Source of the DNA: Marichromatium purpuratum 984
GTDB lineage: Bacteria > Pseudomonadota > Gammaproteobacteria > Chromatiales > Chromatiaceae
Length of the DNA: 64,000 nucleotides
Assembly (NCBI RefSeq): GCF_000224005.2
Contig: NZ_CP007031.1
Span: 979,501-1,043,500 of the forward strand
Direction: 5' to 3'
In this document: piece by piece, positions 1 to 64,000 of the stretch
How the letters are laid out: the number at the start of each line of letters is the position of its first letter
How positions within the stretch are numbered: the first letter of the stretch is position 1
Translations under genes and position numbers: made by a program
The notes under the pieces: model-generated
Database searches by the model: none
Seen by the model: the letters and a program-made list of their open reading frames with translations, nothing else
Told to the model about the DNA's origin: nothing

Positions 1-1922
1 GCCAGGGTGACCAGGGCATGCGCCTGGTCGGATGCCGCGAAGAAATCCTCGATGCGTTGCAGACGCACGATCTCGGCCTCGGGCAGCAGACGGCGGATGT
101 GTGACTCGTAGAGCCCCAGTCCACTGAGTACGGCGATGCGCAGTCCGGGCTGCTCGCGCAGTTGCTCGACGCTGGCGAACAGCTTGCGCTGCTGGTCCGG
201 GACCACGAAGGCCAGTCCGTCGGTGACATAGGGCGTGGTGAAACTCGCCCGGCGCGCCCGCTCCGGGGTGATGGTCAGTCCGGTACCGATGAGATCGCAC
301 CAACCGCTGTCGAGTCGCTCGATGAAACGGGTACGCTCGATCGCGATCAGTTCGAGCTTGACCCCCAGGGTGGCGGCGAGACGGTGCATCAGCTCGATGT
401 CGTGACCGATCAGGGTGCCGTCGGCGCCGCGATAGGACTGCGGTAGCAGCTCGGGGACGTAGCAGGCGCGCAGCAGCTGGCGCGCCTCGATGCGATCGAG
501 CGTCGACCCGGCGCTGGTGGAGGGCGGTGGCGCGTCCGCCTCATCGCGCCCGAACACCTCGGTGCTCGGCCAGGGGGCCTCCATCAGAGGCATGGTGCGC
601 ACCGCGTCGTCCTTGGTGTAGCGGTTCTCGACGAAGTGGGTGAAGAACAGGTTGATCGCCATCAGGGTGGCGCTCAGCAACACCGCCGTGGCGCCGAGAA
701 AGAGCCCGAGCCGGCGCCAGCGGACCTTGAGGATGCCGACCACCGAGGCGGTCACCAGCAGTGACAGCGCCACCGTGTGGACACCGGCGAGCAGGGTGCC
801 GAAACGCCCGGTGAAGACGTCGACGGTGACGAACAGGTTGAACATGTCCGCCGGGATCTGCATCAGATCGAGCAAGAAGGGCAGGGCGATCACCACCTCG
901 CCGAAGAAGCTCAGCAGCCCCGAGGCGAGGAACTCGGGATAGTGTCCCGGGGCGATGTCGTTGCCGGCGAACCAGCCGGCGAAGAGCACGAAGGAGAGCG
1001 CGATCAGCTTGCCGAGGTTGGGGATGTTGAAGTTGATCGGGGTGATCACGTCGACCACCCCGGAGGCGCGCTCGCGATCGACCCCGGCACGCTCGAGGAT
1101 GTCCTTGGTCGACTCGGCGAGCAGCGGCAGCACGATCAGCAGCGAGCCGGTGGCGAAGGCGGTCACCAGGGCGTCGCGGGTGCTGCGCAGGGTCTCGGCG
1201 AAGCCGAACGGGGTCAGCGCCGAGACCAGCCCCGGCACCACCCACAGACTCAGCAGCAGGGCCATGGCGATATAGGTGACGATATAGACCTGGAGACGGC
1301 CGAACTCCTCGATGCTGATGGTGCCGGCGGCGACCGCGGTCAGCGCGAACACCCCGATGGGCGCCAGGCGGGCGACGAACTGGGCGATCAGCATCAGCGC
1401 GTGGGCGTACTGCTCGAGGCTTTGCACCACCAGCTGCTTGTCGTCGAGCATCGCCGTGGCCAGCCCCATGGCGATGCTGAACAGCACGATCGCCGGGATT
1501 ACCCCCTCGGCGAGCGAGGCGAAGGGGTTGGCGGGGATATAGAGCGCGAGCAGGTCGGTCGGTGGTGGTTCGGCGAGCAGGGTGGAGCTGTAGAAGGAGG
1601 CCGAGACCCAGTCGGGATAACCCAGCGGCATCAGTGCCACCACCGCCAGGATCAGTCCCCAGAACACCAGGATCAAGCCGCCGCCCTTGAGCGCGAGCAG
1701 GCGGATCTGTGGCATGCGCAGACGGCCGATGGCGGCGATCAGCGAGACCACGATGTAAGGGATCACCGTCATCTGCAGCAGGCCGATGAAGATGGTGCCG
1801 AGCGGCTCGACGACTGCCACCGACTCGCCGAAGAACAGCCCGGCGAGGATGCCCGTCACCAGCCCGATGATCACCTGGGTGGAGAGCCCGAGCCGCGGGA
1901 GCTGGCGTCTGCGTCGGTTCAT
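1..1922 (-). CDS. Dicarboxylate/amino-acid:cation symporter fused to a periplasmic-type solute-binding domain (3' end beyond window)
   Basis: Reading leftward from an ATG at 1922, the frame stays open to the window edge (about 640 residues). Residues 1 to about 430 are a hydrophobic sodium:dicarboxylate symporter (SDF/DAACS) domain, with motifs such as PANPFASLAEGVIPAIVLF and a FATGS hairpin followed by PINFNIPNLGK. From about residue 470 the protein becomes a type-3 solute-binding domain (RQLLRACYVPELLPQSYRG, then GHDIELMHRLAATLG and a DLIGTGLTITPERA stretch), as in polar amino-acid-binding proteins. The likely role is uptake of dicarboxylates or acidic amino acids, with substrate capture built into the carrier. 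The start overlaps the stop of the DUF1028 gene (ATGA), so the two are probably co-translated. Substrate is unknown. The C-terminus lies outside the window. Confidence 0.85.
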   Translation of the reverse strand, partial: MNRRRRQLPRLGLSTQVIIGLVTGILAGLFFGESVAVVEPLGTIFIGLLQMTVIPYIVVSLIAAIGRLRMPQIRLLALKGGGLILVFWGLILAVVALMPLGYPDWVSASFYSSTLLAEPPPTDLLALYIPANPFASLAEGVIPAIVLFSIAMGLATAMLDDKQLVVQSLEQYAHALMLIAQFVARLAPIGVFALTAVAAGTISIEEFGRLQVYIVTYIAMALLLSLWVVPGLVSALTPFGFAETLRSTRDALVTAFATGSLLIVLPLLAESTKDILERAGVDRERASGVVDVITPINFNIPNLGKLIALSFVLFAGWFAGNDIAPGHYPEFLASGLLSFFGEVVIALPFLLDLMQIPADMFNLFVTVDVFTGRFGTLLAGVHTVALSLLVTASVVGILKVRWRRLGLFLGATAVLLSATLMAINLFFTHFVENRYTKDDAVRTMPLMEAPWPSTEVFGRDEADAPPPSTSAGSTLDRIEARQLLRACYVPELLPQSYRGADGTLIGHDIELMHRLAATLGVKLELIAIERTRFIERLDSGWCDLIGTGLTITPERARRASFTTPYVTDGLAFVVPDQQRKLFASVEQLREQPGLRIAVLSGLGLYESHIRRLLPEAEIVRLQRIEDFFAASDQAHALVTL

Positions 1923-2968
1923 CGCGCCGACTCCTCGGGGCTTGGCAATGCGCTCCACAGGTCGTGGAATCCGGGGTTCTCGAGCAGCCGTTGGAGCAAG
2001 GTCGGCGGGAGGCCGTGCTCACCGCCAGCGGCGTCGAGCCGCCGCTTGAGCAGCGGGTTGAGCAGCAGCGCGTGACGGCCCGCCGCGGCCGCCGCCGCCG
2101 GTGCCCCGCGGGCCGTCTCGAGCATCGCCAGGGTGAGCCAGGCGTTATCGTTGCGAGGGTCGAGCCGGGTCGCGCGCAGGGCCTCGGCATGGGCTCGGGC
2201 GAGGTCCTCGGCGGTGGTCGCCTCGCCCGCGCCGAGAAGTGCCTGACAGCGCGCGAGGGCGAGCTGGGCGAGACGGATGTCGAGCAGGCGTCCGAGTTCG
2301 CGAATCGGCGCCGGGTGGTCGTCGACACGCAGGTCGACGAGGCGGTCGCTCTCGCCCTGATAGCCGGCCCCGGCACGCACCACCAGCAACGCCGCGGACT
2401 GGCGTCCGCGCTGATCGCCGCCGGCGGCCTGACCGGCGGCGAGTGCGGCGACCAGTCGTGAGGACAGGGCGCCCGGGGTCGACTCGAAGGCGGCGGCCAT
2501 CGCCGCCACCACCTCGGGACCGGCGAGCAGGTTGCCCTGTACGGCATAGTGCATGCCGGTGCGCCCGCCCGACCACGGCAGGGTTTGGTCGCCGCTGTGG
2601 GTCAGTGGTGTGCCCTGGGGCGTGATGATGCCGAGCTGGCGCTCGGCGCGCAGCGGGTCGTCGGCGAGCAGTCGGCGCAGGGTCTCGGTCGGGCCGACCC
2701 CTTCGGCGAGCAGTGCCAGGCCACGGCGACCGTGCTCCAGGCTGCCCCGGGCTTGGGTGGCCAGGGCGCCGACCCCGGCGCGGGCATGAGGGACGACGGT
2801 GCCGACGCCGAAGTATTTCGACTGCACCGCGACCCCGAGCGTCGCGGTCGCCGGGTCACGGGCGACGATCGAGAAGGTGGCTTCGGTCGGGAGGGCGATG
2901 CCGAGTCCCAGCATCAGCGAGACGAGCGAGAGACCAGCGCGGGCCGGAGCAGGGAGGAAGCGAGCCAT
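1919..2968 (-). CDS. DUF1028 family secreted protein
   Basis: A 349-residue protein. The N-terminus is a typical signal peptide (hydrophobic core at about residues 10-25, ending near TEATFS). It is followed by the DUF1028 start FSIVARDPATATLGVAVQSK and the VGTVVPHARAGVGALATQA segment. DUF1028 proteins have an Ntn-hydrolase-like fold and often sit next to peptide or amino-acid utilisation genes; their activity is not established. The C-terminal third is Ala/Leu-rich and resembles TPR-type helices (ARLDPRNDNAWLTLAMLE). The gene overlaps the downstream symporter by four bases, which suggests joint use of periplasmic substrates. Confidence 0.8.
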   Translation of the reverse strand: MARFLPAPARAGLSLVSLMLGLGIALPTEATFSIVARDPATATLGVAVQSKYFGVGTVVPHARAGVGALATQARGSLEHGRRGLALLAEGVGPTETLRRLLADDPLRAERQLGIITPQGTPLTHSGDQTLPWSGGRTGMHYAVQGNLLAGPEVVAAMAAAFESTPGALSSRLVAALAAGQAAGGDQRGRQSAALLVVRAGAGYQGESDRLVDLRVDDHPAPIRELGRLLDIRLAQLALARCQALLGAGEATTAEDLARAHAEALRATRLDPRNDNAWLTLAMLETARGAPAAAAAAGRHALLLNPLLKRRLDAAGGEHGLPPTLLQRLLENPGFHDLWSALPSPEESAR

Positions 2969-3061
2969 GAGGGGCGTCTGTCCTGGCGTGTCAGCGTCGA
3001 TGGAGTCCAGATAGTAACGCTTTGTGTCCGGGTTGCCGAGTGCCGATCCAGGCCGGAGTCC

Positions 3062-3751
3062 TTAGTCCATCGTGTCGTGTGCCTCGAGCAGACGGGGTTC
3101 GAGCAGCTCGATGCGCCCGCGTCCGGTACGCAGCGCGCCGCGCTCCTCGAGTTCGCCGAGCAGTCGGGTGATCACCTCGCGCGAGCTGCCGAGTTCGACG
3201 GCCAGCGCCTGGTGAGTGGTGTGCAGCGTCGCCGGTCGTCCGGCGGCGTGCCAGCGATGCAGCAGCAAGGCCGCGAGGCGCTGGTCGAGCGGCTTGAAGA
3301 GGATCGCGTCGAGCACCCCGAAGACTTCGCCGAGTCGATCGGCGACCAGCCCGAAGACGAACTCACGCCAGGGCGCCGAGACGGCCATCCAGCGCCGGAC
3401 ATCGGCGGCGCCGACGACCACCGCCTCAATCTCGGTCTCGCACACCGCGAAGGCGGGGAAAGGGCGTTCGCTGAGGATGCAGGCAGCGGTGACCACGCAG
3501 CTCTCGCCCGGACCGATGCGATAGAGAGTGACCTCGCGGCCGTTCTCGCCGAGCTTGTAGATCCGGGCCGTGCCCGCCAAGGCCAGCGCCAGCTGCGCGC
3601 AGCTGCCGCCGTCGTGACAGATGATGTGCCCGGCCGGTAGCCGCGCGGTGACGGCGCGGCCGAAGAAGCCCTCGCGGAAATCGCGCTCGGCGGTGCGTAG
3701 AAAGGCGAAGTGTTCGAGCAGTCGTGCCCGTTGTCGAGGATCCTGGATCAT
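3062..3751 (-). CDS. Crp/Fnr family transcriptional regulator
   Basis: A 229-residue protein with an N-terminal cyclic-nucleotide-binding-type beta barrel (about residues 15-130) and a C-terminal winged helix. The recognition region is HQALAVELGSSREVITRLL followed by LEERGALRTGRGRIEL. Several cysteines occur in the sensor half (C45, C51, C85, C91, C104), but not in the classical four-cysteine Fnr arrangement, so the signal is unclear. The ATG at 3751 overlaps the stop of the upstream MFS gene (ATGA). This makes it the last gene of a folE2-menH-MFS-regulator run, and it may control its own operon. Confidence 0.85.
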   Translation of the reverse strand: MIQDPRQRARLLEHFAFLRTAERDFREGFFGRAVTARLPAGHIICHDGGSCAQLALALAGTARIYKLGENGREVTLYRIGPGESCVVTAACILSERPFPAFAVCETEIEAVVVGAADVRRWMAVSAPWREFVFGLVADRLGEVFGVLDAILFKPLDQRLAALLLHRWHAAGRPATLHTTHQALAVELGSSREVITRLLGELEERGALRTGRGRIELLEPRLLEAHDTMD

Positions 3752-4950
3752 GACGGGAGAGCCTGGCGCGGACGGATGAGATGGAACAACAGCAGCGCGC
3801 CCAGTCCGCTGCCGGCCATGCCCAGCAGCAGTGGCGTCGGGCTGGCGTCGTGGACTAGGCTGATCAGGGTGGCCACCGCGGCGCCGGCGCCGAAGCGCGC
3901 GGCACCGGCGAGCGCCGATGCGGTCCCGGCCAGACGCGGGAAGAAGCTCATGAAGCCGGCGGTGGCGTTCCCTAGCACCAGCCCCATCATGCCGAGATAG
4001 AGCGCGGTGGTCGGTGCCAGCAACCAGATCGGTGGCGCGCCGTGGACGACGAGCGCCAGCGCCGCCAGCGCCACCGTTGCCTGGGTGGCGAGTCCGAAGC
4101 CGAGCAGACGATCGGCGCCGAGTCGGGGGATCAGTCGGGCATTGAGGGTCGCCGTCACCATGGTCAGGGCGACGTTGGCGGCGAACACCAACCCGAACTG
4201 GCCGGCACCGAGACCGTAATACTCGATATAGACATAGGGCGAGGCGACGATGAACACCATCATCCCGGAGAAGCTGCTGGCGCCGGCGAGCAGGTAGGCG
4301 AGTGCGGCGCGATGGCCGAACAGCCGCAGATAATTGCGCAGGATGTGGCCGAGGTCGAGACGGTGACGGTGCTGGCGGGGCAGGGTCTCGGGGATCAGCG
4401 CGAGGAACAGCGCCAGCGCCACCGCGCCGATCGCCAGCAGCGCGATGAACACCGCGCGCCAGCCGCCGAGACCGATCACCAGCGCCCCCAGGGTGGGGGC
4501 GACCAGCGGTGCGAAGGACATCACCAGCATGATCAGCGCCATGACGCGGGCATAGTCCTCCTTGTCGTAGAGATCGCGCACCAGCGCCGGCACCGTGACC
4601 GCCACCGCTGCGCCGCCGAGGGCCTGGAATGCGCGCGCGCCGATCAGCACCGGCAGGCTCGGTGCCAGGGCGCAGCCGAGCGCCGCGGTCATGAACAGCC
4701 CCAGTCCGGCGCTGATGATCAGGCGCCGACCGAGCACGTCGGAGAGCGGGCCGATGACCAACTGGGCGAAGGCGAAGACACCGAGATAGATGGCCACGCT
4801 GAGCTGCGCCAGTGCGATTGGTCCGTCGAGCGCACGGGCGATCTCGGGCAGCCCGGGCAGGTACATGTCGATGGCGAAGGGGGTCAGCGCCGCGAGCAGC
4901 GCGAGGGGGAGGATGAGCGCGGGGCTGGTCGGGGCGATGGCGCGGTTCAT
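3748..4950 (-). CDS. Bcr/CflA-type multidrug efflux MFS transporter
   Basis: A 400-residue, very hydrophobic protein with about 12 membrane spans. It carries the Bcr/CflA signature PFAIDMYLPGLPEIARAL in the first span and the MFS loop motif GPLSDVLGRRLI at about residues 65-75. The family exports drugs and small molecules by proton antiport across the inner membrane. It overlaps menH upstream and the Crp/Fnr regulator downstream, each by four bases. Substrate cannot be told from sequence. Confidence 0.88.
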   Translation of the reverse strand: MNRAIAPTSPALILPLALLAALTPFAIDMYLPGLPEIARALDGPIALAQLSVAIYLGVFAFAQLVIGPLSDVLGRRLIISAGLGLFMTAALGCALAPSLPVLIGARAFQALGGAAVAVTVPALVRDLYDKEDYARVMALIMLVMSFAPLVAPTLGALVIGLGGWRAVFIALLAIGAVALALFLALIPETLPRQHRHRLDLGHILRNYLRLFGHRAALAYLLAGASSFSGMMVFIVASPYVYIEYYGLGAGQFGLVFAANVALTMVTATLNARLIPRLGADRLLGFGLATQATVALAALALVVHGAPPIWLLAPTTALYLGMMGLVLGNATAGFMSFFPRLAGTASALAGAARFGAGAAVATLISLVHDASPTPLLLGMAGSGLGALLLFHLIRPRQALPS

Positions 4951-5669
4951 CGTGGCGCGAGCAATGCATCGAGACGCGTCGGGGTCTCGATCAGCGGGTT
5001 GTGTCCGGCGCCGGAGACGACCAGGAGTTCGAGTCGGGGGCGCAGTGTCGCCACCCGGCGCGCCAGCGCGAGGAACTTGGCGTCACGCGCGCCGACGATC
5101 CAGCGCAGCCGACCGGGGTGACGGGCGAGGGTGCGCCAGGTCGGCGGCATCTCGCCGAGTCCGAGTACGGCGAGCGCGGCGGCCAGCCCCTCGGGGTCTT
5201 GGGTGAGACGCCGGTCGCGCTGACGGGCGAGCGCGGCGGGCGCGACACGGGCCTGGGTGGCGAACAGCGGCAGCTGCTCCCAGGCCTCGACGAAGGCGCC
5301 GATACCCTGTTGGCGCAGCAGCTCGATCCAGCGCCGGTCGGCGGCGCGACGGCGCGCGCGTGCCGCCGGGTCGGTGAGTCCGGGATGGGCGGAGATCAGG
5401 GTGGCGCGACGGAAGCGCTCGGGCGCGGCCTGGAGCAGGCCGAGTGCGACCCGGCCACCGAGCGAGTAGCCGATCAGCTCGTCGATCGAGGGCGGTAGCT
5501 GCGCGAGCAGCTCGGCGATGGTGCTGGCGAAGTCGCCCCGTGGGGGCGGGGCGGCGCCGTGACCGGGGAGGTCGATGGCCAGCGCCTCGGGGTCGCGCGC
5601 GCAGCGCGTCGCCCAGTCGGCGGCGGTGCCGGTGAAGCCGTGTAGCAGCAGGCGACGCGGTGTGCTCAC
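4947..5669 (-). CDS. menH: 2-succinyl-6-hydroxy-2,4-cyclohexadiene-1-carboxylate synthase (MenH-like alpha/beta hydrolase)
   Basis: A 240-residue alpha/beta hydrolase. The LHGFTGTAADW oxyanion-hole segment is at the N-terminus, the nucleophile elbow is GYSLGGR (about residues 67-73), and a late catalytic His lies in SGAGHNPL. The MenH-type segments SAHPGL and WEQLPLFATQ favour the menaquinone-pathway enzyme over a generic esterase. MenH eliminates pyruvate from SEPHCHC to give SHCHC in the cytoplasm. The gene starts 10 bases after folE2 and overlaps the MFS gene. No other men genes are in the window. Confidence 0.78.
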   Translation of the reverse strand: MSTPRRLLLHGFTGTAADWATRCARDPEALAIDLPGHGAAPPPRGDFASTIAELLAQLPPSIDELIGYSLGGRVALGLLQAAPERFRRATLISAHPGLTDPAARARRRAADRRWIELLRQQGIGAFVEAWEQLPLFATQARVAPAALARQRDRRLTQDPEGLAAALAVLGLGEMPPTWRTLARHPGRLRWIVGARDAKFLALARRVATLRPRLELLVVSGAGHNPLIETPTRLDALLAPR

Positions 5670-5679
5670 GCCGGAATGG

Positions 5680-6528
5680 TCAGAGCGAGGCCTCGGCGGT
5701 GCGGGCCTCGGCCTCCTTGTCGCGCTCGATCAGGGCATAGGCCGAGTGGTTGTGGATCGACTCGAAGTTCTCCGCCTCGACCACGTAGTAGAGGATGCGA
5801 TCGTCCTCGTTGAGGCGCTTGGCGACGTCGCGCACCAGGTCCTCGACGAACTTCGGGTTGTCGTAAGCGTGCTCGGTGACGTACTTCTCGTCCGGGCGCT
5901 TGAGCAGGCCGAACAGCTCGGAGGAGGCCTCCGCCTCGACCATCTCGATCAGCTCCTCGATCCAGATGAAGTCGCGCATGCGTACCTGCAGGGTGACGTG
6001 CGAGCGCTGGTTGTGTGCACCATAGGCCGAGATCTTCTTCGAGCAAGGGCACAGGCTGGTGACCGGGATCACCACCTTGACCTGCAGCGCCGGCTCGCCG
6101 TCGCGGATCTCGCCGATCAGCGTGACCTCGTAGTCGAGCAGGCTCTCCACCCCGGAGACCGGCGCGCGCTTGCTCATGAAGAAGGGGAAGCGCATCTCGA
6201 TGTGCCCGGCCTCGGACTCGAGCCGGGTCGACATCTCGATCAGCATCTCCTTGAACGAGGCGATGCTGATCTCGCGTTCGTGGTTGTTGAGCACCTGCAC
6301 GAAGCGCGACATGTGCGTGCCCTTGAAATCGTGAGGCAGGTAGACGTACATGTTGAAGGTCGCCACCGTGTGCTGCTCACTGCCGCTGCGGTCACGCACC
6401 CGCACCGGGTGACGAATGTCCTTGATGCCGACCTTGTCGATGGCGATGCGACGGGTATCGGCGCTCCCCTGGACGTCGGCGATATCGGCAGTCGCGTTGC
6501 AACGGTTGGACTCGAGCACATGCTCCAT
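5680..6528 (-). CDS. folE2: GTP cyclohydrolase IB
   Basis: A 282-residue protein of the type IB GTP cyclohydrolase family, which converts GTP to dihydroneopterin triphosphate for folate (and queuosine) synthesis without an obligate zinc ion. The active-site CPC (C160 and C162 in [12 protein letters not shown]) and the HNQRSHV segment are present. The ATG at 6528 was chosen because a GAGGAAG ribosome binding site lies just upstream; an upstream in-frame extension to 6603 lacks family similarity. FolE2 is often induced by zinc limitation through Zur in other bacteria, but no clear Zur site was identified here. It heads the folE2-menH-MFS-Crp/Fnr run. Confidence 0.93.
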
Positions 6529-6655
6529 GGGTTCGCTTCCTCGACGGATCGGCGGAAAAGAGGTATCACCGCAAACCGTGGGGGTGTTGCGGCGACAAGA
6601 CAATGGGTCTGGTGTCGACAGTCGCCCGGGACGGCCCCGGGCGGTGACGGGTTTC

Positions 6656-7555
6656 TCAGCTGCGCCGGGTGCTCAGCCCCTCGGCGATGGCGGTGAGCGC
6701 GGCGGCGCGCGCGCCGAAGATGCTGATCGCCGAGAGTGCCTCGTCGGTCAGTTCACGGGCCATCGCCTTGGCCTGGGCGAGTCCGACCAGCGACGGATAG
6801 GTGGCCTTCTCGAGCACCTGGTCGCGTCCGGCGGTCTTGCCGATGAGCGCGGTGTCGCCCTCGACGTCGAGCACGTCGTCCTGGATCTGGAAGGCCAGGC
6901 CGATGCACTTGGCATAGCGATCGAGCCGCTCGCGCTGGTCGTCGGTGGCATCGCTGCGGGCGAGCAGGGCCATCTGCACCGAGGCGCGGATCAGTGCGCC
7001 GGTCTTGTGGATGTGGATGTGCTCGAGCATGGCGACGTCGAGCTGGGTGCCCTCGCCCTCGGCGGCGAGGTCGAGCGCCTGGCCCCCGACCATGCCGCGC
7101 GAGCCGCTGGCACGCGCCAGCGCCGCGACCATGCCCACCCGGCTCGCGGCGGAGAGTCCCGGGGCCTCGGCTAGCGCCTGGAAGGCGATCGTCTGCAGGG
7201 CGTCGCCGGCGAGGATCGCGGTGGCCTCGTCATAGGCGCGGTGACAGGTCGGCTGGCCGCGACGCAGGTCGTCGTCGTCCATCGCCGGGAGGTCGTCGTG
7301 GATCAGCGAGTAGGCGTGGATCAGCTCCACCGCGCAGGCCGGTCGGTCGAGCAGCTCGGGGTCGATGGCGAGCGCCTCGCCGGCGGCGTAGGTCAGCAGC
7401 GGGCGGATGCGCTTGCCGCCACCGAGCACGGTATAGCGCAGGGCCTCGTGCAGGCGAGCCGGCTCCACGCTGGTGCTCGGCAGCAGTTGCTCGAGCGTGT
7501 TCTCGACGCGCGCCTGGTAGCGCGAGCGGAAGGCGTCCAGATTGGTCTCAGTCAT
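6656..7555 (-). CDS. ispA: (2E,6E)-farnesyl diphosphate synthase
   Basis: A 299-residue trans-prenyltransferase. The first Asp-rich motif is in [18 protein letters not shown] and the second in [23 protein letters not shown] lies near the N-terminus. The enzyme condenses IPP with DMAPP/GPP to give farnesyl diphosphate for quinones, undecaprenyl carriers and, in phototrophs, carotenoids and bacteriochlorophyll side chains. The ATG at 7555 overlaps the end of xseB by eight bases, the usual xseB-ispA coupling. dxs, which often follows ispA in gammaproteobacteria, is absent here; folE2 comes next. Confidence 0.93.
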
Positions 7556-7790
7556 GGGTGTCGAAGGCTTCTGGCTCGGCGTCCGGCCGAGTGTCGGTGA
7601 GGATGCGCACCCGTTGCTCGGCCGTCTCCAGTGCCTGTTGACAGGTGCGGGTGAGGCCGATGCCACGCTCGAAGGCGTCGAGTGACTGCTCGAGCGTCAT
7701 CTCGTCCTGCTCGAGGGCGTCGACGATCGACTCCAGTTCGGCGAGTGCCTGTTCGAAGGTTGGCGGGGAGTGCTCGGGGGCTTTCGTCAT
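7548..7790 (-). CDS. xseB: Exodeoxyribonuclease VII small subunit
   Basis: An 80-residue helical protein with the XseB core FEQALAELESIVDALEQDEMTLEQSL and FERGIGLTRTCQQAL (given here only as landmark segments at about residues 12-55). It associates with XseA to degrade single-stranded DNA. The ATG at 7790 gives the normal family length; an upstream in-frame extension to 7883 would run into the divergent parE promoter region. It overlaps ispA, so the pair is probably co-transcribed. Confidence 0.9.
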   Translation of the reverse strand: MTKAPEHSPPTFEQALAELESIVDALEQDEMTLEQSLDAFERGIGLTRTCQQALETAEQRVRILTDTRPDAEPEAFDTHD

Positions 7791-7799
7791 CGGGTTTGA

Positions 7800-9797
<1,998 letters not shown>

Positions 9798-9804
9798 GGC
9801 CGGC

Positions 9805-12800
9805 TCAGCGCGCGCGGCGCGACTGCTCCTGCGCCGACGTGGCGAAGGCGGCGATGAGGTTGAAGCAGGCGCGTGCGTCTTCGGACATGTCGACGAAGTT
9901 GAGGGTGCGCGCGCGCCAGCGCGCGAAGTCGTAATCGCCCTCGAGGTGTTCGAGATCGCGAAAGCCCATGCTCCAGTCGGCGAAGATGCGCTGCTTCAGC
10001 GCTCCTTCGTAGACCACCCGCACGCCATGGTGGCGCGGGTCCTCGCGCAGCTGCTGGAGCAACCGCATGAGGCGCGGTCGGCTGCCCTCGAGCAGCTGCA
10101 TGAAGCTGCCGTTGAGATAGAGCAGGAAGCCGGTGAGCCCCTGGCGTCGGTTGGCCTCACGCGATTGTTTGAGCAGCTCCTGTAGCTCGCGTGGACTCAT
10201 CGGCTCGGCGGACTGGCTGACATAGAGCAAGGCGTAGAGATCGTGCTCGGCGAGCACCGTGGCCTCGGGCGGCGTGGCGCCGAGCAGCTCGCGCATCATC
10301 TGCGCGCTCAGCGGGCGATAGAAGTGGTAGCCCTGAACGTGGTCGCAGCCCATGTCGCGCAGATAGTCGAACTGGCGGGGATTCTCCACCCCCTCGGCGA
10401 TCACCCCGAGACCCATGGCGCGCGCCATGCTGCAGACGGCCGAGACGATGGCGCGGCTGTCGTGGCGCTTGTCGAGCCCGTCGACGAACTCGCGATCGAT
10501 CTTGAGACTGCTCACCGGCAGGCGCAGCAACTGGGCGAGCGACGAGTACCCGGTGCCGAAGTCGTCGACGGCCACCCGCAGCCCGCGCTCGGCGAGCTGG
10601 CGCAACATGCCGAGGTTGAAGTTGACGTTGCTCATCAGCGAGGTCTCGGTGAGTTCCAGCAGGATGCGCTCGGGATCCGCGCCGGTGGCCTCGAGGATGG
10701 CGACGAAGTCATCGACCAGGGTGACGTCGTTGAGCTGGCGCGCCGAGACGTTGACGCTGACGTAAGGGGCGCGCTGGCCGAAGCTCGCGCGCCACTCGGC
10801 CTCGGCCAGACAGGCCTGACGGAAGACCCACTTGCCAATCGGCACGATCGAGCCGTTCATCTCGGCGATCGGCACGAAGTGCGCGGGCGAGACCTCGCCG
10901 GCGCTCGGGAACCAGCGCAGCAGCAGCTCGGCGCCACGGATCTGCTGGGTGTCGACGCTGAGGATCGGCTGGAAGCGAACCTCCAGCTCGTCGCGCTCGA
11001 TCGCCTGGCGCAGCCCGTTGCTGATGTCGAAGCGTCGTCGCGCCTGCTCGTGGATCTCCTCGCTGAACAGCCGCGCGTTGTCGCGTCCCTGCTCCTTGGC
11101 GGAATACATCGCCGCGTCGGCGTTGCGCAGCAGATCGTCGGCATTGTGGGTGGTGCCGTGACCGAGCGCCACGCCGATGCTGGCGGTGGTGAACAGCTGG
11201 TGCTGATTGAGCCGTAGCGGCTCGCGCAGCAGGTCGTTGATGCGCTCGGCGAGTGCGCTGAGGGTTGCCGGGGTGTCGACGCGGTCGCAGAGCACCACGA
11301 ACTCGTCACCACCGAGTCGCGCTACGGTATCGCCGGGCCGGACGTGGTTCACCAGTCGTTGCGCGATGCCCTTGAGCAAGGCATCGCCGGTGGCGTGACC
11401 GTGACTGTCGTTGATCAGCTTGAAGCCGTCGAGGTCGACGAACAGCACGCCCACCCCATGTCCCTGGGTGCGTGACCGGGTCAGCGCGTGGATCAGTCGC
11501 TCGCGGATCAGCGTGCGATTGGGCAGTCCGGTGAGGGTGTCATGCGAGGCGCGCCACTCCAGCTCCTCCTCGGCCACCTTACGCTCGGTGATGTCGCTGA
11601 GAGTGACGACCAGCACCCACTCGCCGTTGCTCATCACCTTGGAGATCGAGGCCGCGGCGGGGAAGGGGGAGCCATCCTTGCGGTAACCGCTGATCTCGGC
11701 GCGCATGCCCATCCGCCGTTCGCACTCCGCCCCGTGAAGAAATTCCTGGATGAGCTGGGCGTGACGCTGACGGTATTGCGGCGGGATGAGTTGCTCGAGC
11801 GCCAGCCCGACCATCTCGTCGCTCCGGTAGCCGAACAGCTCGGCGGCGCGTCGGTTGGCCTCGATCACCACCGACTCGGCGCTGATGGCCAGGACCGCGA
11901 CATCGGCCATCGACAGCATCTGCTCGGGGCCGAAGGGCGAGGCTTGGCTCAGCGATGACGGCTCGGTGTCGATGCAGGCCAGGGTATAGCCGGCGCGGGC
12001 GTCGGCGCGCAGCGTTGGCTCGGCGGCCACGGCCAGCTGGCGCAGGCTACCGTCGCTCAGGCGCGCCTGCAGCATGCCGTGCCACTCGTCGCGCTCGGCC
12101 AGGTCGCGGCGCGCCTCGGCCAGTGATGCGTCGGCCTCGGCCCAGAGTCGGGTGATCGACTCGCCGAGTAGCTCGGACTCCTCGGCGATGCCCCAGAGTT
12201 TGAGCAGGGCGCGGTTGACGTATTCGATGCGGTCGCGGTCGTCGACGCCGACCACGGCGACCTGAGGGACCACCGCCCTGGCCTCGCGCTCGTGGTCATC
12301 GGAGTTGTCACCGGTGTTGTCGGGTTGTGGCCGCGGCAGCAGATAGGAGTAGCGCTCGGGAATCTCGGGGTCGGTGCGACCGAAGGACTCGATGATCTCG
12401 AAGCGCCCGGCGAAGTCGCAACGTGCCAGGTGGCCGTTGACCGCCGCGTGATGGGTGGTCGGGTCCATCCGCACCTCTCCCTGGGGCGCCTCGATGACGA
12501 CCCGCTCGAGCGCCTCGATCAGTGCCTCGGTCTCGACCGAGCCGGCGCAATTAGCCGCCTGGGCGAAGGCGTGCACGCAGACATAGGTCCCCTCGCCGAA
12601 GTTGGTCAGCACGCCGCGCCCCTCGGGGTGCAGCGCCTCGACCTCGGGGAGGGCGGCGAGCGCGCGCAGATAGCGCTGATTGGCCGGGGTGTCGAGGCCC
12701 ATGAAATAGGTGTTGCTCGAGTAGAAGCCTTCGCGGACCTCGGGGGCGAGGCGTGCGGCCATGGCCTCGTCGAAGTGCCCCATGACCACCGCCATGCGTG

Positions 12801-13470
12801 GCTTGAGTCCGAGCTGATCGAAGCGGGTGAGCAGCTCGATCTGATCGGTGCCGGCGAAGTAGGGGACGAAGACATCGGCGCCGGAACGTGCGACCCGGCT
12901 GAGCAGGGCGCCGAGACGGGCGCTGCCGAAGGGCAGGTATTCCTCTCCCACCACCTCACCGCCGCAGGCGGCGAGGGCGCGCTTGGCCGCGTCGATCGAA
13001 CCGCGTGGCCACTCGTAATTGTTGCCGGCGAAGAACATCTTGGGACCGGCCTGCCGCGTCATGTAGGGGATCATGTGCCCGATCTGCTGGTTGGGCAGGG
13101 CGGCGAAATTGAAGAAATAACGGTGGTGGATGCTGCCTTCGTAGAAGGAGAAGTTGAGATAGGGCACGCGGCGTGGCAGCGAGACCTGCCCGGCCACGGC
13201 GATGCGCGAGTTCGACAGCAGGTTGCCGATCAGTGCCACGCAGCGATGGGTGTCGATCAGTCGGGCTGCAGCCGGTACCGCGGTCTCGGGTTGGCTGCCA
13301 TCGTTGATGATCACCAGTTCGAGCGGGCGACCGAGTACCCCGCCGGCGGCGTTGATCTCGGCACAGGCGATGCGCCCGGCCCAGGAGATCTCCGGGCCGT
13401 AGAGCGAGACCAGGCCGGTGAGCGGCGGCATCAGGCCAATTCGGATCGGGGTAGCGATACTGTCCGACAT
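9805..13470 (-). CDS. Multidomain receptor: ligand-binding (Peripla_BP_6-like) + PAS + PAS + GGDEF + EAL + BLUF
   Basis: A 1221-residue protein. Residues 8 to about 380 form a type-I periplasmic-binding-protein fold of the AmiC/FmdD kind (PIRIGLMPPLTGLVSLYG, FFAGNNYEWPRGSIDAAKRA) but have no signal peptide or membrane span. PAS domains follow at about 440-530 and 545-655. The cyclase domain has an intact GGDEF (720-724) with an RPGD inhibitory I-site five residues before it. The phosphodiesterase domain has its motif as E848-L-L, plus NVSARQL, DDFGTGYSSL and LKID. The C-terminal BLUF domain has Y1083, N1107, Q1125 and W1166, with the same spacing as Tyr21, Asn45, Gln63 and Trp104 of AppA. The predicted role is a cytoplasmic switch integrating a small ligand and blue light into c-di-GMP turnover. 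The ATG at 13470 is the first start before the conserved domain. Confidence 0.88.
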   Translation of the reverse strand: MSDSIATPIRIGLMPPLTGLVSLYGPEISWAGRIACAEINAAGGVLGRPLELVIINDGSQPETAVPAAARLIDTHRCVALIGNLLSNSRIAVAGQVSLPRRVPYLNFSFYEGSIHHRYFFNFAALPNQQIGHMIPYMTRQAGPKMFFAGNNYEWPRGSIDAAKRALAACGGEVVGEEYLPFGSARLGALLSRVARSGADVFVPYFAGTDQIELLTRFDQLGLKPRMAVVMGHFDEAMAARLAPEVREGFYSSNTYFMGLDTPANQRYLRALAALPEVEALHPEGRGVLTNFGEGTYVCVHAFAQAANCAGSVETEALIEALERVVIEAPQGEVRMDPTTHHAAVNGHLARCDFAGRFEIIESFGRTDPEIPERYSYLLPRPQPDNTGDNSDDHEREARAVVPQVAVVGVDDRDRIEYVNRALLKLWGIAEESELLGESITRLWAEADASLAEARRDLAERDEWHGMLQARLSDGSLRQLAVAAEPTLRADARAGYTLACIDTEPSSLSQASPFGPEQMLSMADVAVLAISAESVVIEANRRAAELFGYRSDEMVGLALEQLIPPQYRQRHAQLIQEFLHGAECERRMGMRAEISGYRKDGSPFPAAASISKVMSNGEWVLVVTLSDITERKVAEEELEWRASHDTLTGLPNRTLIRERLIHALTRSRTQGHGVGVLFVDLDGFKLINDSHGHATGDALLKGIAQRLVNHVRPGDTVARLGGDEFVVLCDRVDTPATLSALAERINDLLREPLRLNQHQLFTTASIGVALGHGTTHNADDLLRNADAAMYSAKEQGRDNARLFSEEIHEQARRRFDISNGLRQAIERDELEVRFQPILSVDTQQIRGAELLLRWFPSAGEVSPAHFVPIAEMNGSIVPIGKWVFRQACLAEAEWRASFGQRAPYVSVNVSARQLNDVTLVDDFVAILEATGADPERILLELTETSLMSNVNFNLGMLRQLAERGLRVAVDDFGTGYSSLAQLLRLPVSSLKIDREFVDGLDKRHDSRAIVSAVCSMARAMGLGVIAEGVENPRQFDYLRDMGCDHVQGYHFYRPLSAQMMRELLGATPPEATVLAEHDLYALLYVSQSAEPMSPRELQELLKQSREANRRQGLTGFLLYLNGSFMQLLEGSRPRLMRLLQQLREDPRHHGVRVVYEGALKQRIFADWSMGFRDLEHLEGDYDFARWRARTLNFVDMSEDARACFNLIAAFATSAQEQSRRAR

Positions 13471-13608
13471 GCGAATCCAGGTCGAGCGTGAACGAAACGG
13501 TGGCCGAGGGGCCCCGTGCTCTCTGGCAGTGTAGATGGTATCGCGGTGCCGGTGTCCGGCGCCACGGGGGCGAGGAGGGTCTTCCTCGCCGACTCCGCGA
13601 GACGCCGA

Positions 13609-13636
13609 GCCCCCGGCGCGGATGTGCACCGGGGGC
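13609..13636 (-). terminator. Possible terminator hairpin after the peroxiredoxin gene
   Basis: An 8-bp perfect GC stem (GCCCCCGG / CCGGGGGC) with a 12-base loop lies 10-37 bases past the peroxiredoxin stop. A second 8-bp stem (GGCGAGGA / TCCTCGCC, 13569-13590) follows on the way to the BLUF receptor gene. Neither has a strong U-tract, so intrinsic termination is only plausible. Confidence 0.4.
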
Positions 13637-13645
13637 GAGGTGGGT

Positions 13646-14305
13646 TCAGAGGTGCTTGGTGCAGAAGTACCAGTCGGTGCACTCACAGTCGCCGTCGCTG
13701 ACCCGTTGCTCAGCCTCCTCGGCGGTGGCGGGCGGCGGCACGATCACCGCCTCACCCGGGCGCCAGTTCTCCGGGGTGGCGACACCGTGCTCGTCGCTGG
13801 TCTGCAAGGCACGCAACAGTCGGAGGATCTCCTCGACCGAGCGGCCGTTGCTCATCGGGTAGTAGAGCATGGCGCGCAATACCCCCTGAGGATCGATGAC
13901 GAAGGTCGCGCGCACCGCCGAGGTGTCGCTCGCGCCCGGCTGGATCATGCCGTAGTCGTGAGCGACCCGCATCGACAGGTCGGCGATGATCGGGAAGCCG
14001 ATCTCGACGCCGAAGCGCTCCTGGATGTTGCGCGTCCAGGCGACGTGACTGAAGTGGCTGTCGATCGACAACCCGAGCAATTCGCAGTCGAGCGCCTGGA
14101 AGTCGGCTTGCCGCTTGGCGAAGGCCATGAATTCGGTGGTGCACACCGGGGTGAAGTCCGCCGGGTGCGAGAACAGCACCAACCAACGACCACGGTAGTC
14201 CTCGAGGGTGCGGTGGCCGTGGGTGGTGACGGCATCGAAGGCCGGCGCGGGTTCGTTGAGACGGGGCATGGCCGGTGCGGGAGTGGTCTGGTTCTCGGTG
14301 GTCAT
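13646..14305 (-). CDS. Peroxiredoxin (Prx6-type, AhpC/TSA family)
   Basis: A 219-residue peroxiredoxin. The peroxidatic cysteine is C55 in FSHPADFTPVCTTE, and the Arg/Trp region ATFVIDPQG and YYPMSNGRS fit the Prx6/archaeal-type subclass. The C-terminal tail is unusual and cysteine-rich (C207, C209, C215 within DCECTDWYFCTK) and could supply a resolving cysteine. It reduces hydrogen peroxide and organic peroxides in the cytoplasm. The upstream gap holds several TTGAT-type palindromes, which may be peroxide-responsive operators. Confidence 0.88.
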   Translation of the reverse strand: MTTENQTTPAPAMPRLNEPAPAFDAVTTHGHRTLEDYRGRWLVLFSHPADFTPVCTTEFMAFAKRQADFQALDCELLGLSIDSHFSHVAWTRNIQERFGVEIGFPIIADLSMRVAHDYGMIQPGASDTSAVRATFVIDPQGVLRAMLYYPMSNGRSVEEILRLLRALQTSDEHGVATPENWRPGEAVIVPPPATAEEAEQRVSDGDCECTDWYFCTKHL

Positions 14306-14331
14306 TTCGGGTTGCTCCTGACTAAAGCGGT

Positions 14332-14450
14332 TTGATCCGTTGATTGCCGGCGGTGCCGGGGACGGGTTCCAGATTAGTGTCCCTCGGTTTTCAGGGGAAA
14401 TCGTTCGTATGGATCAAATTGATCGTTTTTGAAGATTGATTTTTATCAAT
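14332..14450 (-). promoter_or_regulatory. Cluster of GATCAA/TTGATC palindromes upstream of the peroxiredoxin gene
   Basis: Within this AT-rich gap there is a perfect 13-bp palindrome GATCAAATTGATC (14412-14424), an inverted repeat ATTGAT-TTTT-ATCAAT (14435-14450) and a further TTGATC (14332-14337) followed by GTTGATTG. Repeated dyads directly upstream of a peroxidase gene suggest a regulator binding in multiple copies, for example a LysR/OxyR-type factor. That identification is inference; the sites do not match the classical OxyR ATAG spacing. Confidence 0.45.
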
Positions 14451-14456
14451 TGATCG

Positions 14457-16613
14457 TCAGGGTGAATCGATCAGCTCGCCGAGCAGGCGCGTCGTGATGT
14501 CTCTGAGTCGGGTGAGCAGAGCCTCGCGACCGGCGTCCCCGGAATACGCCGCCAATCGTGTCGGCGGCCGCATCTGCAATACACAGGCGATCAGCAAGGC
14601 GGCCTCGCGTGGCTCGATCCGCTCCGCGCGCAGCGCCTCGGCGAGTCGCGCGCGCACCGCTCCGGCCAGTGGCGCGAGGCTTGACTCCAGGGTGCGGTGG
14701 GCGGTGGCAAAGGCGCGCAGCTCGGCCGCGACCTCGTCCAGGGGGGCGCTGGGTGCTGGCGGTAGGGCGGCGAGCAGCGCGCCCGCCACCTCGGGGTCGA
14801 GCATCCGCAGCGGCCCGGCGAGCAGTGTCCCGATCCGCTCGCCGAGGCGTCGTTCGGCACGCTGGGTCAGGTGCGCGCCGGCGGTGGAGCTGGCGCTCAG
14901 CAACACCACCGCGTGCTCGCCGCTGGCGGCGTTACGGCTGGTGCCGACCTGCGCCAGTCGCCAGCCCTGACCGCGCCAGAAGGCGAGCAGCTCGGGGGTG
15001 GCGCCGAAGCTGGTGCCGATCAGATCGAGGCCCTCGGCGCGCGCCGCGTCTTGCAGGGTCGTCAGCAGTCGCGTGCCCAGCCCGTGCCGTCGCAGCGCCG
15101 GGTGGGTGGCGATGCGCACCACCCGCAGCGCGCGCAGCGCCGGGGCCTCGGCCAGCCCGGCATGGGCCGAGAGGGTCTGCGGCAGCAGATGGCCGCGCGG
15201 GCGACGGCGTCCCTCGAAGATCGCCGCGCGCAGTGCCGGGTCGTCGATGCCGCCCTCGGCGCTGGCGATCAGGGTCGCCACCACCCGGCCCGCGAGTCGA
15301 CAGGCATAGACCCGCACCCCGGGGCCGTCGAGTAGCATCCGCAGGTCCGCCGGGCGGGTCTGGTAGTGGGCCTGGACCAGCAGTCCGAACAGCGCCGCCA
15401 GCGTGGTCTCGTCTGCGGCCAGGGTGTCACGATCGAGACGTTCGCAGGTGATGTCCGCGAGCGTCGCGCTGGTCGGCGGGTCGATCGCGGGGATGGCCGC
15501 ATCGAGCAGCAGGGCGCGGAAGCCCAATGTCTCGAGCGGGTCGTGCGCGGCCCAGCGGATCGGTTGTTCGAGCCGTTCGAGCCGCCACCCCGGCGTGAGG
15601 CGATCGAGGGCGTCGCGAAAGCGCAGCGCGAAGCCCCGTCCGGTGCCCTCGTAGCCGTGGACGGTGGCGGCGAACACCAGTCGCGGGTAGCGGTGCAGCA
15701 GCCTCTCGAGCAGGGGCGCGGGGATCGCCGCGGCCTCGTCGACCAGCACCAGATCGGCGGCGGGGTGGCGGTCGAGCAGGTCGGCGGGGGCGACGAAGTC
15801 GAACCCCGGGTGGCTGCCGGCGTGTCCGAGCAGGGTCGCCGCCGCGCCCCGGTTGGGCGCGGTGACGAGGATGCGATAGTCCTCGGCCTCGGCGAGCAGC
15901 CGCCGCGCGGCGATGCCGAGCGCCGCGCTCTTGCCGCGTCCGCGATGGGCGCTGAGCACCAGCGGGCGATGGGCGCGCCCGCGTGCGACCCGCAGCACCG
16001 CAGCGATCGCCCGCGCCTGATCGGCGCTCGCCGCACCCTCGGCGTCGGGCGCTGGTGGCGGGGCCGGGGCCGGTGCGGGGGTGTCGAGCCGCGGCCAGTG
16101 GGCGGGGGGCTGCGACTGGTCGATGTGGACCAGCGCGGGGTCGCTCGCCAGCTCCCGCGCCAGCCGCGCGATGAAGCGCCCGCCCGGTTGTGGCGGATGG
16201 GGCCAGGGGGTGAGTCGTGCCGTCTGCGGGTCGGTCAGGGCCGACCAGTCGGCCGGCGACGGGGTCAGCAGCAGCAACAGCCCGCCGCCGACCAGCGCGC
16301 CGGTGGCGGCGCCGAAGGCATCGGGGTCGAAGCCGCCGTGGGCGTCGTAGACCAGCAGCGCCAGCTCGCCCCCGAGCAGCTTGCGGGCAGCGCTCAGCGG
16401 CTCGGACTGGGGTGGGCTCGCGCGTGCCGAGAGCCAGGTCGTCGCCAGCCCCGGCAGTGCCACGAGCACCGCCAGCGCCTGACGCTCACACCAGCCGACC
16501 TCGCCGCTGATCAGCAACACCCGCCGTTGTCGACACCCCAGCGCCTCGGCGCGCAGCGCCCGCGCCAGCGCGGTGATGGCCGTTGCTTGTGGTGACGGGT
16601 CCGGGGTCGGCAT
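14457..16613 (-). CDS. tmcA: tRNA(Met) cytidine acetyltransferase
   Basis: A 718-residue protein matching TmcA, which uses acetyl-CoA and ATP/GTP to make N4-acetylcytidine at the wobble base of elongator tRNA-Met. An RNA-helicase-like module has a Walker A-like segment (LVLSAHRGRGKSAALG, about residues 220-235) and a Walker B VLVDEAAAIP. It is followed by a GNAT acetyltransferase domain with VVRIATHPALRRHGLG and a C-terminal helical tRNA-binding part. Length is normal. The gene begins right next to a heptamer repeat array. Confidence 0.93.
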   Translation of the reverse strand: MPTPDPSPQATAITALARALRAEALGCRQRRVLLISGEVGWCERQALAVLVALPGLATTWLSARASPPQSEPLSAARKLLGGELALLVYDAHGGFDPDAFGAATGALVGGGLLLLLTPSPADWSALTDPQTARLTPWPHPPQPGGRFIARLARELASDPALVHIDQSQPPAHWPRLDTPAPAPAPPPAPDAEGAASADQARAIAAVLRVARGRAHRPLVLSAHRGRGKSAALGIAARRLLAEAEDYRILVTAPNRGAAATLLGHAGSHPGFDFVAPADLLDRHPAADLVLVDEAAAIPAPLLERLLHRYPRLVFAATVHGYEGTGRGFALRFRDALDRLTPGWRLERLEQPIRWAAHDPLETLGFRALLLDAAIPAIDPPTSATLADITCERLDRDTLAADETTLAALFGLLVQAHYQTRPADLRMLLDGPGVRVYACRLAGRVVATLIASAEGGIDDPALRAAIFEGRRRPRGHLLPQTLSAHAGLAEAPALRALRVVRIATHPALRRHGLGTRLLTTLQDAARAEGLDLIGTSFGATPELLAFWRGQGWRLAQVGTSRNAASGEHAVVLLSASSTAGAHLTQRAERRLGERIGTLLAGPLRMLDPEVAGALLAALPPAPSAPLDEVAAELRAFATAHRTLESSLAPLAGAVRARLAEALRAERIEPREAALLIACVLQMRPPTRLAAYSGDAGREALLTRLRDITTRLLGELIDSP

Positions 16614-16615
16614 GG

Positions 16616-16867
16616 TTCAGCCTTCAGCCTTCAGCCGCCAGCCGCCAGCCGCCAGCCGCCGGCTTGTCGGGTGGGGTTGGCAGTATCGATTGATCTGCTG
16701 TGGGCAGTGCATGCCGGTGCGTCCTCGCGTTGATCCTGACCCCGGCTTGAGAGGGTGAGCAGCACGCCGCTGTGTCCACTTTGCCTGCCTCCTGCGTCCG
16801 GCGGGGGAAGGTGGTGGCGGTTGGTCGCTGCCCCCTGCTGGAGGCTGGTGGCTGTCAACTGGTGGCT
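16616..16867. repeat. Heptamer repeat element, locus 1 (tmcA / mtaD gap)
   Basis: Tandem 7-bp units TTCAGCC x3 then GCCAGCC x3 plus a partial unit occupy 16616-16660, starting three bases upstream of the tmcA ATG. Inverted-orientation units (CTGGAGG, CTGGTGG, CTGGTGG) lie at 16838-16867, about 180 bases away. No open frame of note lies between. It belongs to the same family as the elements at 20.5, 30.2 and 33.1 kb. Here the inverted end is weaker than in the others. Confidence 0.7.
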
Positions 16868-16878
16868 CGATCCTGCGC

Positions 16879-18195
16879 TCAGTCGCTTGCGGCCAGGCGC
16901 TTGCCCCAGTCGCGCGCGCGGCTCAGGGTATCGGCGATGTCGATCTGAGTGGGGGTGGCGTCGCGCAGCACCTGGCGGCCGTTGATCCAGACCTGGCGCA
17001 CCTGGCTGCTGCTGGCGGCGTAGACCAGCTGCGAGATGGGGTGGTAGACCGGTTGGGTGTGGGCATCGCCGAGGTCGAGGGCGACGATGTCGGCGGCCTT
17101 GCCGGGTTCGAGCGAGCCGATCTCCTCATCGAGCCCGAGGGCGCGCGCGCCGTTGATGGTGGCCATGCGCAGCGCGGCGCTCGCCGGGACGGCGGCGGCC
17201 GAACCGGAGATGCTTTTGGCGAGCAGCGCGGCGGTGCGCATTTCGCCGAGCATGTTGAGGTCGTTGTTGCTGGCCGCGCTGTCGGTGCCGAGGGCGACGT
17301 TGACCCCGGCGTCGAGCAGCTTGGCGACCGGGCAGAAGCCGCTGGCGAGCTTGAGGTTGGACTCGGGGCAGTGGACGACGTGGGTGCCGGTGGCGGCGAG
17401 CCGTTCGATCTCGTCGTCCTCGAGCTGGGTCATGTGTATCGCCAGCACCGCCGGGTCGAGGAAGCCGAGCCCGTCGAGCCGCGCGAACGGACGCTGACCG
17501 TGGTCGCGCAACGATTGCACCACCTCGTCGCGGGTCTCGTGGACGTGGATGTGGATCGGGATGCCGAGCTGGTCGGCAAGGGTGCGTACCCGGGTTAGCG
17601 GGGCGTCGGAGACGGTGTAGGGCGAGTGCGGGGCGAAGGCGACGCGGATCAATGGGTGATCACGGTATTGCTCGTGTAGCGCCAACCCCTTGGTGATGTA
17701 GCCGTCGGCGTCGACGGCGTAACTGGAGGGGAAGTCGATCACCAGCATGCCGACGACCGCGCGCATCCCGGCCTCGGCGGTGACCTGGGCACTGACCTCG
17801 GGGTGGAAGTACATGTCGTTGTAGCAGGTCACCCCGCCGCGCAGCATCTCGAGCACCGCCAACCGGGTGCCGTCGGCGACGAAGGTGGGGTCGACCCAGC
17901 GCTGCTCGGTCGGCCAGATGTGCTCGTGCAGCCAGGTCATCAGCGGCAGGTCGTCGGCCAGTCCACGCATCAGACTCATCGCCGCGTGGGTGTGGGCGTT
18001 GATCAGGCCGGGGACGATGACGTGCTCCGGGAGTTCGACCACCCGCTGCGCCTCGATGCTCGCGCGCGCCTCGCTCGACGGCAACACCGCCTGGATGCGT
18101 CCCTCGGATACCGCGATCGCGTGGTCGTCGAGCTGGCTGTCGGTAGCGTCGACCGGGAGGATCCAGGAAGCATGAATGAGGAGTTCGGCTTGCAT
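16879..18195 (-). CDS. mtaD: 5-methylthioadenosine/S-adenosylhomocysteine deaminase (TrzA/MtaD family amidohydrolase)
   Basis: A 438-residue metal-dependent amidohydrolase. Metal and active-site landmarks are [17 protein letters not shown] (HxH), HVHET and the metal Asp in [12 protein letters not shown]. Members deaminate MTA, SAH or adenosine to the inosine derivative. The gene is divergent from mtnA, the isomerase of methylthioribose-1-phosphate, which supports a role in recycling the methylthioadenosine produced by polyamine and acyl-homoserine-lactone synthesis. The ATG at 18195 was chosen because the amidohydrolase domain begins right after it. Confidence 0.85.
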
Positions 18196-18265
18196 CGATT
18201 GGGGTCCTTTGGTGACTGCGGCAAAATCGGGGACAATGCGCGCAAAATGCCACAAGGAGCCCTCG

Positions 18266-19321
18266 ATGGAAACTGCAACCCCGTTCGTCCCCACCCCCGA
18301 TGACGCCGTGCGCTGGCAGGACGATCGTCTCTATCTGCTCGATCAGCGGGTGCTGCCCGCGCGCATCGAGGTGTTGGCCTACGACGATGCCGCCGCCGTC
18401 GCCGAGGCGATCCGCGACATGGTGGTACGGGGCGCGCCGGCGATCGGTGTCGCCGCGGCCTATGGCGTGGCGCTGGCCGGGCGCACGGCCTTCGCTGCCG
18501 CCGGGGCGGACTGGAAGCAGGCCATCGAAGCCGATCTGGAGCGGCTCGCCGGGTCGCGGCCGACGGCGGTCAACCTGTTCTGGGCGATCCGGCGAATGCG
18601 CGCGCTGATCGCCACCCTGGATGCCGCCGATCCCTTCGCCACGCTGCTCGCCGAGGCGCGCGCGGTGCACGAGGAGGACCGCGCGTCCAATCGTCGTATC
18701 GGCGAGCTGGGCGCCGCGCTGATCACCGCGCCGACCGAGATCATCACCCATTGCAACGCCGGCGCCTTGGCCACCGGGGGCTATGGCACCGCGCTCGGCG
18801 TGGTGCGTGCTGCGCACGCCGCGGGCAAGGTCGAGCGGGTCTATGCCGACGAGACCCGGCCGTGGATGCAGGGCGCGCGGCTGACCGCCTGGGAGCTGAT
18901 GCAGGACGACATCCCGGTCACCCTCCAGGCCGACTGCGCGGCCGCCAGCCTGATGGCCCAGGGGCGGGTCGGCTGGGTGGTGGTCGGCGCCGATCGCATT
19001 ACCGCCAACGGCGACGTCGCCAACAAGATCGGCACCTACGGTCTGGCGGTGATGGCGCGTCATCACGGCATCCGCTTCATGGTCGCGGCGCCGACCTCGA
19101 CCATCGACATGGGGTTGGCCACCGGTGCCGAGATCCCGATCGAGGAGCGCGATCCGGCCGAGCTGCTCGGCTGCGGCGGCAACCCGGTGGCGCCCGCAGG
19201 CTGCGCGGCGCGCAACCCGGTGTTCGACGTCACCCCGGCGGCACTGGTCGATGCCATCGTCACCGAGCGCGGGGTGGTGCTCGAACCGACCCCTGAACGG
19301 ATGCGTGCGCTGATGGGCTGA
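18266..19321 (+). CDS. mtnA: Methylthioribose-1-phosphate isomerase
   Basis: A 351-residue protein of the eIF2B-alpha-like isomerase family. It carries the [16 protein letters not shown] segment, the catalytic cysteine C163 in [16 protein letters not shown] and the active-site Asp in [18 protein letters not shown]. It converts 5-methylthioribose-1-phosphate to methylthioribulose-1-phosphate in methionine salvage. The ATG at 18266 has an AAGGAG site just upstream. It is divergent from the MTA deaminase gene; the other mtn genes are not in the window. Confidence 0.94.
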
Positions 19322-19366
19322 GGCGGGCGTCGGGTTGGACCTTGGGCCGCGCGCCTGTTATCCATA

Positions 19367-19405
19367 GATCAAGGGGCCGGGCCCATTGTGGCCCGGTCCT
19401 TGATC
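19367..19405 (+). terminator. Strong hairpin between mtnA and the EAL gene
   Basis: A long stem pairs GATCAAGG with CCTTGATC (8 bp) and CCGGGCC with GGCCCGG (7 bp) around a small internal mismatch and a 6-base loop. It lies 45 bases past the mtnA stop and 26 bases before the EAL gene start. No U-run follows, so it could be a terminator for mtnA or a structure in the leader of the EAL gene. Confidence 0.5.
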
Positions 19406-19431
19406 CGCGGTCCTCACAGATGGAGATCCTC

Positions 19432-20481
19432 ATGGCCTGTCCGCGTTGTCAGACACTGCCCCTGACGGCCTCGGCGCGGGGCGAGCTGTTGCTGACCTTT
19501 GCGGTGCGCGAGCTGCGCGACAAGTGTCTCGACTATCTCGAACGGGCGATGCTAGTCCATCGGGTCGAGGGGATGGTGGTGCGCCTGCCCGACACCAGTC
19601 TGCTCGGCTTCCTCGAGCGGCTGCGTGCCGATGCGCCGTTCAACATCCTTGAGCGCGAGGGCATCCTGGCGCTGTTGCTCGCCCCCGGCGAGGATCTGGA
19701 TTTTAATGCCTTCACCCGTGCCCACTCGCTGGAGCACTGGTTCGCCCTGCTGGCGGCGCGTCCGTTGCTCGAGATCCTCGAGGCGCAGCGCTTCGTCAGC
19801 TGGTTCCAACCGATCGTCTCGATCGCCGATGGCGCCGTGGTCGGGCACGAGGCGCTGCTGCGCGGGCGGCTGCCGGACGGCGAGCTGATGTTTCCGGGCG
19901 AGATCTTCTCGCTCGCCGCGGCCAACGATCTGTTGTTCCAGGTCGATCGCCAGGCGCGTGCCTCGGCGCTGCACTGCGCCGCCGCCCAAGGACTCGACGG
20001 GTTGCTGTTCATCAACTTCCTGCCGACGGCCATCTACGACCCGGTGCACTGTCTGCGCAGCACCGTCAACTGGGCGCGCAAGCTCGACATCGATCCCGCT
20101 CGGATCGTCTTCGAGGTCGTCGAGACCGAGCGTGTCGGCGACATCGAGCACCTCAAGCGCATCCTTGATTACTATCGCGCCGCCGGCTACCGGGTGGCGC
20201 TCGACGATGTCGGCAGTGGCTACGCCTCACTCAACCTGCTCGCCCAGCTGCGCCCGGACATCATCAAGATCGACATGGAGATCATCCGCGACATCGACCG
20301 CGATCCCGCCCGCCAGTCGATCTATCGCGCCCTCGCCGGCATCGCCGCCGAACTCGGCATCGAACTCCTCGCCGAGGGCATCGAGACCGAGGCCGAACTC
20401 GACTACGTCCGCCGCCATGGCGCCGACCTGGCTCAGGGCTATCTGTTCGGACGGCCCGGTCCCGAGGTGGCTGGTAGCTGA
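19432..20481 (+). CDS. EAL-domain cyclic-di-GMP phosphodiesterase
   Basis: A 349-residue soluble protein. The first 100 or so residues are a small N-terminal domain of unknown type starting MACPRCQ (a CxxC that may bind metal). The rest is an EAL domain with the motif intact (GHEALLRGR), INFLPTAIYDP, FEVVETERVGD, LDDVGSGYASL, IKIDMEIIRDI and AEGIETEAEL. All usual metal and catalytic positions look present, so c-di-GMP hydrolysis is likely. The sequence style resembles the EAL half of BLUF-EAL proteins, but no BLUF domain is attached. The ATG at 19432 has GGAG upstream. Confidence 0.88.
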   Translation: MACPRCQTLPLTASARGELLLTFAVRELRDKCLDYLERAMLVHRVEGMVVRLPDTSLLGFLERLRADAPFNILEREGILALLLAPGEDLDFNAFTRAHSLEHWFALLAARPLLEILEAQRFVSWFQPIVSIADGAVVGHEALLRGRLPDGELMFPGEIFSLAAANDLLFQVDRQARASALHCAAAQGLDGLLFINFLPTAIYDPVHCLRSTVNWARKLDIDPARIVFEVVETERVGDIEHLKRILDYYRAAGYRVALDDVGSGYASLNLLAQLRPDIIKIDMEIIRDIDRDPARQSIYRALAGIAAELGIELLAEGIETEAELDYVRRHGADLAQGYLFGRPGPEVAGS

Positions 20482-20495
20482 ACGCAAGGTCGCGT

Positions 20496-20713
20496 CCAGC
20501 CGCCAGCCGCCAGCCGCCAGCCGCCAGCCGCCAGGAGATTGAACCGCAAAGCCGCAAAGTGCGCGAAGAAAGCGACCCGTCTTCAGCAAGCAGCCTCCAG
20601 TGTCGGTTTGCGGTCAACTGCGATGCGACGAGACAACCCAGCCCCTTCACTGGAAGCTGGCGGCTGGAAGCCTTTCTCCATCTTCGCGCCCTTCGCGCCT
20701 TGGCGGTTCGATC
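20496..20713. repeat. Heptamer repeat element, locus 2 (upstream of gyrA)
   Basis: Five and a half CCAGCCG heptamers (20496-20535) are followed by an inverted pair of 32-bp arms. The left arm is 20537-20568 and the right arm 20682-20713, matching at 27 of 32 positions when one is reverse-complemented. Inverted heptamers CTGGAAG-CTGGCGG-CTGGAAG (20650-20672) lie just inside the right arm. The arms have an ACCGCAAAG-type core. About 110 bases of non-coding sequence lie between. The rest of the gap to gyrA (20714-20874) includes another partial GGCGGTTCGATC copy and a possible -10 box TAGAAT at 20792. Confidence 0.75.
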
Positions 20714-20874
20714 CTCTCGGCGGTTCGATCTTCCCTGGTCGCTGCTTCCCCGCCCAGCGGATCGTCTCCAGCGTGGCTTGGCGCGGCGTGGTAGAATCGA
20801 CAGGTTCAGAACACGCATCAGGGGCCTCGCTCTGAGGTTCCCTCAAGCACGCTTACAGCCGGTTCACCACACCC

Positions 20875-23478
<2,604 letters not shown>

Positions 23479-23511
23479 CAATCCTGATTCTGTGCTAGGG
23501 GAAGAGTGAGA

Positions 23512-24597
23512 ATGGCTCGAGTGTACAATTTCAGCGCCGGGCCAGCGATGCTGCCCGAGGCGGTGCTGCAGCAGGCCCGCGAGGAGATGCTCGACTGGCA
23601 GGGTACGGGGACCTGCGTGGCTGAGATGAGCCACCGCGGCAAGGCCTTCGTCTCTATCGCCGAGCGCGCCGAGGCCGACTTGCGCGCGTTGCTGGGCATT
23701 CCCGAGAACTATCGGGTGCTGTTCCTCCAGGGCGGCGCCTCGAGCCAGTTCGCGATGGTGCCGCTGAACCTGCTGCGCGGCAAGGGCGAGGCCGACTACG
23801 TCAATACCGGCACCTGGTCGAAGAAGGCGATCGCCGAGGCGCGCCGTTACTGCGCGGTGAACGTCGTCGCCGACACCCTCGGCGAGCCGCTCGGACGGGC
23901 GCCGGCGCAGCACGAGCTGGCGCTCAGTGGTGAGCGCGCGGCCTATGTCCACTACACCCCCAACGAGACCATCGCCGGGGTGGAGTTCCCCTATGTTCCC
24001 GAGACCGGTGCGGTGCCACTGGTCGCCGACATGTCCTCGACCCTGCTGTCGCGTCCGATCGACGTCTCGCGCTTCGGGCTGATCTATGCCGGGGCGCAGA
24101 AGAACATCGGCCCGGCGGGGCTGACCATCGTCATCGTGCGCGACGACCTGCTCGGCCAGCCGCAGGCGGCGACCCCGACCATGTTCGACTACAAGGTCCA
24201 CGCCGACGCCGACTCCATGTACAACACCCCGCCGACCTATGCCTGGTACCTGGCCGGACTGGTGTTCCAGTGGCTCCGGGAAAACGGCGGGCTGGGCGCG
24301 ATGGCCGAGATCAACGCCCGCAAGGCGGCGCTGCTCTATGGCACCATCGACGCGTCCGACTTCTACCACAATCCGGTGGACCCGGGGTCGCGCTCGTGGA
24401 TGAATGTCACCTTCACCCTGGCCGATCCGGCGCTTGACGGACGTTTCCTCGAAGAGGCCGCGGCCGCGGGGCTGACCGCACTCAAGGGGCATCGCTTGGT
24501 TGGCGGGATGCGCGCGAGCATCTATAACGCCATGCCCGAGTCCGGGGTCGAGGCGCTGGTCGCGTTCATGCGCGAGTTCGAGCGTCGTCACGGCTGA
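23512..24597 (+). CDS. serC: Phosphoserine aminotransferase
   Basis: A 361-residue class V PLP aminotransferase. It starts [19 protein letters not shown], has [18 protein letters not shown], and carries the PLP lysine in [15 protein letters not shown]. It makes 3-phosphoserine from 3-phosphohydroxypyruvate and glutamate, and can also serve pyridoxine synthesis. The ATG at 23512 is preferred over the GTG at 23506 because of its family-typical start and GGGGAAG site upstream. It lies between gyrA and serA. Confidence 0.96.
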
Positions 24598-24650
24598 GGC
24601 GCGTCCGGGCGTCGGTGCGCGTCCGTCACCATGCGGGAGGCCGAGCGGGT

Positions 24651-25835
24651 ATGTTCAGGATTCAGACCTTGAATCAGATCGCGGTGGCCGGGCTCGAGCG
24701 CTTGCCGCGCGAGCACTACGAGGTGGCCTCGGAGATCGTCCACCCCGATGCCATCCTGCTGCGCTCGGCGCCGTTGCAGGCTGCGGCGGTGCCGTCTTCG
24801 GTGCGCGCCGTCGGGCGCGCCGGGGCGGGTACCAACAACATCCCGGTGGCGGCACTGACCGCGCGCGGGGTGGCGGTGTTCAACACCCCGGGGGCCAATG
24901 CCAACGCGGTCAAGGAGCTGGTGCTCGCGGCGCTGCTGATCGGCTCGCGTAACATCGCCCAGGCGCTGCGCTTCGTCGAGGGGCTCGATGGCGACGATGC
25001 CGCCATCGAGCAGGCGGTGGAGCAGGGCAAGCGTGCCTTCGTCGGCTTCGAGCTGCCGGGGCGTACCCTCGGGGTGATCGGGCTCGGCGCGATCGGGGTC
25101 AAGGTGGCCAATGCGGCGCGGGCGCTGGGGATGCGGGTGATCGGCTACGACCCCACCATCACCGTGGCTCGCGCCTGGCAACTCGAACACGACGTCGAGG
25201 CCGCGCACAGCGTCGATGAGGTGCTCGCCCGCGCCGATTGCGTCACCCTGCACGTGCCGCTGACCGAGAACACCCGTCACCTGATCGATGCCACGCGTCT
25301 CCGCGGCATGCGTCACGGGGCGCTGTTGCTGAACTTCTCGCGTCGCGGCATCGTCGACGACGCGGCGGTGCTTGCGGCGCTCGATGAGGGGCGCCTCCAC
25401 GGCTATTGCTGCGATTTCCCCAACAACCAGCTCAAGGCCCACCCGCAGGTGGTGGTGCTGCCGCATCTGGGTGCCTCGACCCGGGAGGCGGAGGACAACT
25501 GTGCAGTGATGGTCGCCGAACAGCTGCGCGACTATCTGGAGAACGGCAACGTGACCCATTCGGTCAACTTTCCCGAGATCGTGCTGCCGCGCAACGGCGG
25601 CGCACGCATCTCCATCGTCAACAACAATGTGCCCAACATGGTCGGTCAGATCTCGACCCATCTCGGCACCGCCGGGCTCAATATCCTCGATATGCTCAAC
25701 CGCTCGCGCGAGACCATCGCGGTGACCCTGATCGACGTCGACCGGTGTTGTCCGCCGGAGACGCTCGCCGCCCTGGCGGCGATCGACGGGGTGTGCTCGG
25801 CGCGCGCGCTCGACCCGCTGCCGGAGGCGTGCTGA
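24651..25835 (+). CDS. serA: D-3-phosphoglycerate dehydrogenase
   Basis: A 394-residue D-2-hydroxyacid dehydrogenase with the NAD-binding GVIGLGAIGVKVANAA, the catalytic Arg region NFSRRGIVD, a Glu/His pair (PHLGASTREAEDN) and a C-terminal ACT domain (about residues 318-390: ISIVNNNVPNMVGQIST). It carries out the first step of serine synthesis. The ACT domain suggests serine feedback. serA directly after serC completes two of the three serine steps in one cluster. The ATG at 24651 gives the usual family start. Confidence 0.94.
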   Translation: MFRIQTLNQIAVAGLERLPREHYEVASEIVHPDAILLRSAPLQAAAVPSSVRAVGRAGAGTNNIPVAALTARGVAVFNTPGANANAVKELVLAALLIGSRNIAQALRFVEGLDGDDAAIEQAVEQGKRAFVGFELPGRTLGVIGLGAIGVKVANAARALGMRVIGYDPTITVARAWQLEHDVEAAHSVDEVLARADCVTLHVPLTENTRHLIDATRLRGMRHGALLLNFSRRGIVDDAAVLAALDEGRLHGYCCDFPNNQLKAHPQVVVLPHLGASTREAEDNCAVMVAEQLRDYLENGNVTHSVNFPEIVLPRNGGARISIVNNNVPNMVGQISTHLGTAGLNILDMLNRSRETIAVTLIDVDRCCPPETLAALAAIDGVCSARALDPLPEAC

Positions 25836-25837
25836 CC

Positions 25838-26938
25838 ATGGCCAATAACACACATGAGCAGGACGGGCTCGATCAGGTCCGTGGACGGATCGACGCCATC
25901 GACCAGGAACTGCTCGATCTGATCAGCGAGCGGGCGCGCTGTGCCCAGCGCGTCGCCCAGATCAAGACCGAGGTCGACGGTCGCGCGGTGCAGTTCTATC
26001 GCCCCGAGCGCGAGGTCTCGATCCTGCGCCGGGTCAAGGGGGCCAACCCCGGCCCGCTCGACGGCGAAGAAGTCGCGCGGCTGTTTCGCGAGATCATGTC
26101 CGCCTGTCTGGCGCTCGAGCGCCCGCTGCAGGCCGCCTTCCTCGGTCCCGAGGGTACCTTCACCCAGGCCGCGGCGATCAAGCACTTCGGGCACTCGGTG
26201 GTGACCCGGGCGATGGCCACCATCGACGAGATTTTCCGCGAGGTCGAGGCCGGCTCCTGCGACTTCGGCGTGGTGCCGGTGGAGAACTCCACCGAGGGCG
26301 TGGTCAGCCACACCCTGGACCTGTTCATGGCCTCGCCGCTGGCGATCACCGGCGAGGTCACGCTGCGCATCCATCATCATCTGATGAGCGCCGAGACCGA
26401 ACTCGGCGCGATCCGCACCGTCTATTCGCACCAGCAGTCGCTCGCCCAGTGTCGCGAGTGGCTCGATCGCTATCTGCCGCACGCCGAGCGGGTGGCCGTC
26501 GGCAGCAACGCCGACGCGGCGCGCACCGCCGCCAAGGAGCCGGGTGCGGCGGCGGTGGCCGGCTATCAGGCCGCCGAGATCTACGACCTGGAAGTGCTCG
26601 CCGAGCGCATCGAGGACGAGCCGGGCAACACCACCCGTTTCCTCGTCATCGGCAAGCAGGACGCGCCGCGGAGCGGCGAGGACAAGACCAGTCTGCTGCT
26701 TGCGTGTCGCAACAAGGCCGGCGGGTTGCATGCGCTGCTGATGCCGCTGGCCGCTCACGGCATCAGCATGACCCGGATCGAGTCACGGCCCTCGCGACGC
26801 GGTATCTGGGACTATGTCTTCTTCGTCGACATCATCGGTCACCGCGACGACCTGCCGGTCGCCGCGGCGCTCGAACACCTGGAGCGCGAGGCGCAGTTGT
26901 TCAAGGTGCTCGGCTCCTATCCGGTGGCGGTGCTCTAG
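25838..26938 (+). CDS. pheA: Bifunctional chorismate mutase/prephenate dehydratase
   Basis: A 366-residue P-protein. An N-terminal AroQ chorismate mutase (about 10-95; RGRIDAIDQELLDLISERA) is followed by prephenate dehydratase (about 98-275; FLGPEGTFTQAAA, VPVENSTEGVVSHTLD, GNTTRFLVIG) and a C-terminal ACT regulatory domain with the ESRPSRRGIWDYVFFVDI phenylalanine-binding segment. It makes phenylpyruvate from chorismate. It starts two bases after the serA stop and precedes hisC. Confidence 0.96.
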   Translation: MANNTHEQDGLDQVRGRIDAIDQELLDLISERARCAQRVAQIKTEVDGRAVQFYRPEREVSILRRVKGANPGPLDGEEVARLFREIMSACLALERPLQAAFLGPEGTFTQAAAIKHFGHSVVTRAMATIDEIFREVEAGSCDFGVVPVENSTEGVVSHTLDLFMASPLAITGEVTLRIHHHLMSAETELGAIRTVYSHQQSLAQCREWLDRYLPHAERVAVGSNADAARTAAKEPGAAAVAGYQAAEIYDLEVLAERIEDEPGNTTRFLVIGKQDAPRSGEDKTSLLLACRNKAGGLHALLMPLAAHGISMTRIESRPSRRGIWDYVFFVDIIGHRDDLPVAAALEHLEREAQLFKVLGSYPVAVL

Positions 26939-27079
26939 CCGCGACCGATCCCGGCGCAGCCCCTGCGTCGGTCGAGATTGCACCGGGCGAGCGTGCGCCG
27001 CCCGGCCTCCGGCCATCAATACACGGACCTCGTCCCGTCATCCGGGACGATCAGGACGAGAACATCGCGAGTCAGCATC

Positions 27080-28192
27080 ATGCCCAATCAAGACAATCCC
27101 TTCCTCGAGATCGCCGCGCCCTGGGTCGCCGGTCTCTCGCCCTATGTCCCCGGCAAGCCGATGGCCGAACTCGAGCGTGAACTCGGCATCACCGACGCGG
27201 TCAAGCTCGCCTCCAACGAGAATCCGCTCGGTCCCGGGCCCAAGGCGCGCGCGGCGATCGCCGAGGCCTGTGGCGACCTCGGTCGTTACCCCGACGGCGG
27301 TGGCTTCGCGCTGCGCATGGCGCTCGCCGCCCACCACGACGTCTCGCCGAGCGCGGTGACCCTCGGCAATGGCTCCAACGACGTGCTCGACCTGATCGCG
27401 CGTGCCTTCCTCCAGCCCGGCACCGAGTCGGTATTCTCCGAGCACGCCTTCGCCGTCTATGCCATCTCGACCCAGGCGGTGGGCGCGCGCGCGCGCATCG
27501 CTCCGGCGCGCGACTACGGTCACGACCTCGAGGCGATGGCCGCACTGGTCAACGAGCGTACCCGGGTGGTGTGGATCGCCAATCCCAACAACCCCAGCGG
27601 TACCTGGCTCGACGCCGCCACGCTCAAGACCTTCATCGAGGCGCTGCCGCGCACCTGTCTGGTGGTGATCGACGAGGCCTATACCGATTATGTCAGCGAG
27701 CCCGACTTCCCCGACGCCACCCTGTGGCTGGAGGCGCACCCCAACCTGATCGTCACCCGCACCTTCGCCAAGGTCCACGGGCTGGCGGCGCTGCGCGTCG
27801 GCTACGGGCTGAGCCACCCCAAGGTCGCCGACCTGCTCAACCGGGTGCGCCAGCCGTTCAACGTCAACGCCCTGGCTCAGGCCGCAGCGGTCGCCGCCCT
27901 CGACGATCGCGAGCACGTGCGCGCTTCGGTCGAGCTCAACCGCGCCGGGATGCGCCAGTACACCGAGGCCTTCGCGCGTCTGGGGCTCGATTTCATCCCC
28001 TCGGTGGGCAACTTCATCACCGTCGACGTCGGTCGTCCAGCCGGGCCGGTCAACGACGCCCTGCTGCGCCTGGGGGTGATCGTGCGTCCGGTGGCCAACT
28101 ACGGGCTGCCCAATCACCTGCGCGTCAGCATCGGGCTGGAGGCGGAGAACGCCCGCTGCATCGCCGCGCTCGAGCAGGTGCTGGACCGATGA
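27080..28192 (+). CDS. hisC: Histidinol-phosphate aminotransferase
   Basis: A 370-residue class I/II PLP aminotransferase. Landmarks are KLASNENPLGPGPKA, NGSNDVLDL, the NPNNPSGT motif and the PLP-lysine region RTFAKVHGLAALRVGYG. In the pheA-hisC-tyrA context it may also transaminate phenylpyruvate and hydroxyphenylpyruvate, as known for this subgroup. The ATG at 27080 matches the family start, and the stop overlaps the tyrA start. The 140-base gap after pheA is longer than elsewhere in the cluster. Confidence 0.94.
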   Translation: MPNQDNPFLEIAAPWVAGLSPYVPGKPMAELERELGITDAVKLASNENPLGPGPKARAAIAEACGDLGRYPDGGGFALRMALAAHHDVSPSAVTLGNGSNDVLDLIARAFLQPGTESVFSEHAFAVYAISTQAVGARARIAPARDYGHDLEAMAALVNERTRVVWIANPNNPSGTWLDAATLKTFIEALPRTCLVVIDEAYTDYVSEPDFPDATLWLEAHPNLIVTRTFAKVHGLAALRVGYGLSHPKVADLLNRVRQPFNVNALAQAAAVAALDDREHVRASVELNRAGMRQYTEAFARLGLDFIPSVGNFITVDVGRPAGPVNDALLRLGVIVRPVANYGLPNHLRVSIGLEAENARCIAALEQVLDR

Positions 28193-29055
28193 TCGCGCGG
28201 CTCGCGGTCATCGGCGTCGGGCTGATCGGCGGCTCGCTGGCGCGTGCGCTGCGCGAGGCCGGGGCGGTCGGCGAGGTGGTCGGCTGCGGCCGCTCGCTGC
28301 CCAACCTCGAGCGTGCCCGCGAGCTGGGGGTGATCGATCGCTTCAGCCAGGATCCGGCCGAGGCCGTCGTCGGCGCCGACATGGTCTTCCTCGCCGTGCC
28401 GATGCGGGCGATGCGCGGGGTGCTCGAGACCATCGCCCCGGCGCTCGCGCCGGGGGCGGTGGTCACCGATGGCGGTAGCGTCAAGGGCAGCGTGGTAGCC
28501 GATGCCGGCGCGGTGTTCGGCGCGCCGCCGCCGTTCCTGGTGCCGGGACACCCGATCGCCGGCACCGAGCGCAGCGGGGTCGAGGCCGCCTTCGCCGAAC
28601 TCTATCGCGATCGTCGGGTGATCCTCACCCCGGTGGAGCAGACCGCGCCGGAGGCGGTCGATCGGGTCGAGGCGATGTGGCGGGCCTGCGGGGCCGAGGT
28701 GACGCGGATGGACGTCTCCCACCACGACGAGGTGCTGGCCGCGACCAGCCACCTGCCGCACATGCTCGCCTTCGGTCTGGTCGACACCCTGGCGCGGATG
28801 CGCGAGAACGACGAGATCTTCCGCTACGCCGCCGGCGGCTTTCGCGACTTCACCCGTATCGCCTCGAGCAGCCCGGAGATGTGGCGCGACATCTGTCTGG
28901 CCAACCGCGAGGCGTTGAGCGCGATGCTCGGGCGTTTCAGCGTCGAGCTGGCCGATCTCGCGCGGTTGATCCGCGAGGAGGACGGCGACGAGCTGCTGGC
29001 GTTGTTCGCGCGCGCCCGCGAGGCGCGCGACCGCTACATCGACGGCGTGCGCTGA
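28189..29055 (+). CDS. tyrA: Prephenate dehydrogenase
   Basis: A 288-residue TyrA-type dehydrogenase with the N-terminal dinucleotide fold VIGVGLIGGSLARAL, the AVPMRAM segment, PGHPIAGTERSGVEAA and catalytic His in SHHDEVLAATSHLPHMLAF. It oxidises prephenate (or arogenate) in tyrosine synthesis. Its ATG overlaps the hisC stop by four bases. In many relatives aroA follows immediately; here the cluster ends and a convergent gene overlaps its 3' end by 22 bases. Confidence 0.94.
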   Translation: MIARLAVIGVGLIGGSLARALREAGAVGEVVGCGRSLPNLERARELGVIDRFSQDPAEAVVGADMVFLAVPMRAMRGVLETIAPALAPGAVVTDGGSVKGSVVADAGAVFGAPPPFLVPGHPIAGTERSGVEAAFAELYRDRRVILTPVEQTAPEAVDRVEAMWRACGAEVTRMDVSHHDEVLAATSHLPHMLAFGLVDTLARMRENDEIFRYAAGGFRDFTRIASSSPEMWRDICLANREALSAMLGRFSVELADLARLIREEDGDELLALFARAREARDRYIDGVR

Positions 29056-29732
29056 TCGAACGCGCGCGCCTCGAGCGGCGCGAGCAGGGTGTCGAAGGCC
29101 GCCGGGGCGACGTACTGGATGACGGTCTCGCCGTCGGCGGCGAGGGCGATGTCGATGCCGCGGTCGGGATAGAGGTGGTGGACGATGCCGCCCTCGGGCT
29201 CGACGAGCCGCCGCGCCGGTTGGCCGAAGCGGCGTTCGATCAGCGCCGGGTCGAGCCGCGCCTGGGGCAGGTAGGTGATGGCGCGGATCGGCGCGGCGGC
29301 GAATGCGCGCTCGTCCTCGGGGGCGAGACGGACCTTCTTGTCGCCGCTCGGCAGCTGGCTGATGCGCAGCCCGCGGGCATAGGCCGCGGTCAACCGCTCG
29401 GGCGGGATCGCCAGACTGAGGATGAAGTCGGCGCGCAGCCGGTGCAGGTGCAGGCGCGCGAAATAGGCCTCGACGCTCAGGCGCGGCGCCTGCTCGGTGC
29501 CTGCGCGAAACAGGTTCAGCTCGCCCGACTCGCCGAACAGCGTGCGGGCATCGGCCAGGGTGCTGGTGCTGAGGGTCAGACCGAAGACCTCGGTGGCGCC
29601 GTCGGCGCTGAGGCTCACCTGCCAGGGCAGGCGCGCACCGGCGGGCGCCGGCGGGTCGGGCATCAGCAGCGCCAGTCCGAGGATGGCGAGCAGGGCGGCG
29701 ATGAGGAGACCGGGGACCAGGGCGCGATCCAT
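29034..29732 (-). CDS. Hypothetical membrane-anchored protein
   Basis: A 232-residue protein I do not recognise. An uncleaved N-terminal span (about residues 5-24, PGLLIAALLAILGLALLM) would anchor a soluble domain outside the cytoplasm. The soluble part has VFGLTLSTSTLADARTLFG and GIVHHLYPDRGIDIALA, which look like a small periplasmic lipoprotein-style domain. It is convergent with tyrA and overlaps its last 22 bases. It lies 20 bases downstream of the Mth938-like gene and is probably co-transcribed with it. Confidence 0.7.
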   Translation of the reverse strand: MDRALVPGLLIAALLAILGLALLMPDPPAPAGARLPWQVSLSADGATEVFGLTLSTSTLADARTLFGESGELNLFRAGTEQAPRLSVEAYFARLHLHRLRADFILSLAIPPERLTAAYARGLRISQLPSGDKKVRLAPEDERAFAAAPIRAITYLPQARLDPALIERRFGQPARRLVEPEGGIVHHLYPDRGIDIALAADGETVIQYVAPAAFDTLLAPLEARAFDQRTPSM

Positions 29733-29752
29733 GGCGTGTGCTCCGGTGCGGG

Positions 29753-30124
29753 TCAGTAGGGCAGCAGCCCGGCCACCACTCGCCGGTCCTCGGCGAGGAG
29801 GATGTTGAAGGTGCGGCAGGCCGCGCCGGTGTCCATGAACTCGACGCCGACCCCGCGCGCGATCGCCTCGCGATAGACCGCGGGGTCGGGGAAGACCTGA
29901 CGCGCCCCGGTGCCGATGACGATGACCTGGGGATCGCCCTCGAGCAGCGCGGCGATGTGCTCGGGGGTGAGCGCCTCGGCGCGCGCCGGTCCCCAGTCGG
30001 GGTCGAGCCGTTCGGCCGAGACCAGCAGGGCATGGGTGTAGCGCCGGTCGCGGATCTGGGTCCCCTGGGGACCGTAACCCTGTACCCGGTTGCTGTCGGC
30101 GTCTTCTGTCTGGGCGAATTTCAT
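29753..30124 (-). CDS. Mth938/DUF498 (NDUFAF3-like) domain protein
   Basis: A 123-residue single-domain protein of the Mth938-like family, with GYGPQGTQIRDRRY, VIVIGTGARQVFPDPAV and GVGVEFMDTGAACRTFNIL. Bacterial members are small cytoplasmic proteins of unclear role; the mitochondrial relative NDUFAF3 assists complex I assembly. The ATG at 30124 is the family start; the upstream in-frame extension is only translated heptamer repeat. Confidence 0.85.
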   Translation of the reverse strand: MKFAQTEDADSNRVQGYGPQGTQIRDRRYTHALLVSAERLDPDWGPARAEALTPEHIAALLEGDPQVIVIGTGARQVFPDPAVYREAIARGVGVEFMDTGAACRTFNILLAEDRRVVAGLLPY

Positions 30125-30166
30125 GTCTCGGACCATACCCCAGGGCTCGGGGAGGGGACAAGCTGT

Positions 30167-30282
30167 CAGCCTCCAGCCTCCAGCCTCCAGCCTCCAGCCT
30201 CCAGCCTCCAGCCTCCAGCCTCCAGCCTCCAGCCTCCAGCCTCCAGCCGCAGCGCGCTCGGCGTGACGCTGGCGGCTGGAGG
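30167..30282. repeat. Heptamer repeat element, locus 3 (upstream of gltX)
   Basis: Eleven exact CAGCCTC units and one CAGCCGC unit (30167-30250) are followed after 18 bases by two inverted heptamers, CTGGCGG and CTGGAGG (30269-30282). The last heptamers and the inverted copies form an 11-bp perfect stem (CCTCCAGCCGC with GCGGCTGGAGG), extended by a bulged AGCG/CGCT pairing. This is the most compact member of the family and would fold as a strong hairpin. Between it and gltX lies about 120 bases with a possible -10 box TAGAAT at 30362. Confidence 0.8.
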
Positions 30283-30403
30283 TCGGTCGTATCATTTGCG
30301 CTCCGCTCGTCTCGATTCTCCGCCGACCCGCGCCACCCGCGTTCGCGGCGATCGGCTCTGCTAGAATCTGCGCTCACTCCCATCACAACCGATCCGGAAT
30401 CCC

Positions 30404-31819
30404 ATGACCGTTCGTACCCGATTCGCACCGTCTCCAACCGGCTATCTGCACGTCGGCGGCGCTCGTACCGCGCTGTTCAGCTATCTCTTCGCCCGCAGGC
30501 ACGGTGGGCAGTTCGTGCTGCGGATCGAGGACACCGATCTCGAACGCTCGACCGAGGAGTCGGTCAACGCGATCCTCGAGGGCATGACCTGGCTCGGGCT
30601 CGAGTATGACGAGGGGCCCTTCTACCAGACGCAGCGCTTCGACCGTTACAACCAGGTCATCGACGAGCTGCTCGACAAGGGCCTGGCCTATCGCTGCGAC
30701 TGTCCCAAGGAGCGACTCGACAAGCTGCGCGAGGACCAGATGGCGCGCAAGGTCAAGCCACGCTATGACGGCTGCTGCCGCAACCGTCAGGTCGACCCCG
30801 ACAAGCCGCATGTGATCCGTTTCAAGAACCCCGCCGACGGCGTGGTGGTGGTCGACGACATGATCCGCGGACGGATGCCGTTCAACAACGCCGAACTCGA
30901 CGACCTGATCATCCGTCGCAGCGACGGCTCGCCGACCTACAACCTCACCGTGGTGGTGGACGATGCCGACATGGGCATCACCCATGTCATCCGTGGCGAC
31001 GACCACATCAACAACACCCCGCGCCAGATCAACATCCTGCGCGCGCTCGGTCGCGACGTGCCGCAGTACGCCCATGTGCCGATGATCCTCGGCGACGACG
31101 GCGCGCGGCTGTCCAAGCGTCACGGCGCGGTGGGGGTGATGTCCTATCGCGATCAGGGCTATCTGCCCGAGGCGCTGCTCAACTATCTGGTGCGCCTGGG
31201 CTGGTCGCATGGCGACCAGGAGATCTTCTCGCTCGAGGAGATGGTCGAGCTGTTCGACATCGGTGCGGTCAACAAGGCCGCCTCGGCCTTCAACACCGAC
31301 AAGCTCGATTGGCTCAACCAGCACTATCTGCACCATGCCGAGCCTTCCCGCATCGCCCGTCTGCTCAGCCCGCACATGGGGCGACTGGGGATCGATCCCA
31401 GCACCGGCCCGGAGTTGGCCGAGGTGGTCAAGGCCCAGGCCGCGCGCGCCAAGACCCTCGCCGAGCTGGCCGAGATCAGCGCCTTCTGCTACCAGGACTT
31501 CGAGGCATTCGACGAGACCTCGGCGAAGAAGCATCTGCGCCCGGTCGCGCGCGAGGCGCTCGAGCGGTTGCGCGCCGCCTTCGAGATGATGGCCTACGAG
31601 GACTGGAACCCGGACGATCTCAAGCGCGTGGTCGAGCGCGTCTCCGAGGAGCTGGAGGTGAAGATGGGCAAGGTCGCCCAGCCGCTGCGCGTGGCCATCG
31701 TTGGTCGCGCCGCCTCCCCGGGGATCGAGGAGACGCTGATGCTGGTCGGCAAGGAGGCGACGCTGCGTCGTATCGACAAGGCGCTCGCCTATATCGCCGA
31801 GCGCGAGGGCGCCGCCTGA
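30404..31819 (+). CDS. gltX: Glutamyl-tRNA synthetase
   Basis: A 471-residue class I synthetase. The HIGH-type motif lies in [16 protein letters not shown] (residues 8-23), KMSKS is replaced by the usual GluRS form LSKRH, and a zinc-binding cysteine cluster is visible ([11 protein letters not shown] and YDGCCRNR). The C-terminal helical anticodon-binding domain is complete. It charges tRNA-Glu, also needed for tetrapyrrole synthesis. It is preceded by heptamer repeat locus 3. Confidence 0.96.
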
Positions 31820-31846
31820 TCGGTCCGTCGTCGGCTCGAACGACCC

Positions 31847-31878
31847 GCGCGCCGGGGTCCTCGCGGGCCCCGGCGCGC
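31847..31878. terminator. Bidirectional terminator between gltX and the PEP-CTERM gene
   Basis: A perfect 11-bp stem GCGCGCCGGGG / CCCCGGCGCGC with a 10-base loop lies in the 71-base gap between two convergent genes. A short TTGCGTT follows on the plus strand. Position and stem strength fit a shared terminator, though the U-tract is weak. Confidence 0.65.
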
Positions 31879-31890
31879 TTGCGTTCGGGC

Positions 31891-32640
31891 TCAGCGCCTG
31901 CGGCGACTCAGCCCCAGCCCGAGGACGCCCGCGAGCAGCAGGGCGAGGCTCGTCGGCGCCGGAATGCTACCGCTGTCGTCCGCGGCGAGCGCGGTGAACT
32001 GCAGCCCGGAGTAGATCGCGTTGCGCTGCGAGTAGTTGTAGAAGCCGATCCCGCCGTCGGCGAAGTTGCCCGCCAGATCGAGTTCCTTGATGCCGTCGAT
32101 GAACAGCTCGACCCCGGTGGCGGTGAAGTGCAGGTCGAAGTCGTAGCTGGTGTAGGGGTCCCAGCCGGTGTCGCCGAGGGTGAGCCCGCGCGCCAGCTCC
32201 TCGACGCCCTGAGCCGGGTCGTGCCACCAGGCGCCGCTGTTCTCGTCGAGCCGATCGGTGACGTGCGAGATGGCCAGACCGCCCTCGGCGCGCCCGCCGT
32301 AGCGGCTCTGGTCCGAGCGGCGCCAGTCGATCAGCAGATAGTCGACGTCGCTGGCGCCGAGATCACCGGCCTGATAGCCGAGGACGAAGCCGATGACATC
32401 GTTGTCCTTGGCGTAGTCGACCTGGAGCTGTCCGGAGAGGCTCAAGCCCTGGGCCGGGTCGCTGCTGAAGAAGACGGTGGGGGCCTCGTTGCGGGTCTGG
32501 GTGACGCTGCCCGGGGCGCCGAGTTGCCACTTGCCGGGCCCCTCGGCCTGCCAGCCGGAAAGATCGATCGGTGTGGCCAGCGCCGACAGGCTGGTGAGCC
32601 CGAGGGTGAGGCCGAGAAGTCGTCTGCTGTGCGTGCGCAT
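31891..32640 (-). CDS. PEP-CTERM-sorted secreted protein
   Basis: A 249-residue protein with an N-terminal signal peptide (RRLLGLTLGLTSLSALA) and a C-terminal PEP-CTERM-type anchor: a PAPTSLALL motif, a short hydrophobic helix and a terminal RRRR cluster. The mature part (about residues 25-215) has NDVIGFVLGYQ, YLLIDWRRSDQ and GVELFIDGIKELDLAG, which resemble the thrombospondin C-terminal-like beta-sandwich seen in other PEP-CTERM proteins. It is likely exported and processed by an exosortase, possibly as part of extracellular matrix. No exosortase gene lies in the window. Confidence 0.78.
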   Translation of the reverse strand: MRTHSRRLLGLTLGLTSLSALATPIDLSGWQAEGPGKWQLGAPGSVTQTRNEAPTVFFSSDPAQGLSLSGQLQVDYAKDNDVIGFVLGYQAGDLGASDVDYLLIDWRRSDQSRYGGRAEGGLAISHVTDRLDENSGAWWHDPAQGVEELARGLTLGDTGWDPYTSYDFDLHFTATGVELFIDGIKELDLAGNFADGGIGFYNYSQRNAIYSGLQFTALAADDSGSIPAPTSLALLLAGVLGLGLSRRRR

Positions 32641-32778
32641 GTGCTTATGGTTGTCGTGATCGCCGCCGACCGGTCCCGGCGGTGGGGACCGGGCGCCTTC
32701 GCGCCCGTGCCTGGAATCCCTCCAGAACGGATCAGATTACCACTCCGGGCGTGCGGCCTTGAGTGCGCCAGTGCTCGT

Positions 32779-33084
32779 TCAGTGGTCCCACATCACATTG
32801 GCCTCGGCGGCCGCGGCCGCCTCCAGGAGTTCGATGAGCGGCAGGGCACGATGGGCGAGGCTGACATGGCGGCGCTCGTCGTCGTTATCGCGCCGCGGGT
32901 CGAGACGAAGCCCGGGGTGCTCCGCGACCCCGGTGCGCAGTCGCTCCAGCGCCCGGGGCACATCGGCGGCGAGCAGCGCGCCGGGCACGCTGCCGCTGTG
33001 CCCCATCAGCTTGATCAGGGGCACGGCGACCTCGCCGAACATGGTGATGGTGGCATAGGCGCTGGTCTGGAAATGAACGAGCAT
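32779..33084 (-). CDS. DUF1840 family protein
   Basis: A 101-residue protein of the DUF1840 type, beginning MLVHFQTSAYATITMFGEV and continuing VPLIKLMGHSGSVPGAL, with ALERLRTGVAEH later. Members are small cytoplasmic proteins of unknown function. The 138 bases between this gene and the PEP-CTERM gene start hold only GC-rich short dyads. Upstream lies heptamer repeat locus 4. Confidence 0.75.
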   Translation of the reverse strand: MLVHFQTSAYATITMFGEVAVPLIKLMGHSGSVPGALLAADVPRALERLRTGVAEHPGLRLDPRRDNDDERRHVSLAHRALPLIELLEAAAAAEANVMWDH

Positions 33085-33123
33085 GATCGGCTCCGGTGAT
33101 GGGCGGATGAAGGGCTAGGCTAG

Positions 33124-33494
33124 CAGTCGCCAGTCGCCAGTCGCCAGTCGCCAGTCGCCAGTCGCCAGTCGCCAGTCGCCAGTCGCCAGTCGCCAGTCGC
33201 CAGTCGCCAGTCGCCAGTCGCCAGCCTCCAGCCTCCAGCCTCCAGCCTTCAGCCTTCAGCCTTCAGCCTTCAGCCTTCAGCTGGATGGTGGCAGCTGGAG
33301 CGCGGATCGCAAAATCGCGAAGGGGGGCGCTCTCGGTGGGTGGTGGTGAGCAGATCAACAGCAAGAGCATCACGCAGGTCCTGCTGTGTTTTGGGGCTGA
33401 CAGCGAGAGGCGGCGTGGGGTGGTTCGTGCCCGCTGCGTTCGTCGGGTCTATGCGCCCACTGGCGGCTGGCGGCTGGCGGCTGGCGGCTGGCGG
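33124..33494. repeat. Heptamer repeat element, locus 4 (upstream of glnS)
   Basis: The largest copy has 22 contiguous heptamers: CAGTCGC x14 (33124-33221), CAGCCTC x3 (33222-33242) and CAGCCTT x5 (33243-33277). About 180 bases later come five inverted CTGGCGG units (33460-33494). The interior holds GGATCGCAAAATCGCGAAGG (33304 onward), similar to the core of the arms at locus 2, but no convincing gene. The homogenised blocks of variant units suggest recent expansion by slippage or unequal exchange. The unit length of seven is not a codon multiple. Confidence 0.85.
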
Positions 33495-33528
33495 CTGAGT
33501 GCTGCCCGCTGTCGATCGATCAGTCAGG

Positions 33529-33557
33529 CTGACGCCCAGGGGCGCGCGCGATAAAAT
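33529..33557 (+). promoter_or_regulatory. Sigma-70-like promoter of glnS
   Basis: A -35-like CTGACG (33529-33534) and a -10-like TAAAAT (33552-33557) are separated by 17 bases. They lie 40 bases upstream of the glnS ATG and 35 bases past the inverted heptamers of locus 4. Confidence 0.6.
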
Positions 33558-33597
33558 ATCCTGTTTGCCGTCCAACCCTTCGACTCCCCGAGACATC

Positions 33598-35268
<1,671 letters not shown>

Positions 35269-35270
35269 CC

Positions 35271-35846
35271 ATGGCCGAGCGCGACGCGACCGATGCGAAC
35301 CGATATCAGCTCCCGGCGCATGAGCGCCTGATGGTCGATCTCGGGATGCGGGCCTATGTCGCGTTCGCTTCGCCGGCGACGGTGCTGCGCCTGTTTCGCG
35401 CCGAGGCCGAGCAGGCCTGCGCCATCGCTGCCCGGCTCGACGAGCAGCAGGGACGGTGCGCCGCGCGGGTACGGCGGGTGATCGGTCTCGAGCCCGGTGG
35501 GCGTGACTGGTCGGTCTACATGGTGCTCGATCACCTGGTGATGGTGAATGCCGCCATCACCGCGCTGGTCCACGCGCTCTGCGTCACCCACGGCCAGCGC
35601 ATCGAGATCGGCCATGCCGATGTCACCCCGCACGTCGACGCCGGTCCAGACCGGATCGACGCGTTGCGCGCCAGCGTCGAGCGTCATGCCGAGGTGATCG
35701 AGCGACTCGGCCCGCTCAATGCTCACGCGGTCTATCCCCATCCCTGGTTCGGTCCGCTCGACGCGCGCCAGTGGCATGCCCTGGCGGCGCTGCACAACCG
35801 CACCCATCGCGTGCAGCTGCAGCGGATCGCCCGTCGTTTCGACTGA
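35271..35846 (+). CDS. DinB-superfamily (DUF1569-like) protein
   Basis: A 191-residue helical protein. A His in MVLDHLVMVN and the C-terminal HPWFGPLDARQWHALAALH followed by NRTHRVQLQRI fit the four-helix DinB/YfiT-like fold with a three-histidine metal site. Function in this family varies (thiol transfer, unknown). It starts two bases after glnS, so it is co-transcribed with it. No catalytic assignment can be made. Confidence 0.7.
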   Translation: MAERDATDANRYQLPAHERLMVDLGMRAYVAFASPATVLRLFRAEAEQACAIAARLDEQQGRCAARVRRVIGLEPGGRDWSVYMVLDHLVMVNAAITALVHALCVTHGQRIEIGHADVTPHVDAGPDRIDALRASVERHAEVIERLGPLNAHAVYPHPWFGPLDARQWHALAALHNRTHRVQLQRIARRFD

Positions 35847-35870
35847 ACCCAGTCCCTTTCCAGGAATCCG

Positions 35871-36545
35871 ATGTCCTCAAGTCTTCCTCCCGTTCCTGCC
35901 GCCGCCACTCCGGCGGACCGGCTCGTCGCTCTCACCCGTCTGCACCACGCGCTCGAGGACTGTCGGCGCTGTCCGGCGATGTTCGGCCCCTCGGTACACA
36001 GCGCCACCCTGATCTCGCCGGTGATGCTGGTCGGTCAGGCGCCGGGTACCCGCGAGATCGAGCAGGGGCTGCCGTTCTGCTGGACCGCGGGCAAGACGCT
36101 GTTTCGCTGGCTCGGCTCGATCGGCATGGACGAACCGGTCTGTCGTGAGCGGTTGCTGATCAGCGCCGTGTGTCGTTGCTTCCCGGGCAAGAACCCGAAG
36201 GGCGGGGACCGAGTGCCGGATGGCGAGGAGATCGTGCGTTGCGCCGAGTGGTGGCGCGGCGAGCTGGCGCTGTTGCGCCCACGGCTGATCATCCCGGTGG
36301 GCAAGCTCGCCATCGCCCAGCTGATGGACTTCAAACGGCTCAACGAGGTGGTCGGTCAGCAGTGGCGCTATCGCGACCCGGCCGGTTGGGAGGCGGACAT
36401 GATCCCGCTGCCGCACTCCTCTGGGGCCTCGACCTGGTTCAAGATGGAGCCGGGCAAGACCCTGCTGGCCGAAGCGCTGGCGCTGATCGAGGCGCACCCG
36501 GCGTGGCGCGCGCTGCGCGCCGATCACTCCTTGGTGGTGAAGTAG
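35871..36545 (+). CDS. Uracil-DNA glycosylase superfamily protein
   Basis: A 224-residue protein with the family motif A region MLVGQAPGTREIEQGLPF and the C-terminal motif LPHSSGASTW. A CRRC pair at about residues 31-34 and a CRC further on (SAVCRCFPGKN) hint at an Fe-S cluster as in family 4/5 enzymes. The FPGKNPKGGDRVPDGEE segment is typical of the group. It probably removes uracil or a deaminated base from DNA; the exact subfamily is open. Its 3' end overlaps the convergent TRIC gene by 22 bases. Confidence 0.75.
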   Translation: MSSSLPPVPAAATPADRLVALTRLHHALEDCRRCPAMFGPSVHSATLISPVMLVGQAPGTREIEQGLPFCWTAGKTLFRWLGSIGMDEPVCRERLLISAVCRCFPGKNPKGGDRVPDGEEIVRCAEWWRGELALLRPRLIIPVGKLAIAQLMDFKRLNEVVGQQWRYRDPAGWEADMIPLPHSSGASTWFKMEPGKTLLAEALALIEAHPAWRALRADHSLVVK

Positions 36546-37156
36546 GGCAGGCTGATCTCCCAGCGGATCGCTGCCAGCCGGAGCAGGAACACCAGGCTGC
36601 CGCCGGTGACGGCGGCGATGCTGGGGTTGATCTCCAGTTCGAGCATCGCCAGGAGCACCAGTGCGCCGAGCCAGGAGGCGGTGGCGTAGAGGGTGCCCTG
36701 GAACACCAGCGGTTCCTCGTTGCAGAGCACGTCGCGGAGGATGCCGCCGACCACCCCGGTGATCACCCCCATGAAGCTCGCCACCAGCCAGGGCGCGTCC
36801 CAGGCGAGCGCGGCCTTGGTGCCGGTGACGGTGAACAGCGCCAGCCCGAGCGCGTCGGGGATCAGGAACAGCCGCGCCGGCAGCGAGAACACCCGCGCCA
36901 GGAAGAAGGTGAAGAGCGCCGCGCCGAGGGCGACGATCGAGTAGGTCTGGTCGGCGATCCAGAACACCGGACGGTCGAGCAACAGGTCGCGCAGCGAGCC
37001 GCCGCCGAGCGCTGCGGCGAGCGCCACCACCACCATGCCGAACAGATCGAAGCGCTTGCGCCCGGCCTCGAGCACTGCGGCGGCGGCCATCATTGCCACC
37101 GCAGCGAGGCTGGTGCAGTACATCAGTAGATCGAGCGGGATGTGCAGTTGGGGCAT
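36524..37156 (-). CDS. Trimeric intracellular cation channel (TRIC/UPF0126) family membrane protein
   Basis: A 210-residue protein with seven predicted membrane spans and internal duplication. The paired family motifs are ALGGGSLRDLLLDRPVFWI and VVGGILRDVLCNEEPLVF, each with the Gly-Gly-x-x-Arg-Asp pattern. Bacterial UPF0126/YicG proteins form TRIC-type cation channels; a role in glycine handling has also been reported for some. It lies between the glycosylase gene and ruvB. Confidence 0.88.
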   Translation of the reverse strand: MPQLHIPLDLLMYCTSLAAVAMMAAAAVLEAGRKRFDLFGMVVVALAAALGGGSLRDLLLDRPVFWIADQTYSIVALGAALFTFFLARVFSLPARLFLIPDALGLALFTVTGTKAALAWDAPWLVASFMGVITGVVGGILRDVLCNEEPLVFQGTLYATASWLGALVLLAMLELEINPSIAAVTGGSLVFLLRLAAIRWEISLPYFTTKE

Positions 37157-37193
37157 GTCGTCACTGATTCCGTCGCCAAGAGGGCGGGCCGTC

Positions 37194-38234
37194 TCATTCC
37201 GTCGGTTGATCGAACAGCCCGGGTTCGACGTCGCGGCGCGCGCGCAGGCCGAAGTGGTCGTAGGCGATCTGGGTGGCCATGCGCCCGCGCGGGGTGCGCA
37301 TCAGGAAGCCTTGCTGGATGAGGTAGGGTTCGAGCACGTCCTCGATGGTGCCGCGCTCCTCGCCGATCGCCGCGGCCAGGCTCTCGACCCCGACCGGGCC
37401 GCCGTCGAACTTCTCGATCACCGCCTCGAGTAGCCGCCGGTCCATGTGGTCGAAGCCCTGGGCGTCGACCTTGAGCATCTCCAGCGCGCGATCGGCGACG
37501 GCGGCGTCGATATGGCCGTCGGCGCGCACCTCGGCATAGTCGCGCACCCGGCGCAGCAGCCGGTTGGCGATGCGTGGGGTGCCGCGCGAGCGGCGCGCGA
37601 TCTCACCGGCGCCGGCGGTGTCGGTGGCGATACCGAGCAGTCGCGCCGAACGCTCGACGATGGTGGTGAGGTCGGCGGGGGAGTAGTACTCAAGCCGCTG
37701 GACGATGCCGAAGCGGTCGCGCAGCGGTGAGGTCAGCAATCCGGCGCGGGTGGTGGCGCCGACCAGGGTGAAGGGCGGCAGGTCGAGCTTGATCGAGCGC
37801 GCCGCCGGCCCCTCGCCGATCATGATGTCGATCTGGTAGTCCTCCATCGCCGGGTAGAGCACCTCCTCGACCACCGGGCTGAGACGGTGGATCTCGTCGA
37901 CGAAGAGTACGTCGCCCTCCTCGAGATTGGTGAGCAGCGCGGCCAGATCGCCGGGCTTCTCCAGCACCGGTCCCGAGGTCTGGCGCAGGTTGACCTGCAT
38001 CTCCTGGGCGATGATGTGGGCGAGCGTGGTCTTGCCGAGACCGGGGGGGCCGAAGATCAGCACGTGATCGAGCGCCTCGGCGCGCGCCCGGGCCGCGCCG
38101 ATGAAGATCTCCATCTGGTCGCAGACCGCCGGCTGGCCGACATAGTCGGCGAGCGTGCGGGGGCGGATGGCGCGATCGAGCGCATTGTCGTCGGTGGCGG
38201 CCTGAGGGCTGATGATGCGGTCTGGGTCAGTCAT
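37194..38234 (-). CDS. ruvB: Holliday junction ATP-dependent DNA helicase RuvB
   Basis: A 346-residue AAA+ motor. Landmarks are [18 protein letters not shown], Walker [13 protein letters not shown], Walker [24 protein letters not shown] (about residues 113-135), the sensor [18 protein letters not shown] and the C-terminal winged helix [16 protein letters not shown]. It drives branch migration with RuvA. ruvA and ruvC are not adjacent on this side; upstream is a divergent hypothetical gene. Confidence 0.96.
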
Positions 38235-38403
38235 GTCGGACGGCGAGGGGAGGCAGGGAGTTGGTCAGATGCGCCTATGATAGGGGATGCGAGCATCTTC
38301 GTGCCGGAGATCGCGCCTCGATCGACGTGTGCGCCGGCGTGGCGTATGGTCCTCGCGCAGGCGAGAAGCGGGACGCTTTCAGTGAGCGAATTGAGGAGCA
38401 AGC

Positions 38404-38721
38404 ATGCCAAACGAAAACAGTCGACTGCTGCTGGAGATCGACGCTGCGATCCGCGAGATCAACCGCCGCCACATCAATCCGGCGATCTCGGAGCTGACCC
38501 TGACGGATCTCAATCCGGTGATCGAGATGGTGGCGCGCGCGCGCGCGAGCTATCTGCAGGCGCTGTTCGAGATCGCCACCAAGAGCAACGGCGAGCTGCC
38601 GGGCAAGGAGGGAGTGGCGCGGCTGCATGCGTTGCGGATGCGCTACGAGGAACTGGTCAAGGGCATGCAGGCGCTGGAGACGGCGATCGAGCGTGAGTAT
38701 CTGGATGTGCGCAAGCGCTGA
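38404..38721 (+). CDS. Hypothetical small helical protein
   Basis: A 105-residue protein I do not recognise. It is predicted almost wholly helical and highly charged (LLLEIDAAIREINRRH, VIEMVARARASYLQAL, RMRYEELVKGMQALETAI), with no signal or membrane span. It could be a coiled-coil adapter. It is divergent from ruvB, and the 169-base gap includes a GCAAGC-proximal ribosome site AGGAGCAAGC before the ATG. Its end is convergent with the PIN-domain gene. Confidence 0.65.
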   Translation: MPNENSRLLLEIDAAIREINRRHINPAISELTLTDLNPVIEMVARARASYLQALFEIATKSNGELPGKEGVARLHALRMRYEELVKGMQALETAIEREYLDVRKR

Positions 38722-38758
38722 TTCAGGGTGACTGGAGCAGACCGTCGCCGAGACGGGG

Positions 38759-39187
38759 TCAGCCGTGGAGTTCGCGTACGAAGGCCTCGGGCGGCTGGAC
38801 CTTGAGCGCGCTGCCGGGGAAGTCCTCGGGGTTGACGGTGATCAGGTAGTCGAGCCCCTGGGCGCGCGCGCACTCGTGGGTCAGGGCATCGTCGAAATAG
38901 TCCCAGCCGAGACCGATGGCCGCGTCGACGATGCCGGCGTCGACCGGGGCGATCTCGAAGAGTGTGCGCAGCCGGTCGAGTGCGCCGCGCGCCTGGCGCT
39001 GTCCCTGGGAGCGGGCGAGGAAGTCGTGCAGCGCGTCGATCGCGCTGGCACAGACATAGCCGCGTACGCGACCATCGGTGACCAGGGTGAAGGCCGCGCG
39101 TGCCGGATCATTGCCGGCGCTCTCCGTGGTCATGGCCGCGGTCAGCACGGTGACATCGAAGAGCGCCTTGGGGGTGTCGGACATCAT
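38759..39187 (-). CDS. PIN-domain protein (VapC-like, orphan)
   Basis: About 142 residues with a PIN-like layout: an early acidic residue in ALFDVTVLTAAM, WDYFDDALTHECARAQGLDYLITVNPEDF at about residues 90-120 giving the later acidic metal ligands, and a C-terminal PPEAFV as in VapC proteins. It probably acts as a ribonuclease. No antitoxin-like gene precedes it. Two adjacent ATG codons (39187, 39184) follow an AGGGAA site and either could be used. Confidence 0.72.
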   Translation of the reverse strand: MMSDTPKALFDVTVLTAAMTTESAGNDPARAAFTLVTDGRVRGYVCASAIDALHDFLARSQGQRQARGALDRLRTLFEIAPVDAGIVDAAIGLGWDYFDDALTHECARAQGLDYLITVNPEDFPGSALKVQPPEAFVRELHG

Positions 39188-39370
39188 TCGTTCCCTGTGG
39201 TAGTCGCCTGTCATGGCCGTCGAGTGGTCGGCATGCCGAGTGGATGCCCGGCGTCGCGGTCCATGCCGACGCGCCCCGCACCTGCGGGTACGGGGCTTTC
39301 GATCAGGAAACCCTTATAAGTCAAGACCTGCTGGCGTGACAAGCGTCACATTTTGTGCTCGGACGAATGG

Positions 39371-41884
39371 TCAGTGCTCCGTCTCCTGCCCGCTCTCCAC
39401 CGGCAGCGGTTCGACCGCCCAGATCCGTTCGGCATATTCGCGGATGGCGCGATCGGAGGAGAAGTGGCCCATGCGCGCGACGTTGAGGATCGACATCCGC
39501 GTCCAGCGCGCGGGGTCGCGGTAGGCGCTGCTGACATGCTCCTGCGCCTCCAGGTAGGCGCGATAGTCGGCCAGCACCATGAAGGGGTCGTGGTTGACCA
39601 GCTGGTCGGTGAGCGGGCGGAACAGGCTGGTGTCGCCGTGCGAGAACAGCCCCGAGTTGATCAGGTCGATATCGGCGCGCAGCTCGGGGTCGCCGTGATA
39701 ATGATCCCAGGGACGGTAGCCCTCGGCCTGGCGATGTGCCACGGTCTCGGCGTCCATGCCGAAGAGGAAGAAGTTCTCCTCGCCCACGGCGCGGCGGATC
39801 TCGATGTTGGCGCCGTCGAGAGTGCCGATGGTCAGTGCTCCGTTCATCGAGAACTTCATGTTGCCCGTCCCCGAGGCCTCCTTGCCGGCGAGCGAGATCT
39901 GCTCGGAGAGATCGGCGGCGGGGTAGAGTCGCTGGCCGTTCTTGACGTTGAAGTCGGGCATGAAGGCGACGCGGATGGTGCCGTTGACCTCGGGGTCGTG
40001 GTTGATCACCTCGGCCACGGCGTTGATCAGCTTGATCAGCAGCTTGGCGGCGAAGTAGCCGGGTGCGGCCTTGCCGCCGAAGATGAAGGCGCGCGGCACC
40101 AGGTCGTGATTGGGGTCCTGCTTGATGCGCTGGTAGGTGCGGATGATGTGCAGCACGTTGAGGTGCTGGCGCTTGTACTCGTGGATGCGCTTGGCCTGGA
40201 CGTCGAAGAGCTGCACCGGGTCGAGATCGACCCCGGTGCGCGCGGCCATCCAGTCGGCCAGATCGCGCTTGGCGGCGCTCTTGATCTCGCGCCAGCGGGC
40301 CTGGAAGGCGGGGTCGTCGGCGTGCTCCTCGAGCCGGCGCAGCTGCTCGAGGTCGCGCGCCCAGCTGGTGTTGCCGCAGACCTCGCTGATCAGCCGCCCC
40401 AGCCGCGGGTTGCTGACCATGATGAAACGTCGCGGCGAGACCCCGTTGGTGACATTGGTGAAGCGCTCCGGCCAGAGATCGTGGAAGTCGCGCAGGATGG
40501 TGGTGCGCACCAACTCCGAGTGCAGCTCTGCGACCCCGTTGACCTGGTGGCTGCCGACCACCGCCAGGTGCGCCATGCGCACCTGGCGTTCGCCGTCCTC
40601 GCCGATCAGCGACATCCGCGCCACCCGCGCGTCGTCGGCGAAGAAGCGTATCCGCACCTGATCGAGAAAGCGCTGGTTGATCTCGTAGATGATCTCCAGA
40701 TGGCGCGGCAGCAGCCGTTCGAGCAGCGCCACCGGCCAGGTCTCGAGTGCCTCGGGCAGCAGGGTGTGGTTGGTGTAGCAGAAGGTGCGGTGGGTGATCC
40801 CCCAGGCCTGCTCCCAGTCCATCCCGTGTTCGTCGAGCAATAGCCGCATCAGCTCGGCGATGGCCAGCGCCGGGTGGGTGTCGTTGAGCTGGGCGACGAA
40901 CTTGCGGTCGAATCGCTCGATCGGTCCGACGGTGTTGAGATGCAGCCGGATCATGTCCTGGATCGAGCAGGAGACGAAGAAGTATTGCTGCTTGAGTCGC
41001 AACTCCTTGCCCGCCTCGGGCTCGTCGTTGGGATAGAGGATCTTGGAGATGGTCTCGGCTTCGATCTTGGCGTGCACCGCGCCGTAGTAGTCGCCGATGT
41101 TGAAGGCCTGGAAGTCGAGCGACTCGGCCGCTTCCGATTTCCACAGCCGCAACAGGTTCACGTTGTCGGTGCCGAAGCCGAGGATCGGGGTGTCGTAGGC
41201 CATGCCCTGGATCACCATCGCCGGTACCCAGCGGGTGCGCCACTGGTCATCGGCGTCGCGATAACGCTCGGTGTGCCCGCCGTAGCAGACCGGGAAGCAG
41301 ATCTTCGGTCGCGGGATCTCCCAGGGGTTGCCGTTGCGCAGCCAGTTGTCGCTGACCTCGACCTGCCAGCCGTCCTCGATGCGCTGGTCGAAGATGCCGA
41401 ACTCGTAGCGGATGCCATAGCCGATGGCGGGGATGCGCAGGGTGGCGAGCGAGTCCATGAAGCAGGCCGCCAGTCGCCCCAGCCCACCATTGCCGAGTCC
41501 CGGCTCCTCCTCCTCCTCGAGCACCGCGGTGAAGTCGAGTTCGAGTTCCTCGGCCGCCTCGCGCGCCGCCTGGGTGATGCCGAGATTGATCAGCGTCTTG
41601 GCCAGGTGCGGGCCGAGCAGGTACTCGGCCGAGAGATAGCAGACGGTGCGTGCATGGCTCGACTTGAACAGCTGCGCCGAGCGCACCCAGCGCTCGAGCA
41701 ACCGGTCGCGCGCGGTGAAGGCCGCGGCCATGTAGAGGTCGTGAGGGGTGGCGACCTCGCGAAAGCGTCCCTGGATGAAGAACAGGTTGTCGATATAGGC
41801 CTGCTTCAACGCCTCCTTCGACATCCCGGTGCGGGTCGGCTCGCGGGGCTCGCAGGGTGACTTGGGTCGTTGCGCCTTGCTCAT
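39371..41884 (-). CDS. glgP: Glycogen/maltodextrin phosphorylase
   Basis: An 837-residue GT35 phosphorylase. N-terminal landmarks are CYLSAEYLLGPHLAKTL and EPGLGNGGLGRLAACFMDSLA, the nucleotide/phosphate region is GTDNVNLLRLW, and the PLP lysine lies in EASGTGNMKFSMNGAL. Phosphorolysis of stored glycogen gives glucose-1-phosphate. It sits downstream of phosphoketolase on the same strand (76-base gap), suggesting joint mobilisation of stored carbon. Confidence 0.95.
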   Translation of the reverse strand: MSKAQRPKSPCEPREPTRTGMSKEALKQAYIDNLFFIQGRFREVATPHDLYMAAAFTARDRLLERWVRSAQLFKSSHARTVCYLSAEYLLGPHLAKTLINLGITQAAREAAEELELDFTAVLEEEEEPGLGNGGLGRLAACFMDSLATLRIPAIGYGIRYEFGIFDQRIEDGWQVEVSDNWLRNGNPWEIPRPKICFPVCYGGHTERYRDADDQWRTRWVPAMVIQGMAYDTPILGFGTDNVNLLRLWKSEAAESLDFQAFNIGDYYGAVHAKIEAETISKILYPNDEPEAGKELRLKQQYFFVSCSIQDMIRLHLNTVGPIERFDRKFVAQLNDTHPALAIAELMRLLLDEHGMDWEQAWGITHRTFCYTNHTLLPEALETWPVALLERLLPRHLEIIYEINQRFLDQVRIRFFADDARVARMSLIGEDGERQVRMAHLAVVGSHQVNGVAELHSELVRTTILRDFHDLWPERFTNVTNGVSPRRFIMVSNPRLGRLISEVCGNTSWARDLEQLRRLEEHADDPAFQARWREIKSAAKRDLADWMAARTGVDLDPVQLFDVQAKRIHEYKRQHLNVLHIIRTYQRIKQDPNHDLVPRAFIFGGKAAPGYFAAKLLIKLINAVAEVINHDPEVNGTIRVAFMPDFNVKNGQRLYPAADLSEQISLAGKEASGTGNMKFSMNGALTIGTLDGANIEIRRAVGEENFFLFGMDAETVAHRQAEGYRPWDHYHGDPELRADIDLINSGLFSHGDTSLFRPLTDQLVNHDPFMVLADYRAYLEAQEHVSSAYRDPARWTRMSILNVARMGHFSSDRAIREYAERIWAVEPLPVESGQETEH

Positions 41885-41960
41885 CGGTGACGCCTCAGTG
41901 TGGGGAGAAGGGAGATGCGTCGGGGCGGGGCGCGCGCTCACGCGCCCCGGTCGGATCAGC

Positions 41961-44345
41961 TCAATAAGGCCAGGTCCAATCGTCGACCTCGGGCTTGTCG
42001 ACGCCGTGCTCGAAGGCGTAGTTGCGACACTCGATCTGCATGTCGCGCAGCCGCTCCTTGACGTGAGCGCCGGCCACCTGTAGCCGCGGCACGCGGTCGA
42101 TGGCGTCGATGGCGAGGCTGAAGCGGTCGATCTCGTTGTTGATCGCCAGCTCCAGCGGGGTGTTGATGTTGCCCTTCTCCTTGTAGCCGCGCACATGCAG
42201 GTTCCTGTGGTTGGTGCGACGGTAGGCGAGACGGTGGATCAGCCAGGGATAGCCGTGGAAGTTGAAGATCACCGGCCGATCCTTGGTGAACAGGCTGTCG
42301 AAGTCGGCGTCGTCGAGCCCGTGGGGGTGCTCGCCGGCCGGTTGCAGACGGAACAGGTCGACGACGTTGATGAAGCGGATGCGGATGTCGGCGAAGTGCT
42401 CGCGCAACAGCGCGGTGGCCGCCAGCGCCTCCTTGGTGGGGATGTCGCCGCAGCCGACCATCACCAGGTCGGGCTCGCCGCCCTGGTCGTTGCTCGCCCA
42501 CTCCCAGATGCCGATGCCCTTGGTGCAGTGCTTGATGGCCGCGTCCATGTCCAGGTACTGCAGGTGGTTCTGCTTGTCGGCGACGATCACGTTGATGTCG
42601 TCGCGGCTGCGCAGGCAGTGGTCGACGGTCGAGAGCAGGGTGTTGACGTCCGGCGGCAGATAGATCCGCGTGACCTCGGGGTTCTTGTTGACCACCACGT
42701 CGAGGAAGCCCGGGTCCTGATGGGTGAAGCCGTTGTGGTCCTGGCGCCAGACGGTGGAGGTGATCAGCAGGTTGAGCGAGGAGATGCGGGCGCGCCAGGG
42801 GATGTCCTCGCAGATCGACAGCCACTTGGCGTGCTGGTTGTACATGCTGTCGATGACGTGGACGAAGGCCTCGTAGGTAGCGAAGAAGCCGTGCCGACCG
42901 GTGAGCACATAGCCCTCGTACCAGCCCTCCAGCGTGTGCTCGGAGAGCATCTCCAGCACCCGACCGTCGGGTGAGAGTTCACCGCCGTCGGCGTCCTCCT
43001 CGCGATAGTCGCACAGCCACAGCTTCTTGCTCACCTCGTAGATGGCGTCGAGTTTGTTGGAGGTGTTCTCGTCCGGGCCGAAGACACGGAAGTTGTCCGC
43101 GTTGCGCGCCATCACGTCGCGCAGCATCGCCCCTAGGGGGCGGGTGTTCATCGCCCGCTCGGTACCCGGTCGGCCGATCGGCTGGGCGTAGTCGCGGAAG
43201 TCGGGCAGGCGCAGCGCGCGGCGCAGCAGGCCGCCGTTGGCGTGGGGAGTGGCGCTCATGCGCATCTCGCCGCTGGGCGCGAGGGCCTTGAGTTCGGGGC
43301 GCAATCGGCCCTGCTCGTCGAACAGCTCCTCGGGGCGGTAGCTGCGCATCCACGCCTCGAGTTGTTCGAGATGGGCAGGGTTGCCGTGCATCCCCGAGAG
43401 CGGCACCTGGTGGGCGCGCCAGAAACCCTCGACACGCTTGCCATCGACCGTCTTCGGCCCGGTCCAGCCCTTGGGGGTGCGCAGTACGATCATCGGCCAG
43501 TGGCAGCGGCTGGCCTGGCCGCTCTCGCGTGCCTGCTGCTGGAAGCCGCGGATTTCGGCGAGGCAGCGATCGAGTGTCTCGGCCATGCGCTGGTGCATCG
43601 CCATCGGGTCGTCGCCCTCGACGAAGTGCGGAGTCCAGCCGTAGCCGCGCATCAGGTTGCTCAGTTCCTCGTTGGGGATGCGCGAGAGCAGGGTGGGGTT
43701 GTTGATCTTGTAGCCGTTGAGATGAAGGATCGGCAGCACCGCACCGTCGCGGATCGGGTTGAGGTACTTGCTTGAGTGCCAGGAGGTGGCCAGCGGTCCG
43801 GTCTCGGCCTCGCCGTCGCCGACGGCGACCGCGACCAACAGGTCCGGGTTGTCGAAGGCGGCGCCGAAGGCGTGCGAGATCGAGTAGCCCAGCTCGCCGC
43901 CCTCGTGGATCGAACCGGGGGTCTCGGGCGTGCAGTGCGAGCCGATGCCGCCGGGGAAGGAGAACTGCTTGAAGAAGGCGCGCAGACCTTCCTCATCCTC
44001 GCTCTTGTTCGGGTAGACCTCGGAGTAGGTGCCCTCGAGATAGACCGGGGCGAGCACCCCGGGGGCGCCGTGACCCGGGCCAGCGAGAAAGATGGCGCGC
44101 TGGTCGTAGGCATTGATGATGCGGTTGAGATGGACGTACATGAACGACAGTCCAGGACTCGCGCCCCAATGACCGAGCAGGCGCTGCTTGAGGTGTTCCT
44201 CGCGCAGCGGTTCGCGCAGCAGCGGGTTGTCCCGCAGATAGATCATGCCGACGGCCAGGTAGTTGCAGGCGCGCCAGTAGGCGTCGATCCGCTTCAAAAG
44301 CTCTGGGGACAGGTTCGCGTCAGGATGCGCGACGGGGGTGACCAT
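41961..44345 (-). CDS. xfp: Xylulose-5-phosphate/fructose-6-phosphate phosphoketolase
   Basis: A 794-residue thiamin-diphosphate enzyme of normal length. It begins with the family [16 protein letters not shown] and contains [35 protein letters not shown] (residues about 118-137), the ThDP-binding [20 protein letters not shown] and later [14 protein letters not shown]. It cleaves ketose phosphates with phosphate to acetyl-phosphate plus an aldose phosphate. Next to glgP it would provide a glycogen to acetyl-phosphate route in the dark. It is preceded by an AT-rich 224-base gap that contains a TGATAAT at 44498. Confidence 0.95.
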
Positions 44346-44569
44346 TGCAGACTCCTCAATCGGTGATTGCGTGAGTTCAGGGGATCACGATAGTCGATGG
44401 TCGGGGGGAAGGCCAGGCGGGATGGCCGAGTGGGGGACCGGCCGGGGAGTGAGAGCGCCACGGCGCCGCGATATCACGCAACCGCCTTGATGTCGCCTGA
44501 TAATGCATTGAATATTAAAATTTTATGGCGCGCGACATCCGGGCGCGCGGGCGAGGTGCGTGTGTTCGC

Positions 44570-45073
44570 TCAGTGGCGCAGCGGCGAGAATGCCGTAACC
44601 ATGAGGGTGCGAACGCGTGCGCGCGTGCGCTCCTGCCAGCAGCGCCAGACGTCGGCCATGATCCAGCGCGCCGCCTTGAGCTTGAGTCGGCACAGTGGAC
44701 AGTCGCCGCGCGGGCGTCGGCGTTGCACGCGCTGGGGATGCGCTCTATTCCCCTTTGGCGTTTTTCGTATAGGATGAATGGCAGCAGAAGTCGCCGAGGG
44801 GCGCGATTGATGGATCAATGGGGTCAGGGTGGAAAGAATGGCGCTCGTCGGCAGTGGCTGGGACGCGTGATGGCGTACCACCAGACTGGCGCAGGCGGGG
44901 TTGCTGCGTACGCCCTCTACTCCGGGCAGGGCGCGCAGCGCCTTGACCAGTGTCGACGCTGCGGCGGGTTCGGTGAGCAGCAGCGGTACGCGCAGCCGCA
45001 CGCGTCCCGGTACCTGGTGGCAGATCGAAATCGGGGGCAATTGCCCCTGGTGTGCTGCGGGTACGGACGGCAT
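44570..45073 (-). CDS. Small HxxPGRxR-signature protein of the putative ferrosome locus, with CPLC tail
   Basis: A 167-residue protein. The N-terminal half is a heavy-metal-associated-like domain with the signature H19-QVPGRVRLR and LRALPGVEGVRSNPACASL, matching the N-terminus of the ATPase at 47.1 kb and the protein at 49.9 kb. The usual CxxC of HMA domains is absent from that domain. The C-terminal part is basic, carries a CPLC pair (about residues 124-127) and ends in a helical segment. The ATG at 45073 was chosen for its GGAGGA site; a TTG at 45100 is also in frame. It is divergent from the main operon. Specific function is unknown; involvement in organelle iron handling is inferred. Confidence 0.65.
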   Translation of the reverse strand: MPSVPAAHQGQLPPISICHQVPGRVRLRVPLLLTEPAAASTLVKALRALPGVEGVRSNPACASLVVRHHASQPLPTSAILSTLTPLIHQSRPSATSAAIHPIRKTPKGNRAHPQRVQRRRPRGDCPLCRLKLKAARWIMADVWRCWQERTRARVRTLMVTAFSPLRH

Positions 45074-45148
45074 CGCTGGTTCCTCCGGGGAATACTCCAA
45101 CCATCTCCAGACCCTTCGAGTCTAACCTCGGATCCCTCCTTATGCAAA

Positions 45149-45169
45149 CGTAAATCGTTATTGTTTACG
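45149..45169. promoter_or_regulatory. Candidate operator between the divergent ferrosome-type genes
   Basis: An inverted repeat CGTAAA-N9-TTTACG sits in the AT-richer part of the 267-base divergent gap (45074-45340), 76 bases from one start and 172 from the other. Iron-related regulation would be expected for such a locus, but the sequence is not a good Fur consensus, so the regulator is unknown. Confidence 0.4.
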
Positions 45170-45340
45170 ACGGACGGCTGCGTTAACTTTACTGTCCAGT
45201 CGGGACCGTCCGCCGTGGCATTGCGCTGTCCCCACCGCTCCGGTGTCAACCGGGCGGTCCGTGCATCGTGAGGTCGAGGGCGCCGATGGGCGCCGCCTCG
45301 AGTGCGGTGTCGCAATCCATCCATCCATAGCGGAGTCACC

Positions 45341-46084
45341 ATGAGCGAACACAAGTCAGAGGCGCAGGCGCGACCGGACATGTCCGGAGGCGGCCAGGAA
45401 GGTGCGCCGGCGCGGCAGGCCGAGGGCCGCGACAGCGCGGCGGGACAGGGCACCCAAGCCGCCTGGTCGCCACAGGGGCAGGAGCCTGGTATGGGTATGC
45501 ATGCCGGGCAACAGCAGGCCCCGCAGTCGGCCTGGGGTGCGCCGTCGCAGGGCGCCGCCGCAGCTCAGCCCCAGGGGCCACAGACCACTCAGGGTGGGTA
45601 TGGGGCTCAGGCCGGCGGTCAAGCGCAATGGATGCCGGGGATGCCGCCGCCGCAGCCGTACCCGCAGCAGCCGTATCCGGGGCAGCCACCTCAGTACGGC
45701 TATCAGCCCGAGTACGGCTATCAGCCCGCTGGCATGCCACCTGGAGCCATGCCTTACCAAGGCGCGCCGCACCAGGGCGGGCAGCCGGAGTGGGCCGGTC
45801 ATGGCGCGGTGCCGGGTGGCTATCCCCCGGGGGGCGGAACGCATCAGGGTTTCGGTGCCCAGCACGGCGCTGGCGCCGGGGTGGCGGAGCTGGTCGATGA
45901 GCTGGCCAATGGTGGCAACGGGCTCAACAGCCTCTCCAAGCTGATCGACTTTAACGATACCGATTTCTGGAAGGGCGCGCTGCTCGGCGCCGCTGCCGTG
46001 CTGGTGTTCACCAACGGCTCGGTCCAGCGCACCCTCTTCGGTGGCGCCAAGGGGCAGGATGACGCCGAGGAGCAGAAGGCATGA
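45341..46084 (+). CDS. Low-complexity Gln/Gly/Pro/Ala-rich protein with C-terminal membrane module (putative ferrosome-associated)
   Basis: A 247-residue protein. Residues 1 to about 185 are disordered, rich in Q, G, P, A and later Y, with near-repeats such as PEYGYQPAGMPP and runs of PQPYPQQPYPGQPPQYGYQP. The C-terminus has a single hydrophobic span in FWKGALLGAAAVLVFTN followed by GSVQRTLFGG and an acidic tail. The same span module recurs in the protein at 46594. It is the first gene of a coupled operon (ATG with GGAG upstream; stop overlaps the next ATG). Plausibly a membrane-tethered scaffold or coat protein of a vesicle; this is inference from context. Confidence 0.7.
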   Translation: MSEHKSEAQARPDMSGGGQEGAPARQAEGRDSAAGQGTQAAWSPQGQEPGMGMHAGQQQAPQSAWGAPSQGAAAAQPQGPQTTQGGYGAQAGGQAQWMPGMPPPQPYPQQPYPGQPPQYGYQPEYGYQPAGMPPGAMPYQGAPHQGGQPEWAGHGAVPGGYPPGGGTHQGFGAQHGAGAGVAELVDELANGGNGLNSLSKLIDFNDTDFWKGALLGAAAVLVFTNGSVQRTLFGGAKGQDDAEEQKA

Positions 46085-46428
46085 GCCAGCCTCCCGTCGT
46101 CTGGCCGGGCACCGCGCCCATTGCCCCGGCGATCAGCAGCGACTGCGGTTCACTGGTGCGGCTGGCTACCCTCGGCGCGGTGATCGGCGGCAGTCTCGCC
46201 GCGGCCCGTCAGGTCGATCGCATCCAGGCCGGCGAGCAGCTCCCCAACCTGGCCCTGGTCGAAACCGGCAAGAGCGCGGTGGCTGCGGGTGTGGCCACTG
46301 CCGCCGCCGGTGCCGTGGCCTCCACCGTTGCCGATCAGGGAGCGCTGCGGCTCGGGCTGATGTTCTTGGCCGGCTCGGCGGTTTTCTACGGGTTGCGTCA
46401 ATGGACCGATGGGGATATGCATGACTGA
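46081..46428 (+). CDS. MamC-like two-span membrane protein
   Basis: A 115-residue protein with two hydrophobic segments (about residues 28-43 and 68-102) separated by a short charged loop. The core reads LGAVIGGSLAAARQV, a linker, then ETGKSAVAAGVATAAAGAV. From memory this lines up with the magnetosome membrane protein MamC/Mms13 (LGALVGGAAALAKNV and DTGKETVGAGLATALSAV) in both residues and spacing. MamC sits in the magnetosome membrane with its loop facing the mineral. Here the gene is coupled to its neighbours by four- and eight-base overlaps within a putative ferrosome operon. The match should be confirmed by profile search. Confidence 0.65.
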   Translation: MSQPPVVWPGTAPIAPAISSDCGSLVRLATLGAVIGGSLAAARQVDRIQAGEQLPNLALVETGKSAVAAGVATAAAGAVASTVADQGALRLGLMFLAGSAVFYGLRQWTDGDMHD

Positions 46429-46597
46429 TCAACGTCAACGTCATCAGCACGGGGTCACAAAGAACATCGCCGAGGGTATCGGCGGTTTGATCACCGGCGC
46501 GGCACTGGTGATGTTGCTGCGTGGCCTGGTCAAGGCACGCAGCAACCGGCAACCGGCACCGAACAATGCACGACCGACCACAGGAGATTCGGCATGA
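46421..46597 (+). CDS. Single-span miniprotein of the putative ferrosome operon
   Basis: A 58-residue protein with a polar, His/Gln-rich start (MTDQRQRHQHG), one membrane span (about residues 20-35, GIGGLITGAALVMLL) and a basic then disordered tail. The start overlaps the previous gene by eight bases and the stop overlaps the next ATG. Both overlaps and its conserved operon position argue that it is a real gene. Function is unknown. Confidence 0.65.
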   Translation: MTDQRQRHQHGVTKNIAEGIGGLITGAALVMLLRGLVKARSNRQPAPNNARPTTGDSA

Positions 46598-47019
46598 GCA
46601 ATCAATACGGCTATCCGGGGCAGGGCACCCAGGGCCAATCGGCGGGCGCCCCCCAGGGGCAGGCCCAGGGTGGACAGTATCAGCAGTATCACCAGGGTCA
46701 GGCTGCGGGTATCCCCTCGCAGGGGCAGGCCTCTTATTACCAGGGCTATCATGCGCCCATGGCGATGCAACAGCCCCAGTGGAATCCTCAGTATCAGCAG
46801 GGAACGCTGGCGACGCTGTCGCGTGACCGCTTCCTCAAGGGGTTGGTGATCGGCGCCGCGGCCACCTATCTGCTGACCAACGAGCAGGTGCAGCGCACCG
46901 CGATCAACGGCATGGTACGCGCCTGGGCGATGGTCCAGGGCGGGGTCGAGGAGATTAAGGAGCGTTTCGGCGACGCCGAGGCCGAGCTGCGTCACGCCTC
47001 GCAGCGCCAGGATCCCTGA
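46594..47019 (+). CDS. Low-complexity Gln/Gly/Tyr-rich protein with the shared membrane module
   Basis: A 141-residue protein. Residues 1-75 are prion-like in composition (Q, G, Y, P, S; for example GGQYQQYHQGQAAG). A membrane segment RFLKGLVIGAAATYLLTN is followed directly by EQVQRT, the same arrangement as in the 45341 protein (KG-x-x-x-GAAA ... TN-x-x-VQRT). The last 35 residues form a charged helix (VEEIKERFGDAEAELRHAS). It is likely a smaller paralogue of the first gene in the operon, with the P-type ATPase gene 71 bases downstream. Confidence 0.7.
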   Translation: MSNQYGYPGQGTQGQSAGAPQGQAQGGQYQQYHQGQAAGIPSQGQASYYQGYHAPMAMQQPQWNPQYQQGTLATLSRDRFLKGLVIGAAATYLLTNEQVQRTAINGMVRAWAMVQGGVEEIKERFGDAEAELRHASQRQDP

Positions 47020-47090
47020 GCGCCGTTCTCCCTCAGCCCGCGTGGGCGGGCGATCTCGTCCGTCCACGCCCAGTTCAGGATCCTGATCTC

Positions 47091-49229
47091 GTGACCCCTT
47101 CCTTGCCCGCGTTGCGCTATCGCGTCGTTCACCAGCTGCCCGGTCGGTTGCGGCTGCGTCTTCCCGCCCTCGGTGCCCCCGGCTATGCCTCGGACACGCT
47201 CGAACTCTGGCTCGATGCCCTGCCCGAGGTGCGCGAGGTGCGCGCCGGAGTGGCAACGGGTTCACTGGTGATCGAGTTCACGCCCACGCCCGAGGCGCAC
47301 GCCCGCGTCATCGAGCGGCTGCGGGCCTATGTGCCCCATGTCGGTCACGACGCGCTGCCGGTGCCCGCCGGCGAATCCGACTCGGGGCTGGCGCCGGTGG
47401 CGACCTCGCTGTTGGCGCTGGCGCTGCTGCCGCTGTTGCCGCCGGGCTGGCGGTTGGCGCTGGCGGTGACCAGTGCCGCGCCGACGCTGGCGCGCGGGGT
47501 CGATACCCTGGTCAACGAAGGGGTCAAGGTCGAAGTGCTCGATGCCGTGGCGGTGGGGCTCTCGGCGGCGCGCGGCGAGGTCTATGCCGCTACCGTTACC
47601 GACCTGCTGCTGCGTCTCGGCGCCTATCTCGAGGAGCGCACCGCGCGCCGCTCCGATCGCATGCTGGCGCGGTTGCTGCGTCCGGACCCCGCGCCGGCCT
47701 GGGTCGAGCGCGACGGCGAGTTGGTGCGCGTGCCCGGCGATCAGGTCGAGGTCGGCGAGATCGTTCAGGTCGGACCGGGTGAGCGCATCGCAGTCGATGG
47801 TCGGGTCATCGACGGGGTGGCGCTGGTCGATCAGTCGGCGGTCACCGGCGAGGATGTACCGGTGCGCAAGTCGGTCTACCGTCGGGTGATCTGCGGCTCG
47901 GTGCTGGTCGAGGGACGGCTGCGCATCGAGGCCACCCAGGTTGGCGCCGAGACCACCTCGGCGCGGGTGGCGCGCTTCATCGGTGATGCGCTCACCAAGC
48001 GCTCGGTCACCCAGAGCGAGGCCGAGCGGCTCGCCGATCAGCGCGTCGCGCTGACCCTGGGCACGGGTGCTGCGGTCTATGCCGCCACCCGTGACCTGCG
48101 TCGGGTGCAGTCGGTGTTCCTGGTCGATTACGCCTGCGCGCTCAAGCTCGGCACCCCGGTGGCGATCAAGTCGGGGATGGCGCGCGCGGCGGGCAATGGG
48201 GTGTTGATGCGTGGTGGCGAGGCCATTGAGCAGCTCGCCGGGATCGATACCCTGGTGTTCGACAAGACCGGTACCCTGACCCACAGCGAGCTGGCGGTCA
48301 CCGACGTCGAGGTGCTCGCCAGCCACCCGGGGTGCGACGAGTGTGACCTGCTCGCGCTGGTCGCCTCGATCGAGGAGCACGCCTCGCATCCGATCGCCAG
48401 CGCGGTGGTCGATGCCGCGCAGGCGCGCGGACTCGAGCACATCAGCCACGGCGAGGTCGACTATCTGGTCGCCCACGGACTCTCGGCCGATGTCGCCGGG
48501 GGGCGGATCATGATCGGCAGTCGTCACTATCTCGAGGAGCACGAGGGCATCGACTTCTCGCCTTTCGAGCCGCGTATCTCGAGTTTCCACGACGCCGGCA
48601 AGATTCTGCTCTTCGTCGCCAACCGCGAGGGCCCGGTCGGGCTGATCGCGCTACGCGACACCCTGCGTCCGGAGACCCCGGAGACGCTGGCGCGGCTGCG
48701 CACGCTCGGCATCGAGCGGCTGGTGATGATCAGCGGCGACCGGCGCAGCAAGGCCGAGGCGCTGGGGCGTGAACTCGGTTTCGACGCCGTGCACGCCGAG
48801 GTCGCGCCCGAGGACAAGGCGGCGATCCTGATGCGGCTGCAGGATGCGGGGGCCAAGGTCGCCTTCGTCGGCGATGGGGTCAACGACGGTCCGGCGCTGG
48901 CCGCCGCCGATGTCGGTATCGCCATGCCGCGCGGCGCCGACATCGCCCGCGCCACCGCCGACATCCTGCTCACCGAAGACCGGCTCGACGCGGTGGCCGA
49001 CGCGCGTGCCCTGGCGCTCGGCACCATGCGACTGATCCGTACCAACTTCCGCGCCGCCGTCGGCATCAATACCGCGATTCTGGTCGGCGCGGCGAGTGGT
49101 CGAGTCTCGCCGCTGGCCAGTGCCGTGCTGCACAACGGTACCACCCTGGCGGTGCTGCTCAATGCCCTGCGTGGGGTGGACTTCGATGGTGTCGAGGAGC
49201 GTCGTCTCGCGCCGCCGGCCGACGACTGA
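47091..49229 (+). CDS. fezB: P1B-type metal ATPase, ferrosome-associated FezB-like
   Basis: A 712-residue P-type ATPase. The N-terminal domain carries R11-VVHQLPGRLRLR in place of a CxxC metal-binding domain. The catalytic core is intact: TGED, the phosphorylation site D391-KTGT, the HP motif in EEHASHPIA, SGDRRSK and GDGVND (594-599). The membrane metal site reads YACAL (C349) instead of the CPC or SPC of copper, zinc or cobalt pumps. Known ferrosome loci encode a P1B-6 ATPase (FezB) that loads iron into lipid-bounded vesicles. The altered metal site, the PGRxR signature and the low-complexity neighbours together support that assignment. It begins with GTG. An Mn/Fe exporter of the CtpC type is the main alternative. 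Confidence 0.75.
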   Translation: MTPSLPALRYRVVHQLPGRLRLRLPALGAPGYASDTLELWLDALPEVREVRAGVATGSLVIEFTPTPEAHARVIERLRAYVPHVGHDALPVPAGESDSGLAPVATSLLALALLPLLPPGWRLALAVTSAAPTLARGVDTLVNEGVKVEVLDAVAVGLSAARGEVYAATVTDLLLRLGAYLEERTARRSDRMLARLLRPDPAPAWVERDGELVRVPGDQVEVGEIVQVGPGERIAVDGRVIDGVALVDQSAVTGEDVPVRKSVYRRVICGSVLVEGRLRIEATQVGAETTSARVARFIGDALTKRSVTQSEAERLADQRVALTLGTGAAVYAATRDLRRVQSVFLVDYACALKLGTPVAIKSGMARAAGNGVLMRGGEAIEQLAGIDTLVFDKTGTLTHSELAVTDVEVLASHPGCDECDLLALVASIEEHASHPIASAVVDAAQARGLEHISHGEVDYLVAHGLSADVAGGRIMIGSRHYLEEHEGIDFSPFEPRISSFHDAGKILLFVANREGPVGLIALRDTLRPETPETLARLRTLGIERLVMISGDRRSKAEALGRELGFDAVHAEVAPEDKAAILMRLQDAGAKVAFVGDGVNDGPALAAADVGIAMPRGADIARATADILLTEDRLDAVADARALALGTMRLIRTNFRAAVGINTAILVGAASGRVSPLASAVLHNGTTLAVLLNALRGVDFDGVEERRLAPPADD

Positions 49230-49236
49230 GACGGCG

Positions 49237-49587
49237 TCAGCCGCGCTGCAGGTGCGCGCGCACCGGGGCGCCGAAGAAGGCCAGTACGGTGAGATCCTCC
49301 TCAATGTCGAAGAAGGCGTGACTGCAGGCGGCGTGCACGTACATCAGCGTGCCCTTCTCGACCAGTCGTACACTGTCGCCGACTCGCAGTTGCGCGCGTC
49401 CCTCGAGCACCAGATAAAGCTCATCCTCCTCATGGGCGCTGGCCATGTCCTTGGAGCCCGCCGGGAGGTGATAGACCGAGCAGGAGAGCGAGGGGGTGCG
49501 CAGGAATTCCTTGAAGGCGACACCGTTACGATCGACGCTCGAGACCAGGTCGTCGAGCTGGAAGAGGAGCCAGTCTGCTTCTTTCAT
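49237..49587 (-). CDS. Cupin-domain protein
   Basis: A 116-residue single cupin. It has HEEDELYLVLEGRAQLRVG and a second-strand region GTLMYVHAACSHAFFDI with His residues that would complete a metal site. It probably binds a metal ion or small ligand in the cytoplasm. It is convergent with the ATPase gene (seven-base gap) and opposite in direction to the rest of the block, so a part in iron storage is possible but not shown. Confidence 0.8.
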   Translation of the reverse strand: MKEADWLLFQLDDLVSSVDRNGVAFKEFLRTPSLSCSVYHLPAGSKDMASAHEEDELYLVLEGRAQLRVGDSVRLVEKGTLMYVHAACSHAFFDIEEDLTVLAFFGAPVRAHLQRG

Positions 49588-49721
49588 GAAATCGTTCTAA
49601 CGCTCCGCGAGCTTGAGATGGAAGAGGGAAGAGGGCGGGCGATCCCGCTGATTCAATCGAAAATAGCAAGGTTGTCGGCAAGAAACAAACGCGTGCAACC
49701 CTTGCTTAATCCCTGATCGAG

Positions 49722-49741
49722 AACTATTATCGATAACCGTT
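49722..49741. promoter_or_regulatory. Palindrome upstream of the small HxxPGRxR gene
   Basis: A 20-bp imperfect palindrome has a perfect TTATCGATAA core flanked by AAC and GTT arms, 163 bases upstream of the 49905 start. It lies in the 317-base gap after the cupin gene start (49588-49904), which holds no gene. AT-rich dyads with TTATC/GATAA half-sites recall Fur-type operators, but the match is partial. Confidence 0.4.
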
Positions 49742-49904
49742 CGCGTTTGCGATGAGCGTCGGGACGACGACACCCCGACGAGCCGTTGCAAGAGTACGGC
49801 AGCGACGCGAAGCGGCACGGATTCGGTTGTTCCCGGGCCGGTGGGCGCCGGCGACAGGCCAGGCACATCGACGACCTTCCAGCGACGAGAGTACCGAGGG
49901 TTCC

Positions 49905-50258
49905 ATGAGTCACTACATCCATCATGTTCCAGGGCGACTGCGCATCCGCTCGGCGGCATTGCGCTGTCGCTCGCTACTCGACGGCGAGGCGCGGCGTGAG
50001 CTGCAGGCACTCGAAGGGGTGACTGAGGTGCGCTTCAATCCGCGCGCCGCGAGCCTGACCCTGCTCTATGATCCGGCACGCATCGGTCGTGCCCAGCTGT
50101 TCGAGGCCCTCGAGCGTCATGGCTGCGTCGAGGTCGAGTCACGCTCGGGTAAGCTGGCGACCAGGGCCGGCACCCTGTTCGGCAAGGCGCTCGTCGGCGC
50201 CTTCGTCAACAAGGCGGTGGAGCGCTCGGCCTACAAGCTGGTGAGCGTGCTGCTCTGA
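49905..50258 (+). CDS. Small HxxPGRxR-signature protein (putative ferrosome-associated)
   Basis: A 117-residue protein starting with H6-HVPGRLRIR, then a ferredoxin-like HMA fold (LQALEGVTEVRFNPRAASLTLLYD; about residues 15-70 without the CxxC). It ends with an amphipathic or hydrophobic tail (GTLFGKALVGAFVNKAVER). The same signature starts the ATPase and the 44570 protein, so all three likely act together. The ATG at 49905 has a CGAGGG site and begins the conserved domain. The family was described among ferrosome-associated proteins, to my recollection; biochemical role unknown. Confidence 0.7.
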   Translation: MSHYIHHVPGRLRIRSAALRCRSLLDGEARRELQALEGVTEVRFNPRAASLTLLYDPARIGRAQLFEALERHGCVEVESRSGKLATRAGTLFGKALVGAFVNKAVERSAYKLVSVLL

Positions 50259-50268
50259 TCCCCATGGC

Positions 50269-50303
50269 CGCTCCGCCGTCGGCGTCGCAGTGACGGCGGG
50301 GCG
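50269..50303. terminator. Hairpin terminator after the putative ferrosome locus
   Basis: A 12-bp stem (CGCTCCGCCGTC with GACGGCGGGGCG, one G-T pair) and an 11-base loop lie between the convergent stops at 50258 and 50353. There is no U-run. It may terminate both genes. Confidence 0.5.
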
Positions 50304-50352
50304 CTCGGGTTCGACCCGCGCCATCGTCCGACTCCCGCGGTCGGTGCCCTCC

Positions 50353-51417
50353 TCAATGCGCGCGCAGGGGGCGTGCGAGCAGGTCGTCGATCTCGGCATA
50401 GGGGATCAGCACCCGCTGTGCGCCGGCGGCATAGGCGGCGACGGCGTAGGGCGGGAAGATCACCGTGAGCCCATCGGGGCCTGGCAACAACAGTTGATAG
50501 TTCTCCGCCACCGGCGCTGTGCCCTGGTTGACCCAGTCGGCATCGGCGCCGAGCAGGTCGCGTCCGGCGAGTGCTGCGCGACTGAGTCGGGCGAGCCGGA
50601 CGAGCCAGTCGCTGTCGGCGCGGAAGAGTTCCGTCGGGTCGAGCGCACGGGCCTCGGACAGATCCAGCAGCAGCGGCGCGAACAGTGGCATGCCGTGCGC
50701 CCCGCCGTAATAGGCATAACCCTCGAACGCGATAACCTGCAGCGTCTTGGTGCGGTGGCCGGCCTCGCCCTCGAGCGCGAACGACCATGCCGGTCCGAGC
50801 GGCGGCTCGGGATCGGTCTGGCGTTCCTCGGTGTTGGCGAGGAAGGCGTTGACCTGATCCTGGACGAATGTACGCACCGCGCGGTTGATCGCCTCCGGCG
50901 CGCCGGTGAACACCGGATAGCTGGCCTCGAGCTGGTAGTGCGGGCCGCTGCGGGTGATCTGCGCCCTTGATGGAGCGGGCGCCTCGAGCTGACTCTGGAA
51001 GCGTTCGGTTATCTTTTGATTCGCCGCCTCCGTGCGATCGGCAAGGACCGGGTCGCTGGCCTCGAGGCGGTACGGGCCGTTGTGGGCGATGTGAGCCCGT
51101 GGCGAGGCGAGTTCCTCGATGCGTTGTCGATAGCGCTCGCGCAGACAGTCCCGGTCCGGGCCGCAGCGGTTGCGTGCGGCGAGCCAGCTGCGCTGGGTCT
51201 GGAGCAACGCCTCGCGCTCGGTGGGTGCGAGTCCCTCGCGCGCTGCGTAGTAGCGCTCTGTGAGTTGGGCGTCGAGCGCGTCGAGTCCGGCATCGGTGCA
51301 GATGGTGTGCTCGAGCGGGGTCGAGGCGCGGTTGCAGTCAAAGCCGGCGCCGGCACCGAGCGTCGGCAGGAGCGCGATACCGAGTAGCGCGGCGGTGCAG
51401 TAGCGCTTTACAGACAT
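50353..51417 (-). CDS. Secreted LprI/DUF3298-type envelope protein
   Basis: A 354-residue exported protein with signal peptide (CTAALLGIALLPTLGAGA). Residues about 25-110 are a LprI-like lysozyme-inhibitor domain with four cysteines (FDCNRASTPLEHTIC, RNRCGPDRDCLRERY). The C-terminal part looks like DUF4163/DUF3298 (FEGYAYYGGAHGMPL, and YAVAAYAAGAQRVLIPYAEI), as in RsiV-type proteins that bind lysozyme. It may act in envelope stress or defence against muramidases. The ATG at 51417 has an AAGGAG site upstream. Confidence 0.78.
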   Translation of the reverse strand: MSVKRYCTAALLGIALLPTLGAGAGFDCNRASTPLEHTICTDAGLDALDAQLTERYYAAREGLAPTEREALLQTQRSWLAARNRCGPDRDCLRERYRQRIEELASPRAHIAHNGPYRLEASDPVLADRTEAANQKITERFQSQLEAPAPSRAQITRSGPHYQLEASYPVFTGAPEAINRAVRTFVQDQVNAFLANTEERQTDPEPPLGPAWSFALEGEAGHRTKTLQVIAFEGYAYYGGAHGMPLFAPLLLDLSEARALDPTELFRADSDWLVRLARLSRAALAGRDLLGADADWVNQGTAPVAENYQLLLPGPDGLTVIFPPYAVAAYAAGAQRVLIPYAEIDDLLARPLRAH

Positions 51418-51868
51418 TCGATCGACTCCTTCATTGCCGTGTGTCGAGCCTCTCGCGGGCTCGGTCGGTGGCCTGAATATAGCGGCTCGAGCGTGCCTCG
51501 GTGGAGACCGCGCGGTCGTCGGGCAATGGCGGGCGGAGTGCTCGAATTCCGCGATGCTCTCCAGCGCCAGCCCCATGATGCCGTGCTGGCCCGAGCAAGG
51601 TTGTGTGTAATCCCGGTCCGCGTCGGACCTGCTCCACCATGTGTCGGTGCTCGATGGGTTTGCGGCACCGTGCCAGCTGCGGGCGCGGGAGTCCGACGTC
51701 GGGGCGCGATCGTGACGATGACCGTCAACGTCGGGGCGAGTGACCGCGAGACCTGTCCGGTGGCGATGGATGCCCGTGTACCCAAGCCGCCGCGGCCGCG
51801 CCAGCTGTCCGGGGGTGTGGCGGGCGTTGATTCGCGCGCTTCGCCCGACACCTCCCGCGTCGCTCGGG
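51418..51868. other. 451-base gap with no recognisable gene
   Basis: Between the LprI/DUF3298 gene start and the dsbA stop I see no frame with domain similarity or a good ribosome site on either strand. There are only short GC-rich dyads. It presumably contains the promoter of the leftward envelope gene and the 3' end of the dsbA transcript. Confidence 0.5.
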
Positions 51869-52525
51869 TCAGCCTGCCAGGCCTTGTTCGCGCGTCTGCT
51901 CGATCAGGGTCTCGGCGATACCGAGCAGTTCGCGATAGCTGCTCACCTCCTTGCCGAGCACCGCATAGCGACCGGCGACCGTCACCCGCGGCACGGCCTG
52001 GATGCGGTAGCGCTGCACCAGGCGGTCGCTGCGCGCGATCTTGGCCTGGATGTCGAAGGAGTCGAAGAGCGCGGCGAAGGCGGCGCGATCGAGTCCGCGC
52101 GCCTCGACCCAGTCGAGGATGGCGTTCGGGCTGTAGAGTCGGCGCCGCTCGCGGTGCAGTGCGTCGAACACCGCCTGGTCGTGCTGTTCGAGTGCGTCCG
52201 AGGCCTCCAGAGCGTAATAGAGCCGGGCGAGATTGGCCCAGGCGGTGCGCCCGAAGGTGACCGGGACACGGCGGAAGGCGACGTCCTCGGGCTGTCGGCC
52301 GGCCCACTCCTTGACGATCGGGTTGAGGTCGCTGCAGTGCGGACAGCCGTAGGAGAAGAACTCGAGCACCTCGATCTTGCCCGGGACGTCACCCGGCTGC
52401 GGTGGGTCGATGGGGCGCCAGTCCCGTCCCTCGGCCAATGGCGCCGAGCGGGCCGGCAGTGGCTCGGTGAGGGCGCCCAGCGTGCCCATCAGGATGAAGT
52501 TGAAGTGTCTGCGGCTCAGCGGCAT
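51869..52525 (-). CDS. dsbA: Thiol:disulfide interchange protein DsbA
   Basis: A 218-residue periplasmic thioredoxin-fold protein. An RR-containing signal peptide (SRRHFNFILMG, about residues 4-28) precedes the mature domain. The active site is C61-PHC64 in FFSYGCPHCSDLNP, and the cis-proline loop is AVPRVTVAGRY. It introduces disulfides into exported proteins and is reoxidised by DsbB, whose gene lies 84 bases upstream on the same strand. Confidence 0.93.
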   Translation of the reverse strand: MPLSRRHFNFILMGTLGALTEPLPARSAPLAEGRDWRPIDPPQPGDVPGKIEVLEFFSYGCPHCSDLNPIVKEWAGRQPEDVAFRRVPVTFGRTAWANLARLYYALEASDALEQHDQAVFDALHRERRRLYSPNAILDWVEARGLDRAAFAALFDSFDIQAKIARSDRLVQRYRIQAVPRVTVAGRYAVLGKEVSSYRELLGIAETLIEQTREQGLAG

Positions 52526-52609
52526 CGATCAGGGTCTCCAGGGTGGTGGGCGGACGTCCGATGCGTCCGCCTTCTGGGTGTCGGGATGTCCGGGAGGCTC
52601 CCGGCGCGA

Positions 52610-53119
52610 TCAGTCGTCCCCGTCGGCGCGGGCCGGGGGGCGCGAGGCGCTCGCAACGAGCGCCCAGGCGGCGGCGATGGCTCCGAGGGCGAAGGCGATC
52701 GCCCCCCAGTTGGCCAGCGACAGCCCGAGGATCTCCAGCCCCGGGTCCTCACAGAAGCCGGTGGCGAGAAACAGCTCGGGGGCCTGCTGGCCCAGCCACT
52801 CGATCAGGCGCTCGACGGGGCCGAGTTCGCTGCCGATGCAATTGACCGCGCCGGGCGGCTGCAGTTGCAGCCAGCTCTGATAGAGCGAACTCCAGAGTCC
52901 GCCGAGCGCGCTCACCACCGTCAGATAACCCGAAACGCGCACGCCCAGCGCCGCGGCGAGCGCGAACAGTCCGGCGAGGGCGAACAGCAGGCGCTGGAAG
53001 ATGCACAGATGACAGGGGTCGAGCAGCAACCACTCGGTGAGCGCCACGCTGAATGTGGCCACGCCGAGGCCCCCGATCGCCAGGATGAACCAGATCGAGC
53101 GGGGCGTGGGGCGAAACAT
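52610..53119 (-). CDS. dsbB: Disulfide bond formation protein DsbB
   Basis: A 169-residue inner-membrane protein with four spans. The two redox pairs are present: C36-HLC39 near the first loop, and C94 (AVNCIGSELG) with C123 (GFCEDPG) in the second periplasmic loop. It passes electrons from DsbA to quinone. It is transcribed ahead of dsbA, giving a complete DsbB-DsbA pair. Confidence 0.93.
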   Translation of the reverse strand: MFRPTPRSIWFILAIGGLGVATFSVALTEWLLLDPCHLCIFQRLLFALAGLFALAAALGVRVSGYLTVVSALGGLWSSLYQSWLQLQPPGAVNCIGSELGPVERLIEWLGQQAPELFLATGFCEDPGLEILGLSLANWGAIAFALGAIAAAWALVASASRPPARADGDD

Positions 53120-53272
53120 CGCGATGACTCCTCGGCGTATGAGAAAATGATGCGCTTGGCCGGTCGCGTGGGTGGATCAGTGTCGTGACCGGACGTCGAA
53201 ATCATACCGAAAACCCGGTACGGGCGCGTTTGCGCATCACCGGAAGACGATTGCGAGGTCTGAGAGAGACTG

Positions 53273-54253
<981 letters not shown>

Positions 54254-54354
54254 ATACCGCTTGAATAATCGTGTTTTGATCGCTTGAGTACGCTTTTCGT
54301 GTATGTTGCGCCAGCATAACCCTGTGGTACTGACGAAACCGCGAGGAGGGCGAT

Positions 54355-56268
54355 GTGCTGAGCAGAGTCCGCATCAGTGTGCAGCTGGCCGTTGGCGGCA
54401 TGGCGGCGATCCTGGTCACGGTGGCGCTGATCCTGCCCAGCGTCTTCCACAACCTCGGCGCGCTTTCCGAGCGCGCCGAGCAACGCCGGCTCCAGGACCT
54501 CTTCCTCACCCTGCGTACGGCGCTTGATGAGGAGGCGGCACGCGCCGTCTCGCTCGCTGCGGCGGTCTCCAACGTCCCGGATGTCCGCGCCGCCTTCGCC
54601 GCCGGCGATCGCGCGCGGCTGCGCGAACTCACCCTGCCGCTGTTCGAGCGGATGCACCAGCAATACGGTCTGGTGCAGTTCCAGTTCCATACCCCGCCAG
54701 CTACCTCCTTCCTGCGGCTGCACATGCCCGAGAAGTTCGGCGACGACCTGTCGGGGTTTCGCCACACCGTGCTCGCCGCCAACCGCACCCGCGCGCCGGT
54801 CAGCGGTCTGGAGGAGGGGCGCGCCGGGCTGGGGATCCGTGGCATCGTGCCGATGTTCGCGCCCGACGGGCGCCATCGCGGTTCGGTCGAGTTCGGGCTC
54901 TCCTTCGGCGAGCCCTTCTTCGTCGACTTCACCGAGCGCTTCGGTGCCCGTGCCCAGCTCACGCTGCGACGCGGCCAGGACTTCGAACCCTTCGCCGGCA
55001 CCATCGAGGACGGCACCCGGCTGACCGCCGAGGAGATGCGCCAGGTCATCGCGGGTGAGCGCATCCAGCGCCAGATCCTCTATCGTGACACGCCGATGGC
55101 GCTGTTGGCGCAAGCGATCACCGATTATGCCGGCGAGCCCGTCGGGGTGGTCGAGCTGCTGCTCGATCGCAGCGACGACGTCGGCGCCTTCAATCGCGCC
55201 ATTCGCGACGCGCTGCTGTTCAGTCTGCTGGCGCTGCTCGTCGGCGCCGTGCTGACCGGGCTGCTGAGTCGCGCCATCGCTCGACCGATCCGCGCTGCCG
55301 CGACGCGGATGAACGATATCGCCCACGGCGACGGCGATCTCACCCAGCATCTCGAGGCACGTGGTCGCAACGAGTTGACCGAGCTGGCCACGGCCTTCAA
55401 CGCCTTCGTCGATCGTATCCACGACCTGGTCAGGGAGTTGGTCGGGGGTGGCGATCGGTTGACCGAGGCCGCCGGCGGGCTGTCGGCGACCAGCGAGCAG
55501 ATCCACGTCCAGCTCGAGCGTCAGCAGTCGGGTACCGATCAGGTCGCCACCGCCATGACCGAGATGACCGCCACCGTCGCCGAGGTCGCGCGCAATGCCA
55601 CGCGCGCGGCCGAGGCGACCCGTGACATGGAGCGCGAGGCCCGCGGTGGCGCAGCGGTGGTGCGCGAGACGATCGGCGCCATCGAGTCCCTGGCCGCGGC
55701 GGTGGAGAACGCCGCGACGGTGATCGCGCGGCTCTCGGACGATGCCGAGTCGATCGGCCGGATCCTCGATGTGATCGGTGGCATCGCCGAGCAGACCAAC
55801 CTGCTCGCGCTCAATGCCGCGATCGAGGCGGCGCGCGCGGGTGAGCAGGGGCGCGGCTTCGCGGTGGTCGCCGACGAGGTGCGCAGCCTCGCCGGGCGCA
55901 CCCAGTCGGCCACCCACGAGATCCAGGGCATGATCGAGGCGCTGCAGGGCGGCGCCCGTGAGGCGGTCACGGTGATGGCCGACGGTCGCGCCAAGGCCGG
56001 CGAGAGCGTTGCCCAGGCCGGACGCGCCGGGGCGTCGCTCGAGGCGATCACCGCCGAGGTGGGCACCGTCAACGACATGAACGGCCAGATCGCCAGCGCC
56101 GCCGAACAGCAGCGCACGGTGGCCGAGGAGATCGACCGCAACCTCTCCGGCATCAGCCACGAGGAGGAGGAGATCGCCGCCGTCTCGCGGCGCATCGCCG
56201 CGGCCGCCGAGGCGCTCGCCGCGCTCGCCGCCGAGCAGCAGGAGCGCACCCGGCGGTTCAAGGTCTGA
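54355..56268 (+). CDS. Methyl-accepting chemotaxis protein
   Basis: A 637-residue chemoreceptor. A first membrane span (about residues 10-28), a periplasmic sensor of about 250 residues resembling a Cache/dCache-like domain ([39 protein letters not shown]), a second span (about 283-303), HAMP, and a cytoplasmic signalling hairpin with [22 protein letters not shown]. There is no obvious CheR-docking pentapeptide at the C-terminus. It starts with GTG at 54355 behind a GAGGAGGG site. The ligand is unknown. It is convergent with the OPT transporter (three-base gap). Confidence 0.92.
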
Positions 56269-56271
56269 GCC

Positions 56272-58005
56272 TCAGCCGAGGACGCCGAGCAGGGCGCGGG
56301 CGACGCCGCTGAGGCTCTCGCCGGCGATCAGCCCGGCGGCTGCGGCAAGCAGGAAGCGCTCGGCCAGTCGTGGGCGGTAACGCGCGAGCGCGTGCCCGAC
56401 CAGACTGCCGAGACAGAGGGTGAGCGAGAGCGATGCCGGGATCACCATCGCCAGCCCCAGCGCCGGTGCGCTCGGCACCCGGCGCGGTCCGTGGCGGTGT
56501 TCGAGCAGGGTCAGCGCGACCCCGCAGCCGGCGGCGACGAGGAGTGCGGCGAGCGCACTCGGCGGCAGCGCAGCGAGTCCCTGACCGAGGGTCTCGGCCA
56601 CCACCTTCCAGGTTGCTACCGCCGGGGCCGGCCACTGCTCGGTGATTAGCATGGTCGCTGGGTCCGGGATCAGTCGCAGATAGACCAGGCTGCCGACCAC
56701 ACTGCCCACGGCCACCCCCAGACACTGTGCGATCACCTGGTAGCCCGGGGTGGCGCCGATCGCGTGTCCGGCCTTGAAGTCGTTGAGCAGATCGGCGCTC
56801 TGACCGGCCGCGCCGCCAGCGACGTTGGCGCCGATCAGGTTGGCCGTCTGGTCGCCCGGTGCGGTGATGCCGCTGCCGAGCTGCGAGACCTTGCCGATGG
56901 CGCCGATCGGCGGAATGCCGGTCTCGCCGACCACGCGCGCCGCCACCATCGCCAGCACGAAGGCGATCGGCACCGCCAGCAGCGCGAGCAGCCAGTGGAT
57001 GCCGAAGATCAGCGTCTGGGCGAGCACCACCAGGGCGCTGGCGAGCGCCAGTCCGAGCGCGCGGTGCAGTGTGGCCCCGTCGTCGTCTCTCCCGGTGCCG
57101 GGGCTCGCGGCACGAGCGGCGCGCAGCTGCAGCACCAGCCGGGTCAGGGTCGCGGCCACCAACAGCGCCACCCCGGGCCACAGCAGCCATTCGATCATGG
57201 TCGCGAACCAGCTCGCCGCCGGGTCGGTCGCGCCCGGCAGGATGAATCCCTGGTACAACCCCAGCGGGCCGAGCAGTGCCCAGGCAATGAGCGCGCCGAG
57301 CAACAGCGAGAGCCCGGCGCGGACCCCGATGATGGCGCCGAAGCCGGCGAGCATCAGCGAGGGGTCGAGGCTGAGGGTGAGGTTCTTGGCGCTGATCGCC
57401 GGGGCGCCGGCGAGTGCGCCGACGGCGGGCAGCTCGATGCCGAGTCCCGGACGCGGTAGCGCCCAGCGACCGCTGTCGAGCCACTTGAGCGCGGCGGCCA
57501 GCGCGCCGGCGCCGAGCAGGACGCGCAGCCTCAGCCGTGCCTCACGACCCTGGCGGAACATCTCCTGCAATGCCTCGGCGGTGGCACGGCCGGTGGGGAA
57601 GGGCAGCGGGGTGCGCACGATCAGCCCGGCACGCAGATACCAGGCGACCCAGATGCCGAGGAAGCTCACCGCGAACACCCAGGCGATCAGCTCGACGGCG
57701 GGCAGGTTGCCGCCGGAGAGCATCGCCAGGGCCGGGATCGGCGCGACCAGCCCGCCGGAGATGATGTTGGCCGCGGAGGATGCGGTGGTCTGGGTGATGT
57801 TGCCCTCGCCGATGGCCAGCGGCGCGCTCAGGCGCAGTCGCGCGAGCAGTGCCCAGAGTCCGCTGGCGAGCAGCAGCGCCACGATCGAGATGTTGAACGA
57901 CCAGCCGATCTTCAGCCCGGCGTAGACGTTGCACGGGGTGAGCAGGGCGCCGAGTAGCGCGCCGCCGAGGAGCGCCCGGGCGCTCAGCTGTCGATGCCTG
58001 TCCAT
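56272..58005 (-). CDS. OPT-family oligopeptide/metal-chelate transporter
   Basis: A 577-residue membrane protein with about 14-16 spans. The OPT/YSL-type start (LLTPCNVYAGLKIGWSFNISI) and GEGNITQTTASSAANIISGG, plus ANLIGANVAGGAAGQSADLL, are characteristic. Family members import oligopeptides or metal-chelates with protons; bacterial substrates are mostly unknown. The gene is isolated on its strand. Confidence 0.88.
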   Translation of the reverse strand: MDRHRQLSARALLGGALLGALLTPCNVYAGLKIGWSFNISIVALLLASGLWALLARLRLSAPLAIGEGNITQTTASSAANIISGGLVAPIPALAMLSGGNLPAVELIAWVFAVSFLGIWVAWYLRAGLIVRTPLPFPTGRATAEALQEMFRQGREARLRLRVLLGAGALAAALKWLDSGRWALPRPGLGIELPAVGALAGAPAISAKNLTLSLDPSLMLAGFGAIIGVRAGLSLLLGALIAWALLGPLGLYQGFILPGATDPAASWFATMIEWLLWPGVALLVAATLTRLVLQLRAARAASPGTGRDDDGATLHRALGLALASALVVLAQTLIFGIHWLLALLAVPIAFVLAMVAARVVGETGIPPIGAIGKVSQLGSGITAPGDQTANLIGANVAGGAAGQSADLLNDFKAGHAIGATPGYQVIAQCLGVAVGSVVGSLVYLRLIPDPATMLITEQWPAPAVATWKVVAETLGQGLAALPPSALAALLVAAGCGVALTLLEHRHGPRRVPSAPALGLAMVIPASLSLTLCLGSLVGHALARYRPRLAERFLLAAAAGLIAGESLSGVARALLGVLG

Positions 58006-58141
58006 GTCGCTCCCGATGATCGCGCACCCATCGCCCGGGTGCGGGTGAGTCTGTCGGTGTCGCGCGATCCGTGTTCCGTGCGCCGGATCGGGCGGGGTTC
58101 ATGTGTTAAGATGGTGAAATCCTTTGCAATGGTTTTGCCAG

Positions 58142-58159
58142 TCCGGGCGGCTGCCCGGA
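58142..58159. other. Short perfect hairpin upstream of the KamA-like gene
   Basis: The palindrome TCCGGGC-GGCT-GCCCGGA (7-bp stem, tetraloop) lies in the 294-base divergent gap between the OPT transporter and the KamA-like gene. It could be a terminator remnant or leader structure. No other element was recognised in this gap. Confidence 0.35.
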
Positions 58160-58299
58160 TCCTCTGGTGGCGCGCTCACGCGCCCGGCGCCGGCGAAGCG
58201 CGCACGACGGATACCGTCACTTCTTTCGCCAACCCCTTTGGATAGCCGTGCCCATTCGGTTCAGCGTCCTCTTCTGACTATCCACAGAGGAGCTTTGTC

Positions 58300-59724
58300 A
58301 TGTCCTACAGCAATGCCCAGCCCAAGCGGGCGGTGGCGGCCGAGTCTGCCCGTCCGTTCCGCGTCCACACTCAGCGCAACCTCGACCGCATCGATGCGCT
58401 GCGTGGACTCTCCGAGGATCGCCGTTTCGCGATGAAGGTGGTCTCGACCGTGCTGCCGTTTCGCGTCAACGACTATGTGATCGAGGAACTGATCGACTGG
58501 GACCGTGTCCCCGACGATCCGATCTTCCAACTGGTGTTCCCGCAGCAGGGGATGCTCAGCGAGCGTCACTTCGACCGCATCGCCGATTTGCTGCGCGCCG
58601 AGGCCGCGCCCGCCACGCTCGACGCCGCGGTGCGCGAGATCCGCGCCGAACTCAACCCGCATCCCGCCGGGCAGCTCGAGAGCAACCTGCCCAAGCTCGA
58701 CGGCGAGCGTCCCCTCGAGGGGCTGCAGCACAAGTATCGCGAGACCGTGCTGTTCTTCCCCAGTCAGGGGCAGACCTGCCATGCCTATTGCAGCTTCTGC
58801 TTCCGCTGGGCGCAGTTCGTCGGCGACAAGTCGCTGCGCATCGCCTCCAACGAGGCCTCCGGGCTGCACGCCTATCTGCGTCAGCACTCGCAGGTCACCG
58901 ATTTGCTGATCACCGGCGGCGATCCGATGGTGATGAAGACGCGCCATCTCGAGGCCTATCTCGAACCGCTGCTGCGTCCCGAGTTCGACCACGTCCAGAG
59001 TATCCGCATCGGCACCAAGGCGCTCACCTTCTGGCCCCAGCGTTTCGTCGGCGACGCCGACAGCGATCAGCTGATGGCGTTGCTCGAGCGGCTGGTGGCC
59101 CACGGCAAGCACGTCGCGCTGATGGCCCATACCAACCACTGGCGCGAACTCGAGACCGATACCGCCCGCGAGGCGATCGCGCGGTTGCGCGCCACCGGCG
59201 CCGAGATCCGCAGCCAGGGGCCGCTGCTCGCCCACATCAACGACGACCCCGAGGTGTGGACGCGGATGTGGCGCACCCAGGTGCGCCTCGGCATCATCCC
59301 CTACTACATGTTCGTGCAGCGCGACACCGGCGCCCAGCACTACTTCGAGGTGCCGCTGGTGCGCGCCTGGGAGATCTATCGCGAGGCGATCCAGGGCGTC
59401 TCGGGGCTGGCCCGCACCGCGCGCGGTCCGAGCATGAGCGCGGGGCCGGGCAAGATCGAGATCCAGGGCGTGACCGAGGTCGCCGGCGAACGGGTGTTCG
59501 TGCTGCGCTTCCTCCAGGGGCGCAATCCCGACTGGGTCAACCGGCCCTTCTTCGCCCGCTTCGACCCCAAGGCGACCTGGCTCGATGATCTGGTGCCGGC
59601 CTTCGGCGAGGATCGCTTCTTCTTCACCGACGAGTATCTCACCCGCTGGCCGAGCGCCCAGGCGGCGCGGATCGAGTCGGTCCACGCGCCCGAGCCGGCG
59701 TTGCCCGAGGCCTCGGGACTCTGA
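58300..59724 (+). CDS. KamA-family (lysine 2,3-aminomutase-like) radical SAM protein
   Basis: A 474-residue radical SAM enzyme. The cluster-binding motif is C160-HAYC164-SFC167 in QTCHAYCSFCFRW, followed by LLITGGDPMVMKT. The PLP lysine corresponds to K385 in SAGPGKIEIQG. These features fit the lysine 2,3-aminomutase family, but the protein is longer than EpmB and has a different C-terminus; neither ablB nor epmA is adjacent. It may act on another amino acid or in beta-lysine formation. The ATG at 58300 has an AGAGGAGC site upstream. Confidence 0.83.
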   Translation: MSYSNAQPKRAVAAESARPFRVHTQRNLDRIDALRGLSEDRRFAMKVVSTVLPFRVNDYVIEELIDWDRVPDDPIFQLVFPQQGMLSERHFDRIADLLRAEAAPATLDAAVREIRAELNPHPAGQLESNLPKLDGERPLEGLQHKYRETVLFFPSQGQTCHAYCSFCFRWAQFVGDKSLRIASNEASGLHAYLRQHSQVTDLLITGGDPMVMKTRHLEAYLEPLLRPEFDHVQSIRIGTKALTFWPQRFVGDADSDQLMALLERLVAHGKHVALMAHTNHWRELETDTAREAIARLRATGAEIRSQGPLLAHINDDPEVWTRMWRTQVRLGIIPYYMFVQRDTGAQHYFEVPLVRAWEIYREAIQGVSGLARTARGPSMSAGPGKIEIQGVTEVAGERVFVLRFLQGRNPDWVNRPFFARFDPKATWLDDLVPAFGEDRFFFTDEYLTRWPSAQAARIESVHAPEPALPEASGL

Positions 59725-59854
59725 GCGCCCAGCGGCGACCGGTCGCGAGGGCCGGCGCCGTCCTTCCCGCTTGACCCCGGTCAGTCCGCCCGGCCCGGTG
59801 CGCGGCACGGGCGTTGACTTGGGTCGCCCGATCGGACTTAATCGGCGCCCTCGA

Positions 59855-60053
59855 TTCCGCGGTGGCCCCTGGACCCAGTTCCCGGGGCTGAAACGGGAAG
59901 ACCGGTGCGCCGATCGTCCGCGATCGGTCAGTCCGGCGCTGCCCCCGCAACGGTAGACGAGTCAGGGCGCGACCTGATGCCACTGTGTCGATCACGGGAA
60001 GGCGTCGCGTCCGGGGCCATGCCGGCCCGCTCGTGAGCCCGGAGACCGGCCTC
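59855..60053 (+). ncRNA. Cobalamin (B12) riboswitch
   Basis: The conserved blocks occur in order: GGGAAGACCGGTG (59895 on), GCTGCCCCCGCAACGG (59939 on, the B12-box region), GCCACTG (about 59979), CGGGAAGGCG (about 59995) and GAGCCCGGAGACCGGCC near 60036-60052. This is the classical btuB leader architecture. It lies 195 bases upstream of btuB and, when bound to adenosylcobalamin, would reduce btuB expression, and cob expression too if the transcript continues. Confidence 0.92.
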
Positions 60054-60209
60054 GGAATCACTGGTCCTGTCGTGCCCGTGAGCAACGGTCTGGCGGGTCC
60101 GTCAAGCCGGGGCTGCGTGGGGAGGCCGGGCGGCGATCGTGACCCGTCGCGCGTCCAGCGCGTGGCCGGTGGCGCCTGCCTGCCGAGCATCCAGCCCCTC
60201 TCTGTTGTC

Positions 60210-60240
60210 GACCCCTGCGGGTGTGCGGGGTCCTGTGAGG
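60210..60240 (+). promoter_or_regulatory. Hairpin just before the btuB ribosome binding site
   Basis: GACCCC (60210-60215) pairs with GGGGTC (60227-60232) immediately upstream of the GAGGAG ribosome site of btuB. It may form part of the expression platform of the cobalamin riboswitch by controlling access to the ribosome site. Confidence 0.45.
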
Positions 60241-60248
60241 AGCATGTG

Positions 60249-62120
60249 ATGAAGAGTCCCTTGATGCTGGCGGCGCTGGCCGCGCCCTTGAGTGCCCAGG
60301 TCCTGGCCCAGACCGATTCCCAGGTGTTGGAGCCGACGGTGGTCACCGCCACCCGTACCGCTGAGCCGGCGGGCGAGACCCTGGCTACGGTGAGCGTGAT
60401 CGATCGCGCCGAGATCGAGCGGCGTCAGGCCCGTTCGGTGCCCGATCTGCTGCGCACCCTGCCCGGCGTGAGCATCGCCCAGAGCGGCGGTCCTGGCCAG
60501 TCGGCCTCGGTGATGCTGCGCGGCACCAACGCCGATCACGTGCTGGTGCTGGTTGACGGCGTGCGCGTCGGCTCGGCGACCCTGGGCACGACCTCGCTGC
60601 AGGACCTGCCGGTCGATCAGATCGAGCGCATTGAGGTGGTGCGCGGGCCGCGTTCGAGTCTCTACGGCTCCGAGGCCATCGGCGGTGTCATCCAGATCTT
60701 CACTCGTCGTGGCGGCGGCCCGCTCACCCCGCGCTTCAGCGTCGGTGTCGGCGAGCTGGGCACGGCAAGCGTCTCCGGCGGGCTCTCCGGCGGCGGCGAG
60801 CGCGCCTGGTTCAATCTCGGCGCCAACTTCGAGCAGACCGATGGCATCAACGCCTGCGCCGGTCGCCCTTTCCCCTATGCCGGCTGCGGCGTCGATCAGC
60901 CCGATCGCGACGGCTACAGCAGCCATGGCGTCAGCGCCCGCGCCGGTTATGCCTTCAGCGAGCGCGCCGAGGTCGAGTTCCATCTGCTCAGCGCCGAGAG
61001 CGCCAACGACTTCGACGGCTCGGTCTTCTCCGGCAACCAGGCCCGTGCCTCGCAGCAGGTCTTCGGCGCCAACGCCACCCTGCGCCCGCTCGATGCCTGG
61101 ACCCTGACGCTCACCGCCGGGCGCAGCTGGGACGATTACCGGGTGTTCTACGACGATGCCGCCGCAGCGGTCTTCGAGCAGTTCGTCGACCGTTTCCAGA
61201 CCGAGCGCGACAGCCTCTCGCTGCAGAGCGATGTCACCATCGCCGCCGGGCAGCTGGTGAGCCTCGGGGTCGACTATGTCGACGACCGGGTCAGCGGGAC
61301 CGTCGACTATGCCGAGGACGCGCGCGACAACCTCGGCGTGTTCGGTCAGTACCAGGGCAGCTTCGGCGCCTTCGATCTCAAGCTCAGCCTGCGTCAGGAC
61401 GACAACCAGCAGTTCGGCAGCCACACCACCGGCAGCGCCGCGCTCGGTTATCTGTTCGCCAACGACATCCAGGTCGCGCTCTCCTACGGCACCGGCTTCA
61501 AGGCGCCGACCTTCAACGAACTCTACTACCCGGGCTTCGGCAACACCGCGCTCGATCCCGAGGAGTCCGAGAGCATCGAGCTGATGGCCAACGGCCCGCT
61601 GCCGCTGCCCGGGCGGATGCGCGGCGACTGGCAGCTGAGCCTTTACCAGACCGAGATCGACGACCTGATCGCCTATGACTCGGCCACCTTCGCCCCGGCC
61701 AACGTCGACTCGGCGCGGATCCGCGGCCTCGAGGCCGCGGCTGATGTCCGTTGGGACGACTGGACGCTGGCCGGCAACCTCACCCTGCTCGATCCCGAGA
61801 ACCGCTCCGAGGGCGCCAACGACGGCAACCTGTTGCCGCGCCGCGCCGAGCAGAGCCTGCAGCTCGATCTCGATCGTACGTTCGGGCGCTGGCGCGCCGG
61901 CGCGACCCTGCAGCTGGTCGGCGAGCGCTACGACGACCTCGCCAACCAGGTCGATCTCGACGCCTACGCGCTGCTCGACCTGCGTCTCGAGTATGCCTTC
62001 AACCCGGCGCTGCGCCTCCAGGGACGGCTCGCCAACGCCCTCGACGAGACCTATGAAACGGCCTATCTGTACAATCAGCCCGGTCGCGCGTTCTATCTGA
62101 CCCTGCGCTACCAGCCCTGA
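60249..62120 (+). CDS. btuB: TonB-dependent vitamin B12 receptor
   Basis: A 623-residue outer-membrane receptor. A signal peptide ends near QVLAQTDS, a TonB box-like LEPTVVTATR follows, then the plug (LRTLPGVSIAQSGGPGQSASVMLRG, residues about 74-98; VEVVRGPRSSLYGSEAIGG-like segment) and a 22-strand barrel ending in an aromatic-type residue pattern (AFYLTLRYQP). Placement behind a cobalamin riboswitch and before cobT/cobC/cobS supports B12 or cobinamide uptake. Confidence 0.92.
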   Translation: MKSPLMLAALAAPLSAQVLAQTDSQVLEPTVVTATRTAEPAGETLATVSVIDRAEIERRQARSVPDLLRTLPGVSIAQSGGPGQSASVMLRGTNADHVLVLVDGVRVGSATLGTTSLQDLPVDQIERIEVVRGPRSSLYGSEAIGGVIQIFTRRGGGPLTPRFSVGVGELGTASVSGGLSGGGERAWFNLGANFEQTDGINACAGRPFPYAGCGVDQPDRDGYSSHGVSARAGYAFSERAEVEFHLLSAESANDFDGSVFSGNQARASQQVFGANATLRPLDAWTLTLTAGRSWDDYRVFYDDAAAAVFEQFVDRFQTERDSLSLQSDVTIAAGQLVSLGVDYVDDRVSGTVDYAEDARDNLGVFGQYQGSFGAFDLKLSLRQDDNQQFGSHTTGSAALGYLFANDIQVALSYGTGFKAPTFNELYYPGFGNTALDPEESESIELMANGPLPLPGRMRGDWQLSLYQTEIDDLIAYDSATFAPANVDSARIRGLEAAADVRWDDWTLAGNLTLLDPENRSEGANDGNLLPRRAEQSLQLDLDRTFGRWRAGATLQLVGERYDDLANQVDLDAYALLDLRLEYAFNPALRLQGRLANALDETYETAYLYNQPGRAFYLTLRYQP

Positions 62121-62271
62121 CCCGGTGCGGTGACCGCCCCGGCGCGGGGCGGCCCGGCCCGTCGAGCAGATCCGCCATGTCCTCGATCCCTTTCCGCCGC
62201 CCCGTGCGGTATTCGACCCCGTCGCGCCGGTGCTGCGCGACGCCCATCGCTCCCATCCATGAGGTGCGCCC

Positions 62272-63330
62272 ATGACCCCGACCCTCGACTGGCTCGCCGA
62301 GCCCTGTCCCCCGATCGATCAGACCGCCGTGCAGCATGCGCTGGCGCGTCAGGACCAGCTCACCAAGCCGCCGGGCTCGCTCGGTCGGCTCGAGGAGCTG
62401 GCGGTGCGTCTGGCCGGGCTGCAACGCACCGCCACCCCGGAGGTCGATCCGGTGCGGGTGCTGCTGTTCGCCGCCGATCACGGGGTCGCCGCCGAGGGCG
62501 TGTCGCGCTATCCCCAGGACGTCACCAAGCAGATGGTCCGCAACATCGCCAACGGCGGGGCGGGGGTCGCGGTGATGGCCAAGGCGGTCGGGGCCGGGCT
62601 CGACATCATCGAGCTGGGCCTGGCCACCGGCTCCGAGGTCGTCGAGGGCGTGCGCTCCGAGCCCCTCGGGCCGGGGAGCGGCAACATCGCCCGCGAGCCG
62701 GCGATGACCCCCGAGCAGCTTGCGCGGGCGCTTGACATTGGGCGCGACGCGGTCGATCGCGCCGTCGACGCAGGCGTGCGCCTGATCATCGGTGGTGAAC
62801 TCGGTATCGCCAACACCACCGCTGCCGCAGCGCTGGCCTCCGCGCTGCTCGATCGCGCCGCCTCCGAGGTGGTGGGGCCGGGCACCGGGCTGGACAGCGC
62901 CGGGGTCAACCGCAAGGCCGAGGTGGTGGCGCGCGCGCTGGCGCTGCACGCCAGCGAGCCGCGCGCGCCGCTGGAGATGCTGCGCCGACTCGGCGGCTTC
63001 GAGATCGCCGCGCTCACCGGCGCCTATCTGCGCGCCGCCCAGCGTGGCGTGGCGATGTTGATCGATGGCTTCATCGTCTCCTCGGCGGCGCTCGCCGCGG
63101 TGCGTCTGCAGCCCGCGGCGCGCGACTGGATGCTGTTCTCGCATCGCTCGGCCGAGCCCGGTCATCGGCTGATGATGGAGGCGCTGGAGGCCGATCCGTT
63201 GCTCGATCTCGGCTTCCGCCTCGGCGAGGCGACCGGCGCCTGCGCCGCGGTGCCGCTGCTGCGTCTGGCCTGCGCGGTGCATCGCGACATGGCGACTTTT
63301 GACGAGGCCGGAGTGAGCAACGCGTGCTGA
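62272..63330 (+). CDS. cobT: Nicotinate-nucleotide-dimethylbenzimidazole phosphoribosyltransferase
   Basis: A 352-residue CobT. Landmarks are LTKPPGSLGRLEELAVRLAG at the N-terminus, FAADHGVAAEGVS, and the GGELGIANTTAAAAL and GTGLDSAGVNRK segments. It activates the lower ligand base as alpha-ribazole phosphate in cobalamin assembly. Its stop overlaps the GTG start of cobC. The 151 bases between btuB and cobT hold no recognised element. Confidence 0.95.
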   Translation: MTPTLDWLAEPCPPIDQTAVQHALARQDQLTKPPGSLGRLEELAVRLAGLQRTATPEVDPVRVLLFAADHGVAAEGVSRYPQDVTKQMVRNIANGGAGVAVMAKAVGAGLDIIELGLATGSEVVEGVRSEPLGPGSGNIAREPAMTPEQLARALDIGRDAVDRAVDAGVRLIIGGELGIANTTAAAALASALLDRAASEVVGPGTGLDSAGVNRKAEVVARALALHASEPRAPLEMLRRLGGFEIAALTGAYLRAAQRGVAMLIDGFIVSSAALAAVRLQPAARDWMLFSHRSAEPGHRLMMEALEADPLLDLGFRLGEATGACAAVPLLRLACAVHRDMATFDEAGVSNAC

Positions 63331-63914
63331 GCCTGCGCGGCCGGCTGATCGACCTGCTGCGTCACGGCGAGGTCGAGGGCGGGAACCGTCTGCGCGGCAG
63401 TTGCGATGATCCGCTGAGCGCGCGTGGCTGGTCGCAGCTGCGCGCGGCCACCGCCGGGCTCGACGAGCCGCGGCTGGTGGTCAGCTCGCCATCGCTGCGC
63501 TGCGCGGCCTTCGCCCGCGAGCTGGCCGCACGGCGCGGGCTCGAGCTGGTGCTCGAACCCGCGCTGGCAGAGCGTCACTTCGGCGATTGGGAGGGGTGCT
63601 CGGCCAGCGAGCTCCCCGAGGATGAACGCTGGCGGCTGTGGGATGATCCGCTCGGCTTCACCCCGCCGGGGGGCGAGCCGATGCCTGACTTCCTCGCCCG
63701 GACCCGCACGGCCTGGCGCGCGCTGCTCGACGGCGGCGGGCCGGACGCGCTGGTGGTGACCCACGGCGGGGTGATTCGCGCGATCCTCGCCGAGGTGCTG
63801 GAGATGCCGCCGCGGGCGATGATCCTGCTCGAGGTCGTCCATGCCGGGCGCAGTCGCGTCCGTGTCCCACCCTCACCGGGCCGCCCCAGCCTGGTGACCC
63901 ATCGAGGTCCCTGA
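63324..63914 (+). CDS. cobC: Alpha-ribazole phosphatase (histidine phosphatase superfamily)
   Basis: A 196-residue histidine phosphatase with LLRHGEVEGG near residue 13, the second-His region VTHGGVIRAIL, and ERHFGDWEG. It dephosphorylates alpha-ribazole-5'-phosphate (or adenosylcobalamin phosphate). The GTG start at 63324 overlaps cobT, and the stop overlaps cobS by one base, so the three are translationally coupled. Confidence 0.9.
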   Translation: MLSLRGRLIDLLRHGEVEGGNRLRGSCDDPLSARGWSQLRAATAGLDEPRLVVSSPSLRCAAFARELAARRGLELVLEPALAERHFGDWEGCSASELPEDERWRLWDDPLGFTPPGGEPMPDFLARTRTAWRALLDGGGPDALVVTHGGVIRAILAEVLEMPPRAMILLEVVHAGRSRVRVPPSPGRPSLVTHRGP

Positions 63915-64000
63915 TGTCCCATCTCGTTCCCTTCTATGCCGCCGGGCGGCTGTTGACCCGGCTGCCCTTTCCCGACCCCGGCGTGGTCGACCCCGCCGAC
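63914..64000 (+). CDS. cobS: Adenosylcobinamide-GDP ribazoletransferase, N-terminal fragment
   Basis: The first 29 residues only (PFYAAGRLLTRLPFPDPG) before the window ends. The LTRLPFP segment is typical of the CobS N-terminus, and the position directly after cobT-cobC agrees. The rest of this membrane enzyme lies beyond the window. Confidence 0.8.
   Translation, partial: MSHLVPFYAAGRLLTRLPFPDPGVVDPAD

Follow-up and report, generated by a model that had tools for sequence, protein, structure and literature searches.

Introduction

In the photoreceptors BlrP1 and YcgF/BluF, the BLUF domain lies N-terminal to the EAL domain, and GGDEF, PAS and PBP domains are absent. Among c-di-GMP enzymes with a different kind of sensor, PDEA1 of Acetobacter is a heme-PAS GGDEF-EAL oxygen sensor, and DosP has neither a PBP nor a BLUF domain. 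Light-driven PDE control by BlrP1 is described in a 2022 review (PMC8846402), and Table 1 of that review lists BldP of Allochromatium vinosum and of Magnetococcus marinus as BLUF proteins with FAD, PDE activity and a positive response to blue light. Here we analyzed one large protein of a purple sulfur bacterium, Marichromatium purpuratum 984, in which small-molecule and blue-light sensors are joined to the enzymes of c-di-GMP synthesis and breakdown, and of which a heme (oxygen or redox) sensor, judged by homology, is probably also a part.

Results

The gene lies at 9805..13470 on the reverse strand of the window (the whole 64,000-nucleotide stretch of DNA analyzed), with an ATG start at 13470 and a stop at 9805-9807, and encodes a BldP-type protein of 1221 aa; the aligned start codon is kept in the relatives. 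Pfam detected Peripla_BP_6, two PAS domains, GGDEF, EAL and BLUF in this order, so that the layout proposed by the sequence-only reading, from a ligand-binding domain to a C-terminal BLUF, was matched throughout.

A. vinosum DSM 180 showed two BLUF matches, in frames of 261 aa and 1150 aa. The longer frame (L046) has the architecture PBP-PAS-GGDEF-EAL-BLUF and shares 67% identity with the window protein (PBP 74, second PAS 51, GGDEF 72, EAL 80 and BLUF 62%). Since L046 is the only A. vinosum BLUF frame long enough to hold an EAL domain, it most probably corresponds to BldP, the photoreceptor described in print. The BldP family is marked by a C-terminal EAL-BLUF module and orthology to A. vinosum BldP. 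With this module and its homology to L046, the window protein is read as a BldP orthologue, and thus as related to a protein on which work in a second purple bacterium has been published.

The same sequence-only reading had called this combination of domains unusual and had proposed an architecture search, to be refuted by a common and characterized layout. The search largely went against it: the layout is common, with A. vinosum BldP as the likely characterized case. All 22 BLUF frames longer than 1000 aa in the order (210 genomes searched) have the same layout, as do 43 of the best 80 relatives of the N-terminal domain, which come from several phyla; 58 distinct full-length proteins with it were collected, and rarity of the architecture was rejected. 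Seven of the 80 loci were dropped as duplicates of genomes already present. Two partial copies (L035, L062) were kept out of set A1, as were five proteins that have GGDEF-EAL-BLUF but lack PBP/PAS (L038, L057-L060). Of the 22 proteins, 17 entered profile A2 and 16 entered profile A3, and the model alignment A4 held 28 proteins (21 of the 22, without L054, plus 7 others). The residue conservation census was limited to loci with both GGDEF and EAL.

A tree of 78 sequences (quick method, unrooted) required seven changes of BLUF state, at least four of them forced by well-supported branches, in a count that omitted L119 and L137, two BLUF-less rows truncated at contig ends. A branch with 99% support placed the 58 BLUF rows with 8 BLUF-less rows on one side and 10 BLUF-less rows on the opposite side. 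A recent one-off fusion of BLUF was rejected by this tree, and we read the pattern, in a tree whose root was not inferred, as one gain followed by several losses. The tail of L137 resembles the start of a BLUF domain.

The BLUF domain (residues 1078-1169; 9964..10239, reverse strand; Pfam 7.6e-28) contains Y1083, S1085, N1107, Q1125, W1166 and M1168. The spacing that the earlier reading matched to AppA was confirmed exactly, with N1107, Q1125 and W1166 at +24, +42 and +83 from Y1083. The Tyr, Ser, Asn, Gln and Trp are kept in 58/58 relatives and M1168 in 56/58, and the linker from EAL to BLUF is 23-26 long in all 58. The EAL domain (820-1053; 10312..11013, reverse strand; Pfam 1.9e-66) has E848, which sits in ELL, and N907, E939, E942, D969, D970, K990, E1026, E1029 and Q1046, residues with metal-binding and catalytic roles. 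They are kept in every one of the 58 relatives except for E1026 (57/58).

The GGDEF domain (641-797; 11080..11550, reverse strand; Pfam 3.5e-47) carries the I-site RPGD at 711-714, ending five residues ahead of the GGDEF motif at 720-724, together with the metal residues D679 and N687/D688; the intact GGDEF, I-site and EAL motifs noted before any search were thus all found. Among the 58 relatives the I-site is kept in 55, the motif is exact in 24 and reads AGDEF in 22, and the others include SGDEF, SADEF, GADEF and GRCEF. Key EAL and BLUF residues persist in 57-58 of the 58 proteins but an exact GGDEF in just 24, and on this basis the constant output of the family looks to be light-controlled hydrolysis. 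Some cyclase activity of the window copy is possible, since its GGDEF carries motifs expected of an active cyclase that c-di-GMP inhibits, but it would not be the conserved output.

We also weighed a bidirectional photoswitch, as suggested by the sequence-only reading: blue light would govern c-di-GMP formation by the GGDEF domain as well as its breakdown by EAL, for instance by reversing which of the two activities prevails. The window copy retains the GGDEF motif, the I-site, D679 and N687/D688, the I-site is widely kept in the family, and SesC appears in Table 1 of the 2022 review as a bifunctional light-switched DGC-PDE (PMC8846402). On the other hand, the GGDEF motif drifts while EAL is fixed (AGDEF alone being no proof of inactivity), BLUF is fused at the EAL end, and BldP is listed in that review solely as a PDE (PMC8846402), so that we consider such a switch improbable. 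We favor, with a probability of roughly three in four, the reading that the window protein is a soluble, probably dimeric BldP orthologue whose EAL-BLUF module would hydrolyze c-di-GMP faster in blue light. Blue light would alter the hydrogen bonds around the BLUF flavin, the C-terminal BLUF would then push against EAL, and a rise in PDE activity would lower c-di-GMP; the PAS and N-terminal inputs may set the strength of the light effect or bias GGDEF versus EAL.

The Peripla_BP_6 domain (residues 8-354; 12409..13449, reverse strand; Pfam 2.1e-67) is predicted to have a UrtA/AmiC-like Venus flytrap fold: the model of the A. vinosum orthologue gave TM 0.84-0.90 (by target length) against UrtA and AmiC. 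Hydropathy, the sole method applied, revealed no signal-peptide-like segment at the N-terminus: among 19-residue windows that begin within residues 1-45 the highest value was 1.28, and the two maxima over the full length, 1.84 (at 518) and 1.78 (at 1007), fall within the PAS and EAL domains. In relatives, the top N-terminal hydropathy (up to 1.75, 15 residues) falls upstream of the chosen start codons. By this absence the domain is predicted to be cytosolic, and the description of a soluble ligand-sensor-like domain given in advance agrees with both the Pfam match and the hydropathy.

The nearest solved chains to this domain are urea-binding proteins, the AmiC match being somewhat weaker, and one could consider that it senses urea or short amides, as UrtA/AmiC do, and so couples nitrogen supply to c-di-GMP. 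In a study of UrtA, S122, Q144, Y190 and N246 form hydrogen bonds with urea, and the protein carries a predicted signal peptide (PMC10392092). Reading the alignment, two of these four are kept in the window protein (S86, Y152) and two replaced (F109, A206). S86, Y152 and E111 correspond to UrtA Ser122, Tyr190 and Glu146, in favor of such a sensor, but F109, A206, L84, L105 and H232 stand at Gln144, Asn246, Trp120, Tyr141 and Ser274, which the same study calls strictly conserved in UrtA homologues (PMC10392092).

We further clustered the frames flanking 94 loci (101 family loci minus 7 duplicates). The biggest cluster covered 20 loci and the second 6; among the first 25 clusters listed, those of 5-6 loci were mostly from close relatives and a few were mixed. 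One mixed cluster resembles, by eye, an ABC-transporter ATPase. These 25 clusters, judged without a family-library scan, contained no conserved operon or neighbor that names the ligand, and no recognized nitrogen or amide genes were seen among the shared neighbors, which also argues against the urea or amide sensor; we regard it as unlikely. We prefer a small metabolite of the cytosol as the ligand on which the domain probably closes, and not urea bound in the UrtA manner.

The first PAS domain (about residues 395-508; 11947..12288, reverse strand; Pfam) is present in 8/22 full-length proteins of the order, the other 14 having the second PAS only. The second PAS (516-627; 11590..11925, reverse strand; Pfam) is FixL/DosP-like by profile and Foldseek. 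Its His570 (codon 11761..11763, reverse strand) occupies, in helix F, the place of the His that ligates heme in FixL/DosP, being residue 57 of a 123-residue PAS model, inside helix 51-65, and is His in 78/78 relatives. When the PAS profile was searched against solved sequences, the first 14 of the 60 matches listed were DosP, FixL and FG214, with whole-chain E values of 3.7e-19 to 9.8e-13, the full DosP chains being scored over two PAS stretches and FixL 1d06 over one (1.4e-18); the next match, a LOV protein, had 9e-10. Foldseek ranks 1-28 for the PAS model were heme PAS chains throughout. Structure by itself hardly separates heme from other PAS domains for this model (Z 17.8 for FG214, 16.7 for FixL, 16.6 for 3lyx, 15.0 for LOV and 14.9 for NifL), and we discarded structural similarity alone as weak evidence for heme.

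The distal Arg (FixL Arg220/DosP Arg97) is absent, the alignments placing Ala591 at that position; an assignment of the adjoining Arg590, kept in 57/58 relatives, to FixL Arg220 was rejected on the same alignments. The residue that aligns with DosP Met95 varies across the family. The published criterion for FixL/DosP heme PAS domains singles out the helix F His (PMC10468136), and the second PAS has both its closest homology to FixL/DosP and a His in helix F. It thus looks like a heme PAS, a point overlooked in the sequence-only reading.

It is a serious possibility, somewhat short of even, that this PAS has no heme and is instead a structural dimerization domain, or binds flavin or another ligand, the conserved His being structural. 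Control PAS domains have His at the same column in 11/28 filled rows, 11 positions of the second PAS and not the His alone are identical in at least 77/78 sequences, and the unmatched distal Arg and the structural scores point the same way. In 60% of the FixL/DosP cluster this His does not vary, so that membership of the cluster alone does not imply heme (PMC10468136). Against a heme-free domain stand the heme PAS proteins as closest solved sequences and Foldseek matches, the criterion that singles out this very His, and the relatives with the same sensor but no in-frame GGDEF-EAL, in which the first PAS lacks the His in 11/11 aligned rows (two gaps). In one such relative, L139, a later PAS does have a His at the aligned position. 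We favor heme b, held via His570, as the probable cofactor of the second PAS, which would then report on oxygen or redox state.

Discussion

We tentatively propose, at slightly less than even odds, that BldP-type proteins are three-input integrators, in which a cytosolic UrtA/AmiC-like sensor of a widely shared metabolite, a FixL/DosP-type heme PAS for oxygen or redox state and BLUF for blue light would gate one c-di-GMP enzyme. The pocket segments of the sensor are nearly invariant across phyla, so that in this proposal one and the same compound would probably serve as ligand throughout. In 2017 Ryu et al. are said to have found the truncated A. vinosum EAL-BLUF inactive, and the light response of BldP is reportedly oxygen-dependent, which a heme PAS would explain. 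If the heme reading is true, light, oxygen or redox state and a metabolite would set c-di-GMP through one protein, such an integrator would exist, besides purple sulfur bacteria, in lineages not known for phototrophy, and a single His mutation would probe the behavior of the published parent protein of an optogenetic tool. The PBP clan would also gain a cytosolic example; the 2022 review describes the domains of this clan as periplasmic and SBP_bac_3 as the only one studied within c-di-GMP networks (PMC8846402).

How does the window protein compare with the known systems? The probable BldP of A. vinosum (L046) has the same domain order from PBP through BLUF, and the window protein differs from it by the extra first PAS. 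Klebsiella BlrP1 and E. coli YcgF/BluF likewise carry BLUF and EAL on one chain, but their BLUF is N-terminal and that of the window protein C-terminal. UrtA and AmiC share the fold of the N-terminal domain, as seen with the A. vinosum model, and AmiC, which binds short amides and partners AmiR, is also cytosolic; unlike UrtA, the window protein has no signal-peptide-like N-terminus, has its urea contacts partly replaced, and is fused to c-di-GMP enzymes. E. coli DosP, which is among the best matches of both the second PAS and the whole A. vinosum model, similarly has a FixL/DosP-type PAS with a helix F His ahead of GGDEF-EAL, although its distal Arg97 is Ala in the window protein, where heme is only predicted.

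Domain order and sequence motifs

The sequence-only reading had proposed a single chain at window positions 9805-13470, and the frame is real: it runs on the minus strand (13470-9805) from an ATG start through 1221 residues, in which Pfam finds, all far above the cut-offs, Peripla_BP_6 (the PBP domain, residues 8-354), two stretches of PAS, GGDEF (641-797), EAL (820-1053) and BLUF (1078-1169), in that order. The motifs claimed for it were borne out as well, since Y1083 of the BLUF domain is followed by N1107 (+24), Q1125 (+42) and W1166 (+83), and the GGDEF motif is exact, with an RPGD I-site five residues upstream. The absence of a signal peptide also held by hydropathy: the top 19-residue mean at the N-terminus is 1.28, there is no signal-peptide-like or membrane segment there, and the protein's two stronger peaks (1.84 and 1.78) fall within its PAS and EAL domains, so the PBP domain should be cytosolic.

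The adjoining plus-strand convergent frame looks parE-like and the frame upstream on the same strand peroxiredoxin-like (both named by eye). The window holds one other EAL domain, at about 19768-20457 (+) within a 394-aa frame, and the searched genome of M. purpuratum 984 (one contig, 3,779,112 bases) has 25 EAL matches. It also encodes a second BLUF protein of 137 aa with a Pfam BLUF match only (G000:C1:201809-202084; L039:5681-6094, -).

Relationship to BldP

In BldP of Allochromatium vinosum, EAL and BLUF reportedly form a C-terminal module, and activation by light is said to depend on oxygen. In A. vinosum DSM 180 we found two BLUF matches, and only one frame (L046) is long enough for EAL plus BLUF; it has the complete PBP-to-BLUF layout and is 67% identical to the window protein. 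A passage of PMC8846402, after Ryu et al. 2017, lists A. vinosum BldP as a BLUF protein with FAD and a PDE activated by blue light, so that the window protein is, judging from these sequences, most likely the orthologue of this characterised photoreceptor. It joins the BldP family as a new member.

The whole A. vinosum protein (1124 aa) was modelled in place of the window protein. The model (pLDDT 83, pTM 0.63, a value at which the domain arrangement is not reliable) shows well-formed domains and a PBP-PAS linker (377-408) of low confidence; the matches listed for it begin with PAS-GGDEF-EAL of PA0861, DosP and further GGDEF-EAL proteins and continue with urea-binding proteins and AmiC.

Distribution of the layout

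The domain combination had been thought rare, which is wrong. BLUF matches occur in 77 of 210 genomes of the order, and the 22 BLUF-bearing frames above 1000 aa, from 20 genomes, are all PBP-(PAS)-PAS-GGDEF-EAL-BLUF, the first PAS being present in eight. When bacterial and archaeal species genomes were scanned with the PBP alignment, giving 184 relatives, 43 of the best 80 had the BLUF layout and 20 had PBP-PAS-GGDEF-EAL with no BLUF match, two of these being cut by contig ends. The records with BLUF include Gallionella, Sideroxydans, Hydrogenovibrio, Methylomonas, Magnetospirillum, Desulfamplus, one Nitrospirae MAG and one Myxococcota MAG, a spread that does not look bound to photosynthesis. 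One BLUF-GGDEF/EAL protein of Methylomicrobium alcaliphilum is already tallied in a 2014 review (PMC4844311), which gives 34% as the share of BLUF proteins with EAL domains.

Pfam was run on eight of the remaining PBP relatives; seven have a HisKA histidine-kinase domain and the frame of the eighth stops after PAS. Other bacteria thus join this PBP domain to PAS and histidine-kinase domains (L098, L101, L103, L111, L114, L125 and L138), which makes it a shared sensor module.

Shorter frames were also seen. One (L035:6413-9013, genome G025) keeps PAS-PAS-GGDEF-EAL-BLUF and lacks most of the PBP domain, of which only some 50 residues are matched in the sequence retrieved; five others from the same bacterial family (L038, L057, L058, L059 and L060; 589-656 aa) are GGDEF-EAL-BLUF frames with no PBP or PAS match.

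Conserved output

Among 58 full-length proteins with BLUF, the BLUF Y, S, N, Q and W are each kept in 58, as is every EAL residue checked except E1026 (57), whereas the motif at window residues 720-724 is exactly GGDEF in only 24, AGDEF, with the first Gly changed to Ala, in 22 and another variant in 12; the I-site is kept in 55. From this near-fixed EAL and BLUF and variable GGDEF we infer that light-controlled hydrolysis is probably the conserved function of the family. The GGDEF domain would act as cyclase in part of the family; elsewhere it may instead be a relay that responds to GTP or c-di-GMP.

A candidate heme PAS

Two aspects are worth following, a probable heme PAS and the cytosolic ligand of the PBP domain. 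By sequence, the second PAS (516-627) comes nearest, among solved chains, to FixL, DosP and the heme PAS of FG214. Entry 10jx bears the description of an FG214 heme-binding PAS, and a 2026 preprint (PMC13060918) names His156 as the proximal ligand of FG214. With its profile, heme PAS proteins were the first 14 of 60 sequences listed, the E-values of full DosP chains summing two PAS stretches, and a LOV protein came next. For its AlphaFold model (pLDDT 84) the top 28 Foldseek matches are heme PAS chains, in a ranking that draws on sequence too, other PAS domains being close behind in structural realignment. His570, in helix F, is His in 78/78 relatives (58 with BLUF, 20 without). In the first PAS of 11 relatives without in-frame GGDEF-EAL, seven of them shown as kinases, the column never holds His (nine other letters, two gaps); one of the 11 (L139) has it in a later PAS, and so do two further relatives at this column, L122, whose frame includes GGDEF, and L105, whose frame stops after PAS.

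Against heme, the alignment puts Ala591, not Arg, at the distal Arg position, and control PAS domains quite often have His at the His570 column, in 11 of the 28 rows filled there; by eye, three of the 11 (L010, L022 and L032) have the same helix-F context. Weighing both sides, we put heme binding by the second PAS at slightly better than even odds. Met587 is kept in 77/78 relatives, and a role for it as distal ligand would be speculation. The literature covered by our search, partly in excerpt, nowhere describes the PBP domain or a heme PAS of BldP; the primary BldP paper lay outside it, which leaves absence in print unproven.

The ligand of the PBP domain

Marichromatium gracile and M. bheemlicum are among the closest matches in the scan with the PBP alignment. 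Clustering the flanking frames of the family loci by sequence did not name the ligand of the PBP domain. The solved relatives of the domain are UrtA-type urea-binding proteins and AmiC. Segments at or near the UrtA contact sites are nearly fixed among the 58 proteins (N83 in 58, YLN in 53, FYEG in 56, PNQQ in 57 and NYEW in 53). Read through the alignment against the urea contacts of UrtA given in an excerpt of PMC10392092, S122, Y190 and E146 are kept in the window protein, but Q144, N246, W120, Y141 and S274 are replaced by F109, A206, L84, L105 and H232. This pattern suggests that these PBP domains share one ligand, which would not be urea held in the manner of UrtA.
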